A program made the translations under genes and the position numbers. Under the pieces are notes generated by a model. It had not been told where the DNA came from. It was given only the letters and a program-made list of their open reading frames with translations, and did not search any database. From Streptomyces sp. NRRL S-350 (GTDB taxonomy: Bacteria; Actinomycetota; Actinomycetes; Streptomycetales; Streptomycetaceae), in NCBI RefSeq assembly GCF_000719705.1, contig NZ_JOHO01000029.1, positions 19,976 through 83,975 on the forward strand: a stretch of DNA of 64,000 bases, given 5' to 3'. Below are positions 1 to 64,000 of this stretch, piece by piece (the stretch's first letter is position 1; every line of letters begins with the position of its first letter).

Positions 1-206
1 TCCCGGCCGGCTCCTCGGTCCGCTTCGACCCGGGCACCACCGTCGAGGTCGGCCTGGTGCCGATCGGCGGCGAACGGGTCGCCATCGGCTTCGCCGGGCT
101 CGTCGACGGCCCCCTGGACGCGCCCGGCGCGAAGGAGTCCGCCCTGGCGAAGGCCCGCGCGACCGGCTACCTGACCGACTTCGACGACGCGGAGGTGCCC
201 TCGTGA
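1..206 (+). CDS. Urease small-subunit C-terminus (beta or gamma-beta fusion), 5' truncated
   Basis: Only the last 67 codons are present, running off the left edge. The visible residues (AGSSVRFDPGTT, then VGLVPIGGERVAIGF, ending DDAEVPS) match the C-terminal part of urease beta chains, which follow the PAGTAVRFEPG pattern. The stop codon overlaps the GTG start of the alpha-subunit gene by four bases, so the two are translationally coupled. Many actinomycetes fuse gamma and beta chains in one gene, but the missing 5' part prevents deciding that here. The role is structural: with the alpha chain it forms the nickel amidohydrolase. Confidence 0.85.
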   Translation, partial: PAGSSVRFDPGTTVEVGLVPIGGERVAIGFAGLVDGPLDAPGAKESALAKARATGYLTDFDDAEVPS

Positions 207-1924
207 CCTCGATCTCGCCCCATGACTACATCTCCGTGCACGGCCCCCGCGCCGGCGACCGGATCCGGCTCGGCGACAGCGGCCTGATCGTCCGCGTCGA
301 GTCCGACTCGCAGGCGCCCGGCGAGGAGTTCCTGGCCGGCTTCGGCAAGACCGCCCGCGACGGCCTGCACCTGAAGGCCGCCGCCGTCCGCGACACCTGC
401 GACGTCGTGATCAGCAACGTCCTGGTCATCGATGCCGTCCAGGGCATCCGCAAGACGTCCATCGGCCTGATCGACGGCCGGATCGCCTCGATCGGGCGGG
501 CCGGCAACCCGGACACCCTCGACGGTGTGGACGTCGTCGTCGGCACCGGCACGACGATCGTCTCCGGCGAGGGCCTGATCGCCACCGCCGGCTCCATCGA
601 CACCCACGTCCACCTGCTCTCGCCGCGGATCATGGAGGCGTCGCTGGCCTCCGGCGTCACCACGATCATCGGCCAGGAGTTCGGCCCGGTCTGGGGCGTC
701 GGCGTCAACTCCCCCTGGGCGCTGCGCCACGCCTTCAACGCCTTCGACGCGTGGCCCGTCAACATCGGCTTCCTGGGCCGCGGTTCGTCCTCCGACGAGG
801 CCCCGCTGGTCGAGGCGCTCGCCGAAGGCGGCGCGTCCGGCTTCAAGGTGCACGAGGACATGGGCGCGCACACCCGCGCACTGGACACCGCGCTGCGGGT
901 CGCCGAGGAGTACGACGTCCAGGTCGCCCTGCACACCGACGGGTTGAACGAGTGCCTGTCCGTCGAGGACACCCTGAAGGTGCTGGAAGGCCGGACCATC
1001 CACGCCTTCCACATCGAGGGCTGCGGCGGCGGTCACGTCCCCAACGTGCTCAAGATGGCGGGCGTGCCGAACGTCATCGGCTCCTCCACCAACCCCACCC
1101 TGCCCTTCGGCCGCGACGCCCTCGGCGAACACTTCGGCATGATCGTCTCCGCGCACGACCTCAAGGTCGACCTGCCCGGCGACGCCGCGATGGCCCGCGA
1201 CCGCATCCGGGCCGGCACCATGGGCGCCGAGGACGTCCTGCACGACCTCGGGGTCATCGGCATCACCTCCTCCGACGCCCAGGGCATGGGCCGGGCCGGC
1301 GAGACCGTGCGCCGCACCTTCGCGATGGCCGGCAAGATGAAGTCCGAGCTCGGCCCGCTCGACGGCACCGGCTCGTACGGGACGACGGAGAGCGGCGACG
1401 ACAACGAGCGCGTGCTGCGCTACATCGCCAAGCTCACCATCAACCCCGCCATCGCGCACGGCCTCTCGCACGAGGTCGGCTCGATCGAGGTCGGCAAGCT
1501 CGCCGACATCGTGCTGTGGCGCCCGGACCACTTCGGCGCCAAGCCGCAGCTCGTCCTCAAGGCCGGCTTCCCCGCGTACGGCGTGGTCGGCGACCCCAAC
1601 GCCTCCACCGACCGCTGCGAACCGCTCGTCCTGGGACCGCAGTTCGGCGCCCACGGCGCGACCGCCGCCGACATCTCGGTGGCCTTCGTCGCCCAGGCAG
1701 CCGCCGACGGCGCCTACCTCGACCGCCCCGCCGACGGGCTCCCCACCCGCCGCCGCCGCGTCGGCGTCCGCGGCACCCGCGGCATCGGGCCGCGCGACAT
1801 GGTGCGCAACGCCCGCGTCGGCCACGTCGAGGTCACCGAGACCGGACTCGTCTCGCTGGACGGCTCACCGCTGCGCTCCGAGCCGGCCGACAGCGTCTCG
1901 CTCAGCCGCCTCTACTTCCTCTGA
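203..1924 (+). CDS. ureC: Urease alpha subunit, non-canonical (flap Cys replaced)
   Basis: A 573-residue nickel amidohydrolase of usual urease-alpha length (about 570). The metal ligands are visible: IDTHVH (His135, His137), the carbamylated lysine in GFKVHED (Lys215), ALHTD (His244), AFHIEG (His270) and SSDAQGMGR (Asp358). The mobile-flap motif, normally MVCHH, reads IVSAHD, so the flap cysteine is alanine (residue 317) while the catalytic histidine (318) is kept. GTG start coupled to the small-subunit gene. No ureD/E/F/G accessory genes follow; the next gene is agmatine deiminase. Canonical ureases sit with accessory genes, so this is probably the second, divergent urease type of streptomycetes. 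Urea hydrolysis is likely but not certain; another ureido substrate is possible. Confidence 0.9.
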   Translation: MTSISPHDYISVHGPRAGDRIRLGDSGLIVRVESDSQAPGEEFLAGFGKTARDGLHLKAAAVRDTCDVVISNVLVIDAVQGIRKTSIGLIDGRIASIGRAGNPDTLDGVDVVVGTGTTIVSGEGLIATAGSIDTHVHLLSPRIMEASLASGVTTIIGQEFGPVWGVGVNSPWALRHAFNAFDAWPVNIGFLGRGSSSDEAPLVEALAEGGASGFKVHEDMGAHTRALDTALRVAEEYDVQVALHTDGLNECLSVEDTLKVLEGRTIHAFHIEGCGGGHVPNVLKMAGVPNVIGSSTNPTLPFGRDALGEHFGMIVSAHDLKVDLPGDAAMARDRIRAGTMGAEDVLHDLGVIGITSSDAQGMGRAGETVRRTFAMAGKMKSELGPLDGTGSYGTTESGDDNERVLRYIAKLTINPAIAHGLSHEVGSIEVGKLADIVLWRPDHFGAKPQLVLKAGFPAYGVVGDPNASTDRCEPLVLGPQFGAHGATAADISVAFVAQAAADGAYLDRPADGLPTRRRRVGVRGTRGIGPRDMVRNARVGHVEVTETGLVSLDGSPLRSEPADSVSLSRLYFL

Positions 1925-1933
1925 CCTCCTGAC

Positions 1934-1991
1934 CTCCTGATCCCCGGCTCTCCTGATCCCCGGCTCTCCTGATCCCCGGCTCTCCTGATCT
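1934..1991 (+). repeat. 16-bp tandem repeat, 3 full copies plus a partial
   Basis: The unit CTCCTGATCCCCGGCT starts at 1934, 1950 and 1966, with a partial fourth copy from 1982. It fills the 105-bp gap between ureC and the agmatine deiminase gene. It has no obvious hairpin. It is one of several short tandem repeats lying just after stop codons in this window. Confidence 0.9.
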
Positions 1992-2029
1992 CCCGTGATC
2001 GCGCCCGATCTCCCCCATAGGACTTCACG

Positions 2030-3076
2030 ATGACCACCCCCACGCCCGCCTCCCTCGGCTACCGGATGCCCGCCGAATGGCACCCGCACGACCGCACCTG
2101 GATGGCCTTCCCGACCCCCAACCCCACCTTCGACGGCCCCGAGCAGCTGCACGCCGCCCGCCAGGCCTGGGCCGCCGTCGCCGACACCATCGTCAACTAC
2201 GAGCCGGTGACCCTGATCGTCAACACCGGCGAGACGGAGCAGGCGCGCAAGTACGTCTCCCAGCAGGTCGAGATCGTCGAACGCCCGCTGAACGACGCGT
2301 GGATGCGCGACATCGGCCCCTCCTTCCTGATCGACGGCAAGGGCTCGCTGGCCGCCGCCGACTGGATCTTCAACGGCTGGGGCGCACAGTCCTGGGCCCG
2401 CTGGGACAAGGACCAGCACATCGCCGAGCACATCGGCGAGCTGACCGGCGTCCGGCGCTTCGCCTCCCGGCTGATCAACGAAGGCGGCGGCATCCACGTC
2501 GACGGCGAGGGCACCGTGCTGGTCACCGAGACCGTCCAGCTCGGCGAGGGCCGCAACGCCGACTGGACCAAGGAGGAGGTCGAGGCCGAGCTGCACGCCT
2601 TCCTCGGCACCACCAAGGCGATCTGGCTGCCGCGCGGACTCACCCGCGACTACGACGAGTTCGGCACCCGCGGGCACATCGACATCGTCGCCTCCTTCGT
2701 CCGCCCGGGCGTCGTGGTCGCCCACGTCCAGCCCGACCCCTCCCACCCGGACCACGAGGTCTGCAAGGAACTCGTCGCCCTCCTGCGCGCCTCGACGGAC
2801 GCCCGCGGCCGACAGCTGGACGTCATCGAACTGCCCGCCCCCACCGTCCTGCTGGACGAGGACGGCAAACCGGTCGACTACTCCTACATCAACCACTACG
2901 TGGCCAACGGCGCCGTCATCCTCTGCGCCTTCGCCGACCCGCGCGACCAGGAAGCCGCCGCCATCCTCGGCCGCGCCTACCCGGGCCGCACCGTCGAACT
3001 CGTCGACGCCCGCGAGATCTTCGCCAACGGGGGCGGCATCCACTGCATCACCCAGCAGCAGCCCAAGGCGCTCTGA
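2030..3076 (+). CDS. aguA: Agmatine deiminase (peptidylarginine-deiminase family)
   Basis: A 348-residue cytosolic enzyme of normal family length that converts agmatine to N-carbamoylputrescine and ammonia, a step in putrescine synthesis from arginine. Visible family blocks are MPAEWHPHDRTWMAFP at the N-terminus, LNDAWMRDIGP, NEGGGIHVDGEGTVLVTE, RGHIDIVASFV, and the catalytic-cysteine block GGGIHCITQQQP near the C-terminus (Cys339). The start has AGGAC six bases upstream. It lies 105 bp after the urease alpha gene and before a TetR gene, so the three may form a guanidine/ureido nitrogen unit. Deiminase rather than agmatinase chemistry is clear from the GGGIHC cysteine. Confidence 0.93.
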   Translation: MTTPTPASLGYRMPAEWHPHDRTWMAFPTPNPTFDGPEQLHAARQAWAAVADTIVNYEPVTLIVNTGETEQARKYVSQQVEIVERPLNDAWMRDIGPSFLIDGKGSLAAADWIFNGWGAQSWARWDKDQHIAEHIGELTGVRRFASRLINEGGGIHVDGEGTVLVTETVQLGEGRNADWTKEEVEAELHAFLGTTKAIWLPRGLTRDYDEFGTRGHIDIVASFVRPGVVVAHVQPDPSHPDHEVCKELVALLRASTDARGRQLDVIELPAPTVLLDEDGKPVDYSYINHYVANGAVILCAFADPRDQEAAAILGRAYPGRTVELVDAREIFANGGGIHCITQQQPKAL

Positions 3077-3087
3077 GGCCCCGCCGC

Positions 3088-3120
3088 GCCCGGGTGGGAG
3101 CCGCGCGCTCCCACCCGGGC
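3088..3120 (+). terminator. 14-bp GC-rich hairpin after agmatine deiminase
   Basis: The arms GCCCGGGTGGGAGC (3088-3101) and GCTCCCACCCGGGC (3107-3120) are perfectly complementary around a 5-nt loop, starting 11 bases after the stop codon. There is no U-run, as is common for actinomycete terminators. The TetR gene begins 44 bases later, so this may only attenuate readthrough. Confidence 0.75.
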
Positions 3121-3164
3121 AGACCCCCGACCGCCGCCTCGCCCCGGAAGGAGCAGCCCCCGAC

Positions 3165-3812
3165 ATGGCAGACCCCCGCCCGCGCCGACCGGCGCGCCCC
3201 CGCGAGGAGGTCTTCGCCACCGCCCGGGCCGCGATCGCCGAACACGGACTCGCCAAACTCACCATGGCCGGCCTCGGCAAACAGCTCCAGATGAGCGCCG
3301 GACACCTGCTCTACTACTTCGGCAGCAAGGACCAGCTGCTGCTGGAAACCCTCCGCTGGAGCGAGGACCAGCTCGGCGCCCGCCGCCGCGACGCCCTCGC
3401 CGACCACTCCCTCGACCCCTGGCAACGCCTCGACGCCTACCTGCGCCTCTACCTGCCGGAGGGGGCGGGCGACCCGCGCTGGATCCTCTGGGTCGAGGTG
3501 TGGGGCCGCTCCCCCGCGAGCGCCGAGCTGCGCCAGGGGCAGCAGGAGATCGAAGCGCCCTGGCAGGCCGACCTGGTCGCCCTCATCGAGGAGGGCACCG
3601 CCACCGGCCACTTCACCCCGGGGCCGGCCGCCGACCGCGCCGCCCAGCTCCGCGCCCTCCTCGACGGCCTCGCCGTCCCCCTCGCCATCGGCCTCCCCGA
3701 CGCCCACCCCCCGACCGCCCTCACCCACGCGACCACCGTCGCCCGGATCCTCCTCCACACGCCCGCCTCGCACGAGAAGTCGGCGGAGCCGACTTCTGGC
3801 GCACCGGGATAG
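3165..3812 (+). CDS. TetR/AcrR-family transcriptional regulator
   Basis: 215 residues. An N-terminal TetR helix-turn-helix covers about residues 12-60 (ARAAIAEHGLAKLTMAGLGKQ, then HLLYYFGSKDQLL, the usual Y-F-x-S/N-K-x-x-L ending). The remainder is a helical ligand domain with the BetI-like W-x-E-W pattern (WILWVEVWGRS). The strong ribosome-binding site AAGGAG precedes the ATG. It lies on the same strand as the urease and agmatine-deiminase genes and probably controls them in response to a polyamine or related ligand, which is inferred from position only. Its last codons contain a hairpin. Confidence 0.88.
   Translation: MADPRPRRPARPREEVFATARAAIAEHGLAKLTMAGLGKQLQMSAGHLLYYFGSKDQLLLETLRWSEDQLGARRRDALADHSLDPWQRLDAYLRLYLPEGAGDPRWILWVEVWGRSPASAELRQGQQEIEAPWQADLVALIEEGTATGHFTPGPAADRAAQLRALLDGLAVPLAIGLPDAHPPTALTHATTVARILLHTPASHEKSAEPTSGAPG
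3775..3797. terminator. 10-bp hairpin overlapping the end of the TetR gene
   Basis: AGAAGTCGGC (3775-3784) and GCCGACTTCT (3788-3797) are perfectly complementary with a 3-nt loop. It sits inside the final codons of the TetR gene, between that gene and the convergent PP2C-like gene. It could terminate transcription from either side. Confidence 0.6.
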
Positions 3813-3831
3813 GGGTTCGGTCGACCCGCCC

Positions 3832-5517
3832 CTACTCGGTCCAGACGGCGGCGGCCGTGCGGTCGTCGGCGTAGCCCTTGGCACGGACCTGGACCTGGCG
3901 CAGGAAGTCGACGGTGCCCGGCGGGTGCGGGTGGGTCCAGTGGGTGGAGAGGAAACGGGCGACGGCGGGTTCGTCGGCGATCGGGCGGGCCAGGCCGGGG
4001 GTGCAGAGGAGCAGGACGTCGCCCGGGGTCACGGGGACGAGCCGGAAGCGGAACGGGCGCGGCTCCGGGACCGGGGCCTCGGGCACCGGGGGCTGCCCGT
4101 CCGGGTGGTGCAGCAGCCGGGCGGCGTACGCGTCGATCCAGTGCCCGGAGCGCAGCAGGTACAGTCCGCCCGGCCCGACGCCGAACGCCGCGCGGTAGCC
4201 GGCCGCAGGATCCAGCGACACCATCAGGCAGTGCAGCGAAGCCGGCGACGGGCTGCCGTCCCCTTCCTCCCGGGCCGCCAGGGCGCGCAGCGGGGCGGCG
4301 GCGCTGGTGGCCAGCCGCTGGAGGCCGTAGCGGAGCCGGTCCCGGGCGCCGTCACGGAGGTCCGCTGCCAGTCCGGCCCGACTGCGCCCGATCGCGGCGG
4401 CCAGTTGGCGGCACGCCTCGCCGGCGCCGGTGGCGACGGCCTCCGGGGCGACCGCCTCCTCGGCGGCTCCGCCGGTACGGTCGAAGCCGCCGAGGACGGC
4501 GAGCAGCAGTCCGTCGGGGCCCTCACCGAAGCGGGTGACCAGCAGGGAGTCCCGGCGCGGTTCGCCCCGGTAGCGCGCGGAGTCGCCCCGGACGGAAGCG
4601 GCACGCAGCACGGACGGCCCGTACTGCGCCCCCTCCAGCACGGTGTCGGGCACGATCGCGTGCAGGGTGCCGGGGTCCACTTCGGGTACGGCCGTCGGCT
4701 CGGGGCCGTACGTCGGGGGGCGCTCGCCGACGTGTGGAACGGCGGCCCCGTCGGTGAGCGGCGCGCGGACGGCCAGGCGCGGGTCGGGGACGGCCGCGGT
4801 GGGCGGCGCCGGTTCCGGGTCGGGCGCCTGGGCGGGTTCCGGGTCGGGTTCGGGCTCCGGGGTGGGGGCGGCAGCCTCCCGGGCCTCGGGCAGGGGTCGG
4901 GCGGGTACGTCGGAGGCTTCCGGCTCCGGCTCCGGCTCGGGCGCCGGGTCGGGCTCAGGCTCGGGCTCGGGCTCCGGCTCCGCCGCAGGCCCCGGTTCGT
5001 GGACGGGCTTCTCCAACGAGACCGGATCGGGCTCGGGTTCGGGCGAAGGCTCCGCCCCCGGCCCCGGCCCGTCGTCCGCGAAGGACGGCGCCCTGAACTG
5101 GTGGGTCTCGGTCGACGTCCGCTGCCGCCCGATCCCCTCCGCGCCGCCGATCACCCCGACCGCGGTGTCGAACCACTCGTCGATGCTGTCCCGGCCACCC
5201 CGCTCCGACTCCCGCTCCGACCCGGGCTCCGGCTCGGACTGCGCCCCGGGCTCCGGCTCCGGGGTGGACTGGGTGGACGGGGTGGACCGGGTGGGCGGCT
5301 CCGGCTCGGCGGTCTCGTCCACCGCAGCGGCCTGTGCCTCCCCCGACCGCTGCGGTCCGATGAGCCCGGCCGCCGTGTCGAACCAGTCGTCGACGCTGCC
5401 GTCCCCCGGGTCGGCGTCCGGGGTGTCGGGGAGGGTGCCCGCCGGGCCGTCGTAGACGGCGTCCCACCAGCCGTCGTCCGGCCGGTGCGGCTGTGCGGGT
5501 GCACCCTGGGTGCTCAT
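3832..5517 (-). CDS. PP2C-domain-like protein with Pro-Glu linker (possible pseudophosphatase)
   Basis: 561 residues in three parts. Residues 1 to about 130 hold two copies of one motif, [13 protein letters not shown] (near 42) and [13 protein letters not shown] (near 110). Residues about 150-260 are a linker dominated by Pro-Glu-Pro dipeptides. The C-terminal third resembles a PP2C phosphatase: [23 protein letters not shown], a [13 protein letters not shown] strand pair and a final [11 protein letters not shown] block. The metal-binding D-G-M-G-G motif of active PP2C enzymes reads LGGFDRTGG, so the first metal site looks damaged while the last DD is kept. This is probably cytosolic: no signal peptide or membrane segment is visible. 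A role as a regulatory pseudophosphatase or FHA/kinase partner is inference. Confidence 0.75.
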
Positions 5518-5835
5518 CTGGCGGCTCCTGGTGGGTCCGTGGTCGCGCCGCCCCCGGGCGGGCCGGGCTCGACGTCATTGTTCTCCAAGTGCAACGACCC
5601 TGTCCGGGTTTCCGCGACAACCGGTCAACCACCGGAACATCCCGGCCACCGCGCCGACCAGCCGGTTCGCCGTCCGCGCTCCGTGGACGTCACCGCATCG
5701 TTCGTTTCCGTTCCGTCCGTGCTTGCCGGATGTGCCCGGAGCCGGGCGTTTCCTGGACATCCGGGTGTTTGGCCCCCCGAAAATGAGGGCCGATGGGGGG
5801 CATCGCTTCACCCGTTCGGCTGATTAAATGTCCGC
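5518..5835. other. Divergent intergenic region, 318 bp
   Basis: It separates the PP2C-like gene (minus) from the exported protein (plus). On the plus side TTAAAT (5824-5829) lies 6 bases before the ATG, which would give a leaderless transcript. I see no RNA gene or strong inverted repeat here. Confidence 0.5.
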
Positions 5836-6429
5836 ATGACCGCGTCGGCCCCCAGCTTGCCCCGACCGGGGAGGGCCGCACCGGCGGGCCGCCCGGTGGG
5901 TGCGCTGTTGGTCCTGCTGCTCGTCGCGCTGTTGACGATGCTGCCGTGCGCGGGCCAGGCGAAGGCCATGGGCGGTTCGGCCCCTGCGGTGCCGACCGCC
6001 GCTCCGGTGAGCGCCGTCAGCGTCGTCAGCGTCGTGACCGTCATCAACGTCGTCGACGTGCAGATCGCCACCGGGCAGGCTTCCCACCCCGGCCACGCCG
6101 CGCAGACCACCAGGTCCACGATGGCCGCGAAGGACGCGATGGCCGCGAAGGACGCGAAGGCGTCCGACCACCGCCGCATCGCCGAGGAGCAGGGTCACTG
6201 GATCCTCTGCACCGCCGACGGCCGGCCCCCGCACGACAACGGCTGCACCAGCCATCCGTACTGCCCGCAGGACGCCCAGCTGCCGAACCCGCCGCCGCAA
6301 CCGCAGCAGGCCGTGTCGCCCCTCGTTCCGGCCGCGCCCGAGGCGCTGCCCCGGGTGGTGCCCGCCGGTCTGCTGGACGGTTCGCACCCGGCACCCGATC
6401 TGCACGAGCTCCAGGTCCACCGGTCCTGA
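5836..6429 (+). CDS. Exported protein of unknown function
   Basis: 197 residues. Residues 18-43 form a signal peptide with a hydrophobic core (VGALLVLLLVALLTM) and a likely cut after AKA. A valine-rich stretch (SVVSVVTVINVVDV) follows, then a duplicated MAAKDA motif and a conserved-looking core EEQGHWILCTADGRPPHDNG with CTSHPYC, giving three cysteines; the C-terminus is proline-rich. I do not recognise the family. It precedes DUF3105 and DUF305 genes on the same strand, so it may be part of an envelope unit with them. The start is chosen because a -10-like TTAAAT lies directly upstream. Confidence 0.6.
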   Translation: MTASAPSLPRPGRAAPAGRPVGALLVLLLVALLTMLPCAGQAKAMGGSAPAVPTAAPVSAVSVVSVVTVINVVDVQIATGQASHPGHAAQTTRSTMAAKDAMAAKDAKASDHRRIAEEQGHWILCTADGRPPHDNGCTSHPYCPQDAQLPNPPPQPQQAVSPLVPAAPEALPRVVPAGLLDGSHPAPDLHELQVHRS

Positions 6430-6532
6430 GCGGAACCCACCGCCGGCGCTGTCTCCGGCGGATCCGCCCTTCCTCGCATTCCAGCTGACCGCCGCCACCG
6501 ACCGGGTGCGCGGCGGAGACAAGGACACCATC

Positions 6533-7198
6533 ATGGGTTCCGCCTCCAAGCAGTCCAACAAGTCCGGTGGCAGGCAGGACGGCCTCGACCGCCGCGCCCG
6601 GATAGCCGAACTGCGCGCCGCCGAGCAGCGCCGCGACCGCCGCAACAAGATCATCGCCTCGGTGGCGGCCGGCGTGCTGGTGATCGGTGCGATCGCGACC
6701 GGCACCTGGGTCGTCATGGACCAGAACCAGAAGAAGAAGGACAAGGAAGCCGCCGCCAATGCGGACATCCCGGGCGTGAAGACCTTCGGCGACCTGAGCC
6801 GCAACCACGTGAAGGAGAAGGTCACCTACCCGATGACCCCGCCGGTCGGCGGCGACCACAACGCGGTCTGGCTGGACTGCATGGGCCACGTCTACGACCA
6901 GCCGGTCGAGAACGAGCGCGCCGTCCACTCGCTGGAGCACGGCGCGGTCTGGGTGACGTACAACGGCAAGGCCACGCCGGAGGACATCAAGACCCTGTCC
7001 GACAAGGTCAAGACCACCCCGTACTCGCTGATGAGCCCGTACCCGGACGAGCAGGGCACCATCACCCTGAACGCCTGGAGCACCCAGCTGATCGTGGACA
7101 GCGCCAGCGACCCCCGGGTGAACCAGTTCTTCACCAAGTACGTCCAGGGCAAGCAGACCCAGGAGCCGGGCGCCTCCTGCACCATGGGGCAGATGTGA
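6533..7198 (+). CDS. DUF3105 membrane-anchored protein
   Basis: 221 residues. After a charged head comes one transmembrane helix (KIIASVAAGVLVIGAIATGTW), then an extracytoplasmic domain with the DUF3105 signatures PPVGGDHNAVWLDC, VYDQPVENERAVHSLEHGAVW and a C-terminal CTMGQM. The His-Glu-His cluster suggests metal binding, but no biochemical function is established as far as I know. The ATG at 6533 is preferred to the GTG at 6506 because AAGGAC lies six bases before it. The stop overlaps the GTG of the DUF305 gene by four bases, so the two are coupled. Confidence 0.88.
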   Translation: MGSASKQSNKSGGRQDGLDRRARIAELRAAEQRRDRRNKIIASVAAGVLVIGAIATGTWVVMDQNQKKKDKEAAANADIPGVKTFGDLSRNHVKEKVTYPMTPPVGGDHNAVWLDCMGHVYDQPVENERAVHSLEHGAVWVTYNGKATPEDIKTLSDKVKTTPYSLMSPYPDEQGTITLNAWSTQLIVDSASDPRVNQFFTKYVQGKQTQEPGASCTMGQM

Positions 7199-7947
7199 CC
7201 GCCGACGCGGGCCGCCCCGAGCAGGCCGCCGCCGAGGACACCACCGGGGAAGCCGCCGCAGCCGTCGCCGAAGCCGTCGTCGCCGAGGGCGGCGCCAAGC
7301 CGCCGCGCCGCCGGCTCTGGTGGCCGGCCGCGCTGGCCGCCGCCGTGGCACTGGCGCTCGGGGTGCCTGCGCTGGTGGCCGGCGGGACCTCGGCCTCCGG
7401 GTCGTCCTCGCTGTCCGTGCCGGCCGACGACTCGCCCGAGGCCGGGTTCGCCCGCGACATGGCGACCCACCACCAGCAGGCAGTGGACCTGTCGTTCGTC
7501 GTCCGGGACCGCACGAGCGACGAGCCGACCCGCACCCTGGCCTTCGACGTGATCAACACCCAGGCCAACCAGCGCGGCATGATGATGGGCTGGCTGGAGC
7601 AGTGGGGGCTGCCGCAGCACTCGGGCGCCAAGCCGATGGCGTGGATGAAGATGGACCACGACTACCAGGCGCACGACGGTTCGCTGATGCCGGGCATGGC
7701 CACCAACACCCAGATCGCGAAGCTGCGTTCGCTCAGCGGTCGGGACGCCGAGGTGTACTACCTGCAGCTGATGATCGAGCACCACAAGGGTGGTGTCGAG
7801 ATGGCCCAGGGCTACGTGGACCTGGCCCGGAACGACTCCGAGAAGCGGCTCGCGCAGTCGATGGTGATCGCCCAGACCTCGGAGCTGGAGCTGATGACCG
7901 ACATGCTCAAGGAGCGCGGCGCCGCCCCGGGCGTCCCCGCCTCCTGA
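7195..7947 (+). CDS. DUF305 exported protein (ferritin-like, His/Met-rich)
   Basis: 250 residues with an N-terminal Ala/Glu-rich tail, a membrane or signal helix (WPAALAAAVALALGVPALVAG) and a DUF305 domain. The family's metal-binding motifs are clear: FARDMATHHQQAVDL, NQRGMMMGWL, and YYLQLMIEHHKGGVEMAQ. The DUF305 fold is a four-helix bundle often found near copper genes; a periplasm-side metal role is inferred. GTG start overlapping the DUF3105 stop (GTGA). The pair is probably co-translated. Confidence 0.9.
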   Translation: MTADAGRPEQAAAEDTTGEAAAAVAEAVVAEGGAKPPRRRLWWPAALAAAVALALGVPALVAGGTSASGSSSLSVPADDSPEAGFARDMATHHQQAVDLSFVVRDRTSDEPTRTLAFDVINTQANQRGMMMGWLEQWGLPQHSGAKPMAWMKMDHDYQAHDGSLMPGMATNTQIAKLRSLSGRDAEVYYLQLMIEHHKGGVEMAQGYVDLARNDSEKRLAQSMVIAQTSELELMTDMLKERGAAPGVPAS

Positions 7948-8050
7948 GCCGCCCCGAGCAGGCCGGCCACCGGGGCGCGGCCGGCGGACCCGTACGGTCC
8001 CCGGCCGCCCCCGGCCTTCCGCCGTCCCCACACCCTTCGGAGACTCCCGT

Positions 8051-8686
8051 ATGACCCCGGACGCCGGTGCCCCCTGGCTGATCGCCGGACTGGGCAACCC
8101 CGGCCCGTGGTTCCGGCTGACCCGGCACAACGCGGGCTTCCTCGCCGTGGACCGGCTGGCCGAACGGCACGGCGCCCGCTTCCGGCGGCGCGGGATCGCG
8201 ACGCTCGTCGCGGAGATCCAGGTCGACGGCCACCCCGTGCTGCTGGCCAAGCCGTTGTGGTTCATCAACCTGTCCGGCCGCCCGGTCGCCGGGCTGCTGC
8301 GCCGGTACGGCGTGCCGGTCGAGCGGCTGGTGGTCGCGCAGGACGACCTGGACTTCCCGTTCGGCTCCGCCCGGCTCAAGCGCGGCGGCGGACCCGGCGG
8401 CCACAACGGGGTGCGCTCGGTGGGCGAGGCGCTCGGCACCCGCGACTTCATCCGGCTGCGGTTCGGCGTCGGGCGGCCGCCGAAGGGGCAGAGCGTCGGC
8501 GACTTCGTGCTGGCGAAGTTCTCGGACGACGAACTGGCCGTGATGCCGGACGAGTTGGACGCCTGCGCGGACGCCCTGGAGGCACTCGTGCGGCTCGGCC
8601 TGAACCGGGCCCAGGACATCCTGAACACCCGGACCGCCCGGCACCTGCCCGACCGCTCACGGACGGGGCCGGAACGCCGTCCGTAG
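8051..8686 (+). CDS. pth: Peptidyl-tRNA hydrolase
   Basis: 211 residues, slightly longer than the usual 190-200. It releases peptides from prematurely dissociated peptidyl-tRNA in the cytosol. The catalytic residues are present: LGNPG (Asn), TRHNAGF (catalytic His), INLSG (Asn), QDDLDFPFG (Asp) and GGPGGHNGVRS (Asn). The usual P-x-T-Y-M-N-L-S-G reads PLWFINLSG, a mild divergence. It stands alone, not next to rplY as the main pth copy normally does in this group, so it may be a second paralogue. It lies about 100 bp after the DUF305 gene, with GGAG shortly before the ATG. Confidence 0.92.
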   Translation: MTPDAGAPWLIAGLGNPGPWFRLTRHNAGFLAVDRLAERHGARFRRRGIATLVAEIQVDGHPVLLAKPLWFINLSGRPVAGLLRRYGVPVERLVVAQDDLDFPFGSARLKRGGGPGGHNGVRSVGEALGTRDFIRLRFGVGRPPKGQSVGDFVLAKFSDDELAVMPDELDACADALEALVRLGLNRAQDILNTRTARHLPDRSRTGPERRP

Positions 8687-8748
8687 CCGGTGCGGCAGCC
8701 CGTCGGTCACCTGCCGATGGTCCGGCCACCGGCCGCAACGCCGCCTTG

Positions 8749-10254
8749 TCACCGGCGGTCGGGAACGGCGGGCCCTCCCCGGCCGCCCCGGACCGGACCG
8801 GCCCCGCGGACCGGCCGGGTGAGGACCGCGGCCGCCGTCGCGACCGCCGCGAGGGCGAACAGCACCGTCCGCCCTCCGGACGCCGCGCCCGCCAGGTGGA
8901 CACCGAGCACGGACAGCGCCATGCCGAGCGCCGTACCCAGGCTGCGCGCCGTGTTGACCATGCCGCCGCCGACCGCCGAGCACTCCGCGGGGATGGCCCG
9001 CATCACCAGCGCGTTGTTGGCGGGCAGCAGCAGTCCCAGCCCGTACCCGGCGACGAGCAGCGGAGCCGCCGCCGCGGCCGAGGTCGGCAGCAGGGCGAAC
9101 AGCAGCAGCCCGACGGCCGCGACGGCCGCGCCGAGACGGCACCTGGCGACGTCCGACCAGTCCCGCGGCAACAGCCCGCCGCCGACCGTCGCGGCGAAGG
9201 CGAACGCGGCGGGCAGCAGGGTGACCACCAGGCCCGCCCGGGCCGTCGACACACCCGCGTCGGTGAGCAGCACCGGGCCCAGCACGAGCGGGCAGAACAG
9301 CAGCAGGTAGCCGATCAGCGCGACCACCAGGCCGGACCGCACGCCCGGGGTGTTGACCAGGCCGGGCGCCAGGATCGGCCGGGCGGCGCGCCGCTCCTGG
9401 CGCACCAGCGCGAGCGTGAGCGCGGCGGCGGCAAGCAGCAGCACGGCGACGGCCCAGCCGGGCAGGGGCAGGCCGGAGGCGGTGGAGAGGGCGAGCAGCA
9501 GCGCCGTGGTCGCACCGGTGAGCAGCAGCATGCCGGGCAGGTCGAAGCGGGCGTCGGCGCCCCCGCCGGCCGGGCGTGGCCGGGCGGCGCCGCGCGTGCG
9601 GGGCTGCGGTACGGGAGCGGGGCGGTCGGTGCGGGTGCGGGGCAGCAGGTACCGGCCGGCCAGGATGCCGAACACGGCGATCGGCACGTTGACCCAGAAC
9701 ACCCACCGCCACGAGGCGTGTTCGACCAGCAGCCCGCCGAGGCTGGGCCCGAGGGCCAGCCCGAGGCCCTGGGCGGAGGCCTGGATGCCGAGCGCGCGTC
9801 GCATGGCGTGGCCGGGGACGCCACGGGCGACCAGGGCGACGCTGTTGGCCTGCATCATCGCGGCGCCGACGGCCTGGACGGCACGGCAGCCGACCAGGGC
9901 CCACAGGCTGCCGGCGAATCCGGCGCCGAGTGAGGAGAGGCCGAAGACGGCGAAGCCGCCGATGTACATGGTCTTGCGGCCGACCAGGTCGGAAAGCCAG
10001 CCGATCGGAGCCAGCAGGGCGACCAGGACGAGCAGGTAGGCGAGGGCGACCCACTCGACGGCGGCGAAGCCCGCGCCGAAGTGGCGGCCGATGGCGGGGA
10101 ACACCAGGGCGATGACGCTGGCGTCCAGCTGGCCGAGGAAGGCGCCGAGGCAGACCGTGCCGACGGCCAGCCAGTGCGCGTGGCGCCAGCCGGCGATGCC
10201 GCGAGGCCGGGGGCGCTCGGTGAGCAGCCGGGCGGCAAGGGAGGTGGCGTCCAT
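8749..10254 (-). CDS. MFS drug exporter, DHA2 (EmrB/QacA) type
   Basis: 501 residues and about 14 membrane helices. The DHA2 features are LGAFLGQLDASVIALVFPAIGRHF in helix 1, the loop motif GWLSDLVGRKTMYIGG, and motif C-like GLGLALGPSLGGLLVEHASWRWVFWVNVP. It would expel drugs or metabolites by proton antiport. It is divergent from a MarR regulator, and a dyad lies 10-26 bases before its start, so MarR repression of this exporter is likely. The substrate cannot be told. Confidence 0.9.
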   Translation of the reverse strand: MDATSLAARLLTERPRPRGIAGWRHAHWLAVGTVCLGAFLGQLDASVIALVFPAIGRHFGAGFAAVEWVALAYLLVLVALLAPIGWLSDLVGRKTMYIGGFAVFGLSSLGAGFAGSLWALVGCRAVQAVGAAMMQANSVALVARGVPGHAMRRALGIQASAQGLGLALGPSLGGLLVEHASWRWVFWVNVPIAVFGILAGRYLLPRTRTDRPAPVPQPRTRGAARPRPAGGGADARFDLPGMLLLTGATTALLLALSTASGLPLPGWAVAVLLLAAAALTLALVRQERRAARPILAPGLVNTPGVRSGLVVALIGYLLLFCPLVLGPVLLTDAGVSTARAGLVVTLLPAAFAFAATVGGGLLPRDWSDVARCRLGAAVAAVGLLLFALLPTSAAAAAPLLVAGYGLGLLLPANNALVMRAIPAECSAVGGGMVNTARSLGTALGMALSVLGVHLAGAASGGRTVLFALAAVATAAAVLTRPVRGAGPVRGGRGGPAVPDRR

Positions 10255-10263
10255 GCGTCGAAT

Positions 10264-10280
10264 ATATCGGATGCAGATAT
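10264..10280. promoter_or_regulatory. Candidate MarR operator
   Basis: The dyad ATATC-N7-GATAT is an AT-rich island in GC-rich surroundings, lying 10-26 bases upstream of the MFS start codon and in the gap shared with the MarR gene. A second inverted repeat, GCCCTGCGA (10301-10309) and TCGCAGGGC (10321-10329), follows it. Confidence 0.5.
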
Positions 10281-10494
10281 GTTCCTTCTACGAGTTGGTC
10301 GCCCTGCGATACGAAGCCTCTCGCAGGGCCCCCGCGCAAGGTGCCCCGCGCAAGGCGCGCCTCGGAATGCGCCGCTCGTCGGGCACCCGCCATCGGGCGC
10401 CCCTCGGCGGGCACACCGTGTCGAGCGCCGCGCCGCGTCCGAGGGCCGGACCGGGCCCCCGGCGCGGTCCGTACCAGGCGATACGCTGTCCGCC

Positions 10495-11001
10495 ATGCCG
10501 TCGTCACCACACGTTTCCGACCCCGCCATCGAAGGCCCCGACCAGGCCGTCGAGCACGCCCGACGGCTGACCGACACCGTCACCCGGCTGCGCCGCGCGC
10601 TGCGCAGCAGCATCCGCACCGACTACCCGTGGGAGTCCCTGCCGATGGCGCAGGTCGAACTCCTCCAGACCCTGGCCGCCGCACCCCTGCGGGTCGGCGA
10701 GCTGGCCGCCCGGCAGCGGCTCGCCCCCAACACCGTCAGCGGCCTGGTCGGGAAGCTGCTCGACGCCGGCTTCGTCGACCGCCAGGCCGATCCCGGCGAC
10801 CGCCGCACCGCCCGGATCGCGCTCACCCCGGCCGGCCGGCGCCAGCTGGACGACTGGCAGCACGCCCACGAGCGCCGGATCGCCACCGCGCTCGACACCC
10901 TCGGCCCCACCGCCCGGGCGGCGGTCGTCGACGCCCTGCCCGCACTGGAACAGCTCGCCCGCGCCCTCGCTCAGCCGGGAGCCGGCACCGAACAGGGCTG
11001 A
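10495..11001 (+). CDS. MarR-family transcriptional regulator
   Basis: 168 residues with a MarR winged helix: ESLPMAQVELLQTLAAAPLRVGELA, then QRLAPNTVSGLVGKLLDAGFVDRQ, and the wing ADPGDRRTARIALTPAGR. Such proteins repress divergent exporters and release DNA on ligand binding. The ATG lies 7 bases after TACGCT (10482-10487), so the transcript is probably leaderless. The divergent MFS gene is the obvious target. Confidence 0.9.
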   Translation: MPSSPHVSDPAIEGPDQAVEHARRLTDTVTRLRRALRSSIRTDYPWESLPMAQVELLQTLAAAPLRVGELAARQRLAPNTVSGLVGKLLDAGFVDRQADPGDRRTARIALTPAGRRQLDDWQHAHERRIATALDTLGPTARAAVVDALPALEQLARALAQPGAGTEQG

Positions 11002-11109
11002 CACCTGCCGCCCGGCCCCGCCGACCCGCAGTCCCGCCGCCCCGCCGCCCCGCCGCCCGGCGGGAAAAAGCGCTGGTCGACGGCTCGGACCGGCCGCTAC
11101 CGTCCCCGC

Positions 11110-11961
11110 ATGACCACCACACAGGCGGGCGCCCGGGCACAGGTCCGGATCGAGCCCTGGACGGACGCCGACCTCGCGCTGCTGCGCCAGGTCAACACCC
11201 CGGAGATGAAGAAGCACGTCGGCGGCCCGGAGAGCGAGGACCAACTGCTCGTCCGGCACCGGCGCTACCTGGACTTCGTTCCGTCCGGCCTCGGCTGCAT
11301 GTACCGGATCGTCCTGCTGCCCGAGGGCGAGCCGGTCGGGACGGTCGGCTACGGCACCCGGACCTGGGAGCGCGGGACGGTCCACGAGATGGGCTGGAAC
11401 GTACTGCCCGGCTTCCAGGGCCGCGGAATCGCCGTCGCCGCCACCCGCGCCGCGATCGCGGCCGCCCGCCGCGAAGCCGCGCACCGCTACCTGCACGCCT
11501 TCCCGTCGGTGGACAACCCCGCCTCCAACGCGGTGTGCGCGAAGGCCGGGTTCACGCTGGTCGGCGAGACGGACTTCGAGTTCCCGCCCGGGCGGTTCAT
11601 GCGCAGCCACGACTGGCGGGTGGACCTCCGCGCTCCGCAGTGCCCCCGGGGGGCGGGTCACGGTGCTCGGGTCACGGTGCTCGGGTCACCGGGCTCGGGT
11701 CACGGTGCTCCGGTCACCGGGCTCGGATCGCCGGGCTCGGGTCACGGGCTCGGATCGCCGCCTCAGAACAGGGTTCCGTGCTCCAGCTCCAGCAGTCGGC
11801 GCTTGCGGTCCACGCCCGCGGCGAAGCCGGTGAGCGAGCCGTCGGCGCCGAGCACCCGGTGGCAGGGGCGCACGATCAGCAGCGGGTTGGCGCCCACCGC
11901 GCCGCCGACCGCCCGGACCATGCGCGGCTCCTGCCCGGCCAGCACCGCGAGCTCGCCGTAG
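11110..11961 (+). CDS. GNAT N-acetyltransferase with read-through C-terminal tail
   Basis: The frame is 283 residues, but the acetyltransferase fold of the RimJ/RimL type occupies about residues 10-180. It includes YRIVLLPEGEPVGTVGYG, the acetyl-CoA loop LPGFQGRGIAVAATRAAI and the NPASNAVCAKAGF helix, ending near FMRSHDWRV. About 100 further residues are translated from a 14-bp tandem repeat and from the antisense strand of the convergent ogt gene. The original stop has probably been lost, or the true gene ends earlier through a sequence error. The start lies 6 bases after TACCGT, suggesting leaderless mRNA. Substrate unknown. Confidence 0.8.
   Translation: MTTTQAGARAQVRIEPWTDADLALLRQVNTPEMKKHVGGPESEDQLLVRHRRYLDFVPSGLGCMYRIVLLPEGEPVGTVGYGTRTWERGTVHEMGWNVLPGFQGRGIAVAATRAAIAAARREAAHRYLHAFPSVDNPASNAVCAKAGFTLVGETDFEFPPGRFMRSHDWRVDLRAPQCPRGAGHGARVTVLGSPGSGHGAPVTGLGSPGSGHGLGSPPQNRVPCSSSSSRRLRSTPAAKPVSEPSAPSTRWQGRTISSGLAPTAPPTARTMRGSCPASTASSP
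11655..11751 (+). repeat. 14-bp tandem repeat, about seven copies
   Basis: The unit GGGTCACGGTGCTC (variant GGGTCACCGGGCTC) recurs at 14-bp steps from 11655, with later degenerate copies. It lies between the GNAT domain end and the stop codon of the convergent ogt gene. Because 14 is not a multiple of 3, it cycles through the reading frames. Confidence 0.9.
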
Positions 11962-12320
11962 GTGACGGTCGTGCCGTACGGGATCTCGTCCAGGGCCGCC
12001 CAGATCCTGCGGCGGAACTCGGTGCCCACCGGCGCGAGCGGGAGGTCGAAGTCGGTGCGCTCGCCGGCGAAGTAGGCGGTGAGCTGGGCGACCGGTTCGG
12101 CCAGCGCCTGCGGGTCGAGGATCCAACCGTCGGCGGGCTCGGCCAGCGCGTACTTCTGCCCGGGCGCGGTGACGGTGGCCAGCGCGGCCGGTCCGCCGTC
12201 CTCGGGCAGGACGCCGCTGAGCAGCAGCCGGCCGAGGGGACTCTCCATGGTGGTGTAGACGGTGGTGCTCACGCGGGTGCTCGTGATGGTGCTCATGCGG
12301 GTGCTCGTGGTGGTGCTCAT
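11763..12320 (-). CDS. ogt: Methylated-DNA--protein-cysteine methyltransferase
   Basis: 185 residues. It repairs O6-methylguanine by suicide transfer to cysteine. The active site PCHRVLGADGSLTGFAAG is complete, preceded by IPYGTTVTYGELA and VGANPLLIVRPCHRV. The ATG overlaps the stop of the Ada/AlkA gene (ATGA), so both are co-translated as an alkylation-damage unit. The N-terminus carries a 24-nt duplication: (M/V)STxxSTR occurs as MSTTTSTR, MSTITSTR and the partial VSTTVYTT before the conserved MESPLGRLLL. Internal ATGs at 12296 and 12248 are alternative starts. Confidence 0.93.
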   Translation of the reverse strand: MSTTTSTRMSTITSTRVSTTVYTTMESPLGRLLLSGVLPEDGGPAALATVTAPGQKYALAEPADGWILDPQALAEPVAQLTAYFAGERTDFDLPLAPVGTEFRRRIWAALDEIPYGTTVTYGELAVLAGQEPRMVRAVGGAVGANPLLIVRPCHRVLGADGSLTGFAAGVDRKRRLLELEHGTLF

Positions 12321-13885
12321 GCTCGTACGGTCTCCGTTCCGGTAGTGGTGATCGCGGGGCCGGCCCACAGCCGGTGGACGGCGTAGGAGCGCCACGGCGC
12401 CCAGGCCTCGGCCGCGCGGGCGGCGGACTTCGGGTCGCCGGGGGCACCGAGCCGGACGAGGCCGTGCTTGACGCCCACGTCGCTCGGCAGGAAGACGTCC
12501 GGGTCGGCCAGGGCCCGCATCCGCAGGTAGCCGACCGTCCAGGGGCCGATTCCGGGCAGGTCCAGCAGCCGGGCCGCGGCCTCCTCCCGGTCGACCCCGC
12601 TGTCGAGGCGGACCGCGCCCTCCGCCAGGGCCTCGCACAATCCGGTGAGGGCGCGGCGGCGGGCGGCGGGCATCGCGAAGTCCTCCGGATCGGCGGTGGC
12701 CAGCGCCGCCGCGGTCGGGAAGAGCAGTCGCAGGCCGCCGCTGGGCTCGGGCAGCGCGGCGCCGTACTTCTCGGCAAGCCGCCCCGCCAGGGTACGGGCG
12801 GCGCCCACGGTGACCTGCTGGCCCAGGACGGCGCGGACGGCGAGCTCGTGCGGATCCACGTGGCCGGGCGAGCGCAGTCCGGGCCGCGTCCGGACCAGCG
12901 CGCCGAGCACTGGGTCTGCGCCGAGCTGCTCGTCGACCGCGAGCGGGTCGGCGTCGAGGTCGAAGAGGTTGCGCAGCCGCTGGACAGCGGTCGGCAGGTC
13001 GCGCAGGTCGGTGAGGAACAGGCGGCAGTCCAGCCAGCCGCGGGTGCGCGGCTCGCCCGGCGCCAGGCCGTCGACCTCGGCGATGCCGTGGCCGTACGGG
13101 AGCGCGAGGGTGCGCCGGTAGGTGCGGACGCCGGGGCGCTCGCCCTGGACGACCTCCTCCACCCCGGGGACGGCACGCAGGGCGAGGAAGTCGATCAGGT
13201 GGTCGCTGTCCAGCGCACCGCGGTAGGCCAGGCGCAGGACCAGGCCGCCGGCCGGGGTCGCGGTGCGGCGACCGGCGGCGACCTCGGCCCGCAGGCCGCT
13301 GGGGGTCCGGTCGTACACCTCGCGCACGGTGTCGTTGAACTGGCGTACGGAGGCGAAGCCTGCCGCGAACGCGACGTCGGTGACGGACAGTTCGGTGGTC
13401 TGCAGGAGGAGGCGGGCGGTCTGGGCGCGGCGGGCGCGGGCCAGCGCGATCGGGCCGGCGCCGAGTTCGGCGGTGAGCTGGCGCTGCAACTGGCGGGCGC
13501 TGTAGCCGAGGCGGCCGGCCAGGCCCGCGACGCCCTCGCGGTCCACCACGCCGTCGCCGATCAGGCGCATCGCACGGCCGACCAGGTCGGCGCGGTGGTT
13601 CCACTCGGGCGAGCCCGGCACGGAGTCGGGGCGGCAGCGGCGGCAGGCTCGGAAGCCGGCGCCCTGCGCGGCCGCGGCGCTCGGGTAGAAGACGCAGTTG
13701 ACGCGCTTGGGTGTCACGGCGGGGCAGCTCGGTCGGCAGTAGATGCCCGTGGAGGTGACGGCCGTGAAGAAGACGCCGTCGAAGCGGGCGTCGCGGCTGT
13801 CCACGGCTCGGTACCGGATGTCGTCGTCGATCACGTTGTCCAGTCTGCGGCAGTGGACGGGGCGGGACTGGCGGGAATCGGACAT
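12317..13885 (-). CDS. Ada/AlkA fusion: regulatory Ada domain plus 3-methyladenine glycosylase
   Basis: 522 residues. Domains in order: Ada zinc domain with the methyl-acceptor cluster (GIYCRPSCP, then FRACRRCRPD), an AraC-type helix-turn-helix (about 80-170, SVTDVAFAAGFASVRQFNDTVRE), an AlkA N-terminal domain, and an HhH-GPD glycosylase with LPGIGPWTVGYLRMRAL and the catalytic Asp in DPDVFLPSD. It should sense methyl phosphotriesters, activate transcription and excise alkylated bases. It is coupled to ogt downstream. The ATG at 13885 is used, but GTG at 13834 directly before IDDDIRYRAV is an alternative. Confidence 0.92.
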   Translation of the reverse strand: MSDSRQSRPVHCRRLDNVIDDDIRYRAVDSRDARFDGVFFTAVTSTGIYCRPSCPAVTPKRVNCVFYPSAAAAQGAGFRACRRCRPDSVPGSPEWNHRADLVGRAMRLIGDGVVDREGVAGLAGRLGYSARQLQRQLTAELGAGPIALARARRAQTARLLLQTTELSVTDVAFAAGFASVRQFNDTVREVYDRTPSGLRAEVAAGRRTATPAGGLVLRLAYRGALDSDHLIDFLALRAVPGVEEVVQGERPGVRTYRRTLALPYGHGIAEVDGLAPGEPRTRGWLDCRLFLTDLRDLPTAVQRLRNLFDLDADPLAVDEQLGADPVLGALVRTRPGLRSPGHVDPHELAVRAVLGQQVTVGAARTLAGRLAEKYGAALPEPSGGLRLLFPTAAALATADPEDFAMPAARRRALTGLCEALAEGAVRLDSGVDREEAAARLLDLPGIGPWTVGYLRMRALADPDVFLPSDVGVKHGLVRLGAPGDPKSAARAAEAWAPWRSYAVHRLWAGPAITTTGTETVRA

Positions 13886-14031
13886 CGCCGTTCGGGGGCC
13901 CTCCCCCTCCCCTCCCACCCCGCCCCCGCCTCGCCTCGCCCCAGGGCCGGGGTCCGCGCCGGGATCCGCGCCGAGATCCGCGGGCCGAAATTCGCGGGCC
14001 GTCCAGGCGGGCGCGCGGCTACGCTCGCGCG

Positions 14032-14571
14032 ATGAACGAGCAACCCGGCAACCAGCCCACCGACCGGTCCCCCACCGGCCAGTCCCCCACCGGCCACTCC
14101 CACACCGAGCAGCCCCGGGCCGACCAGCCCTATACCGGCCCGGGCGACCCCCGGGTCGCCGCCCTGCCCCCGGAGGAGTTCGCGTTCCCCGGCCCGTTGC
14201 GCGACCAGCTGGTCGCGGCCATCCTCAGCGGCACCAAGACCAGCACCACCGGCCTGGTCGCCGCCTACGAGCACGAGGACGAACCCCTGCCCCGGGTCGG
14301 CGAGCGGGCTGCCGTCCTGGACTCGGACGGCCGCCGGATCGCGGTGATCGAGACCACGGACGTCCGCGTGGCCCCGCTCGCCGAGGTCGACCTGCAGCAC
14401 GCCCTGGACGAGGGCGAGGGGTACGGCAGCGTGGCCGAGTGGCGAGCGGCGCACGAGAACTTCTGGCACGGCCCGCAGTCGCGCGCCGCCCTCGACGACC
14501 CGGACTTCACCGTGGACGACGCCACTCCGCTGCTCCTGCAGCGCTTCCGTCTGGTGGCCGACCTCCGTTGA
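14032..14571 (+). CDS. ASCH-domain protein
   Basis: 179 residues. A disordered head with repeated SPTGxSPTGxS elements (about 1-45) precedes an ASCH domain: FPGPLRDQLVAAILSGTKTSTTGL, VGERAAVLDSDGRRIAVIETTDV, and EGYGSVAEWRAAHENFW. ASCH domains are PUA-like and are thought to bind RNA or nucleosides; some hydrolyse N4-acetylcytidine, which is only a possibility here. The ATG follows TACGCT (14020-14025) by 6 bases, so the mRNA is probably leaderless. It is divergent from the alkylation-repair pair. Confidence 0.85.
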   Translation: MNEQPGNQPTDRSPTGQSPTGHSHTEQPRADQPYTGPGDPRVAALPPEEFAFPGPLRDQLVAAILSGTKTSTTGLVAAYEHEDEPLPRVGERAAVLDSDGRRIAVIETTDVRVAPLAEVDLQHALDEGEGYGSVAEWRAAHENFWHGPQSRAALDDPDFTVDDATPLLLQRFRLVADLR

Positions 14572-14677
14572 GCCTGTCAGGCCCGACGGAGATCGGCTCA
14601 ACGGAGATCGGCCCGCCGGTCGACGGCCGGACAGCCGCTGCACGGCCGTCGGCGGGCACCAGCCGACGCCGGAATGG

Positions 14678-15841
14678 TCAGCGCTTCACCGGGCCTCCCG
14701 CGGCACGCATCGACTTGGTGATCGCCTTCCACTTCTGCAACCGGGCCTTGGCCACCCGGGCGTCCGTGCGCGAGGCGATCCAGTCGTTCTCGCGCTGGAG
14801 CTTGAGGTAGCTCTCCATCCGGCGCTGCGGCAGGGTGCCGTCGGCCAGCGCCGACTGCACTGCGCAGCCTGGCTCCGTGTGGTGGCCGCAGTCGTGGAAG
14901 CGGCACTGCTCGGCCAGCTCGGCGATGTCGGCGAAGGCCAGGTCCACGCCCTCGCCACCGTAGAGGCCGACCTCGCGCAGCCCGGGGGTGTCGATCAGCA
15001 CGCCCCCGCCCGGCAGCGGGATCAGCTCGCGGGTGGTCGTGGTGTGGCGGCCCTTCTGGTCGACCGAGCGGGCCTCCTGGACGGTCATCACCTCGGCGCC
15101 GGCCAGCGCGTTGGTGAGGGTGGACTTGCCGACGCCGGACTGGCCGATGACCGCGGTGGTGCCGGGGGTGCAGGCGCGGAGCACGTCCATGCCCTCGCCC
15201 GTCTCGGCGCTCACCACGAGCACCGTGACTCCGGGCGCGACCGCCTCGACGTCGGCCCGGATGAAGTCGGCGTCGTCGACCAGGTCGGCCTTGGTCAGGA
15301 CGACCAGCGGTTCGGCGCCTGACTCCCAGGCCAGGGCGAGGAACCGCTCGATCCGTCCGAGGTCGGGATCGGCCGCCAGGGAGGCGGCGATCAGCACGGC
15401 GTCCACGTTGGCGGCCAGCACCTGGCCGTCGGAGCGCTTGCCCGCCACCTTGCGGATGATCGCGGTGGAGCGCGGCAGCAGCGCGGCGACGGCGGCCATC
15501 GGCTGGGCGTGGAGGTCCACGGCCGCCCAGTCGCCCGTGCACGGGCAGTTGATCATGTCGGCGTCGCCCACCGGCCTGGTGTCGAGCCGGACGGTGCGCG
15601 GCTCGCCCGTCTCCGGGTCGGCGATCACGGCGTCGCACTGTCCGCGGTCGACACGGAGGATCCGGGCCGGGAGCAGCCCGGCCTCGCCGAGCGGGGCGAA
15701 CCGCTCCGCGAGCTCGGACGTCCAGCCGTAGTCGGCCAGCGCGGAGCCGACAGCGGACTCGTCACCGCAGGAGGGGGACGGGGAAGAGGAAGCAGAGATG
15801 GAGGAAGCAGAGAACGACGAAACGGAGGCAGCGTTGAACAA
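14678..15841 (-). CDS. rsgA: Ribosome small-subunit GTPase RsgA, TTG start
   Basis: 387 residues. This circularly permuted GTPase releases assembly factors late in 30S maturation. Domains: Ser-rich head (1-30), OB-like domain, then permuted G motifs VLTKADL (G4), VIGQSGVGKST (G1), the T-rich switch HTTTTRE and LIDTPGL (G3), and a zinc site CRFHDCGHHTEPGC. The TTG at 15841 is the only possible upstream start, because a stop lies in frame ten codons earlier; GAAGGG lies 9 bases before it. The 185-nt leader contains an upstream ORF and two hairpins that would control access to this ribosome-binding site. Confidence 0.93.
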   Translation of the reverse strand: MFNAASVSSFSASSISASSSPSPSCGDESAVGSALADYGWTSELAERFAPLGEAGLLPARILRVDRGQCDAVIADPETGEPRTVRLDTRPVGDADMINCPCTGDWAAVDLHAQPMAAVAALLPRSTAIIRKVAGKRSDGQVLAANVDAVLIAASLAADPDLGRIERFLALAWESGAEPLVVLTKADLVDDADFIRADVEAVAPGVTVLVVSAETGEGMDVLRACTPGTTAVIGQSGVGKSTLTNALAGAEVMTVQEARSVDQKGRHTTTTRELIPLPGGGVLIDTPGLREVGLYGGEGVDLAFADIAELAEQCRFHDCGHHTEPGCAVQSALADGTLPQRRMESYLKLQRENDWIASRTDARVAKARLQKWKAITKSMRAAGGPVKR

Positions 15842-15849
15842 CGCGGTGG

Positions 15850-15984
15850 GCCCTTCGGGAGGAGATCATCCCGGCGGGCTGCAGCTGGCGCGAAGGGCTC
15901 AGCCGGCGGCCGGGAAAAGGAGGTGAACGCGAGTGCTGCCCTGGGCAGCTATCGGGGCGACAACGACCACGGGGTTCACCTCCT
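15850..15984 (-). promoter_or_regulatory. Predicted two-hairpin translational attenuator in the rsgA leader
   Basis: On the rsgA strand the leader contains, in order: the Shine-Dalgarno-like AGGAGGTGAAC (15984-15974), an upstream ORF, its reverse complement GTTCACCTCCT (15928-15918), the uORF stop, and then GCCCTTCG (15898-15891), which pairs exactly with CGAAGGGC (15857-15850), the rsgA ribosome-binding region. Between the first two arms lies a small hairpin, GCTGCC/GGCAGC. The arm plus the adjoining bases gives TCACCTCCTTT, identical to the 3' tail of bacterial 16S rRNA. Complementarity is directly visible; the attenuator function is inference. Confidence 0.65.
15899..15970 (-). CDS. Candidate 23-codon upstream ORF in the rsgA leader
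   Basis: GTG start 8 bases after AGGAGG on the rsgA strand, giving a peptide that begins VVVVAPIAAQG and ends LLFPAAG. Codons 15-18 (GTT CAC CTC CTT) are the anti-Shine-Dalgarno copy. The TGA abuts the hairpin arm that would sequester the rsgA ribosome-binding site, so a ribosome stopping here would free it. No homologue is known to me. It may act only by being translated. Confidence 0.45.
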   Translation of the reverse strand: MVVVAPIAAQGSTRVHLLFPAAG

Positions 15985-16033
15985 GCTCTCTACTCCTCGG
16001 GCGGCCCAACGGCCCCCGAACCGGACGCGTCAC

Positions 16034-16062
16034 ACGCTAGCCGACCGGTCCGACCCGGCCAA
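16034..16062 (-). promoter_or_regulatory. Predicted rsgA promoter
   Basis: On the minus strand TTGGCC (-35, 16062-16057) and TAGCGT (-10, 16039-16034) are separated by exactly 17 bases, close to the Streptomyces vegetative consensus TTGACR / TAGRRT. A start near 16027 gives a leader of about 185 nt containing the upstream ORF. Confidence 0.6.
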
Positions 16063-16226
16063 CCCATTTTTGACCTGGGCAAACGCGCACCCCGGGGCCC
16101 CAGGTGAGACCGGGCGGCACCCCCGGACATCCCGGGCAGCATCCTCCGGGCATTCCACCGCCGCCTCCGAAGGGCAGGACCAGGCCCGCCGGTGCCGGAG
16201 CCTCCGCAGGGGTCGCCAGGGACCGC

Positions 16227-17246
16227 CTAACCCCCGTACCGGTGCTTGAGGTTCGGGTCGTCCAGCCACCACGGCCGCATCCCCGCCTCCTCCTCTTCCG
16301 GCCGTCCCTGCGCCCGGGCCTCCGCGGCCGCCGCCTCGAACCGGGCGTCCAGCTCGGCGTCCACGGCCTTGATCTCCTCGCGCCCCTGCACCACCATCCG
16401 CCGCACCAGCGCGGCCAGGAACGGCAGCCCGACCAGGTCCCCCAGGACCCAGAACGCGTTGCCGCCCCAGGTCTGGTCCTGTACCAGGCTCGGCCCCCAC
16501 GGCCGCCCGAGCGCCACGTAGTAGTGCTCGGCGACGAGGTGGCCGCCGTAGATCAGCACGATCCCGAGCCCCGCGTCGAAGTTCACCTCGGCGAAGGTGA
16601 TGAACAGCCCGAGCAGGTGCGGGTACTCGTGCCCGACGGGGTCGATCTGCAGCCGCGGCCAGAAGTAGGCGAGGCCCAGCAGCACCAGCGCCAGGTGCAG
16701 CAGCACGTTCCCGAACGCGCTGGAGACCGACTCCTCGTACCAGGGCGTGAAGTAGAGCAGCCACGGCGGCGCCATCAGCAGCGCCGTCGAGACGGCCGGG
16801 AACATCAGCACCTTGGACGGGCGGCTGCGCAGCGCCCGCAGGATCCGCTCCCGCCGGGCCGGCGACGCGGCCCCGACGAGCAGCGAGACGGGCGCACCGA
16901 GCGCGAGCAGCAGCGGGACGACCATCAGCAGCAGCACGACCTGTACGGCCCGGTCGGTGAAGAGGATCCGGTCGTACACGCCGAGGCCGGAGCAGGTGCA
17001 CCAGATCCACAGCAGCAGTCCGCCGAGGAAGGCGGCGGTGCGGCTGGGCTGCCAGCGCTCGCCGCCGGACCGGTGGACGGTGCGCACCGCCGCCAGGTAC
17101 CAGGCGCCGAGCAGCACCGAGAGGGCGAGCACCAGCGGCTCGGCCGTCCAGGAGGTGGCCAGCGCGGACCAGTGCCACGGTGGTGGTCCGCTGTAGGCGA
17201 GCGTGGTGGCCACGCCGTCCACCGCGCCGCCCGCCGCGCCGTTCAT
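16227..17246 (-). CDS. CtaG-family cytochrome c oxidase assembly protein
   Basis: 339 residues with about nine membrane helices. The family pattern of caa3-type oxidase copper-assembly proteins is visible: PLVLALSVLLGAWYLAAVR, LLLWIWCTCSGLGVYDRILF, MVVPLLLALGAPVSLL, LLYFTPWYEESVSS and FITFAEVNFDAGLGIVLIYGG. A charged Glu-rich tail follows (EAAAAEARAQGRPEEEEAG). It probably helps insert copper into the oxidase at the plasma membrane. The ATG at 17246 is chosen because AGGTGGG precedes it and upstream codons are non-coding in character. Confidence 0.88.
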   Translation of the reverse strand: MNGAAGGAVDGVATTLAYSGPPPWHWSALATSWTAEPLVLALSVLLGAWYLAAVRTVHRSGGERWQPSRTAAFLGGLLLWIWCTCSGLGVYDRILFTDRAVQVVLLLMVVPLLLALGAPVSLLVGAASPARRERILRALRSRPSKVLMFPAVSTALLMAPPWLLYFTPWYEESVSSAFGNVLLHLALVLLGLAYFWPRLQIDPVGHEYPHLLGLFITFAEVNFDAGLGIVLIYGGHLVAEHYYVALGRPWGPSLVQDQTWGGNAFWVLGDLVGLPFLAALVRRMVVQGREEIKAVDAELDARFEAAAAEARAQGRPEEEEAGMRPWWLDDPNLKHRYGG

Positions 17247-17413
17247 CCGTCCGCCCACCTCGCTCGTACCCGCCGCCCGGGGCGGCGGACGTCGTCCGCA
17301 CCGCCGCCGTCGCAGAGCCGGCGGTCGCCGCGGCGGAGGCCGGGGCGCCCGGCCATGATGTCGCCGCGCCCCGGGCGGGCCGCACCCGGGCCCCGGCTCT
17401 ATACCCGAGCCTG

Positions 17414-17457
17414 GACAAAGCTTTGCCAACCCCCGACAAAGCTTTGCCAGGGCAAAG
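17414..17457. promoter_or_regulatory. Operator-like array of CAAAGCTTTG palindromes
   Basis: GACAAAGCTTTGCCA occurs twice (17414-17428 and 17435-17449), 21 bp apart or two DNA turns. Each copy contains the perfect palindrome CAAAGCTTTG. A third half-site GGCAAAG (17451-17457) forms an inverted repeat with the second copy. The array lies in the 298-bp gap between the divergent CtaG-like and SEDS genes, where I see nothing else. Confidence 0.6.
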
Positions 17458-17544
17458 TTCTGACCCCGGGGTCGCGCGGCCCGCAACCACGGCGACGGCC
17501 CGGACGTCTGGCAGGATGCCCGTCGGCGATACCCGCCACGTGGG

Positions 17545-19251
17545 GTGACAAGGGGACGACAAGAGGTGCGAAGCACTGCACGCGGCGACGGCCGGCGGCT
17601 GGCCGCGCGCCACCGCAACATCGAGCTGGGCCTGCTGGCGCTCGCGGTGGCCGTCTGTCTGGCGGGACACATCGACGCCGCTCTGGCGCTGACCGGCAGG
17701 ATGCCGCCGGGGCTGCTGGTGCACGCCCTGTCGCTGGGCGCGCTCGCCGGGGCGGCACACCTGGCGGTGCGCCGGTTCGCGCCGTACGCGGACCCGCTGA
17801 TCCTGCCGCTGGGCGTCTTCCTGACCGGCTTCGGGCTGGTGCTGCTGGACCGGCTGGACTTCAGCTACAAGGCCGCGCACGCCGCGAAGGGCGACTACCA
17901 GAAGCTCCCGGCCGCACCCTCCCAGTTGATGTGGGTGTTCATCTCGGTGGCGGCGGCGATCGCGCTGATCGTCCTGGTCAAGCACCACCGCTTCTTCCAG
18001 CGCTACGTGTACCTGCTGATGGCGGGCGCGCTGATCCTGCTGGCCGCGCCGGTGGCCTCGCCGGGCGACAGCTTCGGCGCCAAGCGCTGGATCCGGCTGT
18101 TCGGGCTCTCCTTCGAGCCGGACGAGTTCGTGAAGGTCGCGATCACGATCTTCTTCGCCGGCTACCTGATGGCCTCCCGGGACGCGCTCGCGCTGGCCGG
18201 CCGGAAGGTCTGGGGGATGACCCTGCCCCGAGGCCGGCACGCCGGGCCGGTGCTGGCGATCTGGGTGGTCAGCCTGCTGGTCCTGATCTTCGAGCGCGAC
18301 CTGGGCACCTCGCTGATCTTCTTCGGCGTCTTCATCGTGATGCTGTACGTGGCGACCGAGCGCACCAGCTGGGTGGTGCTCGGCCTGCTGATGGCCGTCG
18401 GCGGCGCGGCGGTGGTCGGCACCGTGGAGCCGCACGTGCACGGCCGCGTCGAGGCCTGGCTGCACCCGCTCGACTACTACAAGCCGGTGCACGACAAGGC
18501 GATCTCCGAGCAGCCCGCCGAAGCCCTGTTCAGCCTCGGCACCGGGCACATGACCGGGACCGGCCTGGGCTCCGGCCGGCCCTGGCTGATCGGCTTCGCC
18601 GGGCGCAGCGACTTCATCTTCACCACCATCGGCGAGGAGCTGGGCCTCGCCGGGGTGACGGCCGTGCTGCTGGTCTACGTGCTGCTGATCCAGCGCGGCC
18701 TGCGCACCGCCGTCGGCCTGACCGACCCGTTCGGCAAGCTGCTCGCCACCGGCCTGTCGGCGGCCCTGGCCCTGCAGATCTTCGTGGTCGTCGGCGGCGT
18801 GAGCGGGCTGGTCCCGCTGACCGGCAAGGCGCTGCCGTTCCTGGCGGCCGGTGGTTCGTCACTGATGGCGAACTGGCTGATGGTCGCGCTGCTGATCAAG
18901 CTGAGCGACTCCTCCGGGCGCACCGCCCTGGACCCGGTCCAGACGTCCCCCGAACCCCTCCCGGTCCAGGCCCGCCCGGCCGGGCGGAGCCCGCAGGGCG
19001 ACCCGGCTGCGGCCGCCCCTGCGGCCCCGGACCCCGCCGCACCGGCCTCCGCCGACCCGTCCACCGCCGACCCCTCCGCCGCGACCGAGCTGCACCCCGT
19101 GATCGGCCGGACCCCGAACGACCGATCCTCGGACGGCCGGCCGCCGAACGGCCCGAGCCCGTACGACCGGACCGCGAACGACCGGAGCCCGGCCGGTCGG
19201 CAGCCCACCGGACCGCAGTACGGCCACCCCACGCACCCGGCCACCACCTGA
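17545..19251 (+). CDS. FtsW/RodA/SpoVE (SEDS) peptidoglycan glycosyltransferase
   Basis: 568 residues: about 12 membrane helices to residue 450, then a disordered tail of about 115 residues rich in Ala, Pro and repeated NDRS/DGR elements. SEDS marks are AKRWIRLFGLSFEPDEFVK, the catalytic-Asp block FERDLGTSLIFFG, FAGRSDFIFTTIGEELG and PLTGKALPFLAAGGSSL. It polymerises lipid II with a partner PBP in the membrane. No PBP gene is adjacent, which is unusual. GTG at 17545 or 17566 may be the start. The promoter gap carries palindromic operator-like repeats. Confidence 0.9.
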   Translation: MTRGRQEVRSTARGDGRRLAARHRNIELGLLALAVAVCLAGHIDAALALTGRMPPGLLVHALSLGALAGAAHLAVRRFAPYADPLILPLGVFLTGFGLVLLDRLDFSYKAAHAAKGDYQKLPAAPSQLMWVFISVAAAIALIVLVKHHRFFQRYVYLLMAGALILLAAPVASPGDSFGAKRWIRLFGLSFEPDEFVKVAITIFFAGYLMASRDALALAGRKVWGMTLPRGRHAGPVLAIWVVSLLVLIFERDLGTSLIFFGVFIVMLYVATERTSWVVLGLLMAVGGAAVVGTVEPHVHGRVEAWLHPLDYYKPVHDKAISEQPAEALFSLGTGHMTGTGLGSGRPWLIGFAGRSDFIFTTIGEELGLAGVTAVLLVYVLLIQRGLRTAVGLTDPFGKLLATGLSAALALQIFVVVGGVSGLVPLTGKALPFLAAGGSSLMANWLMVALLIKLSDSSGRTALDPVQTSPEPLPVQARPAGRSPQGDPAAAAPAAPDPAAPASADPSTADPSAATELHPVIGRTPNDRSSDGRPPNGPSPYDRTANDRSPAGRQPTGPQYGHPTHPATT

Positions 19252-19317
19252 CGCACCGACCGGCCCCGACGGGACCGACAGGACCGACGGGACCGACCGG
19301 CCGTCTCTCCCCCACAC

Positions 19318-19371
19318 ACGGGTCAGGGCCTCCCCCAGAAACCGCACTCTCCGGGGGAGGCCCTGACCCGT
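19318..19371. terminator. 19-bp bidirectional terminator hairpin
   Basis: ACGGGTCAGGGCCTCCCCC (19318-19336) and its exact reverse complement (19353-19371) flank a 16-nt loop. It lies between the convergent SEDS and YihY genes and can serve both. Confidence 0.85.
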
Positions 19372-19396
19372 GTCGTGGCCCCGTCCACTACTGCTG

Positions 19397-20770
19397 CTAC
19401 TGCTGCTCCCACGGCGGCCGGGGAGGCCGCGGCGGGTACCCCGGCACCCCCGGCCCCCCGGTGCCCGGAGGCCCCATGGAATCCGCCGGCCCCGACCCCG
19501 GCACCCCCGGCCCCTGCGCTCCCGCCCCCGGCGGCGGCCCCGACGGACGGTCGCTGTCGGGCGGCGGCGGCGCGGGCCGGTGGTGCGGCCCGCCGCGGGC
19601 GGTGAGACGGCCGCGCAGGTTGTCGGCGGCCAGCACGTCGGCCCAGCGCTCCGGGTACTCGGAGGGCACGTCGACGTCCTCGCCGTCGTCCTCGCCCCAC
19701 TCCTCCTCGACGCCCTCGGCGAGCCCGAGTTCGCGGGCGCGCCGGGCCCGTTCGGCGGCCCGCCGGGCGGCGACCTCGCGGACGACGGCGGCGGCGGCCT
19801 CCTCGTGGGCGCGTTCGTTCTCGGCGCGCGCGTCGGCGGTCTCCAGGGTGGGCCAGCGGCGGTCTATCGCGGCGTTCATGGCGGCGCCGATGAGTACCGC
19901 GAGGGCCACCACGAAGATCCACAGCAGCACCGCGACGGGCGCCGCGAGTGAGCCGTACACCGAGGGGCCCTCGACCGAGCTGACCAGGTAGAGCCGGAGC
20001 CCGACGCTGCAGAAGACCAGTACGACGAGGGCGACCAGCGCGCCGGGGATGTCCTCGCGCCACGGGGTCGAGACGGGGACGGCCAGGTGGTAGAGGGTGG
20101 TGAGGGAGACGATCAGCAGCACGATCGCGACCGGCCAGTAGGCGGCGCCGACCAGTCCGGCGATGCCGGGCACGGCGTTCTCCACCAGCCCGGGCCCGGC
20201 CATCAGGAGCGGCAGCACGAGTGAGCCGATGACCAGGGCGCCGAGGTAGAGGCCGAGTGACATCAGCCGGGTCTTGACGATGCCCCGCTTGCCGTCGAGC
20301 CCGTACATGACGGTGATGGTGTCGATGAAGATGTAGAGCGCCCTGGAGCCGGACCACAGGGACAGCAGGAAGCCGATCGAGACGAGGTCGGGCCGGGTGT
20401 GGTCGAACACCTGGTTGAGCAGGGGGACGACGACCTCCTTGACGGAGGAGTCCGACAGGACCGTCCCGGAGGCCGAGACGATGTCGTGCTTGAGCCGGTC
20501 GATGGTGCCTGCGCCGAGGAACTCGTCGAGGTAGCCGAGGGTGCCGGCCAGGCCGAGCAGCAGCGGTGGGATCGACAGCAGGGTGAAGAAGGCCGCCTCG
20601 GCGGCGAGACCGGTGACCCGGTACTCGACGCAGGTGTTGGTGGTGTCCCTGACCAGTTCCCATGCCGTTCGGCGCCAGGTGGCCCGTTTGGCCGCGCGCC
20701 GGGAGCCCTTGCCCCGGCGCCGGGTGGGCCGTTCGGGGTTCGGTCCGCTCGTATCGCCTGCTGCTTGCAC
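19397..20770 (-). CDS. YihY/BrkB-family membrane protein
   Basis: 457 residues. A basic head (TRRRGKGSRRAAKR) precedes six membrane helices of the YihY/virulence-factor BrkB family: TNTCVEYRVTGLAAEAAFFTL, PPLLLGLAGTLGYLDEF, LWSGSRALYIFIDTITVMYG and a final WIFVVALAVLIGAAMNAAIDRRWP. A 130-residue charged, then Pro/Gly-rich cytoplasmic tail follows. Function in this family is unsettled. The GTG at 20770 is chosen because codons further upstream lose GC3 bias; ATG at 20887 is an alternative. Confidence 0.85.
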   Translation of the reverse strand: MQAAGDTSGPNPERPTRRRGKGSRRAAKRATWRRTAWELVRDTTNTCVEYRVTGLAAEAAFFTLLSIPPLLLGLAGTLGYLDEFLGAGTIDRLKHDIVSASGTVLSDSSVKEVVVPLLNQVFDHTRPDLVSIGFLLSLWSGSRALYIFIDTITVMYGLDGKRGIVKTRLMSLGLYLGALVIGSLVLPLLMAGPGLVENAVPGIAGLVGAAYWPVAIVLLIVSLTTLYHLAVPVSTPWREDIPGALVALVVLVFCSVGLRLYLVSSVEGPSVYGSLAAPVAVLLWIFVVALAVLIGAAMNAAIDRRWPTLETADARAENERAHEEAAAAVVREVAARRAAERARRARELGLAEGVEEEWGEDDGEDVDVPSEYPERWADVLAADNLRGRLTARGGPHHRPAPPPPDSDRPSGPPPGAGAQGPGVPGSGPADSMGPPGTGGPGVPGYPPRPPRPPWEQQ

Positions 20771-20947
20771 AGGGCCAACCGTATCGGGCCGGGGCGCTCC
20801 GGTTGATCTCCCCCGGGTGGGGGCGTGTGGCCGGACGCCCGGGCGGGGAGCGGCGGGAACGCCAATCCGTCCCACATGACGAAACATCAGCGTCCAGCAT
20901 TCGGATGTTAGTGGACCGCGAGTCATGCCCCGTGCGAATCTCTTGCC

Positions 20948-21031
20948 ATGCCTAGCGCCGGAACAACCTTGGTAGGTCGACTCCACGTCGATCTCCTTCG
21001 CGTGTCCAGCGCCATCTGTCCGGTGACCTGA
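20948..21031 (+). CDS. Putative cysteine-responsive leader peptide of the sulfur operon
   Basis: A 27-residue peptide beginning MPSAGTTLVG and ending RLHVDLLRVSSAICPVT. I recognise the RxHVDLxRVSSAICP ending from actinomycete leader peptides placed before sulfur-assimilation genes, where a near-terminal cysteine codon lets translation report cysteinyl-tRNA supply. It ends 198 bases before the sulfite reductase start. It has no strong ribosome-binding site, so it may be leaderless. I do not see an obvious strong terminator between it and the reductase, so the exact mechanism is open. Confidence 0.8.
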   Translation: MPSAGTTLVGRLHVDLLRVSSAICPVT

Positions 21032-21229
21032 GCCCACCCCTGCCGCACCACCGCACCCGGCGCCACCCTTCTCGCCGTCCCGGCCGCAACGGACGTGCAG
21101 GCGCCCCGCCCGGCCTCGGTCACTGCCCTCCCGGTCCTGAGAAACCCGCAGGTCAGAGCAGCACCGCACGGCTGAGCACGCACCGCGACCCACCCGGCAC
21201 CAGCGCCACCTGCCCCGAAGGACTTCACC

Positions 21230-22954
21230 ATGGCCACCTCCCCCGAGACCGTCGAGCCCACGGCCGACCGCCCCGCCGCGAGCCGCCCCGCCGCGGCCCG
21301 CAAGGTGACCCGCCACCGTGGCGAGGGCCAGTGGGGCATGGGACACCACACGCCGCTGAACGCCAACGAGCAGTTCAAGAAGGACGACGACGGTCTCAAT
21401 GTGCGGACACGTATTGAGACGATCTACGCGCACCGCGGTTTCGACTCGATCGACCCCGCCGACCTGCGCGGCCGGATGCGCTGGTGGGGCCTCTACACCC
21501 AGCGCAAGGAAGGCATCGACGGCGGCAAGACCGCGATCCTGGACCCGCACGAGCTGGACGCCGAGTACTTCATGCTCCGCGTGCGCATCGACGGCGGCCG
21601 GCTGACCGTCCCCCAGCTGCGGGCGATCGCCGAGGTCTCCGAGCAGTACGCCCGCGGCACCGCCGACCTGACCGACCGCCAGAACATCCAGTACCACTGG
21701 ATCCGGATCGAGGACGTCCCGGCGATCTGGCAGAAGCTGGAGGCCGTCGGCCTGTCCACCACCGAGGCCTGCGGCGACACCCCGCGCGTCATCCTCGGCT
21801 CCCCGGTGGCGGGCGTCGCCGAGGACGAGATCATCGACGGCACTCCCGCCATCGACGGGATCCAGCGCCGCTTCATCGGCAACAAGGACTTCTCCAACCT
21901 GCCGCGCAAGTTCAAGGCCGCCGTCTCCGGCTCCCCGCTGCTGGACGTCGCCCACGAGATCAACGACGTCGCCTTCGTCGGCGTCGTCCACCCCGAGCAC
22001 GGGCCCGGCTTCGACCTGTGGGTCGGCGGCGGCCTGTCCACCAACCCGCGCCTGGGCGTTCGCCTGGGCGCCTGGGTGCCGCTGGACGAGGTGCCCGACG
22101 TCTTCGGCGGCGTCATCGGCATCTTCCGCGACTACGGCTACCGGCGCCTGCGCAACCGCGCCCGGCTGAAGTTCCTGGTCGCCGACTGGGGGCCGGAGAA
22201 GTTCCGCCAGGTGCTGCAGGACGAGTACCTGAAGTACACGCTGGTCGACGGCCCCGCCCCCGCCGAGCCGTCCGGCCGCTGGCGCGACCACGTCGGCGTC
22301 CACCGGCAGCGCGACGGCAGGTTCTACATCGGCTTCGCGCCGCGCGTCGGCCGGGTCGACGGCAAGCTGCTCGGCCGGATCGCCGACCTCGCCGCCGCCC
22401 ACGGCAGCGACCGGGTGCGCACCACCGCCGAGCAGAAGATGCTCATCCTCGACATCGCCGAGGAGCACGTCGACTCCGTGGTGGCCGGCCTGGAGGAGCT
22501 CGACCTGCGGGTCACCCCGTCGCCGTTCCGCCGCGGCACCATGGCCTGCACCGGCATCGAGTACTGCAAGCTCGCCATCGTCGAGACCAAGGAGCGCGGC
22601 CGCACGCTCATCGACGAGCTGGAGCAGCGCCTGCCGGACTTCGCCGAGCCGCTGACCATCAACATCAACGGCTGCCCGAACTCCTGCGCCCGCATCCAGG
22701 TCGCCGACATCGGCCTCAAGGGCCAGCTGGTCACCGACGAGAACGGCGAGCAGGTCGAGGGCTACCAGGTGCACCTCGGCGGCGCGCTCGGCCTGGAGGC
22801 CGGCTTCGGCCGCAAGGTCCGCGGCCTCAAGGTGACCAGTGCCGGCCTGCCCGCCTACGTGGAGCGCCTGCTGACCCGCTACCAGGCCGACCGCAGCGAG
22901 GGCGAGCGCTTCGCCCAGTGGACGGCCCGGGCCACCGAGGAGCAGCTGTCGTGA
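21230..22954 (+). CDS. sir: Ferredoxin-dependent sulfite (or nitrite) reductase
   Basis: 574 residues, siroheme and [4Fe-4S] enzyme reducing sulfite to sulfide. Cluster cysteines are seen in MACTGIEYCKLA (about 437-443) and NGCPNSCAR (about 480-485). The tyrosine of WWGLY (near 88) and the cysteine of TEACGD (near 181) match the Tyr-Cys pair known in mycobacterial SirA. Siroheme-binding RDY..RRLRNRARLKFL is present. The cys-operon context shows sulfite rather than nitrite as the physiological substrate. RBS GAAGGAC precedes the ATG. It overlaps the next gene by GTGA. Confidence 0.93.
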   Translation: MATSPETVEPTADRPAASRPAAARKVTRHRGEGQWGMGHHTPLNANEQFKKDDDGLNVRTRIETIYAHRGFDSIDPADLRGRMRWWGLYTQRKEGIDGGKTAILDPHELDAEYFMLRVRIDGGRLTVPQLRAIAEVSEQYARGTADLTDRQNIQYHWIRIEDVPAIWQKLEAVGLSTTEACGDTPRVILGSPVAGVAEDEIIDGTPAIDGIQRRFIGNKDFSNLPRKFKAAVSGSPLLDVAHEINDVAFVGVVHPEHGPGFDLWVGGGLSTNPRLGVRLGAWVPLDEVPDVFGGVIGIFRDYGYRRLRNRARLKFLVADWGPEKFRQVLQDEYLKYTLVDGPAPAEPSGRWRDHVGVHRQRDGRFYIGFAPRVGRVDGKLLGRIADLAAAHGSDRVRTTAEQKMLILDIAEEHVDSVVAGLEELDLRVTPSPFRRGTMACTGIEYCKLAIVETKERGRTLIDELEQRLPDFAEPLTININGCPNSCARIQVADIGLKGQLVTDENGEQVEGYQVHLGGALGLEAGFGRKVRGLKVTSAGLPAYVERLLTRYQADRSEGERFAQWTARATEEQLS

Positions 22955-23133
22955 GCGAGCGAGCCGCCCCGTTCTTCTGCCCCTACTGCGGGGACGAGGA
23001 CCTGCGCCCCTCCGAGGCCGGGCACGGCGCCTGGGAGTGCCACGGGTGCCGCCGGGCCTTCCAGTTGAAGTTCCTCGGCCTGCTGGCACCGACCGATCAC
23101 GGGGGTACGTCCGATGAGCAGCACCGCGCCTGA
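22951..23133 (+). CDS. Small zinc-ribbon protein of the sulfur operon
   Basis: 60 residues, GTG start overlapping the sulfite reductase stop (GTGA) and ending 20 bases inside cysH. Two CxxC knuckles (C10/C13 in FFCPYCGDED, C30/C33 in WECHGCRRAF) form a zinc ribbon or rubredoxin-like site. Tight coupling on both sides implies a role with the reductases, for example as a redox or assembly partner. That role is inferred; I know no characterised homologue. Confidence 0.8.
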   Translation: MSERAAPFFCPYCGDEDLRPSEAGHGAWECHGCRRAFQLKFLGLLAPTDHGGTSDEQHRA

Positions 23134-23815
23134 CCACGAGGAGGCGGCCGTCCGGGCCGGCCGCGAGCTGGAGGACGCCACCGCGCAGGAGGTCCTGCGC
23201 TGGGCGGCCGACACCTTCGGCCGGCGGTTCTGCGTCACCTCCTCCATGGAGGACGCGGTCGTCGCGCACCTGGCCTCCACGGTGCTCCCCGGCGTGGACG
23301 TGGTGTTCCTGGACACCGGCTACCACTTCGCCGAGACCCTCGGTACCCGCGACGCGGTGGCCGCGACCATGCCGGTCAACGTCATCACGCTCGCTCCGCT
23401 GAGGACCGTCGCCGAGCAGGACGCCGAGTACGGGCCGAACCTGCACGACCGCGACCCGGACCTGTGCTGCTCGCTGCGCAAGGTCGAGCCGCTGAACCGC
23501 GGCCTCGCCGGCTACGACGCCTGGGCGACGGGGCTGCGCCGCGACGAGTCGCCGACCCGGGCGAACACCCCGGTGGTCTCCTGGGACCCGAAGCGCCGCA
23601 AGGTCAAGGTCGCCCCGATCGCCCGGTGGACGCAGGAGGACGTGGACGCCTACGTCGCCGCCAACGGGGTGCTGCTCAACCCGCTGCTGTGGGAGGGCTA
23701 CACCTCGATCGGCTGCTCGCCGCTGTCCTGCACCCGCAAGCCCGCCGAGGGCGAGGACGCCCGGGCCGGCCGCTGGTCCGGCTCCGGCAAGACCGAGTGC
23801 GGCATCCACCTCTGA
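23114..23815 (+). CDS. cysH: Phosphoadenylyl/adenylyl-sulfate reductase (4Fe-4S type)
   Basis: 233 residues. It reduces activated sulfate to sulfite with thioredoxin. The P-loop-like start (CVTSSMEDAVVAHL), DTGYHFAETL, and the cluster cysteines DLCCSLRKVEPL and GCSPLSCTRKP, with catalytic KTECGIHL at the C-terminus, are all present. The CC...C..C set indicates the iron-sulfur form, which mostly uses APS directly, although cysC is also in this operon. Its start overlaps the zinc-ribbon gene. Confidence 0.94.
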   Translation: MSSTAPDHEEAAVRAGRELEDATAQEVLRWAADTFGRRFCVTSSMEDAVVAHLASTVLPGVDVVFLDTGYHFAETLGTRDAVAATMPVNVITLAPLRTVAEQDAEYGPNLHDRDPDLCCSLRKVEPLNRGLAGYDAWATGLRRDESPTRANTPVVSWDPKRRKVKVAPIARWTQEDVDAYVAANGVLLNPLLWEGYTSIGCSPLSCTRKPAEGEDARAGRWSGSGKTECGIHL

Positions 23816-23850
23816 TCCGCCACCGCCAACCACTGCGTAAGGAAGAACCC

Positions 23851-24456
23851 GTGACAGCTGACACCCTGGGCCGCCGCGGCTCCGTCGGAGGCACTGCGGC
23901 GGCCCGCCCGGCCGCCCCCTGCGAGCGCGGCGCCACCGTGTGGCTGACCGGGCTGCCGAGCGCGGGCAAGACCACCCTGGCCTTCGCGCTGGCCGAGCGG
24001 CTGCGCGCCGAGGGCCACGAGGTCGAGGTCCTGGACGGCGACGAGATCCGCGAGTTCCTCTCCAAGGGCCTCGGCTTCTCCCGCGAGGACCGGCACACCA
24101 ACGTCACCAGGATCGGCTTCGTCGCCGAGAAGCTCGCCGCGCACGGCGTCAAGGTGCTCGCCCCGGTGATCGCCCCGTTCGCCGACTCCCGCGCCGCCGT
24201 GCGCGAGCGGCACGCCGCGGCCGGCACCGAGTTCCTGGAGATCCACGTCGCCACGCCGGTCGAGCTGTGCGCCGAACGCGACGTCAAGGGCCTGTACGCC
24301 AGGCAGGCCGCCGGGGAGATCTCCGGCCTCACCGGCGTCGACGACCCGTACGAGGCGCCGGCCTCCCCGGACCTGCGCCTCCAGACGCAGGGCCGCGCGG
24401 TCGCCGAGTCCGCCGCCGAGCTGCACGCCTTCCTGACCGAGAGGGGCCTCGCATGA
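23851..24456 (+). CDS. cysC: Adenylyl-sulfate kinase
   Basis: 201 residues. It phosphorylates APS to PAPS. P-loop GLPSAGKTTLA, the DGDEIREFLSKGLGFSREDRHTN block that binds APS, and the FLEIHVATPVELCAERDVKGLY region are present. GTG start 35 bases after cysH, with AAGGAAG upstream. The stop overlaps cysD (ATGA). Having both a [4Fe-4S] reductase and CysC suggests that PAPS also serves sulfation. Confidence 0.95.
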   Translation: MTADTLGRRGSVGGTAAARPAAPCERGATVWLTGLPSAGKTTLAFALAERLRAEGHEVEVLDGDEIREFLSKGLGFSREDRHTNVTRIGFVAEKLAAHGVKVLAPVIAPFADSRAAVRERHAAAGTEFLEIHVATPVELCAERDVKGLYARQAAGEISGLTGVDDPYEAPASPDLRLQTQGRAVAESAAELHAFLTERGLA

Positions 24457-25388
24457 CCACCGCGACCCAGCACGAGGTGCAGACCGACACCCCGTTCGCA
24501 CTGTCCCACCTGGACGTGCTGGAAGCCGAGTCGGTGCACATCTTCCGCGAGGTCGCGGGGGAGTTCGAGCGCCCGGTGATCCTCTTCTCCGGCGGCAAGG
24601 ACTCCATCCTCATGCTGCACCTGGCGCTCAAGGCCTTCCACCCCGCGCCGGTCCCCTTCTCGCTGCTGCACGTCGACACCGGGCACAACTTCCCCGAGGT
24701 CATCGCCTACCGCGACCGCGTCGTCGCGCAGCACAACCTGCGCCTGCACGTCGCCCACGTCCAGGACTTCATCGACCGCGGCGTGCTGCGCGAACGCCCG
24801 GACGGCACCCGCAACCCCCTGCAGACCGTGCCGCTGCTGGACGCCATCGAGAAGGGCCGCTTCGACGCGGTGTTCGGCGGCGGCCGGCGCGACGAGGAGA
24901 AGGCCCGCGCCAAGGAGCGCGTCTTCTCCCTGCGCGACGAGTTCGGCGCCTGGGATCCGCGCCGCCAGCGCCCCGAGCTGTGGTCGCTCTACAACGGCCG
25001 GCACGCCGTCGGCGAGCACGTGCGCGTCTTCCCGCTGTCCAACTGGACCGAGCTCGACGTCTGGCAGTACATCGAGCGCGAGGGCATCGAGCTGCCCGGG
25101 ATCTACTACGCCCACGAACGCGACGTCTTCTCGCGCGACGGCATGTGGCTGACCGCCGGCCAGTGGGGCGGCCCCAAGGACACCGAGCCCGTCGAGCGGA
25201 GGCTGATCCGCTACCGCACCGTCGGCGACATGTCCTGCACCGGCGCCGTCGACTCCGACGCCACCACCATCCGGGCCGTGATCGCCGAGATCGCCGCCAG
25301 CCGCCTCACCGAGCGCGGCGCCACCCGCGCCGACGACAAGCTGACCGAGGCCGCGATGGAAGACCGCAAGCGCGAGGGGTACTTCTAA
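24453..25388 (+). CDS. cysD: Sulfate adenylyltransferase small subunit
   Basis: 311 residues, the catalytic subunit forming APS from ATP and sulfate. The PP-loop LFSGGKDSILML and HVDTGHNFPEVI, VFGGGRRDEEKARAKER, and RYRTVGDMSCTGAV with the C-terminal EDRKREGYF are typical. ATG overlaps the cysC stop, and cysN follows two bases after its stop. No ribosome-binding site gap exists, so it is translated by coupling. Confidence 0.96.
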   Translation: MTTATQHEVQTDTPFALSHLDVLEAESVHIFREVAGEFERPVILFSGGKDSILMLHLALKAFHPAPVPFSLLHVDTGHNFPEVIAYRDRVVAQHNLRLHVAHVQDFIDRGVLRERPDGTRNPLQTVPLLDAIEKGRFDAVFGGGRRDEEKARAKERVFSLRDEFGAWDPRRQRPELWSLYNGRHAVGEHVRVFPLSNWTELDVWQYIEREGIELPGIYYAHERDVFSRDGMWLTAGQWGGPKDTEPVERRLIRYRTVGDMSCTGAVDSDATTIRAVIAEIAASRLTERGATRADDKLTEAAMEDRKREGYF

Positions 25389-25390
25389 CC

Positions 25391-26752
25391 ATGACCAGCA
25401 CCGCCCAGGCCCGCACCACCCAGACGGGCACCGCCACCTCGCTGCTGCGCTTCGCCACCGCCGGCTCCGTGGACGACGGCAAGTCCACGCTCGTCGGCCG
25501 GCTGCTGCACGATTCCAAGTCGGTGCTCTCCGACCAGCTGGAGGCCGTCGAGCACGCCTCCCGCAACCGCGGCCAGGAGGCGCCGGACCTCGCGCTGCTC
25601 ACCGACGGCCTGCGCGCCGAGCGCGAGCAGGGCATCACCATCGACGTCGCCTACCGCTACTTCGCCACCCCCCGGCGGCGGTTCATCCTCGCCGACACCC
25701 CCGGGCACGTGCAGTACACCCGCAACATGGTGACCGGCGCCTCCACCGCCGAACTCGCCGTCGTCCTGGTCGACGCCCGCAACGGCGTCGTCGAGCAGAC
25801 CCGCCGGCACGCCGCCGTCGCCGCCCTCCTGCGCGTGCCCCACGTCGTCCTCGCCGTCAACAAGATGGACCTGGTCGACTACGCGGAGCCCGTCTTCGCC
25901 GCCATCGCCGAGGAGTTCACCGCCTACGCCGCCTCCCTCGGCGTGCGCGACGTGCTCGCCGTCCCGCTCTCCGCCCTCGCCGGCGACAACGTCGTCGAGC
26001 CCTCCGCGCACATGGACTGGTACGGCGGCCCGACCCTGCTGGAACACCTGGAGACCGTCCCGGTCGGCAGCGACCCCAGCGCCGAACCGGCCCGCTTCCC
26101 CGTCCAGTACGTGATCCGCCCCCAGACCGGCGACCATCCCGACTACCGGGGCTACGCTGGCCAGTTGGCCTCCGGCGTGCTGCGCGTCGGCGACCGCGTC
26201 ACCGTCCTGCCGTCGGGCCACACCACCACCGTCGCCGGCATCGACGCGCTCGGCCGCGAGAGCGACATCGCCTGGGCGCCCCAGTCGGTCACCGTCCGCC
26301 TCGCCGACGACCTCGACGTCTCCCGCGGCGACCTCCTCGCCGCCGGCCCGGCCCCCGCGCCCACCAAGGACATCGAGGCCACCGTCAGCCACCTCAACGA
26401 GCGCCCCCTGCGCGCCGGCGACAAGGTGCTGCTCAAGCACACCACCCGCACCGTGCGCGCGGTCGTCAAGGAGATCTCCTACCGCATCGCCCTGCCGACC
26501 AAGGCGGGCGACACCCTCGAACAGCGCTCCGGCGCCGACGGCCTGAACGTCAACGACCTCGGCCACGTGGTGCTGCGCACCGCCGAACCGCTGGCCCTCG
26601 ACGCCTACTCCGACAACCGCCGCACCGGATCGTTCCTGCTGATCGACCCGGCCGACGGCGCCACCCTCACCGCCGGCATGGCGGGCGAGGCCTTCGAAAC
26701 CGTACGCTCCACCACCGACACGACTTCCGGCGACGGGGAGGACTGGGTCTGA
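25391..26752 (+). CDS. cysN: Sulfate adenylyltransferase large subunit (GTPase)
   Basis: 453 residues. It couples GTP hydrolysis to APS formation. G motifs are G1 GSVDDGKSTLVGRLL, the G2-region block REQGITIDVAYRYF, G3 ADTPGHVQYTRNM and G4 AVNKMDLV. EF-Tu-like barrels follow to the C-terminus. Unlike some proteobacterial versions it has no fused CysC. Its stop overlaps a possible 36-codon ORF by one base. Confidence 0.95.
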   Translation: MTSTAQARTTQTGTATSLLRFATAGSVDDGKSTLVGRLLHDSKSVLSDQLEAVEHASRNRGQEAPDLALLTDGLRAEREQGITIDVAYRYFATPRRRFILADTPGHVQYTRNMVTGASTAELAVVLVDARNGVVEQTRRHAAVAALLRVPHVVLAVNKMDLVDYAEPVFAAIAEEFTAYAASLGVRDVLAVPLSALAGDNVVEPSAHMDWYGGPTLLEHLETVPVGSDPSAEPARFPVQYVIRPQTGDHPDYRGYAGQLASGVLRVGDRVTVLPSGHTTTVAGIDALGRESDIAWAPQSVTVRLADDLDVSRGDLLAAGPAPAPTKDIEATVSHLNERPLRAGDKVLLKHTTRTVRAVVKEISYRIALPTKAGDTLEQRSGADGLNVNDLGHVVLRTAEPLALDAYSDNRRTGSFLLIDPADGATLTAGMAGEAFETVRSTTDTTSGDGEDWV

Positions 26753-26862
26753 TGCCCAGCGAGGCGTTCTCGGACATGGACAAGGAAGGCGGGCGCATCG
26801 GCAGCGGCGCCCTCGGCAGCGGCCAGGGCGGTCTGACCCGATGTGCGGGCCCGCAGAGCTGA
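26752..26862 (+). CDS. Possible 36-residue peptide coupled to cysN
   Basis: The ATG overlaps the cysN stop (TGATG), a standard coupling arrangement, and the frame runs 36 codons to TGA. The peptide starts MPSEAFSDMDKEGGRIG and has a Gly-rich middle and one Cys near the end (RCAGPQS). No family is recognised. It may be noise or a short coupled peptide. Confidence 0.3.
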   Translation: MPSEAFSDMDKEGGRIGSGALGSGQGGLTRCAGPQS

Positions 26863-26948
26863 GTCACGCCCCTCGGCCGCCCCGACGGGGCGGCCACCAT
26901 GCCCCCGAGACCGCCTCCTGACGGCCCGTCCACGAACAGGACCCCACC

Positions 26949-28124
26949 ATGGCTCCGCACCAGGCATCCCCGCACAGCCCGTCCCCCCATGGGCACGCCC
27001 GCCCCAACGCCGGCCGGATCAGACGCTCCGCTGCCGCCGCCGCGGCCGGTCTGACCGCCGTCGCCCTGCTGTCCGCCTGCAGCTACGGCTCCAAGGCCGA
27101 CAGGTCCTCCGACCGCAAGGCCGACACCGCGGCTGTCGCCGGGGCTTCCGGTGTGAAGCTCTCCGCGGACACCGTGAAGATCGGCTACTTCGCCAACCTC
27201 ACCCACGGCACCCCGCTGGTCGGCCTCCAGGAAGGCATCTTCCAGAAGGAGTTGGGCGCCACCCAGGTCAAGACGCAGGTCTTCAACGCGGGCCCGGCGG
27301 AGATCGAGGCCCTCAACGCCGGCTCGATCGACATCGGCTGGATCGGCCCCTCCCCCGCCATCAACGGCTACACCAAGTCCGACGGCAAGTCGCTGAAGGT
27401 CATCGGCGGTTCGGCCTCCGGCGGCGTGAAGCTCGTGGTCAACCCGGACAAGGTCTCCTCCCTGGACGACCTCAGGGGCAAGAAGATCGCCACCCCGCAG
27501 CTGGGCAACACCCAGGACGTGGCACTGCTCAACTACCTCGCGGGCAAGGGCTACAAGGTCGACGCCGCCTCCGGCGCCGGGGACGTCTCGGTGGTGCGCA
27601 CCGACAACAAGGTCACCCCGGACGCCTACCGGTCCGGTTCCGTCGACGGCGCGTGGGTGCCCGAGCCGACCGCCTCCAAGCTGGTCACGCTCGGCGCGAA
27701 GGTCCTGCTCAACGAGAAGGACGTCTGGCCGGACAAGAAGTTCGTGATCACCAACATCATCGTCTCGCAGAAGTTCCTCAAGGAGCACCCGGACGTGGTA
27801 GAGGCCGTGCTGCGCGGCTCGGTGAAGACCAACGCCTTCATCAAGGCCGACCCGGCCAAGGCCAAGGCCGACGCCAACGAGGCCATCCGGAAGGAGGCCG
27901 GCAACGCCCTGGAGCCGGCCGTCCTCGACCCGGCCTGGCAGGACATCGACTTCCTGGACGACCCGCTGGCGAACACCCTGCAGGCCGAGGCCGACCACGC
28001 CGTCACCGCCGGGCTCCTCAAGAAGCCCAACCTGACCGGCATCTACGACCTCACCCTGCTGAACAAGGTCCTCGCGGCCCAGGGCCTGCCCGCCGTGGCC
28101 GACGCCGGGCTCGGCGCCGAGTAG
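26949..28124 (+). CDS. Sulfonate/sulfate-ester-type ABC substrate-binding lipoprotein
   Basis: 391 residues. A lipobox follows a hydrophobic core (GLTAVALLSAC, Cys near 44). The mature protein is a SsuA/TauA-type periplasmic fold: VKIGYFANLTHGTPLVGLQ, NAGPAEIEALNAGSIDIGWIGPSPAING, KKIATPQLGNTQDVALL. It would capture aliphatic sulfonates or related anions outside the cell. It is the first of three ABC genes, within the sulfur operon. Substrate is inferred from fold and neighbours. Confidence 0.88.
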   Translation: MAPHQASPHSPSPHGHARPNAGRIRRSAAAAAAGLTAVALLSACSYGSKADRSSDRKADTAAVAGASGVKLSADTVKIGYFANLTHGTPLVGLQEGIFQKELGATQVKTQVFNAGPAEIEALNAGSIDIGWIGPSPAINGYTKSDGKSLKVIGGSASGGVKLVVNPDKVSSLDDLRGKKIATPQLGNTQDVALLNYLAGKGYKVDAASGAGDVSVVRTDNKVTPDAYRSGSVDGAWVPEPTASKLVTLGAKVLLNEKDVWPDKKFVITNIIVSQKFLKEHPDVVEAVLRGSVKTNAFIKADPAKAKADANEAIRKEAGNALEPAVLDPAWQDIDFLDDPLANTLQAEADHAVTAGLLKKPNLTGIYDLTLLNKVLAAQGLPAVADAGLGAE

Positions 28125-28296
28125 CGCCACCGCCCCTCCGGCTCCGCGGTCCGGCCGCCGCCCGCCCGGTCGATCCCCGATCGATGCCCACCGGGACGGG
28201 CGGGGCCGGGCCCCGGCCCCAGCTCAGAGTCCTTCCCCTCCCTGCCCGCCGACGAGCGGGAAGGGGCCCACGACCACTCACGCAGGAGGTGGCCGG

Positions 28297-29097
28297 ATGA
28301 CCCCGGCACTGACCACCGAGGCCGGCACCCCCGTCGTCGACGCCGCCGGCACGCCCGCCGTCCGGATCTCGCACGTGCACAAGTCCTTCGGCCGCCCGGG
28401 CGCGCACACCCACGTCCTGGACGACATCACCCTCGACGTCGCGCCCGGCGAGTTCGTCACCCTGCTCGGCGCCTCCGGCTGCGGCAAGTCCACCCTGCTC
28501 AACCTGGTCGCCGGCCTGGACGAGCCCAGCCGCGGCACCATCGAGGTGTCCGGCGGGCGGCCCGCCCTGATGTTCCAGGAACACGCGCTGTTCCCCTGGC
28601 TCACCGCCGGCAGGAACATCGAACTCGCCCTCAAGCTCGCCGGTGTCCCCCGCCCCGAACGCCGCGCCGAGGCCGAGCGCCTGCTCGAACTCGTCCGCCT
28701 CGACGGCGCCCACGCCAAGCGGGTGCACGAGCTGTCCGGCGGCATGCGCCAGCGCGTCGCCATGGCCCGCGCCCTCGCCCAGGGCAGCAAGGTCCTCCTG
28801 ATGGACGAACCGTTCGCCGCCCTCGACGCCATCACCCGCGACGTCCTCCACGACGAGATCACCCGTATCTGGGCCGAACGGCAACTCTCCGTCCTCTTCG
28901 TCACCCACAACGTGCGCGAAGCCGTCCGCCTCGCCCAGCGCGTCGTCCTGCTCTCCTCCCGCCCCGGCCGCATCGCCCGCCAATGGCACATCGACCTGCC
29001 GCAGCCGCGCCGCATCGAGTCCACCGGCGTCGCCGACCTGTCCATCGAGATCACCGAAGAACTGCGTGGGGAGATCCGCCGCCATGGCCAGCACTGA
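28297..29097 (+). CDS. ABC transporter ATPase, sulfonate type
   Basis: 266 residues. Walker A GASGCGKST, Q-loop MFQEHALFPW, signature LSGGMRQRVAMA, Walker B VLLMDEPFAALD and switch VTHNVREA are all intact. It energises uptake with the adjacent lipoprotein and permease. AGGAGG lies 7 bases before the start. The 172-bp gap upstream contains an imperfect GC hairpin near 28232-28270 that may reduce expression relative to the binding protein. Confidence 0.93.
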   Translation: MTPALTTEAGTPVVDAAGTPAVRISHVHKSFGRPGAHTHVLDDITLDVAPGEFVTLLGASGCGKSTLLNLVAGLDEPSRGTIEVSGGRPALMFQEHALFPWLTAGRNIELALKLAGVPRPERRAEAERLLELVRLDGAHAKRVHELSGGMRQRVAMARALAQGSKVLLMDEPFAALDAITRDVLHDEITRIWAERQLSVLFVTHNVREAVRLAQRVVLLSSRPGRIARQWHIDLPQPRRIESTGVADLSIEITEELRGEIRRHGQH

Positions 29098-29977
29098 CAC
29101 CACCCTCACCAGGAGCGGCGGCGACACCGCCGACGTCGGCGCCGGCCTCGACGCCCTCGACACCGTCACCGCCCCGCACCGCTCCCTCGGCGAAGCACTG
29201 CGCAAGAAGGCCCTGCCGCCGCTGATCGGCGTCCTGGTGGTGCTCGCGCTCTGGCAGGGCGCCTACAGCCTGCACCTCACGTCCTCCTACAAACTGCCCA
29301 GCCCCGCCGACGTGTGGCACTCCGCACAGGACCTCTGGTACCAGGGCACCCTGTTCTCGATCATCTGGACCAGCGTCTGGCGCGGCCTGTCCGGCTTCCT
29401 GCTCGCCGTCGCCATCGGCACCCCCGTCGGACTGGTCGTCGCCCGCATCCGACCCGTGCGCACCGCCATCGGCCCCGTGCTGCAGGGCCTGCAGTCACTG
29501 CCCTCGGTCGCCTGGGTGCCGGCCGCCGTCATCTGGCTCGGCATCAACGACTCGATGATGTACGCGGTGATCCTGCTCGGCGCCGTCCCCTCCATCGCCA
29601 ACGGGCTCGTCGCCGGCATCGACCAGGTGCCACCGCTGTTCCTGCGCGCCGGACGCACCATCGGCGCCACCGGTCTCACCGGCGCCCGCCACGTCCTCAT
29701 CCCGGCGGCGCTGCCCGGCTACCTCGCCGGGCTCAAGCAGGGCTGGGCGTTCTCCTGGCGCTCCCTCATGGCCGCCGAACTCGTCGCCTCCTCCCCCGAC
29801 CTCGGCCGGGGCCTCGGCCGCTACCTGGAGGACCAGCGCGAGTTCTCCGACATGTCCGGCGTCCTGCTCGGCATCATCCTCATCCTCTTCGTCGGCATCG
29901 CCATCGAGCTGCTCGTCTTCACCCCGGTCGAACGCCGGGTCCTGCGCAACCGCGGCCTGCTGGCCACCGGCAAGTGA
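29084..29977 (+). CDS. ABC transporter permease, sulfonate type
   Basis: 297 residues with six membrane helices and the coupling (EAA-type) loop LRAGRTIGATGLTGARHVLIPAALPGYLAGLK, which binds the ATPase. The start at 29084 lies inside the end of the ATPase gene (14-bp overlap) and has GGGGAG upstream. With the binding protein and ATPase it completes the importer. Confidence 0.93.
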   Translation: MASTDTTLTRSGGDTADVGAGLDALDTVTAPHRSLGEALRKKALPPLIGVLVVLALWQGAYSLHLTSSYKLPSPADVWHSAQDLWYQGTLFSIIWTSVWRGLSGFLLAVAIGTPVGLVVARIRPVRTAIGPVLQGLQSLPSVAWVPAAVIWLGINDSMMYAVILLGAVPSIANGLVAGIDQVPPLFLRAGRTIGATGLTGARHVLIPAALPGYLAGLKQGWAFSWRSLMAAELVASSPDLGRGLGRYLEDQREFSDMSGVLLGIILILFVGIAIELLVFTPVERRVLRNRGLLATGK

Positions 29978-29987
29978 GGCAGCACTG

Positions 29988-30716
29988 ATGCCCGCCCTCC
30001 TCCTCATCGCCCACGGCAGCCGCGACCCGCGGCACGCCGCGACCGTGGCCGCGCTCGTCGAGGAGGTGCGGGCCCAGCGGCCCGGCACCGAGGTCGCCAC
30101 CGCCTACCTGGACCACTGCGCCCCCCGGATCCCGCAGGTGGTGGCACGGCTGGCGGACGCGGTGGCCGTGCCGCTGCTGCTCAACCGGGCGTTCCACGCC
30201 AAGCACGACATCCCCGCCGCCCTGCGCGCCGCCGGCTCCCGGCTGCCCGTGGCCGACGTGCTCGGCCCCTCCCCCCTGCTGCTCGCCGCCCTGGACCGCC
30301 GCCTCGCCGAGGCCGGGCTGGACGTCACCTCCCGCGCCGTCCGCGCCCGGACCGGCGTCGTGCTCGCGGCGGCCGGCTCCTCCGACCCGGCCGCCGACGC
30401 CGCGACCCGCGCGGCGGCCGCCGAGTGGCGCCGCACCCGCGGCTGGGCCGCCGTCGAGGTCGCCTACGCCTCCGCCACCGGCCCGCGCGTCCCCGACGCA
30501 CTCGCGGCCCTGTGTGCGGCCGGCGCCGGACGGACCGCCGTCGCCCCCTACCTCCTGGCCCCGGGCCTGCTGCCCGACCGCATCGCGGCGGCCTCGGCGG
30601 GGGCGGACGTCGTCGCGGACGTCCTCGGCGCGGCCCCGGAGCTGGCCGCCCTGCTCCTGGCGCGCCACGACGAGGCCCGCCGCACGACACCGGCCCTCCC
30701 GGCCCTCACCGCCTGA
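29988..30716 (+). CDS. Sirohydrochlorin chelatase (CbiX/SirB-like)
   Basis: 242 residues, duplicated chelatase halves. The first half has LLLIAHGSRDPRH with the catalytic histidine and LLLNRAFHAKHDIPA; the second begins GVVLAAAGSSDPAA. Ten bases separate it from the permease gene. It likely inserts iron into sirohydrochlorin to make siroheme for the sulfite reductase at the head of the operon; cobalt insertion is the alternative for this family. Confidence 0.88.
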   Translation: MPALLLIAHGSRDPRHAATVAALVEEVRAQRPGTEVATAYLDHCAPRIPQVVARLADAVAVPLLLNRAFHAKHDIPAALRAAGSRLPVADVLGPSPLLLAALDRRLAEAGLDVTSRAVRARTGVVLAAAGSSDPAADAATRAAAAEWRRTRGWAAVEVAYASATGPRVPDALAALCAAGAGRTAVAPYLLAPGLLPDRIAAASAGADVVADVLGAAPELAALLLARHDEARRTTPALPALTA

Positions 30717-30938
30717 GCCGTCGAGAGGCCTTGCGGTGCCGGTGCCCGGCCACCGCGGCGGTGGTCACGCTGAGCGGCACCGGTGCGTGCGGGTCGGGCA
30801 CCCATGGCCTCGTCCTCGGTCAGCTTCATGCGTCTCGGCGTACTCGGCGATCGCTGCGGGTTCCGCGCCGTCGTCCGTCCTCCGCCACCGTCACGGCGCG
30901 CGCGGACGGGGCCGCGCGCGCCGTGGGACCGGGGCGGG

Positions 30939-31715
30939 TCAGGCGGGAAGGTTCCACTTCTGGTTGGCGGCGCCGTTGCAGTCCCAGATGCCGAGCTGGT
31001 TGCCGTTGGTGGTGGAGAAGCCGAGGTCGTCCAGGCAGCGGCCGGACTGCGGGTTGAGCAGCGAGCCGTCGGGGCGGGCCTGCCACTGCTGGGCACCCGT
31101 GCCGTTGCAGTCCCAGGTCTGCACCAGGGTGGCGTTGCCGGTGTTGCCACCCGAGACGTCCAGGCACTTGCCGAGGGCGCGGATGGTGCCGTCGGTGCCG
31201 ATCTTCCACGTCTGGTTGACGTTGCCCAGGCAGTCCCAGATCTGGGTGGGGGTGCCGTTGGCGGTGCTTCCGCCGCGCACGTCCACGCACTTGTTCACGT
31301 AGCCGCTGATCTGGCCGACCGGGCCCGCCGGGACGGCGGGGCCGGACACGATCCAGGCGGTGGTGGCCATCATCGGCCAGAAGCACCCCGCGGCAGCGCT
31401 GGTGTTGCCGGTGACCCAGCCGCTGCTCGAACCCGAGTAGACGGGGAACCCGTTGCTGTCGACGCCCTGGCAGGAGACCGCGACCCGCCAGGTCTGCATC
31501 GGGTCGATGCCCGAACAGGTGCCGAGGAAGCCGGCGCCGCTTCTGCCGACGGAACAGCTCCCGGCGGCCAGGGCCCCGGTGGCCGGTGCGGCGGAGGGCG
31601 CGGACGCGCCGGACGCGGCAGGGGCGCTCTCGGCGGCGCCGGCGGCCGGCGCGGTGAGCGCGGCGGCACCGGAGAGCAGCGCGGTGGCGAACATGACGGA
31701 CGTACGGCGCACGGG
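30939..31715 (-). CDS. Secreted ricin-type beta-trefoil lectin
   Basis: 258 residues. GTG start with AAGGA upstream, a signal peptide (TSVMFATALLSGAAALTAPAAGA) and an Ala/Pro-rich linker. A unique N-terminal domain (SVGRSGAGFLGTCSG...WVTGNTSAAAGCFWPMM) precedes a C-terminal ricin domain with three repeats, each of C(V/L)D plus QxW type (TQIWDCLGNVNQTW, VQTWDCNGTGAQQW, LGIWDCNGAANQKW). The ricin part binds carbohydrate outside the cell. No catalytic domain is recognised, so the N-terminal part is of unknown function. Confidence 0.85.
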   Translation of the reverse strand, partial: PVRRTSVMFATALLSGAAALTAPAAGAAESAPAASGASAPSAAPATGALAAGSCSVGRSGAGFLGTCSGIDPMQTWRVAVSCQGVDSNGFPVYSGSSSGWVTGNTSAAAGCFWPMMATTAWIVSGPAVPAGPVGQISGYVNKCVDVRGGSTANGTPTQIWDCLGNVNQTWKIGTDGTIRALGKCLDVSGGNTGNATLVQTWDCNGTGAQQWQARPDGSLLNPQSGRCLDDLGFSTTNGNQLGIWDCNGAANQKWNLPA

Positions 31716-32009
31716 AGGGTCCTTCCGAGAGGGAATCCGGTCGGCCCGCATGTGAAGCACCGGTGGTGATGGTGCGTTCTTTGTGCGGGCCGCGCGAAAG
31801 CCTCGGGCACGCCATGTCCACGGTCAACGGGTGGGGCGGAGATCACGCCACCGGTCCGTCCACGCACGGAGGGGGTGCGGCACCACGCCGGACCGGCCCG
31901 GGCAGGCCGGGCGTGCGGCCGATCCGGCCGGATCGCGTCCGGCCCGACTCCCCGGGTGAGCGGGAGCCGGGCCGTGACCGGGCCGGCCCGGGGCCGATCC
32001 GGCGCAGGA
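31716..32009. other. Intergenic region, 294 bp
   Basis: It lies between two minus-strand secreted-protein genes and contains the lectin promoter. A perfect 16-bp palindrome CGATCCGGCCGGATCG lies at 31920-31935. No RNA gene or ORF is convincing here. Confidence 0.45.
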
Positions 32010-33038
32010 TCAGATCCGGCGCAGGGTGAAGCTGTCCGACGGGTGGCCCGAGATGGCGTCGGCGAGGCCGGCGGAGAGCTGATAGGCGCGGCCCGCCGGG
32101 CCCGCGACGAGCGCGGTGGGGGTCGGGTCGACGGAGGAGCGGACGGCGGTGAGGCGGGCGGTGCGCCAGTGGTCGTCGGAGCGCAGTTCGACCCGGGCAT
32201 CCCGGCCGGCCCCCGCGAGCGCGTTGGTGACCCCCGCGACGGAACCGTCCGGGCGGCCGAGCAGGCCGTCCAGGTGGAGCAGGGACGCGGCGCCGCCGGC
32301 CACCTCGACCTGCCGCACGGCAGCCGGGTTCCACAGCGGGACCTGCCACAGCGTGCCGTCGTCCCACTTGCCGATGACCAGGCGGCCCTCGCGCAGGACG
32401 ATGCCGTTGAGGCCGTACGACCCCGGGCCGGGGGCCAGGCGCGGGTCGCGCACCAGGACGGAGGCGGTGCCGTCCGGCGCCACCCGGTAGACGACCGGGG
32501 CGAAGGAGTCGGTGACGTACGCGGTGCCGTCCGGGCCCACCGCGATGTCGTTGGCCATGTGGTCGCCGCCGTCGGCGGTGACGGCGGCGAGGTCGGTGTA
32601 GAAGAGGCGGCGGCCGGTGTCCAGGTCGTAGGCGCCGATCCCGGCGATCTTCCCGAAGGTCGCCGGGCTGCTGTGCTCGCCGACGCCGTTGTCGAGGTCG
32701 GTGACCAGGACACGGCGGTGGACGGGGTCGATCCGCAGACCGGCGATCTCGGTCAGCGCCGGGTCCCGCACCAGGGTGCGCACGCTCCCGTCGGTGCCGA
32801 CGGCGGAGACGGTGCCGTGCCGGAGCGAGCCGAGCAGGAAGCGGTGGTGCGAGGCGTCCCAGTCGCCCGCCTCGGGCACCAGGGTCGGCGCGTGGCCGGT
32901 GATCACGGCCGGGGTCGGGCGGTCGGTGGCCGCGGCGGCGGGCGAGGCCGCGGGCAGCGCCCCGGCCGTGGCGACCAGGGTGGTGAACGCGGCCGCGGCC
33001 AGGGCGCGGCGGAGAGTACGGTGCTGACGGTTGCTCAT
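32010..33038 (-). CDS. Secreted ScyD/SMP-30-like beta-propeller protein
   Basis: 342 residues. Signal peptide ALAAAAFTTLVATAGALPAASPAAA, then a six-bladed propeller similar to SMP-30/gluconolactonase and ScyD proteins: DWDASHHRFLLGSLRHGTVSAV, GLRIDPVHRRVLVTDLDNG, DHMANDIAVGPDGTAYVTDSF, YGLNGIVLREGRLVIGKWDDG. It may be an exported lactonase or a binding propeller. AGAGGAA lies before the ATG. It is divergent from an XRE regulator with an operator-like dyad between them. Confidence 0.82.
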   Translation of the reverse strand: MSNRQHRTLRRALAAAAFTTLVATAGALPAASPAAAATDRPTPAVITGHAPTLVPEAGDWDASHHRFLLGSLRHGTVSAVGTDGSVRTLVRDPALTEIAGLRIDPVHRRVLVTDLDNGVGEHSSPATFGKIAGIGAYDLDTGRRLFYTDLAAVTADGGDHMANDIAVGPDGTAYVTDSFAPVVYRVAPDGTASVLVRDPRLAPGPGSYGLNGIVLREGRLVIGKWDDGTLWQVPLWNPAAVRQVEVAGGAASLLHLDGLLGRPDGSVAGVTNALAGAGRDARVELRSDDHWRTARLTAVRSSVDPTPTALVAGPAGRAYQLSAGLADAISGHPSDSFTLRRI

Positions 33039-33118
33039 CGGAATTCCTCTGCGCGTGCGATCCGTTGACGTGGTCAAGCCTCGCGCGAACGGGCGGCCCG
33101 CAGCAGTGCGTGGGGGTA

Positions 33119-33137
33119 CTGGTAGTTCGACTACCAG
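33119..33137. promoter_or_regulatory. Candidate operator CTGGTAG-N5-CTACCAG
   Basis: Perfect 7-bp arms (33119-33125 and 33131-33137) lie in the 122-bp gap between the secreted propeller gene and the XRE gene, 24 bases before the XRE start. The dyad is suited to a dimeric regulator. Confidence 0.6.
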
Positions 33138-33160
33138 GAAGAACGGGGGACGTGGTGGAC

Positions 33161-34021
33161 ATGGACGACGCCCAGGAGCGCCGGACGGCGCTGTCGAGCT
33201 TCCTGCGCAGCCGCCGGGCGCGGCTGACGCCGCAGGAGGTCGGGCTGGCCCCGGGGGTGCGGCGGCGCACGCCGGGGCTGCGGCGGGAGGAACTGGCGCT
33301 GCTCGCGGGCGTCGGGGTGACCTGGTACACGTGGCTGGAGCAGGGGCGGGACATCCACCCGTCCCCGGAGGTGCTGGCGAGCCTCGCCCGGACGCTGCGG
33401 CTCGACCGCGCGGAGACGGCCTACCTGTTCCGGCTGGCCGGCAGCCACCCCCGGGACGGCGAGGTGGCGGCACCGGGGGACGTCCCGGTCCCGCTGCTGC
33501 GGCTGATGCGCGCGCAGTGGCCGGCGCCGTCCTTCGTGATGGACGCCAACTGGGACATCCGGGCCTGGAACCCGGGCGCGGACGCGCTGTTCGGCCTGAC
33601 CGACCGGGCACCGGACGAGTGCAACCTGGCCTGGGTCGTGTTCGGCAACCCGGTGCACCGGGCCCGGCTCGACCGGTGGGAGGAGCACGCCCGCCGCTTC
33701 CTGGCGCAGCTGCGCTCCGCCTACGCCGAGCGCGGCGGCGAGGCGACGGCCGTCGGGCGCCACCTGGCCCGGATGATCCGGCAGGTGCGCGGCGAGTACC
33801 CGGAGGCGGACCGCTGGCTGGACGAGCACCAGGTCGCCGAGCGCGGCGGCGCGCGGAAGGTGATCCGCCACGAGGTGGTGGGCGAGCTGCGGATCGACCA
33901 GCACGTGCTGCTGGCGGCGGAGGGCCTGCAGCTGATCGTGATGGCCCCGCAGGACGCCGAGACGGAGGAGCGGCTGCGCGTCCTGGCTCCGGCCGCCCCG
34001 GCGGTGGCGGCGCCGGTGTGA
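33161..34021 (+). CDS. XRE-family regulator with MmyB-like ligand domain
   Basis: 286 residues. Residues about 5-75 form the helix-turn-helix (LRSRRARLTPQEVGL, RRRTPGLRREELALLAGVGVTWYTWLEQGRDIHPSPEVLASLARTLRL). A MmyB-like PAS-type domain follows (PAPSFVMDANWDIRAWNPGADALFG, then a C-terminal DQHVLLAAEGLQLIVM). Such proteins usually control a divergent enzyme gene in response to a small hydrophobic ligand. GGGGGA at 33145-33150 favours the ATG at 33161 over GTG at 33152/33155. The likely target is the divergent propeller gene. Confidence 0.9.
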   Translation: MDDAQERRTALSSFLRSRRARLTPQEVGLAPGVRRRTPGLRREELALLAGVGVTWYTWLEQGRDIHPSPEVLASLARTLRLDRAETAYLFRLAGSHPRDGEVAAPGDVPVPLLRLMRAQWPAPSFVMDANWDIRAWNPGADALFGLTDRAPDECNLAWVVFGNPVHRARLDRWEEHARRFLAQLRSAYAERGGEATAVGRHLARMIRQVRGEYPEADRWLDEHQVAERGGARKVIRHEVVGELRIDQHVLLAAEGLQLIVMAPQDAETEERLRVLAPAAPAVAAPV

Positions 34022-34111
34022 GCCGGGGGCCGGGGCCTGCGGGCTCCGGGACGGGGTGGCCGCGCCGAGCCCGCCGGCCGTCCCGCCCGCCCGCCCGCCC
34101 GCCGGAACGCG

Positions 34112-34153
34112 GAACGGCCCGGCCCCCCTTGCGCGAGGGGGGCCGGGCCGTTC
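34112..34153. terminator. 17-bp terminator hairpin between convergent genes
   Basis: GAACGGCCCGGCCCCCC (34112-34128) pairs exactly with 34137-34153 around an 8-nt loop. It separates the convergent XRE and helicase genes. Confidence 0.85.
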
Positions 34154-34162
34154 GGCGGAGCG

Positions 34163-35830
34163 TCAGTCGAAGCTGCGGCGCTGGCGCCCGGTCCCGTAGT
34201 TGGAGCCGGACTTGGCGCCGCTGCCGGGCTTGGCGCGCCCGGCGGAGCGGCCGATGAAGCCGGCCGCCTGCGGGCGCTCGCCCTGGGTGGCGGCGCCCAT
34301 CCGCTGCTTGGGGCGGGGGCGGCGCGGGTTGCCGTTCATGTCGACGTCGGCGGGCAGCCCGGAGCGCTTGCCGGCGCGGCGGCGCGGGGCTCCGGCCTTG
34401 GCTCCGGCGCGTCCGGCGGCCTTGTCCTCCGCGGTCCCCGCGGCGGCGGCCTGGGCCACCGGGACGGCGACGGCGACCGGGACGCCGCTCGGCGTGCGGG
34501 CGCCGGTGATCCGGGCCAGGTCGGCGTCGCCCGGGCGGATCTTGGTGACGGTCGGGCGGATGCCGGCGACCGTCATCAGCCGGTTGACCTCGCGGCGCTG
34601 CTCGGGCAGCACGAGGGTGACGACCGTGCCGGACTCGCCGGCCCGGGCGGTGCGGCCGCCGCGGTGCAGGTAGTCCTTGTGGTCGACCGGCGGGTCGACG
34701 TTGACGACCAGGTCCAGGCCGTCGATGTGGATGCCGCGCGCGGCGACGTTGGTGGCGATCAGCGCGGTGACGTGGCCGTCGCGGAACTGGTCGAGGACCC
34801 GGTTGCGCTGCGGCTGGGACTTGCCGCCGTGCAGCGCCGCGGCCTTCACGCCGTTGCCGAGCAGCTGCTTGGCGAGCCGGTCGGCGCCGTGCTTGGTGTG
34901 CACGAACATGATCACGCGGCCTTCGCGGGAGGCGATGTGCGCGGCGGCGGAGGCCTTGTCGGACTGGTCGAGCTGCAGGACGTGGTGGTCCATGGTGGTG
35001 ACCGCGCCGGCCGAGGGGTCGACCGAGTGGGTGACCGGGTCGTTCAGGAAGCGCTTGACCAGCCGGTCGACGTTGCGGTCCAGGGTGGCGGAGAACAGCA
35101 TCCGCTGGCCGCCCTCGGCGACCTGCTCCAGCAGCTTGGTGACCTGCGGCAGGAAGCCCATGTCGGCCATCTGGTCGGCCTCGTCCAGGACGGTGATGGT
35201 CACGTCGGACAGGACGACGTCGCCGCGCCCGATCAGGTCGTCCAGGCGGCCCGGGGTGGCGACCAGCACCTCGGTGCCGCGGCGCACCGCGTTGGCCTGC
35301 CGGTTGATCGACATGCCGCCGACGACGGTGGTGATCCGCAGGTTCACGGCGGTGGCGTACGGGGTGAGCGCGTCGGTGACCTGCTGGGCCAGCTCGCGGG
35401 TGGGCACCAGGACGAGTGCCAGCGGGTGCCGGGCGACGGCGCGGCGGCCGGCGGTGCGGGTGAGCAGCGGCAGCCCGAAGGCCAGGGTCTTGCCGGAGCC
35501 GGTGCGGCCGCGGCCGAGCACGTCGCGCCCGGCGATCGCGTCGGGCAGCGTGGCGGCCTGGATCGGGAACGGCTCGGTGACGCCTTCGCGGCCGAGCGCG
35601 GAGAGGATGCCCTTGGGCATCTCCAGCTCGGCGAAGGTGGCCGCCGGGGGCCGGGCCGGGGTGCCCTCGACGACGGTGAAGTCGGCGGCCTCGGGCGTGA
35701 CGGCGCGGTTCTGCTTGGGGGCGCCGGTGCGGTTGCGCGGCTTGCGCGAACGGTCGCCGCCGGCGGTGCGGCGGGTCTGGTCGGTGGTGCGGGGGCCGCG
35801 GTCGCGCGGCGTGCGGGCAGGGGTGGTCAC
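34163..35830 (-). CDS. DEAD-box ATP-dependent RNA helicase
   Basis: 555 residues. Core motifs in order: Q motif FPIQAATLP, I GRTGSGKT, Ia PTRELAQQ, Ib TPGRLDDL, II VLDEADQM, III FSATLD, IV IMFVHTKH, V TNVAARGIHID and VI HRGGRTARAG. The C-terminus (about 120 residues) is basic and Gly/Arg-rich, ending in GRQRRSFD, for RNA binding. It probably remodels RNA in the cold or during ribosome assembly. GTG at 35830 is preferred because GGAG lies before it. It lies downstream of the cold-shock gene, separated by a terminator. Confidence 0.92.
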   Translation of the reverse strand: MTTPARTPRDRGPRTTDQTRRTAGGDRSRKPRNRTGAPKQNRAVTPEAADFTVVEGTPARPPAATFAELEMPKGILSALGREGVTEPFPIQAATLPDAIAGRDVLGRGRTGSGKTLAFGLPLLTRTAGRRAVARHPLALVLVPTRELAQQVTDALTPYATAVNLRITTVVGGMSINRQANAVRRGTEVLVATPGRLDDLIGRGDVVLSDVTITVLDEADQMADMGFLPQVTKLLEQVAEGGQRMLFSATLDRNVDRLVKRFLNDPVTHSVDPSAGAVTTMDHHVLQLDQSDKASAAAHIASREGRVIMFVHTKHGADRLAKQLLGNGVKAAALHGGKSQPQRNRVLDQFRDGHVTALIATNVAARGIHIDGLDLVVNVDPPVDHKDYLHRGGRTARAGESGTVVTLVLPEQRREVNRLMTVAGIRPTVTKIRPGDADLARITGARTPSGVPVAVAVPVAQAAAAGTAEDKAAGRAGAKAGAPRRRAGKRSGLPADVDMNGNPRRPRPKQRMGAATQGERPQAAGFIGRSAGRAKPGSGAKSGSNYGTGRQRRSFD

Positions 35831-35920
35831 GGGTTCTCCGTCCGTCGGGTCGGCAGCCCGCGGTGCGGGCTGGTCGGCCGTGGGATTGGGAGCGCGCCGC
35901 CCCGGCCGTATGGCGGCATG

Positions 35921-35956
35921 AGCGGGGGCCCGCACCGTGCGGTGCGGGCCCCCGCT
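35921..35956 (-). terminator. 16-bp terminator of the cold-shock gene
   Basis: AGCGGGGGCCCGCACC (35921-35936) and its exact complement (35941-35956) surround the loop GTGC, 35 bases past the cold-shock stop codon. It isolates that gene from the helicase gene. Confidence 0.85.
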
Positions 35957-35990
35957 TCGCGATGATCGCGAGTCAGCGTGGACGCTGACG

Positions 35991-36197
35991 TCAGCCGATG
36001 ATCATGATGTTCTCGGCCTGCGGGCCCTTCTGGCCCTGGGTCACGTCGAACTCGACCTTCTGGCCCTCGAACAGCTCGCGGAAGCCCTGAGCCTGGATGT
36101 TCGAGTAGTGGGCGAACACGTCAGCGCCGCCGCCGTCCTGCTCGATGAAGCCGAAGCCCTTTTCGCTGTTGAACCACTTCACGGTGCCGGTAGCCAT
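35991..36197 (-). CDS. Cold-shock protein (CspA family)
   Basis: 68 residues, the whole cold-shock domain: [20 protein letters not shown] with RNP1 (KGFGFI), DVFAHYSNI (RNP2) and a C-terminal GPQAENIMI. It binds single-stranded RNA or DNA and melts RNA structure. GAGGAG lies 7 bases before the ATG. The leader is long and contains a stable hairpin, typical of cold-shock mRNAs. Confidence 0.97.
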
Positions 36198-36380
36198 AAC
36201 CGTCTCCTCTAAAACTGGGGCATCAGGGACCCACACCTCGTGGATCCCCAAGTAGCCGCGATCCCCATCCGGAGACTGAAACACCGGACAAAACAAATGC
36301 GCCTGTTGGTGTTGGAACCAGCAGGCGCACACATACGTTCATGGGAACCAAAACTGCAACTGACTCGACTGTAGCACGGG
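36198..36380 (-). promoter_or_regulatory. Structured leader and promoter region of the cold-shock gene
   Basis: The hairpin arms TGCGCCTGTTGGT (36298-36310) and ACCAGCAGGCGCA (36317-36329) pair with one G-U around a 6-nt loop, about 100 bases before the start codon. A candidate -10 (TACAGT on the minus strand, near 36370) would give a 5' UTR of about 160 nt. The region is much less GC-rich than its surroundings. Confidence 0.5.
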
Positions 36381-36445
36381 GACACCCCGAACGACCGGGG
36401 ATTTTCCGCTGTACAGATCACGTTTGGCGCCCCCCGCAAAGGGGG

Positions 36446-36477
36446 AGGCGGCGCCCCGCCGAAGCGGGACGCCGCCT
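36446..36477. terminator. 14-bp hairpin after the MMPL gene
   Basis: AGGCGGCGCCCCGC (36446-36459) and GCGGGACGCCGCCT (36464-36477) pair with one mismatch around the stable CGAA loop, 19 bases past the MMPL stop on the minus strand. Confidence 0.8.
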
Positions 36478-36495
36478 GTCTTCCCGAGCGGTCGG

Positions 36496-38697
36496 TCAGC
36501 GTCGGCCGGCCGGCTCCGGCACGCCGTGCGCACCCGCCAGCGGGGCCGGCCCGCCGCCGTGGCCGTGACCGTGGCTGGGGCCGTCACCGTGGCCGGGCCA
36601 CCAGGCGCGGTGGCCGAGCAGCGCGGTGAGGGACGGGGTGAAGAACATCGCCATCACGAAGGCCGCCAGCACGATGCCGAAGGCCAGCGAGAAGCCGAGC
36701 TCCATGAAGAGCACGTTGCCCGCGAGCATGAAGGTCGCGAACGACGCCGCCAGGATGAAGCCGGCCGCGGCGACGGTCGGGCCGCCGTGCTTGATGGCCT
36801 CGCTGGCCGCCTCGCGCGGGCTGCGGCCCTCGCGGGCCTCCTCGCGCAGGCGGGAGATGATCAGGATGTTGTAGTCCGTGCCGATCGCCACCACGAAGAG
36901 GTAGATGAAGATCGGCAGCATGAACATCAGGCCCGGCTCGCCCTTGAGGTTCTGGAACAGCAGGGTGGTGGCCCCGAGGGTGCCGCCGAAGCCGAGGCCG
37001 ACCGAGGCCATCAGGTACCACGGTGCGACCACGCTGCGCAGTTGCAGGCCCAGGATGAGCATGATGATCAGCGCCGCGATCGGGAACACCAGCGTGTAGT
37101 CGTGCACCATCGCGGTGTTGATGTCCTTGTACACCGAGGTGATGCCGCCGACCAGGGCCTTGCTGTCGGCCGGGGCCGAGGCGTGGGCGGTGTCGCGGAC
37201 CTTCTCGATGGTGTCGATGGCCTTGTTGGAGGCCGGCGCGTCGTTCAGCATCACGGTGAAGTCACCGGTGGTGCCGTCCGCGTTGATCGTCTTGTTCTGG
37301 GCGCTCGGCGCGACCACGGAGGCCACCCCGGGGACGCCCTGGAGCTTGTCGGCGAAGTCCTTGATCGCCGAGTCGCCGAGCTTGGCGCCGTTGGTGCTGG
37401 TCAGGAAGACGTGGCTCGGGTCGGCGGCGCCGGCCGAGAACGCGGTCATCAGCTTGTCCTGGACGACCATCGACTCCTTGCCCTTGGGCATCGAGCTGCC
37501 CGCCAGGTCGTAGGTGCCGTTGTAGTTGACGCCGGCCAGGGCCAGCACCAGCAGGATGCCGCCGGAGGCCAGGGCGACCAGGCCGGGCTTCTTGCCGGTC
37601 ATCCGGCCGAGGGCGGCGAAGCGGGCGTTCTTCGGCTCCTGCATCCACTTCTTGCCCGGCCAGAACACGGCCTTGGACGGGAGGACGGCGAGCACGGCGG
37701 GGGCCAGGGTCAGCGAGACCAGGGCGGTCGCGATGACGGCGATGGCCAGCGCCGGGCCGAGCGCGGTGAACATGCCCAGGCTGGAGAGGACCAGCACGGC
37801 GAAGGCGACGGCGACGGCACCGGCGGCGGAGGCGATCGCCTCGCCGACCCGGCCGACGGCGTTGGCCACGGCCGTCTTGCGGTCCTCGCCCAGGCGCAGC
37901 CGCTCGCGGTAGCGGAAGGCGAGGAAGAGGAAGTAGTCCGTGCCGACGCCGAGGACCACGATGATCAGGATCGCGGAGGTCATCGGGGAGGACTTCAGGT
38001 CGAAGAGCTTGATCGCGTCGGCGATCAGGCCGTTGGCCACCGGCATCGCGATGGCCAGCGAGAGGACGACCGGCAGGAGGCCGGCCAGGATGCTGCGGAA
38101 GATGATGCCGACGATCAGGATGACCAACAGCAGGCTGCCGAGCATGACGATGGCGTCGGTGGCGCCGGAGGCGTCCTGCTGGTCGAGGCTGCTGGCGGCC
38201 TGGCCGCCGACCTGGAACTTCAGCCCGGTGCCGTCGGCGAGCTTGGAGCCCTCGCTGCGCAGCTTCTTGGCCGCGTCGGTGTACTCCGGGCTCTGCATCT
38301 TGGTCTTGTCGATGGCGACCATGGACAGCGCGTACTTGCCGTCCTTGGACTTCGCCGCCTTGGCGTCGACCGGCAGGATCTTCTCGACCGCGGGGATGTG
38401 CGCGGCGGTCAGACCGTTGACGACCTTGTCCATCGAGGCCTGGTCGGCGTCGTTCAGCGCCTGGCCGTCGTTGCGCTCGAAGAGCAGCAGCGCGGCGGGG
38501 GTGAAGCTCGACGGGAAGGCCTGCTCCTGGAGCTGTGCGGCCTGGATGGACTCGTAGTGCTTGGGCAGGAATGCGGACTCGTCCGTCTGGGAGGTGACCT
38601 TCGGCGCCGCCGCGACGATGGCGATCATCGCGACGACCCAGGCGATGATCACCCACCACGCGCGACGAACGACGAAGTGTCCTAGTCGGTGGAACAT
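36496..38697 (-). CDS. MMPL-family (RND) membrane transporter
   Basis: 733 residues in two similar halves, each with a large outer loop (about 40-180 and 380-510) and a block of membrane helices. Family motifs are GVGTDYFLFLAFRYRERLR and AIGTDYNILIISRLREE, the proton-relay D-Y pairs. The C-terminus is His/Gly-rich (GHGDGPSHGHGHGGG), perhaps metal binding. It exports lipids or drugs. AGGAGG lies 8 bases before the ATG at 38697. Two inverted operator-like elements lie in its promoter region, suggesting repressor control, but no regulator gene is adjacent. Confidence 0.9.
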   Translation of the reverse strand: MFHRLGHFVVRRAWWVIIAWVVAMIAIVAAAPKVTSQTDESAFLPKHYESIQAAQLQEQAFPSSFTPAALLLFERNDGQALNDADQASMDKVVNGLTAAHIPAVEKILPVDAKAAKSKDGKYALSMVAIDKTKMQSPEYTDAAKKLRSEGSKLADGTGLKFQVGGQAASSLDQQDASGATDAIVMLGSLLLVILIVGIIFRSILAGLLPVVLSLAIAMPVANGLIADAIKLFDLKSSPMTSAILIIVVLGVGTDYFLFLAFRYRERLRLGEDRKTAVANAVGRVGEAIASAAGAVAVAFAVLVLSSLGMFTALGPALAIAVIATALVSLTLAPAVLAVLPSKAVFWPGKKWMQEPKNARFAALGRMTGKKPGLVALASGGILLVLALAGVNYNGTYDLAGSSMPKGKESMVVQDKLMTAFSAGAADPSHVFLTSTNGAKLGDSAIKDFADKLQGVPGVASVVAPSAQNKTINADGTTGDFTVMLNDAPASNKAIDTIEKVRDTAHASAPADSKALVGGITSVYKDINTAMVHDYTLVFPIAALIIMLILGLQLRSVVAPWYLMASVGLGFGGTLGATTLLFQNLKGEPGLMFMLPIFIYLFVVAIGTDYNILIISRLREEAREGRSPREAASEAIKHGGPTVAAAGFILAASFATFMLAGNVLFMELGFSLAFGIVLAAFVMAMFFTPSLTALLGHRAWWPGHGDGPSHGHGHGGGPAPLAGAHGVPEPAGRR

Positions 38698-38794
38698 GCT
38701 CGATGCCTCCTGGGCATGGTTCACCGCAGCCCTTTGGGGGACGGGACGCTGGGCGACGGCAGGGACCGGCCCGGGAGGTGCCCGGAAGGCACCA

Positions 38795-38862
38795 CCTTGC
38801 CGGTCGGCAGGTAAGTAGGTCTGGGCATCATCCTACGAGTACTTGCTTGCCGCCCGGCAAGG
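38795..38862. promoter_or_regulatory. Inverted pair of TTGCCG palindromic elements
   Basis: Element 1 is CCTTGCCGGTCGGCAG followed by GTAAGTA (38795-38817). Element 2 (38840-38862) reads TACTTGCTTGCCG then CCCGGCAAGG. They are inverted copies separated by 22 bp, and each contains an inner TTGCCG/CGGCA dyad. They lie 100-165 bases upstream of the MMPL start and fit TetR-type operators. Confidence 0.6.
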
Positions 38863-39240
38863 AGCCCCCGTATTCCAACCCCCGTGAGAAGGGCCCCCCC
38901 GAAACGGCCCCGACCCAGTCTCTCCCGAACCCCGGCCGGTCGGCCTCGTGCTCCGGGTGGAGACACCTCCCCCTCAGGGTGGAGGCAGGTCCCCTACCCC
39001 CAGGGAGGAGTTCTCGGGGTCGGGGGCCAGGGAAAACCCCAACCCGCCCCCGACACGCCCCCCGAGGGGACTCCCGGGGAGGCGCCCGCGCGGCCCCACT
39101 GTCCGGCGCCACCGCTCGGCTCGCTCACCCCGCTGCCCGGCCCCGCTGCCGGTGGTCGGCGACCGGGTCGGATGCGGCGGCCTGGTCGCCGAGGCACGGA
39201 CGCCGCCTTCGCCGAGCACCGCACGGACGGCAGCCGAGCC

Positions 39241-39276
39241 GCCGCAGCGCGCGGGGCCCGGGCCCCGCGCGCTGCG
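39241..39276. repeat. 36-bp perfect palindrome
   Basis: The half CCGCAGCGCGCGGGGCCC is followed directly by its reverse complement with no spacer. It lies 78 bases before the start codon of the phosphotransferase gene. As RNA it would form a hairpin in that gene's leader. Confidence 0.85.
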
Positions 39277-39353
39277 GGGCCACGGGCCGGTGCGTCATGA
39301 TGATCACCGCCCCGGGATCCCCCGGGTGACCGCCGTGGGAACGGAGCCCAGTC

Positions 39354-40247
39354 ATGATCCCCTTCGACGAGGGCCGGGCCCGGCTGCTGCTCGCCCGCGC
39401 CTGCGCGCGCGCCGGACTGCCCGCCCCGGACGGCGCCCGGCTGCTCGCACTGGGCGAGAACGCCGTCTTCGACCTCGGCGACCCGGCCGTGGTCGCCAAG
39501 GTCGGCCGCGGCCCCGAGCTGTACGAGCGGGCGCACCGCGAGCTGACCGTCGCCCGCTGGCTGGCCGGCCAGGGCGTCCCCGTGGTGCGGCCGTACGACG
39601 CGCCGGCACCCGAGCCGCAGGCGGCCGACGGGCACCCCGTCACCTTCTGGCACCGGCTCGCCCCCGCCGTCCGCCCCGCCCGCCCGGTCGACCTCGCCCC
39701 GCTGCTGCACGCCCTGCACCGGCTGCCGGTACCGCCCGTCCCGCTCGGCCGGCGCGACCTGCTGGCCCCGGTCGGGCGCTGGCTGGACTCCGCCGAGGGG
39801 TACGTCGCCCCCGAGGACGTCGCCTTCCTGCGCGACCGCCGGGACGCCTTCGCGGCCGCCCTGGCCGACCTCGCCCCCCGGCTGCGCCCCGGCGTGATCC
39901 ACGGCGACGCCCTGCCCCGCAACGTCCACGTCGGCCCGGACGGCCCGGTCCTGCTCGACCTGGAGTTCGTCGCCGACGACCTGCGCGAACACGACCTGGT
40001 GGTCCTCGCCCTCGCCCACGACCGCTACGGCGTGCCCGGCGAGGAGTACCGCGCGTTCACCGAGGCGTACGGCTGGGACGTGCGCGACTGGCCCGGCTTC
40101 GCGGTGCTGCGCGGGGCCCGGGAGACCGCCAGTGCCTCCTGGGTGGCTCAGCAGGCGGCGAGCAACCCGGCCGCGTCCGCCGAGTTCCGGCGGCGCGTCG
40201 ACTCCCTGCGCGACGGGGCCACCGAGGTGCGCTGGTACCCGTTCTGA
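39354..40247 (+). CDS. APH-family phosphotransferase
   Basis: 297 residues of the aminoglycoside/choline-kinase fold. The N-lobe is LLALGENAVFDLGDPAVVAKV with the ATP-binding Lys. The catalytic loop is VIHGDALPRNVHV (H-x-D-x4-N) and the metal Asp is in LLDLEFV. Most such genes in soil actinomycetes phosphorylate unknown small molecules, so antibiotic resistance is possible but unproven. It stands alone on the plus strand. Confidence 0.85.
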   Translation: MIPFDEGRARLLLARACARAGLPAPDGARLLALGENAVFDLGDPAVVAKVGRGPELYERAHRELTVARWLAGQGVPVVRPYDAPAPEPQAADGHPVTFWHRLAPAVRPARPVDLAPLLHALHRLPVPPVPLGRRDLLAPVGRWLDSAEGYVAPEDVAFLRDRRDAFAAALADLAPRLRPGVIHGDALPRNVHVGPDGPVLLDLEFVADDLREHDLVVLALAHDRYGVPGEEYRAFTEAYGWDVRDWPGFAVLRGARETASASWVAQQAASNPAASAEFRRRVDSLRDGATEVRWYPF

Positions 40248-40417
40248 CAGCGGCCCGTACCCCGGCCGGCGCGCGGGCGCCAACCGGGGCGGGTGTGAGA
40301 AGGCTCTTAGAGCGGAGCGGTCCGCCGCGCAACCGGGGCACGTACGCTCGGCGTCCTACCGGACAGTCGTCCTGACCCGAGACCCTCACCCCACTCGCAC
40401 CCTCAGGAGCCGCCGCC

Positions 40418-41482
40418 ATGCACGGGACCGCCCTGCGCCCCTCCGCCGCCCCGAACCGCCCGCCCCGCTCCCGGCGCAGGTTGGTCGCGGGCTGCGTCGC
40501 GGTCGCCGCCGTCCTGGGCCTGGCCGCCTGCGGGACGGCCAGCGGGGCGCTGCAGCCGCCGAGCGCCGCCCGGCCGAGCGGGACGGCGGTGACCACCCTC
40601 GCGCCGACGCCCGGCTCCGACGGCGTGCCGCCGGCGTCCGGGTCCGCAGGGTCGGCCGCCGCCTCCACGCCGTCGGCGCCGTCCGCGTCGGCGCCGTCCG
40701 CGTCGACGCCGCCGTCCACGTCGTCCGCTCCGGCTGCTCCGGCCGTTCCCGCGAAGCCGCGCACGCCCGCGACCCCGGCCGCCCCCGCCGTGTCGACCAC
40801 GCCCTCCGTGCCCGCCACGCCGATCGTCCCGGGCTCCCCTGCCGCGGCCTCCTCCCCCGCCGCGCCGCCCCCGCACACCGGGGCGGGCACGGTGATCGGC
40901 TCGACCGCCTCGGGCGGCCGCACCGTCGCACTCACCTTCGACGACGGCCCCGGCCCCGCGACCGGCCAGATCCTGGACCTGCTCGCCCAGTACCACGTCA
41001 AGGCGACGTTCTGCGAGATCGGCCAGAACGCCGCAGCCAACCCGGCCGCGGTCAAGCGCGTCCTGGCCGAGGGGCACCGGCTGTGCGACCACAGCGTCCA
41101 CCACCCGCAGCCGTTCGCGAAGCTCCCGCACGACAAGGCGGCGTACGAGATCACCGCCGCCCGGGACATGATCGTCCAGGCCGGCGGCCCCGGCACCCAG
41201 GTCTCCTGGTTCCGCGCCCCCGGCGGCGGCTTCAACGCCGACAACGAGCGCACAACCGCGGGCCTCGGGATGTCCTCGCTCGGCTGGTCGGTCGACCCGC
41301 GGGACTGGTCCCGCCCCGGCGTGCCGGCGATCGTCTCCACCGTGCAGAAGCAGCTGAAGCCCGGCGGGGTGATCCTCATGCACGACGGCGGCGGCGACCG
41401 CAGCCAGACCGTGGCCGCCCTGAAGCAGCTGCTGCCCTGGCTGGTCGCCCAGGGGTACACCTTCGACTTCCCGGCGGCCTGA
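40418..41482 (+). CDS. Polysaccharide deacetylase lipoprotein (NodB domain)
   Basis: 354 residues. A lipobox (LGLAAC) follows the signal helix; a Ser/Ala/Pro/Thr linker of about 110 residues reaches to a C-terminal NodB domain. Catalytic motifs: TFDDGP (metal Asp), DHSVHHP (metal His pair), FRAPGG, VDPRDWSRPG and VILMHDGGG. It would remove N-acetyl groups from chitin-like or peptidoglycan chains at the outer membrane face. TACGCT at 40343-40348 may be its -10. Confidence 0.9.
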   Translation: MHGTALRPSAAPNRPPRSRRRLVAGCVAVAAVLGLAACGTASGALQPPSAARPSGTAVTTLAPTPGSDGVPPASGSAGSAAASTPSAPSASAPSASTPPSTSSAPAAPAVPAKPRTPATPAAPAVSTTPSVPATPIVPGSPAAASSPAAPPPHTGAGTVIGSTASGGRTVALTFDDGPGPATGQILDLLAQYHVKATFCEIGQNAAANPAAVKRVLAEGHRLCDHSVHHPQPFAKLPHDKAAYEITAARDMIVQAGGPGTQVSWFRAPGGGFNADNERTTAGLGMSSLGWSVDPRDWSRPGVPAIVSTVQKQLKPGGVILMHDGGGDRSQTVAALKQLLPWLVAQGYTFDFPAA

Positions 41483-41552
41483 CCGGCACCGGTACCGGCG
41501 GCCGACGGCGGCGGCTGACTGCCTGACGGACCGCGGTCCTAGGCTGTGCGGC

Positions 41553-42518
41553 GTGACCGACACCCGTCCCACCACGGCCGACCTCGTCGCCGCCGTGCCC
41601 GGGCTGGCCCCGTACCTGCGGCCCGCCACCCTGCTCCACCCGTACGCCGCGGCACCCGAGCCGCAGGCGAGCCGGATCGGCGGCCCCGCCCTGTGGCCGG
41701 CCGGCGAGCCCTGGCCGCACTGCACCGCCGGGCACCTGGCCGACGAGTACCAGGACGTCTCCGCGGCCGACCGGGAGACCTGGGAGGGCATCGACCGGGC
41801 GCTGTGCGGACGGACCCTGGCCGGCGGCCCCGCACACGTCCTCACCGCGGAGGAGGCCGCCGAGCAGCGCCGGATCATGGGCGACGCCCACTCCCTCGAC
41901 CTGGTCAACTGGCGCACCCACCGGATGGTCCCCGAGCAACCCGCCGCCCGGACCGCCCTGATACCGCTGGTGCACCTGCGCGCCGAGGACGCCCCGCACC
42001 TGCCCTGGCCGGAGGGCACGGACCGGCTCCAGGTGCTCTGGTGCCCCAACGACCACGACGACCTCCAGGACCCGCGCTACTACCACGGTCCGAACGTCGA
42101 ACTCCACTGGCAGCGCGCCGCCGACCTCGCCCCGGCCGCTCCCCCGGCGCCCCGGCGCCGCGACGACAGCTACCTGCCGACCCCGTGCGCGGTGCGCCCC
42201 GAACAGATCGCGGACCTGCCGGACCGGGACGAGCTGCCCGATGAACTCCACACCGCCGCCGAGGAGTTCGCGCAACGGCACGGCATCGAGTACCACCGCT
42301 TCCTGGCCTGCGCGGAGGGCTGGAAGGTCGGCGGCTGGCCGTCCTGGCGCTCCACCGACCTGATCCCGGTCGACTGCGGCTGCGGCGCGCGGATGGTCCA
42401 CCTGCTCACCGTGGACAGCGGCCTGGCCCCGGACGTGTCGGTCGGACGGTTCGGGGAGCTGCACGTCTTCGTCTGCCCGACGGACCTCGCGCACCCGGTG
42501 GGACTGGACCTGCAGTAG
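41553..42518 (+). CDS. DUF1963-like protein
   Basis: 321 residues, no signal peptide. SRIGGPALWPAGEPWPHC matches the DUF1963 (YwqG-type) pattern S-x-I-G-G-x-P-x-x-P-x-G-x-x-W-P, and CGCGARMVHLLTVDSG with VFVCPTDLAHPVGLDLQ resemble its cysteine-bearing end. GTG start seven bases after TAGGCT (41540-41545), so it is probably leaderless. Function unknown. Confidence 0.7.
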   Translation: MTDTRPTTADLVAAVPGLAPYLRPATLLHPYAAAPEPQASRIGGPALWPAGEPWPHCTAGHLADEYQDVSAADRETWEGIDRALCGRTLAGGPAHVLTAEEAAEQRRIMGDAHSLDLVNWRTHRMVPEQPAARTALIPLVHLRAEDAPHLPWPEGTDRLQVLWCPNDHDDLQDPRYYHGPNVELHWQRAADLAPAAPPAPRRRDDSYLPTPCAVRPEQIADLPDRDELPDELHTAAEEFAQRHGIEYHRFLACAEGWKVGGWPSWRSTDLIPVDCGCGARMVHLLTVDSGLAPDVSVGRFGELHVFVCPTDLAHPVGLDLQ

Positions 42519-42535
42519 GCGCCGCCAGACCGGAG

Positions 42536-42667
42536 CAGGTCAGGTCAGGTCGGGTCGGGTAGGAGCCGGTCGGGTCGGGTCGGGCCAGGTCCGGTAAGAG
42601 CCGGTGAGGTCAGGTCAGGTCAGGTCAGGTCAGGTCGGGCCGGGTAGGAGCGGGTCAGGTCAGGTCG
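42536..42667 (+). repeat. Pentanucleotide tandem repeat (GGTCA/GGTCG)
   Basis: About 130 bp of degenerate GGTCA and GGTCG units, with the cleanest run at 42607-42635. It fills the gap between the convergent DUF1963-like and GNAT genes and extends into the GNAT coding end, where it supplies the last residues. Confidence 0.9.
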
Positions 42668-43119
42668 AGCCGGCAGACCTGCCGGGAACCGCCCTCCGGG
42701 CCCGGGGCGGCGGCCTCGGCCGGGGTGAAGCCCAGCCGTTCGTAGAACACCCGGGTGCCGCTCGCCACCGTGCCCGGATGGTCCGGGCCGAAGGTCACCA
42801 CCTCGACGGTGGCCGGGGCCCGGACGTCGTGGCGGCGCAGCGCGTCCGCGACCAGCTCCCGGCCGACGCCCGTGCGCCGGGCGCGTTCGGCGACGACGAG
42901 CCAGTGCAGGTGGTGCAGCGGCGGCCTGTTGCCGAAGAGCAGACCCCCGAGGGGCCCCTCGTCGTCCTCGGCCAGCGTGGCCGTCCCGCGGTCGATGCTC
43001 CGGCCCACCGCACGGTGGAAGCCCGGATCGGCAACCATCGGGCCGAACCAGTGTTCGACCTCGGCGGCGAGGGCGAGGAAGCCGGGCAGGTCCGCGCGGC
43101 GGGCGAGGCGTACGGTCAT
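42655..43119 (-). CDS. GNAT N-acetyltransferase
   Basis: 154 residues. The acetyl-CoA site is LVVAERARRTGVGRELVADAL; the end has ASGTRVFYERLGFTPAE. The start MTVRLARRADL at 43119 is usual for this fold. The C-terminal DLT codons come from the repeat tract. Substrate unknown. Confidence 0.85.
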   Translation of the reverse strand: MTVRLARRADLPGFLALAAEVEHWFGPMVADPGFHRAVGRSIDRGTATLAEDDEGPLGGLLFGNRPPLHHLHWLVVAERARRTGVGRELVADALRRHDVRAPATVEVVTFGPDHPGTVASGTRVFYERLGFTPAEAAAPGPEGGSRQVCRLDLT

Positions 43120-43176
43120 CCGGGCAGTGTGCCAGTCCAAGCGGGGCGGGCACGGCGAGCGGCGGGCCCGGGTCGG

Positions 43177-43878
43177 CTAGCGGGCGGGCCAGCGCGGGTC
43201 GACCACCGCCTGCGGGTCCTTGCCACGGCGCAGCCAGTCCTGCAGGCCCTCCGCCCAGTCCCGGTACCAGTCGACCTGTCGCCGGTGCAGCTCGGCCGGC
43301 GCCACCGACCCCACCTCGGCCGGGTAGCGGTCGGCCAGCGCGACGGCGACCCGGACGGCCGCCAGTGCGTCACTGCCCGCCTCGTGCGCGTCCGTCAGCT
43401 CCACCCCGTACACCTCGCAGACCCGCTGCAGGGTGCGCGAGCCCTTGCGGTACTTGTCCACGGCCCGGTCGATCACCAGGGCGTCCAGCACCGGTCCGAC
43501 CGGCCCGCCCAGGCGCTGGGCGAGGGTCGCCAGCCCGTACCGGCGCAGCTCGGCGTCGAGCAGCGACAGGTCGAACGGCGCGTTGAACGCCACCACGGGC
43601 CGCCCGGCCGCGATCCGCCCGCACAGGGCGGCGGCTATCTCCTCCACCGCCTCCTTCGCCGGCCGGCCCTTGCCGCGTGCCACCTCGTCCCCGATCCCGT
43701 GGATCGCCTCCGCCTCGGCGGGTATCGGCACCCCGGGGTCGAGCAGCCAGTGCGCGGCCCCCGCCCGGGCGGCCCCGACGGTGTCCACGAGCGCGGCCGT
43801 GACGATGCGGTCCACGGCCGGGTCGGTGCCCGTGGTCTCCAGGTCGAAGCCGACCAGTGGCTGCTGCCACCAGCTCAT
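43177..43878 (-). CDS. DnaQ-like 3'-5' exonuclease (DEDDh)
   Basis: 233 residues. ExoI VGFDLETTGTDP, ExoII VVAFNAPFDLSLLD and ExoIII DAHEAGSDALAA with the catalytic His and Asp form the DEDDh site. Several streptomycete genomes carry such stand-alone proofreading-type exonucleases. It has no polymerase neighbour. Its role is probably DNA or RNA 3'-end trimming. Confidence 0.92.
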   Translation of the reverse strand: MSWWQQPLVGFDLETTGTDPAVDRIVTAALVDTVGAARAGAAHWLLDPGVPIPAEAEAIHGIGDEVARGKGRPAKEAVEEIAAALCGRIAAGRPVVAFNAPFDLSLLDAELRRYGLATLAQRLGGPVGPVLDALVIDRAVDKYRKGSRTLQRVCEVYGVELTDAHEAGSDALAAVRVAVALADRYPAEVGSVAPAELHRRQVDWYRDWAEGLQDWLRRGKDPQAVVDPRWPAR

Positions 43879-44103
43879 CAGGTGTGTCCTTCCGTCCTAC
43901 CGCTCGAAACAGCCCCCATCATCACCCGCCCCACCGACAACCCGGCTTCCGGGGCGCCCGCTCCCCCGGACGACGGGCCCGACGCAGGCCCCCGGCCCGG
44001 GGGGCGAGCCGCCCCGGAGTACCGTCCCCGGCCTTCTCTGCCCCGTTCCGGCCGGACGAGTCGCATCCGCTGCGGACGATCGGAGAGATCCACGTCACCC
44101 GGC

Positions 44104-44140
44104 CGCCCGGCCGGGTGCGCCCGGTGCGCCCGGCCGGGCG
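44104..44140 (-). terminator. 12-bp hairpin in a 273-bp gap
   Basis: CGCCCGGCCGGG (44104-44115) pairs exactly with 44129-44140 around a 13-nt loop, just past the stop of the next GNAT gene. The remaining gap (43879-44103) shows nothing else. Confidence 0.7.
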
Positions 44141-44151
44141 CCGTCACCGCG

Positions 44152-44649
44152 TCAGGTGACGGCCGGTTCGGTTCCGGCGACCGGTTCGGTGTTCGCGGCC
44201 GGCACCGGGCGGTACAGGTGGACGTCGACCGGGTCCTGGTGGACGACGGTGAAGCCGTGCCGCTCGTACAGCCGCCGGGCGGCGCTGCCCTGGAGGACGA
44301 CGAGGTGCACGGGCTCCCCGGCCGCGTCGGCGTCGGCGAGCAGGTGGCGCAGGACGGCGGTGCCGAGGCCGCGCCCCTGCAGGCGGGGGGCGAGGTAGAA
44401 CAGTTCCAGGTGGCGTCCGCCCCGATCGTCGGGGCGGACGGTGACGGAGCCCGCGAACTGCCCCTCGACCAGCAGCACGGACGTGAACTCGGTGGAGAAG
44501 GAGTCCCGTACGCGGCGGCGGGAGCGCTCCGGGTCCCAGCGGCCGAGGCGTTCCAGATCGGCGCGCATGACCTGGTCCTTGAGGTCGCAGATCGCTTCGA
44601 GGCGGTCGGTGCCGGCGGGTTCGAGGGTCCAGGCGGGGAGGTTGTTCAC
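44152..44649 (-). CDS. GNAT N-acetyltransferase
   Basis: 165 residues. LFYLAPRLQGRGLGTAVLRHLL is the acetyl-CoA loop and GSAARRLYERHGFTVV the C-terminal helix-strand. GTG start at 44649 (VNNLPAWTLEPAGTDRLE). It lies 86 bases downstream of the HEPN gene on the same strand and may be co-transcribed. Confidence 0.85.
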   Translation of the reverse strand: MNNLPAWTLEPAGTDRLEAICDLKDQVMRADLERLGRWDPERSRRRVRDSFSTEFTSVLLVEGQFAGSVTVRPDDRGGRHLELFYLAPRLQGRGLGTAVLRHLLADADAAGEPVHLVVLQGSAARRLYERHGFTVVHQDPVDVHLYRPVPAANTEPVAGTEPAVT

Positions 44650-44735
44650 GGGTCGCAGTCTTGCAGCGCCCGCACCGCCCTGACCAGCGGTTTTCTCGGG
44701 ATGCGGGACCGAGGGGGCGGCCTGGGGAGGCGGCT

Positions 44736-46010
44736 TCAGGACACCGGCCGGGAGTCCCCCCAGATCCCCTCGAACTCCTCGCGGTAGACCTCCAGCAGCC
44801 CGGCCTCGGTGCCGCCGGGCTGCTGGCCGGCGCCGCCGCGCAGCACCAGGGCCGGGGACTCCATGCCGCGGGCGCGGCGCAGGTAGGGCTGGACGACGCC
44901 GAGGTCGCGGCTCTGTCGGCGGCCGGCGGCCTGTCCGGTGGTCCGGGGGCCTTCGACCAGGTAGGCGGTGAAGCGCGGGGTCTCGTCGAACACCCGGATC
45001 TCGAAGCCGCCCTGGTCCCGCAGCCGGGCCCGCACCCGGCGCACGTGCATGATGTTCATCTCGATGGAGCGCGACAGCTCGCCGCGGCCGAGGCCGAGTT
45101 CGCGTTCGCGGCGGCGCACCGCGCTGCTCGCCGGGTTGAGGAAGAGCAGCCGTACCCGGCAGCCCTCGCCGGCGAGCCGCACCAGCCGCTTGCCGGTGTA
45201 GTTCTGGCAGAGCATGCCGAGGCCGATGCCGAGGGCGTCCAGCCGTCGGGCGCCGTCCAGCAGGTCCTCCACCGGCAGGTCGCGCTGCAGCCGGACCCGG
45301 TCGGCGTGCACCGCGACCACGTCCGCGTACCGGCCGGCCACCAGGGACTCCACCACGTCGGCGGGCACGCCGCCGGCGCCGCCGTCCAGGACGGCCAGCA
45401 GCCGGGCGGCGGCCCGCTCGGTCTGGGCCAGGACGGTCTGGGTGAGCACCCGGTTGCGGGAGACGACGTGCCGGGCCACTTCCAGTTCGTCCAGGGCGAG
45501 CTCGATCTCGCGCCGGTCGGCCAGGTAGGGCTCGAAGCAGGGCCAGTGCTGCACCATCAGTTCGCGCAGTTGGGGCAGGGTGAGGAAGACCAGCGGGTCG
45601 TCGTCGGCCGGGTCGAGCAGGTAGCCCTTGCGGCGGCTGACCTCGCGCACGGCGCCGGCCCGGTGGGCCCACTCCTCGCCGGCCGGTCCGGCGGCGGCGG
45701 TGACCCAGTCCTCGCCGTGGGCGGGGGCGTAGATGGGGTGGAGCACTTCGTCCACGAGGGAGCGCAGGCGCTGCTCGACGAGGTTGAGCCAGACGTAGGC
45801 GCGGCCGGAGAGCCGCACCCGCTGGTAGGCCTCCTCCCACTCGCCGGCCGACCAGGCCAGTGCGGGTATCTCCACCGGTCCGCTCTGGGCGGGCAGCAGC
45901 GCGCGGCCGGTCAGGGTGGGGCGCATGACGACCGTGGGCGCCTCGCTGCGGCCCGCGCCCCGGTGGGGGCCGTCGGGCCCGGCGCCACGGCCGCCCGCGG
46001 GGAACACCAT
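44736..46010 (-). CDS. SAV2148-family HEPN-domain protein
   Basis: 424 residues. I recognise the streptomycete SAV2148 family from long identical blocks: AYVWLNLVEQRLRSLVDEVLHPIY, REVSRRKGYLLDPADDDPLVFLTLPQLRELMVQHWPCFEPY and VRLLFLNPASSAV. The N-terminal part is annotated as HEPN-like in this family; HEPN domains are often RNases, with R-x4-6-H motifs. The C-terminal part (CRVRLLFLNP ... FTAYLVEG ... YLRRARGMESPALVLR) resembles the phospholipase-D-like sensor ends found on some XRE regulators. GAGGTGG before the ATG supports the start. It is divergent from glgX. Function unproven. Confidence 0.85.
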   Translation of the reverse strand: MVFPAGGRGAGPDGPHRGAGRSEAPTVVMRPTLTGRALLPAQSGPVEIPALAWSAGEWEEAYQRVRLSGRAYVWLNLVEQRLRSLVDEVLHPIYAPAHGEDWVTAAAGPAGEEWAHRAGAVREVSRRKGYLLDPADDDPLVFLTLPQLRELMVQHWPCFEPYLADRREIELALDELEVARHVVSRNRVLTQTVLAQTERAAARLLAVLDGGAGGVPADVVESLVAGRYADVVAVHADRVRLQRDLPVEDLLDGARRLDALGIGLGMLCQNYTGKRLVRLAGEGCRVRLLFLNPASSAVRRRERELGLGRGELSRSIEMNIMHVRRVRARLRDQGGFEIRVFDETPRFTAYLVEGPRTTGQAAGRRQSRDLGVVQPYLRRARGMESPALVLRGGAGQQPGGTEAGLLEVYREEFEGIWGDSRPVS

Positions 46011-46448
46011 GCGCCACCTCGTCTGCTGTGCTGCGTCTGCTTGCTGCGGCCGACCCCCGCGGGTGCGGGGACCGTTGACTGTCCGTCGGGCGTCCGCCGG
46101 TCGGCCGGGGCGGTCGGACGATCAAGGGTACTGCCCGCCGCGAGCCGCCCGCAGCCGGATGGCCGAGGGCTGCCGCCGCGGTGCGGAGCCGTTCCCGCCC
46201 CCACCACCGGCACCACTCTTCACAGGAATGCCCCCCGGACACTCGTTCGGACTAACCCGGGCCGGTTCTCCCGGCCGCCGGGGAAGGGCTCGGGAAGTAT
46301 GCGGGCTGTGCCGTGCGTCACGGCGCGCGAGCACCGCACATGCCCGGCCGCCCGGCCGGGAAGAAGAGCGACCGGGTCCAGGCACAATGTCGGGCTTATT
46401 GTCGGACTACATGTCAGTTCCGGTCTGCAGTAAGGAAGTTGAGGAGTC
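46011..46448. other. Divergent intergenic region, 438 bp
   Basis: It holds the promoters of the HEPN gene (minus) and glgX (plus). The last 70 bases before glgX are less GC-rich (around 46385-46440, with ATTGTCGGACTACATGTCAG), a likely promoter site. I see no ORF, RNA gene or strong hairpin. Confidence 0.5.
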
Positions 46449-48596
46449 ATGCAGGTCTGGCCCGGTACGCCCTACCCGCTCGGCGCCACGTACGACGGGG
46501 CCGGCACGAACTTCGCGGTGTTCTCCGAGAGCGCCGACCGCATCGAGCTGTGCCTGATCGGCGAGGACGGCTCCGAGACGGCCGTCGAACTGCGCGAGAC
46601 GGACGCCTTCGTCCGGCACGCCTACCTCCCGGGCATCCAGCCCGGCCAGCGCTACGGCTTCCGCGTGCACGGCCCGTACAACCCCGGTCTGGGCCAGCGG
46701 CACAACAGCGCCAAGCTGCTCCTGGACCCGTACGCCAAGGCCATGAGCGGGAACATCGACTGGGACGAGTCGGTCTACGGCTACCACTTCGGCGCCCCCG
46801 AGCGGCGCAACGACCTCGACTCCGCCCCGCACACCATGCACTCGGTGGTGATCAACCCGTACTTCGACTGGGGCACCGACCGGCCACCGCGCACCGACTA
46901 CCACCGCACCGTCATCTACGAGGCCCACGTCAAGGGCCTCACCCGGCTGCACCCGGGCATCCCCGAGGAGATCCGCGGCACCTACGCGGGCCTGGCCCAC
47001 CCGGCCGTCATCGAGCACCTGGCCAAGCTCGGCGTCACCGCGATCGAGCTGATGCCGGTGCACCAGTTCGTCCGCGACCACCGGCTGCGCGACCTCGGCC
47101 TGGCCAACTACTGGGGCTACAACACCATCGGCTTCTTCGCCCCGCACTCCTCCTACTCCTCCACCGGCGACCGCGGCCAGCAGGTGCAGGAGTTCAAGTC
47201 GATGGTCAAGGCGCTGCACGCGGCCGGGATCGAGGTGATCCTCGACGTCGTCTACAACCACACCGCCGAGGGCAACCACCTCGGCCCGACGCTCTCGCTG
47301 CGCGGCCTGGACAACGTCTCCTACTACCGCCTCGCCCAGGACCAGCGGTTCTACGAGGACACCACCGGCACCGGCAACAGCCTGCTGATGCGCAGCCCGC
47401 ACGTGCTCCAGCTGATCATGGACTCGCTGCGCTACTGGGTCACCGAGATGCACGTCGACGGCTTCCGGTTCGACCTCGCCGCCACGCTCGCCCGGCAGTT
47501 CCACGAGGTCGACCGGCTCTCCTCGTTCTTCGACCTCGTCCAGCAGGACCCGGTGGTCTCCCAGGCGAAGCTCATCGCCGAGCCGTGGGACCTCGGCGAG
47601 GGCGGCTACCAGGTCGGCAACTTCCCGCCCCTGTGGACGGAGTGGAACGGCATGTACCGGGACACCGTGCGCGACCTGTGGCGCGGGGAGAACGCCACCC
47701 TCGCCGAGTTCGGCTCCCGCCTCACCGGCTCCTCCGACCTCTACCAGGACGACGGCCGCCGCCCGATCGCCTCCATCAACTTCGTGACCTGCCACGACGG
47801 CTTCACCCTGCGCGACCTCGTCTCCTACAACGAGAAGCACAACGAGGCCAACGGCGAGGACAACCGGGACGGCGAAGCCTTCAACCGCTCGTGGAACTGC
47901 GGCGTCGAGGGCCCCACCACCGACCCGGCGATCGAGGAACTGCGGGCCCGCCAGCAGCGCAACTTCATCGCCACCCTGATGCTCTCCCAGGGCGTGCCGA
48001 TGCTCTCCCACGGCGACGAACTCGGCCGCACCCAGCTGGGCAACAACAACACCTACTGCCAGGACAACGAACTCACCTGGGTGCACTGGCCCGAGGACGA
48101 CGGGCCGCAGGCGCGGCTGCTGGAGTTCACCCAGGGGATGATCTGGCTGCGCCGCGACCACCCGGTGTTCCGGCGCCGGCGCTTCTTCCACGGGCGGCCG
48201 GTGTCCGGGCGGCCCGGCACGGGGGCACCCGCCTCCAGCGGCTTCGACGACCTCACCGACATCGCCTGGTTCACCCCGACCGGCGAGGAGATGACCAAGC
48301 GCAACTGGGGCGCCAGCTACGCCAAGTCGCTGACCGTCTTCCTCAACGGCTACGCGATCTCCGAACCGGACCGGCGCGGCGGGCGGATCGTCGACGACTC
48401 GTTCCTGCTGATGTTCAACGCGCACTTCGAGCCGCTGGAGTTCACCGTGCCCGCAGGCCACGGCCAGGAGTGGCAGGTCGTGGTCGACACCGCGCAGCCC
48501 CGGCTGCCCGCCCCCGGCACCGGCGCGCGGGCGAAGGCGGGCGACGCGCTGTGGCTCACCGACCGCTCGTTGATGGTGCTGCAACGACCGGCGTAG
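46449..48596 (+). CDS. glgX: Glycogen debranching enzyme GlgX
   Basis: 715 residues, GH13 isoamylase type. N-terminal CBM48 (PLGATYDGAGTNFAVFSESADRIELCL), then the barrel: VILDVVYNHTAEG, nucleophile Asp in VDGFRFDLA, acid/base Glu in LIAEPWD and the third carboxylate in NFVTCHDGFTL. It removes alpha-1,6 branches from glycogen, giving linear malto-oligosaccharides that TreY and TreZ then use. GAGGAG before the ATG. It leads a three-gene trehalose unit. Confidence 0.96.
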   Translation: MQVWPGTPYPLGATYDGAGTNFAVFSESADRIELCLIGEDGSETAVELRETDAFVRHAYLPGIQPGQRYGFRVHGPYNPGLGQRHNSAKLLLDPYAKAMSGNIDWDESVYGYHFGAPERRNDLDSAPHTMHSVVINPYFDWGTDRPPRTDYHRTVIYEAHVKGLTRLHPGIPEEIRGTYAGLAHPAVIEHLAKLGVTAIELMPVHQFVRDHRLRDLGLANYWGYNTIGFFAPHSSYSSTGDRGQQVQEFKSMVKALHAAGIEVILDVVYNHTAEGNHLGPTLSLRGLDNVSYYRLAQDQRFYEDTTGTGNSLLMRSPHVLQLIMDSLRYWVTEMHVDGFRFDLAATLARQFHEVDRLSSFFDLVQQDPVVSQAKLIAEPWDLGEGGYQVGNFPPLWTEWNGMYRDTVRDLWRGENATLAEFGSRLTGSSDLYQDDGRRPIASINFVTCHDGFTLRDLVSYNEKHNEANGEDNRDGEAFNRSWNCGVEGPTTDPAIEELRARQQRNFIATLMLSQGVPMLSHGDELGRTQLGNNNTYCQDNELTWVHWPEDDGPQARLLEFTQGMIWLRRDHPVFRRRRFFHGRPVSGRPGTGAPASSGFDDLTDIAWFTPTGEEMTKRNWGASYAKSLTVFLNGYAISEPDRRGGRIVDDSFLLMFNAHFEPLEFTVPAGHGQEWQVVVDTAQPRLPAPGTGARAKAGDALWLTDRSLMVLQRPA

Positions 48597-48703
48597 CGGC
48601 CGGTGCGGCGGCCGGCGTGGCGGCCGCCCGCGAACGGGGGCGGTCACCTGTTCGGGTCAACAGCGGGTCTTGGCGGCGGGCTCCCGCGGGTACCTATGGA
48701 GCT

Positions 48704-51163
48704 ATGACCTCCGCCGCCGAGAACGCGCAGCCCCACCCGGCCGCCGCCGTCCCGACCGCGAGTTACCGCCTCCAGCTCCAACCCGGCTTCACCCTGCGCG
48801 ACGCCACCGCCGCCGTCCCCTACCTGGCCGCCCTCGGCGTCTCCCACCTGCACCTGTCCCCGCTGCTGGAGGCCACCCCCGGCTCCACCCACGGCTACGA
48901 CACCGTCGACCACACCCGGATCAGCGAGCAGCTCGGCGGCGAGGCGGCATTGCGTGCCCTCGCCGCCGAAGCACACCGGCACGGCCTGCGGCTGATCGCC
49001 GACGTGGTGCCCAACCACATGGCCGTGCCCGTCCCCGAACGGCTCAACCGGCCGCTCTGGCAGGTCCTGCGCGACGGGCCCGACTCGCCGTACGCGCGCT
49101 GGTTCGACATCGACTGGGCCGCCCAGCCCGGCCCCGCCGACGCCCCCGGGCGCGGGCGGGTCCTGCTGCCGCTGCTCGGCGACCGGCTCGGCGCCGTCCT
49201 GGACCAGCTCACCGTCGACGGCGACGTCCTGCGCTACCACCGGCACGAGCTGCCGCTGCGCCCCGGCACGGAGGGCCTGCCGCTGCCCGAACTGCTCACC
49301 CGCCAGTGGTACCGGCTCGCCTGGTGGCGCCTGGCCCGCACCGAACTCAACTACCGGCGCTTCTTCACCGTCAACGAGCTGATCGCCCTGCGCGTCGAGG
49401 ACCCGGAGGTGTTCGACGCCACCCACGCCGTACTGCTCCGGCTGCACGCCGACGGCGTCCTGGACGGCTTCCGGATCGACCACCCGGACGGCCTCGCCGA
49501 CCCGCTCGGCTACCTGCGCCGCCTCGCAACGGCCACCGGCGGGGCGTACGTCGTCGTCGAGAAGATCCTCACCGGCGAGGAGCGGCTGCCCGAGGACTGG
49601 CCGGTCGCCGGCACCACCGGCTACGACGCGCTGCGCCGGATCGACGGCGTGCTCACCGACCACGCGGGCGCCTGCCGACTGGCCGGAGCGTACGAGTCCT
49701 TCCTGCGCGGCCCCGACCGGCGCGGCGGCCCGCCCCGCGACCTGTGCGAGGACCCGCACCCGGCGGTCGCCGCCGCCCGGCGCGGGCGGGCCGAGATGAC
49801 CGGCCCGGACGGTGAGCTCGCCGCCGAGGTGGAGCGGCTGGTGCGGATCGCGCTGCGGATCGGCGCCGCGGAGCCCGCGCACGCCGACCACTCGCCCCGG
49901 CAGCTGTACGCGGCGATCGGCCGGCTGCTCACCGGCTACCCCGCGTACCGGCCCTACGCGCGCCCCGGCGAAGCCGTGCCCACGGCCTCCCGGCAGCAGC
50001 TGCGGGCGGCCCTGGACGGCTCCGCCGACCCGACCGACCGGCTGGTGGCCGCGCTGGCCCTCGGCGAGTCCGGGCGCGGGGCGGACCACGACGAGTTCTG
50101 CGTGCGCTTCGCCCAGACCGCGGCCGCGGTCGCCGCCAAGGGCGTCGAGGACACCGCCTTCTACCGCTGGAACGCGCTGCCCGGCCTCAACGAGGTCGGC
50201 GGCGAGCCCGCCCGGCCCGGCCTGCACCCGGCCGCGTTCCACGACTGGTGCCGCCGGCAGGAGCACACCTGGCCGCACGGCATGACGGTGCTCTCCACCC
50301 ACGACACCAAGCGCAGCGCCGACGCCCGCGCCCGGCTCGCCGTCCTCGCCGAGCAGCCCGACGCCTGGGCCGCCGAGGCCGCCGCCTGGTCCACCGCCGC
50401 CGGGCCCGCCGCGCCCGCCCTCGACCGGGACGCCGACTGGCTGCTCTGGCACACCCTCGTCGCCGCCTGGCCGATCACCCCGGACCGGCTGGTCGCCGCC
50501 CTGCTCAAGGCCGCCCGCGAGGCCAAGCTGCACACCTCCTGGACGACGACCGACCCGCGCTACGAGCAGGCCCTGGAGGACCGGGCCCGCGCCGCCTACG
50601 GCAACCCCGGGCTGCTCCCCCGGATCGAGGGCCGCGTGCACGCGCTCGCCCCGTACGCCCGCTCCAACACCCTCGCCGCCGCGCTGCTGCACCTCACCGT
50701 GCCGGGCGTGCCGGACCTCTACCAGGGCAGCGAGGAACCGCTGTACACCCTCGTCGACCCGGACAACCGGGGCGTGGTGGACCTCGGCGCGCTCGCCGTC
50801 CGGCTCACCGACTCGGCCGCCCGGCGACCCGGCGACCTCGCCCGCGAGAAGCTGCACCTCACCACCACCGCCCTGCACCTGCGCCGCGCCCGCCCGCTCG
50901 GCCCGTACCGGCCGCTGACCGCCGCGGGCCCCGCCGGCGACCACCTGCTGGCCTTCGCCCGGGGAGACGACGTGGTCACCGCCGTCACCCGGCTGCCGTA
51001 CGGGCTGGAGCGGGCGGGCGGCTGGCGGGACACCGTGCTGGAGCTGCCCGCGGGCGGCCCGTGGACGGACGAGCTGACCCTGCGGAGCCACCCCGCGGGG
51101 CCGGTGCCGGTGGCGGATCTGCTGGCCGCCTCCCCGGTGGCGCTGCTGACGAGGAGGGGCTGA
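48704..51163 (+). CDS. treY: Malto-oligosyltrehalose synthase TreY
   Basis: 819 residues. It converts the reducing-end alpha-1,4 bond of maltodextrin to alpha,alpha-1,1. The start ASYRLQLQPGFTLRDATAAVPYLAALG, LLEATPGSTHGYD, IADVVPNHM, LDGFRIDHPDGLADP and VVEKILTGEERLP, and the late MTVLSTHDTKRSADARARL are all typical. The ATG follows TACCTA by 7 bases, so it may also be read from its own leaderless mRNA. The stop overlaps treZ by one base (TGATG). Confidence 0.96.
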   Translation: MTSAAENAQPHPAAAVPTASYRLQLQPGFTLRDATAAVPYLAALGVSHLHLSPLLEATPGSTHGYDTVDHTRISEQLGGEAALRALAAEAHRHGLRLIADVVPNHMAVPVPERLNRPLWQVLRDGPDSPYARWFDIDWAAQPGPADAPGRGRVLLPLLGDRLGAVLDQLTVDGDVLRYHRHELPLRPGTEGLPLPELLTRQWYRLAWWRLARTELNYRRFFTVNELIALRVEDPEVFDATHAVLLRLHADGVLDGFRIDHPDGLADPLGYLRRLATATGGAYVVVEKILTGEERLPEDWPVAGTTGYDALRRIDGVLTDHAGACRLAGAYESFLRGPDRRGGPPRDLCEDPHPAVAAARRGRAEMTGPDGELAAEVERLVRIALRIGAAEPAHADHSPRQLYAAIGRLLTGYPAYRPYARPGEAVPTASRQQLRAALDGSADPTDRLVAALALGESGRGADHDEFCVRFAQTAAAVAAKGVEDTAFYRWNALPGLNEVGGEPARPGLHPAAFHDWCRRQEHTWPHGMTVLSTHDTKRSADARARLAVLAEQPDAWAAEAAAWSTAAGPAAPALDRDADWLLWHTLVAAWPITPDRLVAALLKAAREAKLHTSWTTTDPRYEQALEDRARAAYGNPGLLPRIEGRVHALAPYARSNTLAAALLHLTVPGVPDLYQGSEEPLYTLVDPDNRGVVDLGALAVRLTDSAARRPGDLAREKLHLTTTALHLRRARPLGPYRPLTAAGPAGDHLLAFARGDDVVTAVTRLPYGLERAGGWRDTVLELPAGGPWTDELTLRSHPAGPVPVADLLAASPVALLTRRG

Positions 51164-52896
51164 TGCCGGTCCACGAGGTGTGGGCGCCCAACGCCACGTC
51201 CGGCGTGTCCGTCGAAGTCGACGGCAAGACGCACGCGTTGGCCCGCTGCGCCGACCGGGACGGCTGGTGGTCCGGCGAGGCGCCGGCGGGCGACTACGCC
51301 TTCCGGCTCGACGGCGGCCCGCCGCTGCCCGACCCGCGCTCCGCGTGGCAGCCGCACGGCCCGGACGGCCCGAGCCGCCCGGTGGACCACGCCGCGTTCC
51401 GCTGGTCGCGCACCGGCTGGCACGGCCGCGCGCTGCCCGGGGCGGTGCTGTACGAGCTGCACATCGGCACCTTCACCCCGCGCGGCACCTTCGACGCGGC
51501 CGCCGACCACCTGGACCACCTGGTCGAGCTGGGCGTCGACTTCGTCGAACTGATGCCGGTCTGCCCGTTCCCCGGCCGACACGGCTGGGGCTACGACGGA
51601 GTCTCCCTCTGGGCCGTCCACGAGCCGTACGGCGGCCCCGACGGCCTGAAGCGCTTCGTGGACGCCGCCCACCGCAAGGGCCTCGGCGTGGTGCTGGACG
51701 TCGTCCACAACCACCTCGGCCCGTCCGGCAACTACCTGCCCGCGTACGGGCCCTACTTCACCGACCGGCACCGGACGCCGTGGGGCGCCGCGGTGAACCT
51801 GGACGCACCCGGCTCGGACGAGGTGCGCGCCTACCTGATCGGCAGCGCGCTGGCCTGGCTGCGCGACTACCGGATCGACGGGCTGCGACTCGACGCCGTA
51901 CACGCCCTCGCGGACGACCGGGCGGTCCACTTCCTGGAGGAACTCGCCCACGAAGTCGAGAGGTTGGCCGCCGTGACGAACCGGCCGCTGTTCCTGGTCG
52001 CCGAATCCGACCTCAACACCCCGCGCACCACCGCCCCCCGCGAAGCCGGCGGCCAGGGCCTCACCGCCCAGTGGAGCGACGACTTCCACCACGCCCTGCA
52101 CTGCGCGCTCACCGGCGAATCCCAGGGCTACTACGCCGACTTCGCCCGCGCACCGCTCGCCGCCGTGGCCAAGACGCTCACCCGCGGCTTCTTCCACGAC
52201 GGCACCTGGTCCTCCTTCCGCGGCCGCAGCCACGGACGCCCGTTCCCCACCGGCGACGGCCACCGGCTGCTCGGCTACCTGCAGACCCACGACCAGATCG
52301 GCAACCGCGCCCTCGGGGACCGCATCTCCACCACGCTCCCCGCCGGCCGGCTCGCCTGCGGCGCCGCGCTGGTCCTCACCTCCCCGTTCACCCCGATGCT
52401 CTTCATGGGCGAGGAGTGGGGCGCCGCGACACCCTGGCAGTACTTCACCGACCACACCGACCCGGACCTCGCGGAGGCCGTCCGACAGGGCCGGCGACGC
52501 GAGTTCACCGACCACGGCTGGGCCGCCGACGCCGTCCCCGACCCGCAGGAACCCGCCACCGTCCTGCGCTCCGCCCTCGACTGGACCGAACCCCGGCGCC
52601 CCCCGCACGCCGAACTGCTCGACTGGTACCGGACGTTGATCCGGCTGCGGCGCGAACGGCCGGAGCTCGCCGACCCGGACCTCGGCGCGGTGCGGGTCGC
52701 GTACGAGGAGGCGGCCGGCTGGCTGGTGGTGCACCGGGGGCCGTACCGGGTGGCGGTCAACCTCGGGCCGGACGAGGCCCCGGTGCCACTGGGCGCCGCC
52801 GGGCGGGAGGTCGTCGCGGCCTTCGGGCCTGCGGAGCCGGACGGCACGGCGGTGCGGCTCGGCGCGAACGCGGTGGCGGTGGTGCTGACCGGCTGA
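51163..52896 (+). CDS. treZ: Malto-oligosyltrehalose trehalohydrolase TreZ
   Basis: 577 residues. It releases free trehalose from the TreY product. N-terminal CBM48-like domain (HEVWAPNATSGVSVEVDG), then the GH13 barrel: GVDFVELMPVCPFPGRHGWGYDGV, VVLDVVHNHLGPSGNY, IDGLRLDAVHAL (nucleophile), LFLVAESDLN (acid/base) and GYLQTHDQIGNRALG. Coupled to treY by the overlapping stop-start and AGGAGG upstream. With glgX it completes trehalose synthesis from glycogen, important for spores and osmotic stress. Confidence 0.96.
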   Translation: MPVHEVWAPNATSGVSVEVDGKTHALARCADRDGWWSGEAPAGDYAFRLDGGPPLPDPRSAWQPHGPDGPSRPVDHAAFRWSRTGWHGRALPGAVLYELHIGTFTPRGTFDAAADHLDHLVELGVDFVELMPVCPFPGRHGWGYDGVSLWAVHEPYGGPDGLKRFVDAAHRKGLGVVLDVVHNHLGPSGNYLPAYGPYFTDRHRTPWGAAVNLDAPGSDEVRAYLIGSALAWLRDYRIDGLRLDAVHALADDRAVHFLEELAHEVERLAAVTNRPLFLVAESDLNTPRTTAPREAGGQGLTAQWSDDFHHALHCALTGESQGYYADFARAPLAAVAKTLTRGFFHDGTWSSFRGRSHGRPFPTGDGHRLLGYLQTHDQIGNRALGDRISTTLPAGRLACGAALVLTSPFTPMLFMGEEWGAATPWQYFTDHTDPDLAEAVRQGRRREFTDHGWAADAVPDPQEPATVLRSALDWTEPRRPPHAELLDWYRTLIRLRRERPELADPDLGAVRVAYEEAAGWLVVHRGPYRVAVNLGPDEAPVPLGAAGREVVAAFGPAEPDGTAVRLGANAVAVVLTG

Positions 52897-52959
52897 TCCC
52901 ACCGCCGGCCCGGCGCGGCCCACCGGGCGGGCGCGCCACCGGCTCACCGGCCCCTGCCC

Positions 52960-53007
52960 AGCGGCACGTCCGGCGGCACGTCCAGCGGCTCGTCCAGCGG
53001 CACGTCC
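52960..53007 (+). repeat. 12-bp tandem repeat, four copies
   Basis: Units of AGCGGCACGTCC, with single-base variants, start at 52960, 52972, 52984 and 52996. They lie between the convergent treZ and transketolase genes. Confidence 0.9.
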
Positions 53008-53019
53008 GCCGGGGCCCGC

Positions 53020-53913
53020 TCACCACAGGAAGGTGCCGATCCGCTCCCGCAGCGCGGGCGCGTCCAGGCCGTACGCGGCCAGGTGCTCCGCGATCGAGCC
53101 GTAGTGCCGGTGCTCCGCGCGCGGCACGCCCAGGCCCAGCACCCGGTGCGGACGGTCGGCCAGCGCCTCGTGCGCCTCGCGCTCCGAAGTGCCCGCCAAG
53201 TACGGCTCCACCAGCACCACGTCCGCCCGGTCGCCCAGCGCCGCGCGGAGCCCGGCGGCGTCGAAGGGACGCACGGTCGCCGCGTACAGCACGGTGACGT
53301 CCAGGCCTTCGGTGGCAGCGAGCACCGCGTCCAGCATCGGCCCGACAGCCAGGACCACGCCGCGCGAACCCGTGCGGACGGTGGCGAAGCGGCCCGGCTC
53401 GACGTCCACGGGCGCGGCGTTCTGGTGCGCCGAGAGCCGGACGTACACGTTGCGGTCGCCGTCCGCGTAGGCGTGGCGCAGCAGCCGCTCCGCCTCGTCC
53501 GGATGACCGGGGACGTGGACGGTCCAGTCCGGCAGGGTGTCCAGCAGGGCGACGTCGCCCGGGGACATGTGGGTGCGACCGCCGGCCGGCCAGTCGTACG
53601 AGCCGGCCGCGCTCACCAGGACGGCGCCGACGCCCTGGTGGGTCAGGTCCAACTTGACCTGCTCGAAGGGCCGTTCGATCAGGAAGCTGGCGAAGGTGTG
53701 GGCGATCGGACGCATCCCGCTGAGCGCGAGGCCACCGGCCGCGCCGATCAGCAGCTGTTCGCGGATGCCGACGTTGACCACCCGGTCGGGATGGCGCTCC
53801 CGGGCCGGGGCGAAGGCGGCCGCGGTGATGTCGGCGAGGACCACGGCCAGCCGGGGGTCCTCGTCCAGCAGGCGGGTGGTGACGTCGACGAAGCGGTCGC
53901 GCATGGTGTCCAT
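53020..53913 (-). CDS. Split transketolase, C-terminal half (TktC)
   Basis: 297 residues: pyrimidine-binding domain with RVVNVGIREQLLIGAAGGLALSGMRPIAHTF, containing the conserved Glu that activates thiamine diphosphate, and the C-terminal domain (VVLVEPYLAGTSEREAHEAL). It pairs with the upstream N-terminal half to form a two-chain transketolase. AAGGGA before the ATG at 53913. The normal single-chain enzyme is about 650 residues, so both halves together (550) are shorter. Confidence 0.88.
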   Translation of the reverse strand: MDTMRDRFVDVTTRLLDEDPRLAVVLADITAAAFAPARERHPDRVVNVGIREQLLIGAAGGLALSGMRPIAHTFASFLIERPFEQVKLDLTHQGVGAVLVSAAGSYDWPAGGRTHMSPGDVALLDTLPDWTVHVPGHPDEAERLLRHAYADGDRNVYVRLSAHQNAAPVDVEPGRFATVRTGSRGVVLAVGPMLDAVLAATEGLDVTVLYAATVRPFDAAGLRAALGDRADVVLVEPYLAGTSEREAHEALADRPHRVLGLGVPRAEHRHYGSIAEHLAAYGLDAPALRERIGTFLW

Positions 53914-53970
53914 CGGTGGGGTTCCCTTCGGGGTTCGGTGTCTCGGCATGCGTGCGGGGCGGCTACGGGC

Positions 53971-54732
53971 TCAGGAGTCCTTGGGCTCGACGCGGGCGAC
54001 CACCACGTGCGGGCGGCCCGGGTGCCCGGCGGTGAACGCCCGGTACAGCGCCTCGTGGTCGCGGCCGTCCACCGTCACGGTCGACCAGCCCTCGGCCTCG
54101 AAGCGCGCGGCGATCCCGCCCCGCCACCCGTGCGTGGCCGAGGAGTTGTCGATCACCACCACGTGCAGCCGGTCCAGCCCGTACGAACCGGCGAAGGCCA
54201 CCGCCTCGTGGTTGGAGCCCTCGTCGAACTCGGCGTCGCCGACCAGCACCCACACCGCCGGGTCGGCCAGGCCCTGCGCCCGCAGCCCGAGCGCCGTGCC
54301 GACGCCCAGCGGCAGGCCGTGCCCGAGCGAGCCGGAGGCGATCTCCACGCCGGCGACCAGCGTGCGGTCCGGGTGGTGACCGAGCGGCGAGTCGTAGCCG
54401 CCGAAGCTCGGCAGCACCTCGGGGTCGATGAAGCCCTTGGCCGCGAGCACCGCGTAGTAAGCCATCGGGCCGTGCCCCTTGGAGAGCAGGAAGCGGTCGC
54501 GGTCCTGGTCCTCGGCGGTGGCCGGCGTCACCCGCAGCACCCGGTCGTACAGCACCCAGAGGGCGTCCAGGGTGGAGGTGGCGGCGGGGCCGTGCTTCTC
54601 GTCGCCGGTCATCAGGCCCATCAGGGCCGGCAGGTCCTCGAAACGGGCCTCGGTACGGGCCCCGGCAGCGCCGCCGGTACGGGCCTCGGTACGGGCCCCG
54701 GTCGGGGTTTCCGCGGTTGCGTTCGTCGTCAT
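53971..54732 (-). CDS. Split transketolase, N-terminal half (TktN)
   Basis: 253 residues with the thiamine diphosphate-binding GDAEFDEGSNHEAVAFAGSYGLDRLHVVVIDN block and FLLSKGHGPMAYYAVLAAKG. The head has repeated GARTEAR elements. Transketolases move two-carbon units in the pentose phosphate pathway. The ATG at 54732 sits where transcription is predicted to begin. The gene is divergent from soxR and its promoter carries a SoxR-box, so oxidative or redox-drug induction is expected. Confidence 0.88.
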   Translation of the reverse strand: MTTNATAETPTGARTEARTGGAAGARTEARFEDLPALMGLMTGDEKHGPAATSTLDALWVLYDRVLRVTPATAEDQDRDRFLLSKGHGPMAYYAVLAAKGFIDPEVLPSFGGYDSPLGHHPDRTLVAGVEIASGSLGHGLPLGVGTALGLRAQGLADPAVWVLVGDAEFDEGSNHEAVAFAGSYGLDRLHVVVIDNSSATHGWRGGIAARFEAEGWSTVTVDGRDHEALYRAFTAGHPGRPHVVVARVEPKDS

Positions 54733-54748
54733 GACCACGATGGTGCAA

Positions 54749-54781
54749 CTTAAAGCCAGCTTGAGGTCAAGCCGTTAGAGT
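54749..54781. promoter_or_regulatory. SoxR-box and divergent promoters for split transketolase and soxR
   Basis: On the minus strand CCTCAAGCTGGCTTTAAG (54766-54749) resembles the SoxR consensus CCTCAAGTTAACTTGAGG, with most bases of the dyad conserved. The minus -35 TTGACC (54770-54765) precedes it; a 19-bp spacer, typical of MerR-family targets, puts the -10 at 54745-54740. For soxR itself TAGAGT (54776-54781) lies 8 bases before its ATG. Confidence 0.7.
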
Positions 54782-54789
54782 GGGTTCCC

Positions 54790-55338
54790 ATGACCGCCCG
54801 CCCCGACCGCCGCCGCACCTCCGGCCCGCACCACACCGACCTGCTCACCATCGGCCAACTCGCCGCCCGCAGCGGCCTCGCCGCCTCCGCACTGCGCTAC
54901 TACGAGAGCCTCGACCTGATCCACGCCACCCGCACCTCCGGCGGCCAGCGCCGCTACACCCGCGGCACACTGCGCCGGATCGCCTTCATCCGCGCCGCCC
55001 AGCGGGTCGGCCTCTCCCTCGACGAGGCGAGGGTCGCCCTCGACCGCCTCCCCGAACGACCCGCCCCCAGCGGCACCGAGTGGGACCGCGTCGCCGCGTC
55101 CTGGCAGAGCCGCATCGACGAGCAGATCGCCGAACTGCAGCGCCTCAAGGCCAAGCTCACCGGCTGCATCGGCTGCGGCTGCCTCTCCCTGTCCCGCTGC
55201 GCCCTCTACAACGCCGCCGACCGGGCCGGCGAGGCCGGGCCCGGCGCCCGCTACCTGCTCACCCGCGACCCGGCCGGCGGCCCCGAACAGGTCTCCCCGG
55301 CCGCCGACGACTGCGGGACGCGCCGAGGAGGAGCCTGA
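54790..55338 (+). CDS. soxR: Redox-sensitive regulator SoxR (MerR family)
   Basis: 182 residues. MerR DNA-binding domain LLTIGQLAARSGLAASALRYYESLDLIHATRTSGGQRRY, a coiled dimer helix, and the [2Fe-2S] cysteine motif CIGCGCLSLSRC. The iron-sulfur cluster senses redox-active compounds and the protein activates promoters with a long spacer. Actinomycete SoxR proteins usually respond to endogenous redox-active antibiotics. Leaderless start is likely. Confidence 0.95.
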   Translation: MTARPDRRRTSGPHHTDLLTIGQLAARSGLAASALRYYESLDLIHATRTSGGQRRYTRGTLRRIAFIRAAQRVGLSLDEARVALDRLPERPAPSGTEWDRVAASWQSRIDEQIAELQRLKAKLTGCIGCGCLSLSRCALYNAADRAGEAGPGARYLLTRDPAGGPEQVSPAADDCGTRRGGA

Positions 55339-55346
55339 AAACCCGT

Positions 55347-55376
55347 TTGCCACCCGATGGTTGGCCTGCCTACCGT
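55347..55376 (+). promoter_or_regulatory. Predicted leaderless promoter of the kinase-like gene
   Basis: TTGCCA (55347-55352), 18-bp spacer, TACCGT (55371-55376), then the GTG start codon after 6 bases. Transcription would begin at or beside the start codon. Confidence 0.6.
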
Positions 55377-55382
55377 TCTCCC

Positions 55383-56336
55383 GTGCTGCCTTTGGTGGAG
55401 ACGGACGAGCAGTGGGCCGCGATCGTCCCCGACGAGTCGGTGATGCGCCCCGGCGCGGAGGCCCTGTGCGCCCGACTCGGCGTCGGCGGCCTGCCGCTGG
55501 AGCGCTTCGCGGAGGGCTCCGTCCCGGTCTACGCCGTGGGCGACGAGCACGTCCTCAAGCTGTTCCCGGCCGCCTCCGCCCAGGACGGCCACACCGAGGA
55601 ACGCGTCCTCCGGGCCTTGCAGGGCGAGCTGCCGATCCCCACCCCCCGGGTCAGGGAGGCGGGCACGTACGTCAACGGATGGCGCTACGTCCTGATGTCC
55701 CGGCTGCCGGGCCACGGCCTCGCCCCAGCCTGGCCGCGCATCCCGCAGACCGACCGTGAGCGGATCGCCCGCGACTGCGGCGAGGCCCTCGCCGCCCTGC
55801 ACGCCCTCGACCCGGAACCGCTCGCCGACGTGCTCGGGCCCGGCGACTGGCCCGCCTTCCTGGCCCGGCAGCGCGCCGACGCCGCCACCCGCCAGCGCGG
55901 ACGCGGCCTGCCGGAAGCCTGGGCGGAGCAGATCCCCGACTTCCTCGCCACCGCCCCGCTCCCGCAGACACCCGGACGCGCCCTGCTGCACACCGAGTTC
56001 ATGCGCGAACACCTCCTCACCGACCCGGCCGGCGACTGGCGCCTCACCGGCCTGATCGACTTCGAACCCGCCATGATCGGCGACCCGGCCTACGACTTCG
56101 TCGCCGTCGGCCTCTTCACCACCCGCGGAGACCCGGGACTGCTCGGCCTGCTCCTGGACGCCTACGGCCGCCCGTTCGACCCAAGCCTGCTGCTCGCGTA
56201 CACGCTGCTCCACGTTTTCAGCGATCTGCCCTGGTACCTGCGGGAGTTGACGCCGGCGGCACGGACGCTGGACGCCCTCGCCGAGGAGTGGTTCGGGGTC
56301 GCTCAGGGGCGCGGGTCCGTCCGCAGCAGGCTGTAG
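55383..56336 (+). CDS. APH-family kinase-like protein with altered catalytic loop
   Basis: 317 residues, phosphotransferase fold: VYAVGDEHVLKLFPAAS holds the ATP lysine, and LTGLIDFEPAMIGDPAYDF the metal aspartate. The catalytic loop reads LLHTEFMREHLL, with Glu in place of the catalytic Asp of H-G-D-x4-N. This HTEFM version recurs in some aminoglycoside-kinase-like families, so activity may be retained, but that is uncertain. The gene overlaps tail-to-tail with the next GNAT gene by 34 bases. Substrate unknown. Confidence 0.78.
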   Translation: MLPLVETDEQWAAIVPDESVMRPGAEALCARLGVGGLPLERFAEGSVPVYAVGDEHVLKLFPAASAQDGHTEERVLRALQGELPIPTPRVREAGTYVNGWRYVLMSRLPGHGLAPAWPRIPQTDRERIARDCGEALAALHALDPEPLADVLGPGDWPAFLARQRADAATRQRGRGLPEAWAEQIPDFLATAPLPQTPGRALLHTEFMREHLLTDPAGDWRLTGLIDFEPAMIGDPAYDFVAVGLFTTRGDPGLLGLLLDAYGRPFDPSLLLAYTLLHVFSDLPWYLRELTPAARTLDALAEEWFGVAQGRGSVRSRL

Positions 56337-56824
56337 ACGACGGCGTCGCGCCACTCGCCGCCCCGGAAGGTGATGCCGCGCCGCACCCCCTCGCGGAGGA
56401 AGCCGACCTTCTCCAGGGCGCGCTGCTCGGCGTGGTTCGCGGAGTCGGTGTCCGCCTCCAGCCGCATCACCGGCGAATGCGCGAACAGGTAGTCCACCAG
56501 CAGGCGTTGGGCCTCGGTGCCGATGCCACGGCCGCGCAGCTCCGCCCGGAGCTGGATGCCGATGCTCCAGTACCAGGAGTTGGCCGCGACATCCACCCGG
56601 CGCCACATGACGAAGCCCGCGAACTCACCCCCGGCCCGCACCGCAAGCAACGACCACTCGTCGGAGAGCAGGCCGTTCTCGGCCCAGGTGCGACGGAACC
56701 GGCCCGGGTCGCGCCAGCCGTACCACTGGAACGGGCGCAGCTGCTCCGGGTCGGCGAGCAGCGCCTCCAACTGCGGGAGGTCGGTCTCGGAGATCGGGCT
56801 GAGGGCGATCGGTTCGTCTGTCAC
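56303..56824 (-). CDS. GNAT N-acetyltransferase, RimJ/RimL type
   Basis: 173 residues. QLRPFQWYGWRDPGRFRRTW, WYWSIGIQLRAELRGRGIGTEAQRLL (acetyl-CoA loop) and SANHAEQRALEKVGFLREG are the family blocks. GTG start at 56824. It may acetylate a protein N-terminus or an antibiotic. Its end overlaps the convergent kinase-like gene. Confidence 0.88.
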   Translation of the reverse strand: MTDEPIALSPISETDLPQLEALLADPEQLRPFQWYGWRDPGRFRRTWAENGLLSDEWSLLAVRAGGEFAGFVMWRRVDVAANSWYWSIGIQLRAELRGRGIGTEAQRLLVDYLFAHSPVMRLEADTDSANHAEQRALEKVGFLREGVRRGITFRGGEWRDAVVYSLLRTDPRP

Positions 56825-56968
56825 ACGGCCACAACGATCACTCGGCGCGCAGCAGTTCCTCGAACCGTCGAGCGGGCCGGTCGGAACCCACATCCCCGAT
56901 CCCAGGCGATCCCGTCCGGCGGGCCGTAGCGCGGACCGCCCGTCCCGGCGCGGAGGATTCCCGCGACG

Positions 56969-57145
56969 TCATGGCCGCCGGTCGCTCACGATCACCTCGA
57001 GGACGCGCCGCCGCACGGTGGCCGAGGCTTCCGGCAGCCAGCACGCCAACTCCGCCTCCAGGCGGCGTCGTTCGGCCCGGAGAAGCCGGGCGAGGCGCGA
57101 GCGGGAGCAGTGCAGGAACCACCAGTCCCGGATGCCGTCGATCAC
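56969..57145 (-). CDS. Small basic protein, third gene of the WhiJ-type cassette
   Basis: 58 residues, GTG start overlapping the previous gene's stop by four bases. It begins MIDGIRDWWFLHCSRSRL and continues with an Arg-rich amphipathic helix (ARLLRAERRRLEAEL). No family is recognised. The four-base couplings across three genes suggest a true gene. Confidence 0.6.
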   Translation of the reverse strand: MIDGIRDWWFLHCSRSRLARLLRAERRRLEAELACWLPEASATVRRRVLEVIVSDRRP

Positions 57146-57417
57146 GCGGCCTCCTCGGAGGGGTGCGCCCAGCGGATGCGGAGTTCGAGGCCGCCGACAG
57201 GGATCACGAGGACGGAGTCGGCGGCGAGGTCGCGGATCAGGTCACGCACGGCACAGGGACCCGTGAGGCGGCGCTCCAGGAGGTGGCACTGGGAGCGGGG
57301 CATCGGGAGGTGGCAGATCGACGCCCAGATCCTGTCAAGGATGTGCGCATCGAGGGTGACGACGACCGGCGGCCTGCCACCCGGGATCTCCACCCGGATG
57401 TCGTGATCGGCCCTCAT
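57142..57417 (-). CDS. Small unknown protein, second gene of the cassette
   Basis: 91 residues, ATG overlapping the ATPase stop (ATGA). It has a beta-rich start (IRVEIPGGRPPVVVTLDA), one CHL and one QCHL motif, and ends in VLVIPVGGLELRIRWAHP. I do not recognise the family; no membrane helix or signal peptide is seen. Coupling to the ATPase implies a joint role. Confidence 0.65.
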   Translation of the reverse strand: MRADHDIRVEIPGGRPPVVVTLDAHILDRIWASICHLPMPRSQCHLLERRLTGPCAVRDLIRDLAADSVLVIPVGGLELRIRWAHPSEEAA

Positions 57418-57806
57418 ACGACCACCTCACACCAGACGATCTTGCCGATGGGCTGACGGGGACAGCAGCCCCAGCGCACGGCGACGGACTTCACGAGGTG
57501 CAGCCCGCGCCCGGCCTCGTCGCCGAGGCCGGGCGCGGAAACGACGGGCTCGCGGTCCCGCCGGGCGTCGTGCACCTCGATCCGGAGGCGGGTCGAGTCG
57601 ACGTCGAGCGACAGGTAGATGAGGTACCCCGCCGGCGTGCCGTGCAGCACGGCGTTGGTGACCAGCTCCGAGACGGCGAGCAGCCCGGCGTCGAGGAAGC
57701 CCTCCCCGCCCGGCACGGAGGAGAGGAGGGCGAGGACCCGCTGGCGGGCGATCGCGGGCGAACGGCGGCTGCGTGGCAGCCAGACGTCGGAGGAGGCGGA
57801 ACACAT
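57414..57806 (-). CDS. RsbW-like ATP-binding protein (anti-sigma/AbaA-like)
   Basis: 130 residues, HATPase_c_2 fold. N box VSELVTNAVLHG, G1-like VHDARRD and G2 GRGLHLVKSVAVRWG are present. Such proteins are streptomycete relatives of anti-sigma kinases and of the AbaA-orf products in WhiJ-type gene groups. GAAGGTGA lies before the ATG at 57806. It is divergent from an XRE gene and leads three coupled minus-strand genes. Confidence 0.82.
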   Translation of the reverse strand: MCSASSDVWLPRSRRSPAIARQRVLALLSSVPGGEGFLDAGLLAVSELVTNAVLHGTPAGYLIYLSLDVDSTRLRIEVHDARRDREPVVSAPGLGDEAGRGLHLVKSVAVRWGCCPRQPIGKIVWCEVVV

Positions 57807-58109
57807 GGCGAAGTCACCTTCCAGGCGCATGAGGGAGAAGCTCGAGCGGCCGACACGGCAGCCGGCACGCGTCCAACACGAAGCGCCCATGAGAGTGCGC
57901 CGTTGCTACACGCCATACCTGTCACGCACAGCCAACGCTCCGTCACTCACAGCATGGAGCATGTCAGTGACGCAGTGCAAGGCATGCCTTCGAAATATGA
58001 AAACTTTCAGATTCGGTGGCAAGGTGCGGCCTCGGCGCTCCCGCCGGTGGTGGCGAACCGTCACCACTCGCGTGCACACTGGTCCTGAACGATCTGGAGG
58101 GGTACGTAG
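57807..58109. other. Divergent intergenic region of the WhiJ-type cassette, 303 bp
   Basis: It is unusually AT-rich for this genome near 57980-58015 (CGAAATATGAAAACTTTCAG). An inverted repeat GTCACT (57942-57947) / AGTGAC (57966-57971) is present. These are candidate binding sites for the XRE regulator. No ORF or RNA gene is seen. Confidence 0.5.
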
Positions 58110-58955
58110 ATGGCAGTCGCAGTGCCAGCCGTGCGGTACCGACGCATCGCCGCCGAGCTGAGGAGGCTTCGCGAGCTGAAGAACCTGTCAGCCGAAGAGG
58201 TGGCAGCCCAGGTCGAGGGCGTCAACTTGGTGAAACTCAGCAGGTACGAGAACGCCCGCGTCCAGCTGAAGCCCGATGTCGTCCGAGCCCTGCTCGACTT
58301 CTACGAGTGCGACCCGGAACTCAAGGAAGTCCTGGTCGAGATCCTTCGGGACAGGCGCCGCCCGGGCTGGGTGGCCGGCTACGAGCAGCTGAACCCGCTC
58401 TACACGGACCTGATCCGCCTTGAAGACACGGCCGTCGGCAACAAGTCCTACCAGTCCTCCTACATTCCGGGCCTGTTGCAAACCCGTCAATACGCTCACG
58501 CCATCATCGCCAGCGGCGTGATAAGCAAACCCAGCGTCGAAGAGCGTGTCGAAGTCCGGATCAACAGGCAGTCCGTCCTCACTCGATCCGAGAACCCGCT
58601 GAAGCTCTGGGCCGTGATCCATGAGGCAGCCCTGACCATGAGTGCGGCCCCCGGCGTGATGGCCGACCAGTTGGACAAACTCCTCCAGTTCAGCCAACTC
58701 CCCAACATCAAGGTCCAGATCATGCCGGCCATGGCTCCGCCGCATCCAGGCATGACCGGGCCATTCGCACTCCTGGAGTTTCGGCAACGCGATCTCGACC
58801 TGGTCCTGCTCAGCGGAATGCTCAGCAGCGACTGGGTGGAGGATCCGGACCAAGTCGATATCTATCGGGCCGCGTTCGACGAAATCATGGCAACCGCCCT
58901 GTCCCTCGACGAGTCGCGCAACGTCATCGCACAGAAGAGAGACATGCTCAAGTGA
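58110..58955 (+). CDS. WhiJ-like XRE regulator (HTH plus DUF5753)
   Basis: 281 residues. HTH at about 8-65 (IAAELRRLRELKNLSAEEVAAQ, VNLVKLSRYENARVQLKPDVVRALL). The rest is the DUF5753 ligand domain: YQSSYIPGLLQTRQYAHAII, LWAVIHEAALTMSA, NIKVQIMPAMAPPHPGMTGPFALLEF. GGAGGGG before the ATG. The stop overlaps the DUF397 gene (ATGA). This matches WhiJ-type regulators paired with DUF397 proteins in streptomycetes. Confidence 0.92.
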   Translation: MAVAVPAVRYRRIAAELRRLRELKNLSAEEVAAQVEGVNLVKLSRYENARVQLKPDVVRALLDFYECDPELKEVLVEILRDRRRPGWVAGYEQLNPLYTDLIRLEDTAVGNKSYQSSYIPGLLQTRQYAHAIIASGVISKPSVEERVEVRINRQSVLTRSENPLKLWAVIHEAALTMSAAPGVMADQLDKLLQFSQLPNIKVQIMPAMAPPHPGMTGPFALLEFRQRDLDLVLLSGMLSSDWVEDPDQVDIYRAAFDEIMATALSLDESRNVIAQKRDMLK

Positions 58956-59173
58956 CCCACTTCCCTGTCGCCTCCACACTCCCCGTGCAGTGGAAGAAGG
59001 CAACGGCCAGTAACCCGAACGACGAGTGCGTCGAGGTAGCCGACAGCATCACCGGCATCGTTCCGGTCCGCGACAGCAAGGACCCCCACGGCCCGGCGCT
59101 CGGTTTCACGCCCGAGGCCTGGCAGTCCTTCCTCGCCGGCATCCGCTCGGACGACTTCCCGACCTCCCCCTGA
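58952..59173 (+). CDS. DUF397 protein, partner of the WhiJ-like regulator
   Basis: 73 residues. Typical DUF397: a short W-K-x-S/A start, EVADSITGIVPVRDSKDPHGPAL and FTPEAWQSFLAGIRSDDF at the end. In the known WhiJ system such small proteins modulate the regulator. Coupled to the regulator gene by ATGA. Its codons have less GC3 than the neighbouring genes. Confidence 0.92.
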   Translation: MTHFPVASTLPVQWKKATASNPNDECVEVADSITGIVPVRDSKDPHGPALGFTPEAWQSFLAGIRSDDFPTSP

Positions 59174-59182
59174 AGCAGTTCC

Positions 59183-59218
59183 CCGGGCGGCCCCTTTCGC
59201 ACCCGCGGGGCCGCCCGG
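59183..59218 (+). terminator. 12-bp terminator hairpin after DUF397
   Basis: CCGGGCGGCCCC (59183-59194) pairs exactly with 59207-59218 around a 12-nt loop, ten bases after the stop. Confidence 0.8.
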
Positions 59219-59589
59219 TCTGCGTTCGTGCGGAGCCCCTTCCCCAGCGTCTGCCGGCACCGAGCAGCCCAGGCCAACCGGGAACGCGCAACCGCGTGCG
59301 CCACGATCGCGGTCCGGCGGAAGGCGTGAAGGCGTGAAGGCGCGCGTCGACGCGAGGCGGGCCGCACCGGCCCGAATTTCTTGATCGAAACATTACTTCG
59401 ACCCTCCGCACCGGCCCTCCTGCCGCCCCGCCGGGAGGGCCCTTCCCGGCCCATGGCGGGGTGCTGCCGCACGCATGGCCGGGGCCGGGACACTCGCTCC
59501 CGCCGCCGCCACCGGAGTGCCAACCACCCTTCCTCCAGCCACTTTTGGGCTCAATGCGTACGCGCACCGGGCCGCCTACGCTCGACCGC
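59219..59589. other. Intergenic region, 371 bp
   Basis: It contains an AT-rich dyad TTTC-N6-GAAA (59377-59390) in otherwise GC-rich DNA, perhaps a decayed promoter or operator. TACGCT (59577-59582) lies 7 bases before the methyltransferase start. No ORF is convincing. Confidence 0.45.
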
Positions 59590-60321
59590 ATGAACCGTAC
59601 GATCCGCACCGCCGAGGACGTCCTCACCCTGCTCGACAAGCTGTTCCCGTCGGCTGAAGCCTTCTGGGACCGGTTCTACGCGGACCGGCCCGCCGACCGA
59701 CCGTTCTTCGCCCCCAAGCCGGACGAGAACCTGGCCTCCTACCTCGACCGCGGCCTGGTCTCCCCCGCCCCGACCGGCGCCCCCGCCCGCGCCCTGGACC
59801 TCGGCTGCGGCCTCGGCCGGAACGCGATCCACCTGGCGTCGCTCGGTTTCGACGTCGACGCCGTCGACATCTCCTCCACCGCCGTCGACTGGGCCGAGGA
59901 GCGCGCCCGCGAGGCCGACGTGGGGGCCGGTCCGCGCTTCCACCGGGCGAGCATCTTCGACATCGAACTCCCGCACCCGCAGTACGACCTGGTCTACGAC
60001 TCCGGCTGCCTGCACCACCTCCCGCCGCACCGCCGGGTCAGCTATCTCGCCCTCCTGGACCGGGTCCTCGCGCCGGGCGGGTACTTCGGCGTCACCGTGT
60101 TCGCCGCCGGGGCGATGGGGTCGGAGCGACCCGACGCGGAGTTGTACCGGCTCGGCAGCCTGGAGGGCGGACTGGCCTACTCGCCGGACGAACTGCGCTT
60201 GCTCTTCCGGGACTTCGAGCCGCTGGAGGTCCGACCGATGGCCGCCCAAGCACCCGATTCCGCGCTGTTCGGCGTCCCCTTCCTCCTCACAGCACTCTTC
60301 CAGCGAACTGCCAGCCTCTAA
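59590..60321 (+). CDS. Class I SAM-dependent methyltransferase
   Basis: 243 residues. Motif I ALDLGCGLGRNAIHLASLGF, acidic loop VDAVDISSTAVDWAEERAR, motif II/III LVYDSGCLHHLPPHRRVSYLALLDRVLAPGGYF. Substrate unknown. The start MNRTIRTAEDVLTLLDKLF is chosen because TACGCT lies 7 bases upstream and there is no ribosome-binding site, so leaderless translation is likely. Confidence 0.9.
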   Translation: MNRTIRTAEDVLTLLDKLFPSAEAFWDRFYADRPADRPFFAPKPDENLASYLDRGLVSPAPTGAPARALDLGCGLGRNAIHLASLGFDVDAVDISSTAVDWAEERAREADVGAGPRFHRASIFDIELPHPQYDLVYDSGCLHHLPPHRRVSYLALLDRVLAPGGYFGVTVFAAGAMGSERPDAELYRLGSLEGGLAYSPDELRLLFRDFEPLEVRPMAAQAPDSALFGVPFLLTALFQRTASL

Positions 60322-60357
60322 TCGGGCTCTCATCCTGCCCGCCTAGCCTCCGGCCGT

Positions 60358-61617
60358 ATGAACGTCTCCCTGCTCGACGGCTGGTTCCCGTGGGCGGTCC
60401 AGGCCGCGGCCCTCGCACTGTTCCTGGGCACGCTGGCCCGGCGGGACCGCGCGTGGCGGTTGAAATGGGGGCCGATCGCGCTGGGGACGGCACTGCTGGT
60501 CACCGGGGTCGCCGCCGCGGCCGTCCTCACCCTGGCCGGGATCACCGACCCGATCCCGTTCGGGGTGTGGCTGTGGGGCTGGGTGGCGGTCGCGGCGTTC
60601 TGCGTGCTGGGGTTCGGCTGGCGCGGCGCCCGCTGGTGGCGGCGGCTGCTCGTGGCGCCGACCGCCCTGTTGGCGCTGTTCTGTGCGGCGAACAGCGTGA
60701 ACATCGCCACCGGCTACTACCCGACCCTGGACGACGCGATCGGGGAGCTCAGCGGGCAGCCGCTGCCGGACCAGCTCACGCTCGCCGAACTCGCGTCCGT
60801 CCACGGCAAGTCGAAGACCGGCCGGATCGTGCAGGTCGACATTCCGGACACCGCCAGCGGCTTCGCCCACCGCCAGGAGCTGGTCTACCTGCCGCCCGCC
60901 TGGTTCCGCAGCCAGAACCGGCCCAAGCTGCCGGTGCTGGAGATGATCGGCGGCGAGTTCGCGGCGCCCGACAACTGGATCCGCTCCGGCAACGCCGTGA
61001 AGACCGCCGACGAGTTCGCCGCCAAGCACAACGGCTTCGCCCCGATCCTGGTCTTCGTGGACGCCACCGGCGGGTTCCGGGTGGACACCGAGTGCGTCGA
61101 CGGCCCGCACGGCCACGCCGAATCCCACCTGGTGAAGGACGTTCCGCCGTTCGTCCAGAAGACCTTCAACGCCGCCACCGACCCGCACAAGTGGGGTGTG
61201 GCCGGCTGGTCGATGGGCGGCACCTGCGCCGTCGACCTCACCGTCGAACACCCCACCGTCTTCGCGCACTTCGGCGACTTCTCCGGCGACAAGGGCCCGT
61301 ACATCGGCGACAAGGACCACACCGTCCAGGAGCTGTACGGCGGCGACGCGGCGGCCTGGGCGGCCCACGACCCGCTGACCGTGCTCGCCCACCACCCCAA
61401 GTACCAGGGCGTCTCGGGCTACTTCGGGCAGGGCGACGAGGAGCACGGCCAGATCGAGTCCGCCAAGGCCCTGGACGCGGCCGCCAGGAAGGACGGCATC
61501 CGCACCGTCACCGCCGTCGGCTCGGGCCGGCACACCTGGCAGACCGGCGCGGCGACCTTCGCCCAGGCCCTGCCCTGGCTCGCCCAACAGCTCGGCGTCC
61601 CGGGCACCCATGCATAG
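60358..61617 (+). CDS. Membrane-anchored alpha/beta esterase
   Basis: 419 residues. Four N-terminal membrane helices (about 10-115) lead to an extracytoplasmic esterase-D-type domain with nucleophile elbow VAGWSMGGTCAV, catalytic His in GSGRHTWQTG and the family RQELVYLPPAWF. Related streptomycete proteins resemble FrmB/mycolyltransferase folds but act on unknown esters. TAGCCT (60344-60349) lies 8 bases before the ATG, suggesting a leaderless mRNA. Confidence 0.85.
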   Translation: MNVSLLDGWFPWAVQAAALALFLGTLARRDRAWRLKWGPIALGTALLVTGVAAAAVLTLAGITDPIPFGVWLWGWVAVAAFCVLGFGWRGARWWRRLLVAPTALLALFCAANSVNIATGYYPTLDDAIGELSGQPLPDQLTLAELASVHGKSKTGRIVQVDIPDTASGFAHRQELVYLPPAWFRSQNRPKLPVLEMIGGEFAAPDNWIRSGNAVKTADEFAAKHNGFAPILVFVDATGGFRVDTECVDGPHGHAESHLVKDVPPFVQKTFNAATDPHKWGVAGWSMGGTCAVDLTVEHPTVFAHFGDFSGDKGPYIGDKDHTVQELYGGDAAAWAAHDPLTVLAHHPKYQGVSGYFGQGDEEHGQIESAKALDAAARKDGIRTVTAVGSGRHTWQTGAATFAQALPWLAQQLGVPGTHA

Positions 61618-61718
61618 CGGGGACGGGCATGCGTAGCCGAGGACAGGCACGCGTTGCCGAGGACAGGCAGGCGTAGCAGGGAAAGGCACGCGTAGCGGGG
61701 GGAGGCACGCAGCCGAGG
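61612..61718 (+). repeat. Degenerate ~20-bp tandem repeat, about five copies
   Basis: Units like TAGCCGAGGACAGGCACGCG recur after the esterase stop codon, each with 2-4 differences. The first unit overlaps the esterase stop. Confidence 0.85.
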
Positions 61719-62001
61719 CACCGACTGCTCCCCGCCTCCCGCCGGCCGGATCGGCCGTGGGGAAAGCCTTGGTGTCGGCGGCCGCCCGCGCCCGGTCCGC
61801 ACGGACCGCCGGGGATGCCGTACGGGCCCGCAGCACCACCCCCAGCAGCGGGATCCGCCGCTTCGGACGGCGCACCCGCGCGCCCGCGCGCCCCAGGAAC
61901 CCCTTGCACACTGCCCATGGTTCCCGACGCGCCCGCACACACGTTCCCCATCAGTGCCCCGCAGCCCGCCCGGCCACCTGACCACCCGTCGGAATCCCGC
62001 T
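61719..62001. other. Intergenic region after the repeat
   Basis: About 280 bp of GC-rich sequence with no convincing ORF on either strand: the open frames lack Streptomyces codon bias and recognisable families. I see no RNA gene. Confidence 0.45.
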
Positions 62002-62030
62002 TTGCTCCCGGCCTCCCGGTGGCATAGGTT
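62002..62030 (+). promoter_or_regulatory. Predicted promoter of the lipoprotein gene
   Basis: TTGCTC (62002-62007), 17-bp spacer and TAGGTT (62025-62030) fit the vegetative consensus. A start near 62037 gives a 97-nt leader. Confidence 0.55.
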
Positions 62031-62133
62031 TCGACCGCCGTCGACGCAGCACCGGCGCTGACCGCCCCTCGGAGCAGGGGAGCGCAGCGCGACAGGAGCC
62101 GGACGGCCGTACGACAACGGGGGAGGAACAGCC

Positions 62134-63075
62134 ATGCCGAGTGCCCGCGACCACGGGTCGACCGGGCGGCGGGGACGGACGGACGGTGCCGCACGGCGGC
62201 AGCCCGCCGCCGCAGCACCCCCGACCCCGACCCACACCACCGGACACCCGAGGAATCGTCAGTTGCGCAGCATCCGACTGGTCACCGCCACCGCCGCCGC
62301 CCTCGTCTGCCTGGGTGCGCTGAGCGCCTGCGGGCCGGACGACAACGGCGGCCAGGACGCCGGCAAGACCGCCGCCCCCGCCCCGTCCGACGGCGCGCCG
62401 TCCGCCCCGGCCCCGTCCAACGGCGCCCCGTCCGGTGCCGCGCCGTCGGGCGCCCCCACCGGCGCGGCCAAGGGCATCCCGGCCAAGGCCTGGATGGACA
62501 CCAAGAGCATCCCGATGGACGAGACCTACCACTACGCGCCGCTGGCGGCCAACGCCAAGCCGCTCACCGGCGTGGTCCAGTTCAAGGGCATGGAGCTGTG
62601 CCACGCCCCGGTCGCCAAGGACGACGAGTACATGTTCACCGGCACCGCCGCCGCGAAGGCGTCGGTCGGCTTCGGCGGCGACCGCTGGACGGCCCAGCAG
62701 ACCCTGCTCTTCGAGGGCGACCCGACCCACAGCAGCGGCACCAAGCAGATGACCAACCTGACGGACGGGCACCTGACGGACGCGCTCAAGGGCTGCGCGA
62801 AGACCGTGCCCGGCGCCACCGTGAAGGTCACCAGCGGCGAGGGCGCGCCGTTCTTCGCCGCCGTCCTGACCGTCCCGCAGGCGGACGGCAGCACGGTCAC
62901 CCTGCACGAGTACGTGGTCACCGACGGCGGGGTGGTCAACGAGCTGTCGGTCTGGGCGACGGCCAAGGGCGGCGCCCAGCCGAAGGACGCCTGGAAGGCC
63001 CCGGAGGACAAGTACGTCGGCTCCGGCATGTCGGCGCCGATGTGCGAGGCCCTTCCGGGCTGCGACGGGCGCTGA
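62134..63075 (+). CDS. Putative lipoprotein of unknown function
   Basis: 313 residues. The ATG has a strong GGGGAGG before it, but the N-terminus is unusually long: about 45 Arg/Thr/Pro-rich residues before the hydrophobic core VTATAAALVCLGALSAC with its lipobox Cys. A Pro/Ser/Ala linker follows, then a folded domain (IPMDETYHYAPLAANAKPLTGVVQFKG, VTSGEGAPFFAAVLTVPQADGSTVTLHEYVV) with Cys in MELCHAP, LKGCAKT and MCEALPGC. Probably an outer-face protein. No family recognised. Confidence 0.7.
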   Translation: MPSARDHGSTGRRGRTDGAARRQPAAAAPPTPTHTTGHPRNRQLRSIRLVTATAAALVCLGALSACGPDDNGGQDAGKTAAPAPSDGAPSAPAPSNGAPSGAAPSGAPTGAAKGIPAKAWMDTKSIPMDETYHYAPLAANAKPLTGVVQFKGMELCHAPVAKDDEYMFTGTAAAKASVGFGGDRWTAQQTLLFEGDPTHSSGTKQMTNLTDGHLTDALKGCAKTVPGATVKVTSGEGAPFFAAVLTVPQADGSTVTLHEYVVTDGGVVNELSVWATAKGGAQPKDAWKAPEDKYVGSGMSAPMCEALPGCDGR

Positions 63076-63087
63076 CACGAACGTCGT

Positions 63088-63151
63088 GCACTGAGACGAA
63101 CAGGCACTGAGACGAACGTGCACTGAGACGAACAGGCACTGACACGGACGG
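63088..63151 (+). repeat. 16-bp tandem repeat, four copies
   Basis: Units of GCACTGAGACGAACAG at 63088, 63104, 63120 and 63136, with small changes, directly follow the lipoprotein stop codon. Confidence 0.92.
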
Positions 63152-63239
63152 GCGCCCGCCTCGCAGGCGCCCCCACCCCCACAGACGGCCGTCCGGCCCG
63201 TCCGGCACAGGGGACCGGACGGACCGGGCGGCTCCTTCA

Positions 63240-63262
63240 CGCCCGCTCCCGGGGAGCGGGCG
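63240..63262 (-). terminator. Hairpin between convergent lipoprotein and HNH genes
   Basis: CGCCCGCTCC (63240-63249) pairs with GGAGCGGGCG (63253-63262) around CGG, 26 bases past the HNH stop on the minus strand. Confidence 0.7.
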
Positions 63263-63288
63263 TCAAGGCCTCACGACGCTGGGCGCCG

Positions 63289-63843
63289 TCACAGCCCCAG
63301 GACGCTGAGCGCCGTGGTCCAGTCGCTGGCGATGGCGCTGCGGGCGTCGTCGAGGCTCACCCGGCCGCCGCACACGGCGTTCTTGAGCTTGGTCTCGACG
63401 GAGTCCTTGCTCCGCGCCGGCTGGCTGCCGTAGTGCGGTTCGGGCCACAGGTTGGCGGGGTCGCGCGGGGCGCCGCCGAGTTCCAGCGGTACGAGGTGGT
63501 CCTCCTCGTAGTCCGCCATGCTGGTGTCCTCGTAGCCGTACTGCACGATCTGCTTCGCCTTCAGGGCGTTGGTGTAGCTGGTCGACGGGCGGACGGTGGC
63601 GGTCCAGCCGGAGACGCAGATGGTCTGCCCGATGGTGTCCTGGGTGACGTCCGGGTTGTACGCGCCGGGGGTGCAGGACGGGTCGGGCAGCGGCAGGTAG
63701 GCCTGCGAACAACTGGCGTCGAGCGTGCGGGAGTTCGTGGGGGCGGGCACCTTGACGGCGGCCTGGGCGGTGCCGGCGGCGAGCCCGGCGGCGGTGAGGG
63801 CGGCCGCCACGGCAACGACGGTCAGGCGCTGACGGAGCATCAT
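63289..63843 (-). CDS. Secreted HNH-type nuclease-like protein
   Basis: 184 residues. Signal peptide RLTVVAVAAALTAAGLAAGTAQA, then a small domain with several cysteines and YEEDHLVPLELGGAPRDPANLWPEP. This is an HNH-like motif: E-D-H-L-x-P-L-E-L-G-G-x4-D-P-x-N-L-W. It may be an extracellular DNase or a DNA-binding relic. AGGAGA lies 7 bases before the ATG at 63843. It is near the right contig end, and its upstream 118 bases appear to be true genomic sequence. Confidence 0.85.
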   Translation of the reverse strand: MMLRQRLTVVAVAAALTAAGLAAGTAQAAVKVPAPTNSRTLDASCSQAYLPLPDPSCTPGAYNPDVTQDTIGQTICVSGWTATVRPSTSYTNALKAKQIVQYGYEDTSMADYEEDHLVPLELGGAPRDPANLWPEPHYGSQPARSKDSVETKLKNAVCGGRVSLDDARSAIASDWTTALSVLGL

Positions 63844-63961
63844 GGGGAAGTCTCCTGGGCCGGCCCGGCCTCTCGCCGGGCGACTGTGCTCATGACAGCA
63901 CCGCACGGGCGACGACCGTCAGACCCAGGACGTGAACGCCTGATGACCTCGCCTTCACAAC

Positions 63962-64000
63962 CTGTCTCTTATACACATCTCCGAGCCCACGAGACAGGCA
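63962..64000. other. Illumina Nextera adapter (artefact)
   Basis: CTGTCTCTTATACACATCT (63962-63980) is the Tn5 mosaic end, CCGAGCCCACGAGAC (63981-63995) the rest of the Nextera read-2 adapter, and AGGCA (63996-64000) agrees with the start of an i7 index such as AGGCAGAA. This is not genomic DNA, so the contig end is untrimmed. Confidence 0.98.

Follow-up and report, generated by a model that had tools for sequence, protein, structure and literature searches.

On balance we favour the view that the leader of an rsgA gene on the minus strand of the window (the whole 64,000-nucleotide stretch of DNA analysed) works as a translational attenuator that depends on the position of the ribosome on an upstream ORF (uORF), and that the gene it controls is an antibiotic-stress paralog. 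rsgA is a ribosome-assembly gene, and its product, RsgA, is a GTPase that acts on the 30S subunit. According to the folding models, ribosomes that finish the uORF would open a stem round its stop codon (P2), a competing stem over the rsgA ribosome-binding site (P3) would then close, and rsgA would be OFF. With the uORF empty, or with a ribosome stalled early in it, P2 would stand, P3 would be prevented and rsgA would go up. A translation inhibitor, starvation or poor initiation could each serve as the trigger, and the translational rise would add to WhiB7-driven transcription. The initial annotation of this DNA had proposed that a ribosome terminating at the uORF turns rsgA on, and it named the right element but, as modelling suggests, probably with the direction of the switch reversed. 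The attenuator as we read it predicts that a disabled uORF gives higher, not lower, rsgA output.

The product of the window gene is an RsgA-type GTPase, with a TIGR00157 score over the cut-off. Another rsgA is found in the same genome on contig C88, with 34% identity to the window gene, and a third, weak match (E 1e-4) lies on contig C5. The C88 gene is directly 3' of an ORF recognised by eye as 5-enolpyruvylshikimate-3-phosphate synthase, aroA; in S. coelicolor SCO5211 likewise adjoins aroA. The window gene was rejected as the housekeeping rsgA because the housekeeping copy sits beside the aroA-like gene on C88. In a study of WblC, the RsgA/EngC paralogs SCO6149 and SCO5211 are among the pairs whose first-named member is WblC-activated (PMC7157823). 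By exclusion we infer orthology with SCO6149, of which the window gene is the likely counterpart, and the gene is probably a second rsgA copy, for antibiotic stress. If it is the stress paralog, as this indicates, the signal is more likely to be stress from antibiotics or on translation.

The promoter carries the same indication. It lies where the initial annotation had placed it, and its arrangement, AAAAAT-GGG-TTGGCC-N17-TAGCGT, departs from the published WblC arrangement in one base only, the first of the box, the consensus being GAAAWY 3 nt upstream of the -35 (PMC7157823). Of 70 leaders from the window's genus 17 have an exact GAAAWY before a -35, as do 15 of 98 others (0.04 and 0.17 in shuffles), and a box with a free first base followed by the -35 occurs in 43 of 70 and 26 of 98 (shuffles 0.05 and 0.14). 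A loose pattern of AT-box, -35 and -10 is present in 65 of the 69 genus leaders that are long enough and in 63 of 98 others, the mean of shuffles being 0.1 (100 shuffles) and 0.31, respectively. Thirty-five of the 98 non-genus leaders are without even the loose promoter, and most leaders with an overlapping uORF are among them. A generic sigma-70 scan did not call the window promoter. These matches suggest a WhiB7-like promoter, of which WblC would be the putative activator. Upstream of the promoter, on the same strand, is an ORF for a CtaG-like membrane protein (16227-17672, minus strand), which scores 27 bits against caa3_CtaG, where the curated cut-off is 279.

All of the elements described in the initial annotation are present on the minus strand and correctly placed, and they are collected in Table 1 together with those that emerged from folding. 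A hairpin formed by GCTGCCCAGGGCAGC, considered as a conserved feature of the uORF, was downgraded to a candidate, as the window MFE is without it. Rfam gave no gathering-level match in the leader, and none to E 5 inside it; the sole weak match nearby is to sul1 (E 1.8), at 16092-16155 on the other strand. Elsewhere in the window, 5_ureB_sRNA (RF02514) matches 354-638 on the minus strand with 40.1 bits, the gathering score being 40.

Table 1. Features of the rsgA leader in the window, in transcript order
Feature	Position	Strand	Basis
AT-rich box AAAAAT, WhiB7/WblC-like, 3 nt 5' of -35	16066..16071	-	sequence; 5/6 consensus bases match
-35 TTGGCC	16057..16062	-	sequence
-10 TAGCGT, spacer 17 nt	16034..16039	-	sequence
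uORF Shine-Dalgarno (SD) arm AGGAGGTGAAC, 5' arm of stem 1	15974..15984	-	11 bp paired in free MFE
uORF, GTG start, TGA stop, 23 codons plus stop	15899..15970	-	sequence
Hairpin GTTGTCG/CGATAGC within uORF	15948..15964	-	in window MFE
Alternative GCTGCCCAGGGCAGC hairpin, candidate	15935-15949	-	absent from MFE; GCTGCC core by eye
Anti-SD arm GTTCACCTCCT, 3' arm of stem 1, exact SD complement	15918..15928	-	
TCACCTCCTTT, 16S-rRNA-tail-like	15916-15926	-	sequence
P2 5' arm TCCCGGCCGCCGGCTG, last uORF codons plus stop	15900..15915	-	window MFE; positional equivalent of P2 in alignment A2
GCCCTTCG, proposed 5' arm of stem 2, directly after TGA	15891..15898	-	
P2 3' arm CAGCTGCAGCCCGCCGGGA	15869..15887	-	window MFE
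P3 5' arm GCCCGCCGGGA, common to P2	15869..15879	-	forms with uORF end masked
P3 3' arm TCCCGAAGGGC, includes rsgA SD GAAGGG (15851-15856)	15850..15860	-	folding
CGAAGGGC at rsgA ribosome-binding site, partner in stem 2	15850-15857	-	sequence
rsgA TTG start	15839-15841	-	sequence
Small hairpin GCGTT/AACGC round TTG start	15831..15844	-	free and masked folds
rsgA, probable stress paralog	14678..15841	-	TTG start; TIGR00157 above cut-off

The uORF is kept across related bacteria. The gene is present in all 70 genomes searched from the window's genus, and in all 70 leaders a short, SD-led ORF with a TGA stop lies ahead of it; the SD is GGAGG in 69, and GCGAGGTG in the remaining one (L023). A family sample of 150 genomes, 39 of them from the window's genus, has the gene in 143. 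Sixty of the 104 matching family genomes outside the genus, together with 49 named loci, supplied 109 non-genus leaders, of which 100 could be anchored and 9 could not; an SD-led uORF candidate is found in 98 of the 100, as the best SD pick without a shuffle control. A phylum search added 40 further Actinomycetota genomes, and in 19 of them a short ORF led by an SD lies within 300 nt, compared with 3.3 expected from shuffles. For folding, two genus leaders without a recognised rsgA start (L047 and L064) were dropped, so that 68 were used, and 26 of the 100 anchored leaders fell outside the set owing to uORF overlap, no recognised start or no uORF. The folding set retains one 8-codon ORF (L178) that is probably a wrong uORF pick. 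Because the leaders are related by descent and include a few duplicates (the duplicate-like pairs are L121/L184, both members of which are in the folding set, L124/L201 and L142/L191), these counts cannot be taken as independent.

Within the folding set, 37 of 68 genus leaders and 46 of 74 others have a uORF of 23 codons, the consensus of the 46 being MTVVAMGAARIQKFIVSTSVVSG. Its start, frame and stop persist while the peptide varies freely: mismatch at the three codon positions of the 23-codon uORFs is 0.34/0.33/0.21 in the 46 non-genus and 0.21/0.30/0.26 in the 37 genus sequences, where high GC also limits third positions. A uORF maintained as a selected peptide was rejected, as mismatches are not concentrated at third codon positions, and it appears that the transit of the ribosome, rather than the peptide, is what counts. 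Downstream, the rsgA site is a weak one: 67 of the 68 genus leaders have GAAGGG there, and the start is TTG in 62 and GTG in 6; elsewhere TTG is used in 69 of 74, which brings the overall figure to 131 of 142.

One counterpoint to an attenuator comes from the 18 of 100 anchored non-genus leaders in which the uORF overlaps rsgA out of frame, and which need another arrangement. The Streptomyces leaders L106, L107, L110, L111, L114, L115, L120, L135, L136 and L138 have a uORF that reads past the rsgA start in another frame. Several Streptomyces leaders with the out-of-frame overlap have, by eye, a CACCTCC- or CCTCC-like stretch beside the rsgA site, and the overlap with such a stretch can be read as a second architecture of the same uORF. 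A 14-codon SD-led uORF also lies ahead of the same gene on two contigs labelled as a Devosia MAG (L149 and L150).

The SD of the uORF is disposed to be hidden. The native window uORF contains a 10-nt SD complement, which none of 50 dinucleotide shuffles does, so that the complement exceeds chance; its likeness to the 16S tail adds nothing independent, since any sequence complementary to a perfect SD will resemble that tail. Of the 18 close relatives 17 have a complement of at least 7 nt, against 8 of the 50 remaining genus leaders and 21 of 74 leaders elsewhere. Over the 50 other genus leaders the longest complement is not enriched (5.34 vs 5.13 nt shuffled), and outside the genus it is mildly so (5.43 vs 4.68 nt). 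Opening the uORF SD costs more than the shuffle mean in 16 of 18 close, 38 of 50 other genus and 60 of 74 remaining leaders. Hiding of the uORF SD thus stands, on these estimates, as a general tendency, and the exact stem 1 as local to the window's clade. The initial annotation is in this respect borne out for a conserved uORF (70 of 70 genus leaders) with a strong SD that is hidden by folding. In L149 and L150 the uORF SD, GGAGGCG, has its complement, CGCCTTC/CGCCTCC, within the uORF; inspected by eye, this is a possible co-change of stem 1.

Stem 2, the pairing of GCCCTTCG with the rsgA site that was to have been the controlling hairpin, is rare and energetically costly. Of the 68 genus leaders 12 carry a 7-8 nt complement to the rsgA site, as do only 9 of the 18 closest, though that site hardly varies, and forcing the 8-bp stem left 11 tested leaders 4.8-12.5 kcal/mol above the optimum. 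Stem 2 was therefore rejected as a conserved element.

The folds contain another stem, P2, in which the last uORF codons and the stop can pair with the spacer. Its widespread form is GTGGYC-n-CCGGC with GCCGGGGCCRC; in the window's clade TCCCGGC..CGGCTG pairs with CAGCTG..GCCGGGA, another sequence at the same place, and by eye remote leaders (e.g. L141, L214, L218 and L220) have a stem at this place made from different sequence again. Alignment A2, with 68 of 83 references (11 genus and 57 other leaders, none from the window's clade, the 15 most divergent being left out), lets RNAalifold recover 8 of the 10 P2 pairs unaided. P2 cells are paired in 96.3% of cases, vs 26-55% in controls shifted by 1-3 columns; at the outermost position U-A, C-G and U-G occur in 38, 12 and 12 of the 68 leaders; and the covariation score is higher than in all 500 shuffles. 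Because only 2 of the 10 pairs are changed on both sides, a number equalled by 61 of 500 shuffles, covariation is suggestive, not strong. Across the folding set the P2 duplex is more stable than its shuffled counterparts are on average in 124 of 142 leaders; the 18 exceptions comprise 9 from an 11-member clade with 34-35-codon uORFs, 2 other genus leaders and 7 from outside the genus.

Competition between P2 and P3 follows from the arrangement of the window leader, where both stems use the same GCCCGCCGGGA, so that only one can form fully. In the window fold with the uORF end masked, P3 pairs GCCCGCCGGGA with TCCCGAAGGGC and hides the rsgA SD, and a loose pattern, for which there is no shuffle control, picks out a P3-like pair of arms in 63 of 68 genus leaders. 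The energies are nearest-neighbour estimates for secondary structure without pseudoknots, kinetics or cotranscriptional order. When the end of the uORF is masked, the expected number of pairs between spacer and rsgA SD rises from 0.06 to 3.99 (medians) in the window's clade, with an increase in 18 of 18; over the genus 37 of 68 leaders rise and 4 fall, and among the others 33 of 74 rise and 9 fall. Mutually exclusive structures, one of which covers the rsgA site, are thus found in silico, clearly in the window's clade and more weakly elsewhere, which supports the earlier proposal of a leader capable of switching structure.

The sign of the predicted switch is given by the effect of a ribosome on the cost of opening the rsgA site. 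A footprint on the last uORF codon adds 4.5 kcal/mol in the window's clade, where 16 of 18 leaders lie above +0.5 and 1 lies below -0.5 kcal/mol. The cost rises in 44 of 68 genus leaders and falls in 6, and it rises in 42 and falls in 11 of 73 non-genus leaders (the summary takes in 73 of the 74), while shuffled leaders are symmetric (28% vs 29%; 25% vs 24%). Leaders that are not of this clade show a modest shift, with medians of 1.3 and 0.8 kcal/mol. A ribosome on codons 1-9 moves the medians by less than 0.2 kcal/mol. The sign of the median shift is the same whether the footprint is 25, 31 or 37 nt long and at either temperature (37 or 28 C), and an accessibility run with another footprint made the SD less accessible in 40 of 68 genus leaders and more so in 12. 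If the SD is considered by itself, the effect is reversed in 19 of 74 leaders from outside the genus at a 31-nt footprint, and at the weakest setting 28 of 74 rise and 24 fall. The claim that a terminating ribosome exposes rsgA is accordingly not supported in its direction by these models, the site becoming more accessible in only 1 of the close relatives and 6 of the genus leaders. The change is a graded one in partner and stability, not a clean exposure, since about 4 of the 6 SD bases stay paired to something in both states and the free-leader cost of opening the site equals that of shuffles (medians 10.0 vs 10.3; 9.1 vs 9.0 kcal/mol). In the free fold of the window, part of the rsgA SD pairs with the 5' leader.

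These results bear unequally on the ways in which such a leader might act. A uORF and its structure could simply hold rsgA translation low with no regulated switch, as the prevalence of the TTG start, an SD that is paired in both states and a site-opening cost like that of shuffles would allow, but constant damping of this kind is hard to square with a ribosome effect whose asymmetry is absent in shuffles, and with the swap of SD partners, and we hold it to be doubtful. The scheme of the initial annotation, in which the terminating ribosome opens the GCCCTTCG:CGAAGGGC hairpin to turn rsgA on and the hidden uORF SD ties rsgA to free 30S, is very unlikely: against the presence of all its elements, the strong stem 1 in 17 of 18 near relatives and the 6 of 68 genus and 11 of 73 other leaders whose site is more accessible with a ribosome at the uORF end must be set the scarcity and cost of stem 2 (judged on secondary structure only) and the lowered accessibility of the site in most leaders. 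Most improbable is transcription attenuation in the style of whiB7/wblC, with a leader terminator governed by the uORF. It would share both regulon and logic with those genes, and T-rich codons follow the uORF start in several Streptomyces leaders (by eye), but no terminator-like site was found in 15500-16250 of the window leader, the one leader scanned, and an intrinsic terminator there was rejected for that reason.

Sensing of 30S survives only with its sign inverted, in that stem 1 may close when 30S loads slowly, which would keep the uORF silent and increase RsgA. As a sensor of 30S availability, or of initiation rate, the leader would let the anti-SD capture the uORF SD when 30S arrives slowly, whereupon P2 would form and rsgA would go up. 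The costlier opening of the uORF SD in all three groups of leaders, the complement of at least 7 nt in 17 of 18 and the mild enrichment outside the genus speak for such a sensor; against this, the 50 other genus leaders show no enrichment of the exact anti-SD, and the promoter class indicates drug stress, so that we regard it as unlikely. Carried further, the leader would gauge the speed of ribosome loading, an anti-SD that mimics the 16S tail capturing the uORF SD unless 30S gets there first, in a homeostatic loop, independent of drugs, that would link initiation-competent 30S with RsgA. Slow loading would leave the uORF silent, P2 would form and RsgA would be raised, the uORF being read as transit and not as peptide. 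Such a loop seems to us rather unlikely, and we return to the attenuator set out at the beginning in comparing the leader with known systems.

Attenuators of the erm type combine a uORF, mutually exclusive hairpins and a sequestered downstream ribosome-binding site with drug-dependent arrest peptides. The rsgA leader shares with them the uORF and, as predicted, the mutually exclusive hairpins and the hidden downstream site; unlike them, it has a uORF peptide without visible selection, and its free fold is the predicted ON state. The whiB7/wblC leader of actinomycetes, described in a review (PMC11550727), has a short uORF that, when finished, means OFF and, when disturbed, ON; the rsgA leader would resemble it in this logic, in its antibiotic signal and probably in its regulon. 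It differs in its output, which in whiB7/wblC is a Rho-independent terminator and for rsgA is predicted to be the ribosome-binding site. The tiaA and are5sc leaders of ARE-ABCF genes in S. coelicolor are likewise Streptomyces uORF leaders, on ribosome-rescue genes, one of them a WblC target, and are drug-induced through ribosome-mediated attenuation; they differ in the genes concerned, in their very short peptides (MLV, MVGDDDISG) and in a terminator/anti-terminator model (PMC12421871). HflXr of Listeria is reported to be another resistance paralog, of a ribosome-splitting factor, which is a different factor (PMC6310831).

A literature search, with most subscription papers outside its reach, returned no paper on an rsgA uORF leader. 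The leader is apparently a widely kept and seemingly undescribed element on a WhiB7-type ribosome-assembly paralog of antibiotic-producing bacteria. If the favoured attenuator is real, one gene of the antibiotic-stress regulon would be gated a second time, at translation, and a second, translational gating in this regulon has been raised as a possibility from proteomics (PMC12421871).

A minor feature of the opposite strand arises from the same sequence. The plus strand at 15933-16040 contains GGAGGTGAACGCGAGTG, a 35-codon antisense ORF (VLPWAAIGATTTTGFTSCSLLLGRPNGPRTGRVTR) that has an SD because stem 1 is palindromic. This SD is formed by the anti-SD arm, whose strength is confined to the window's clade.
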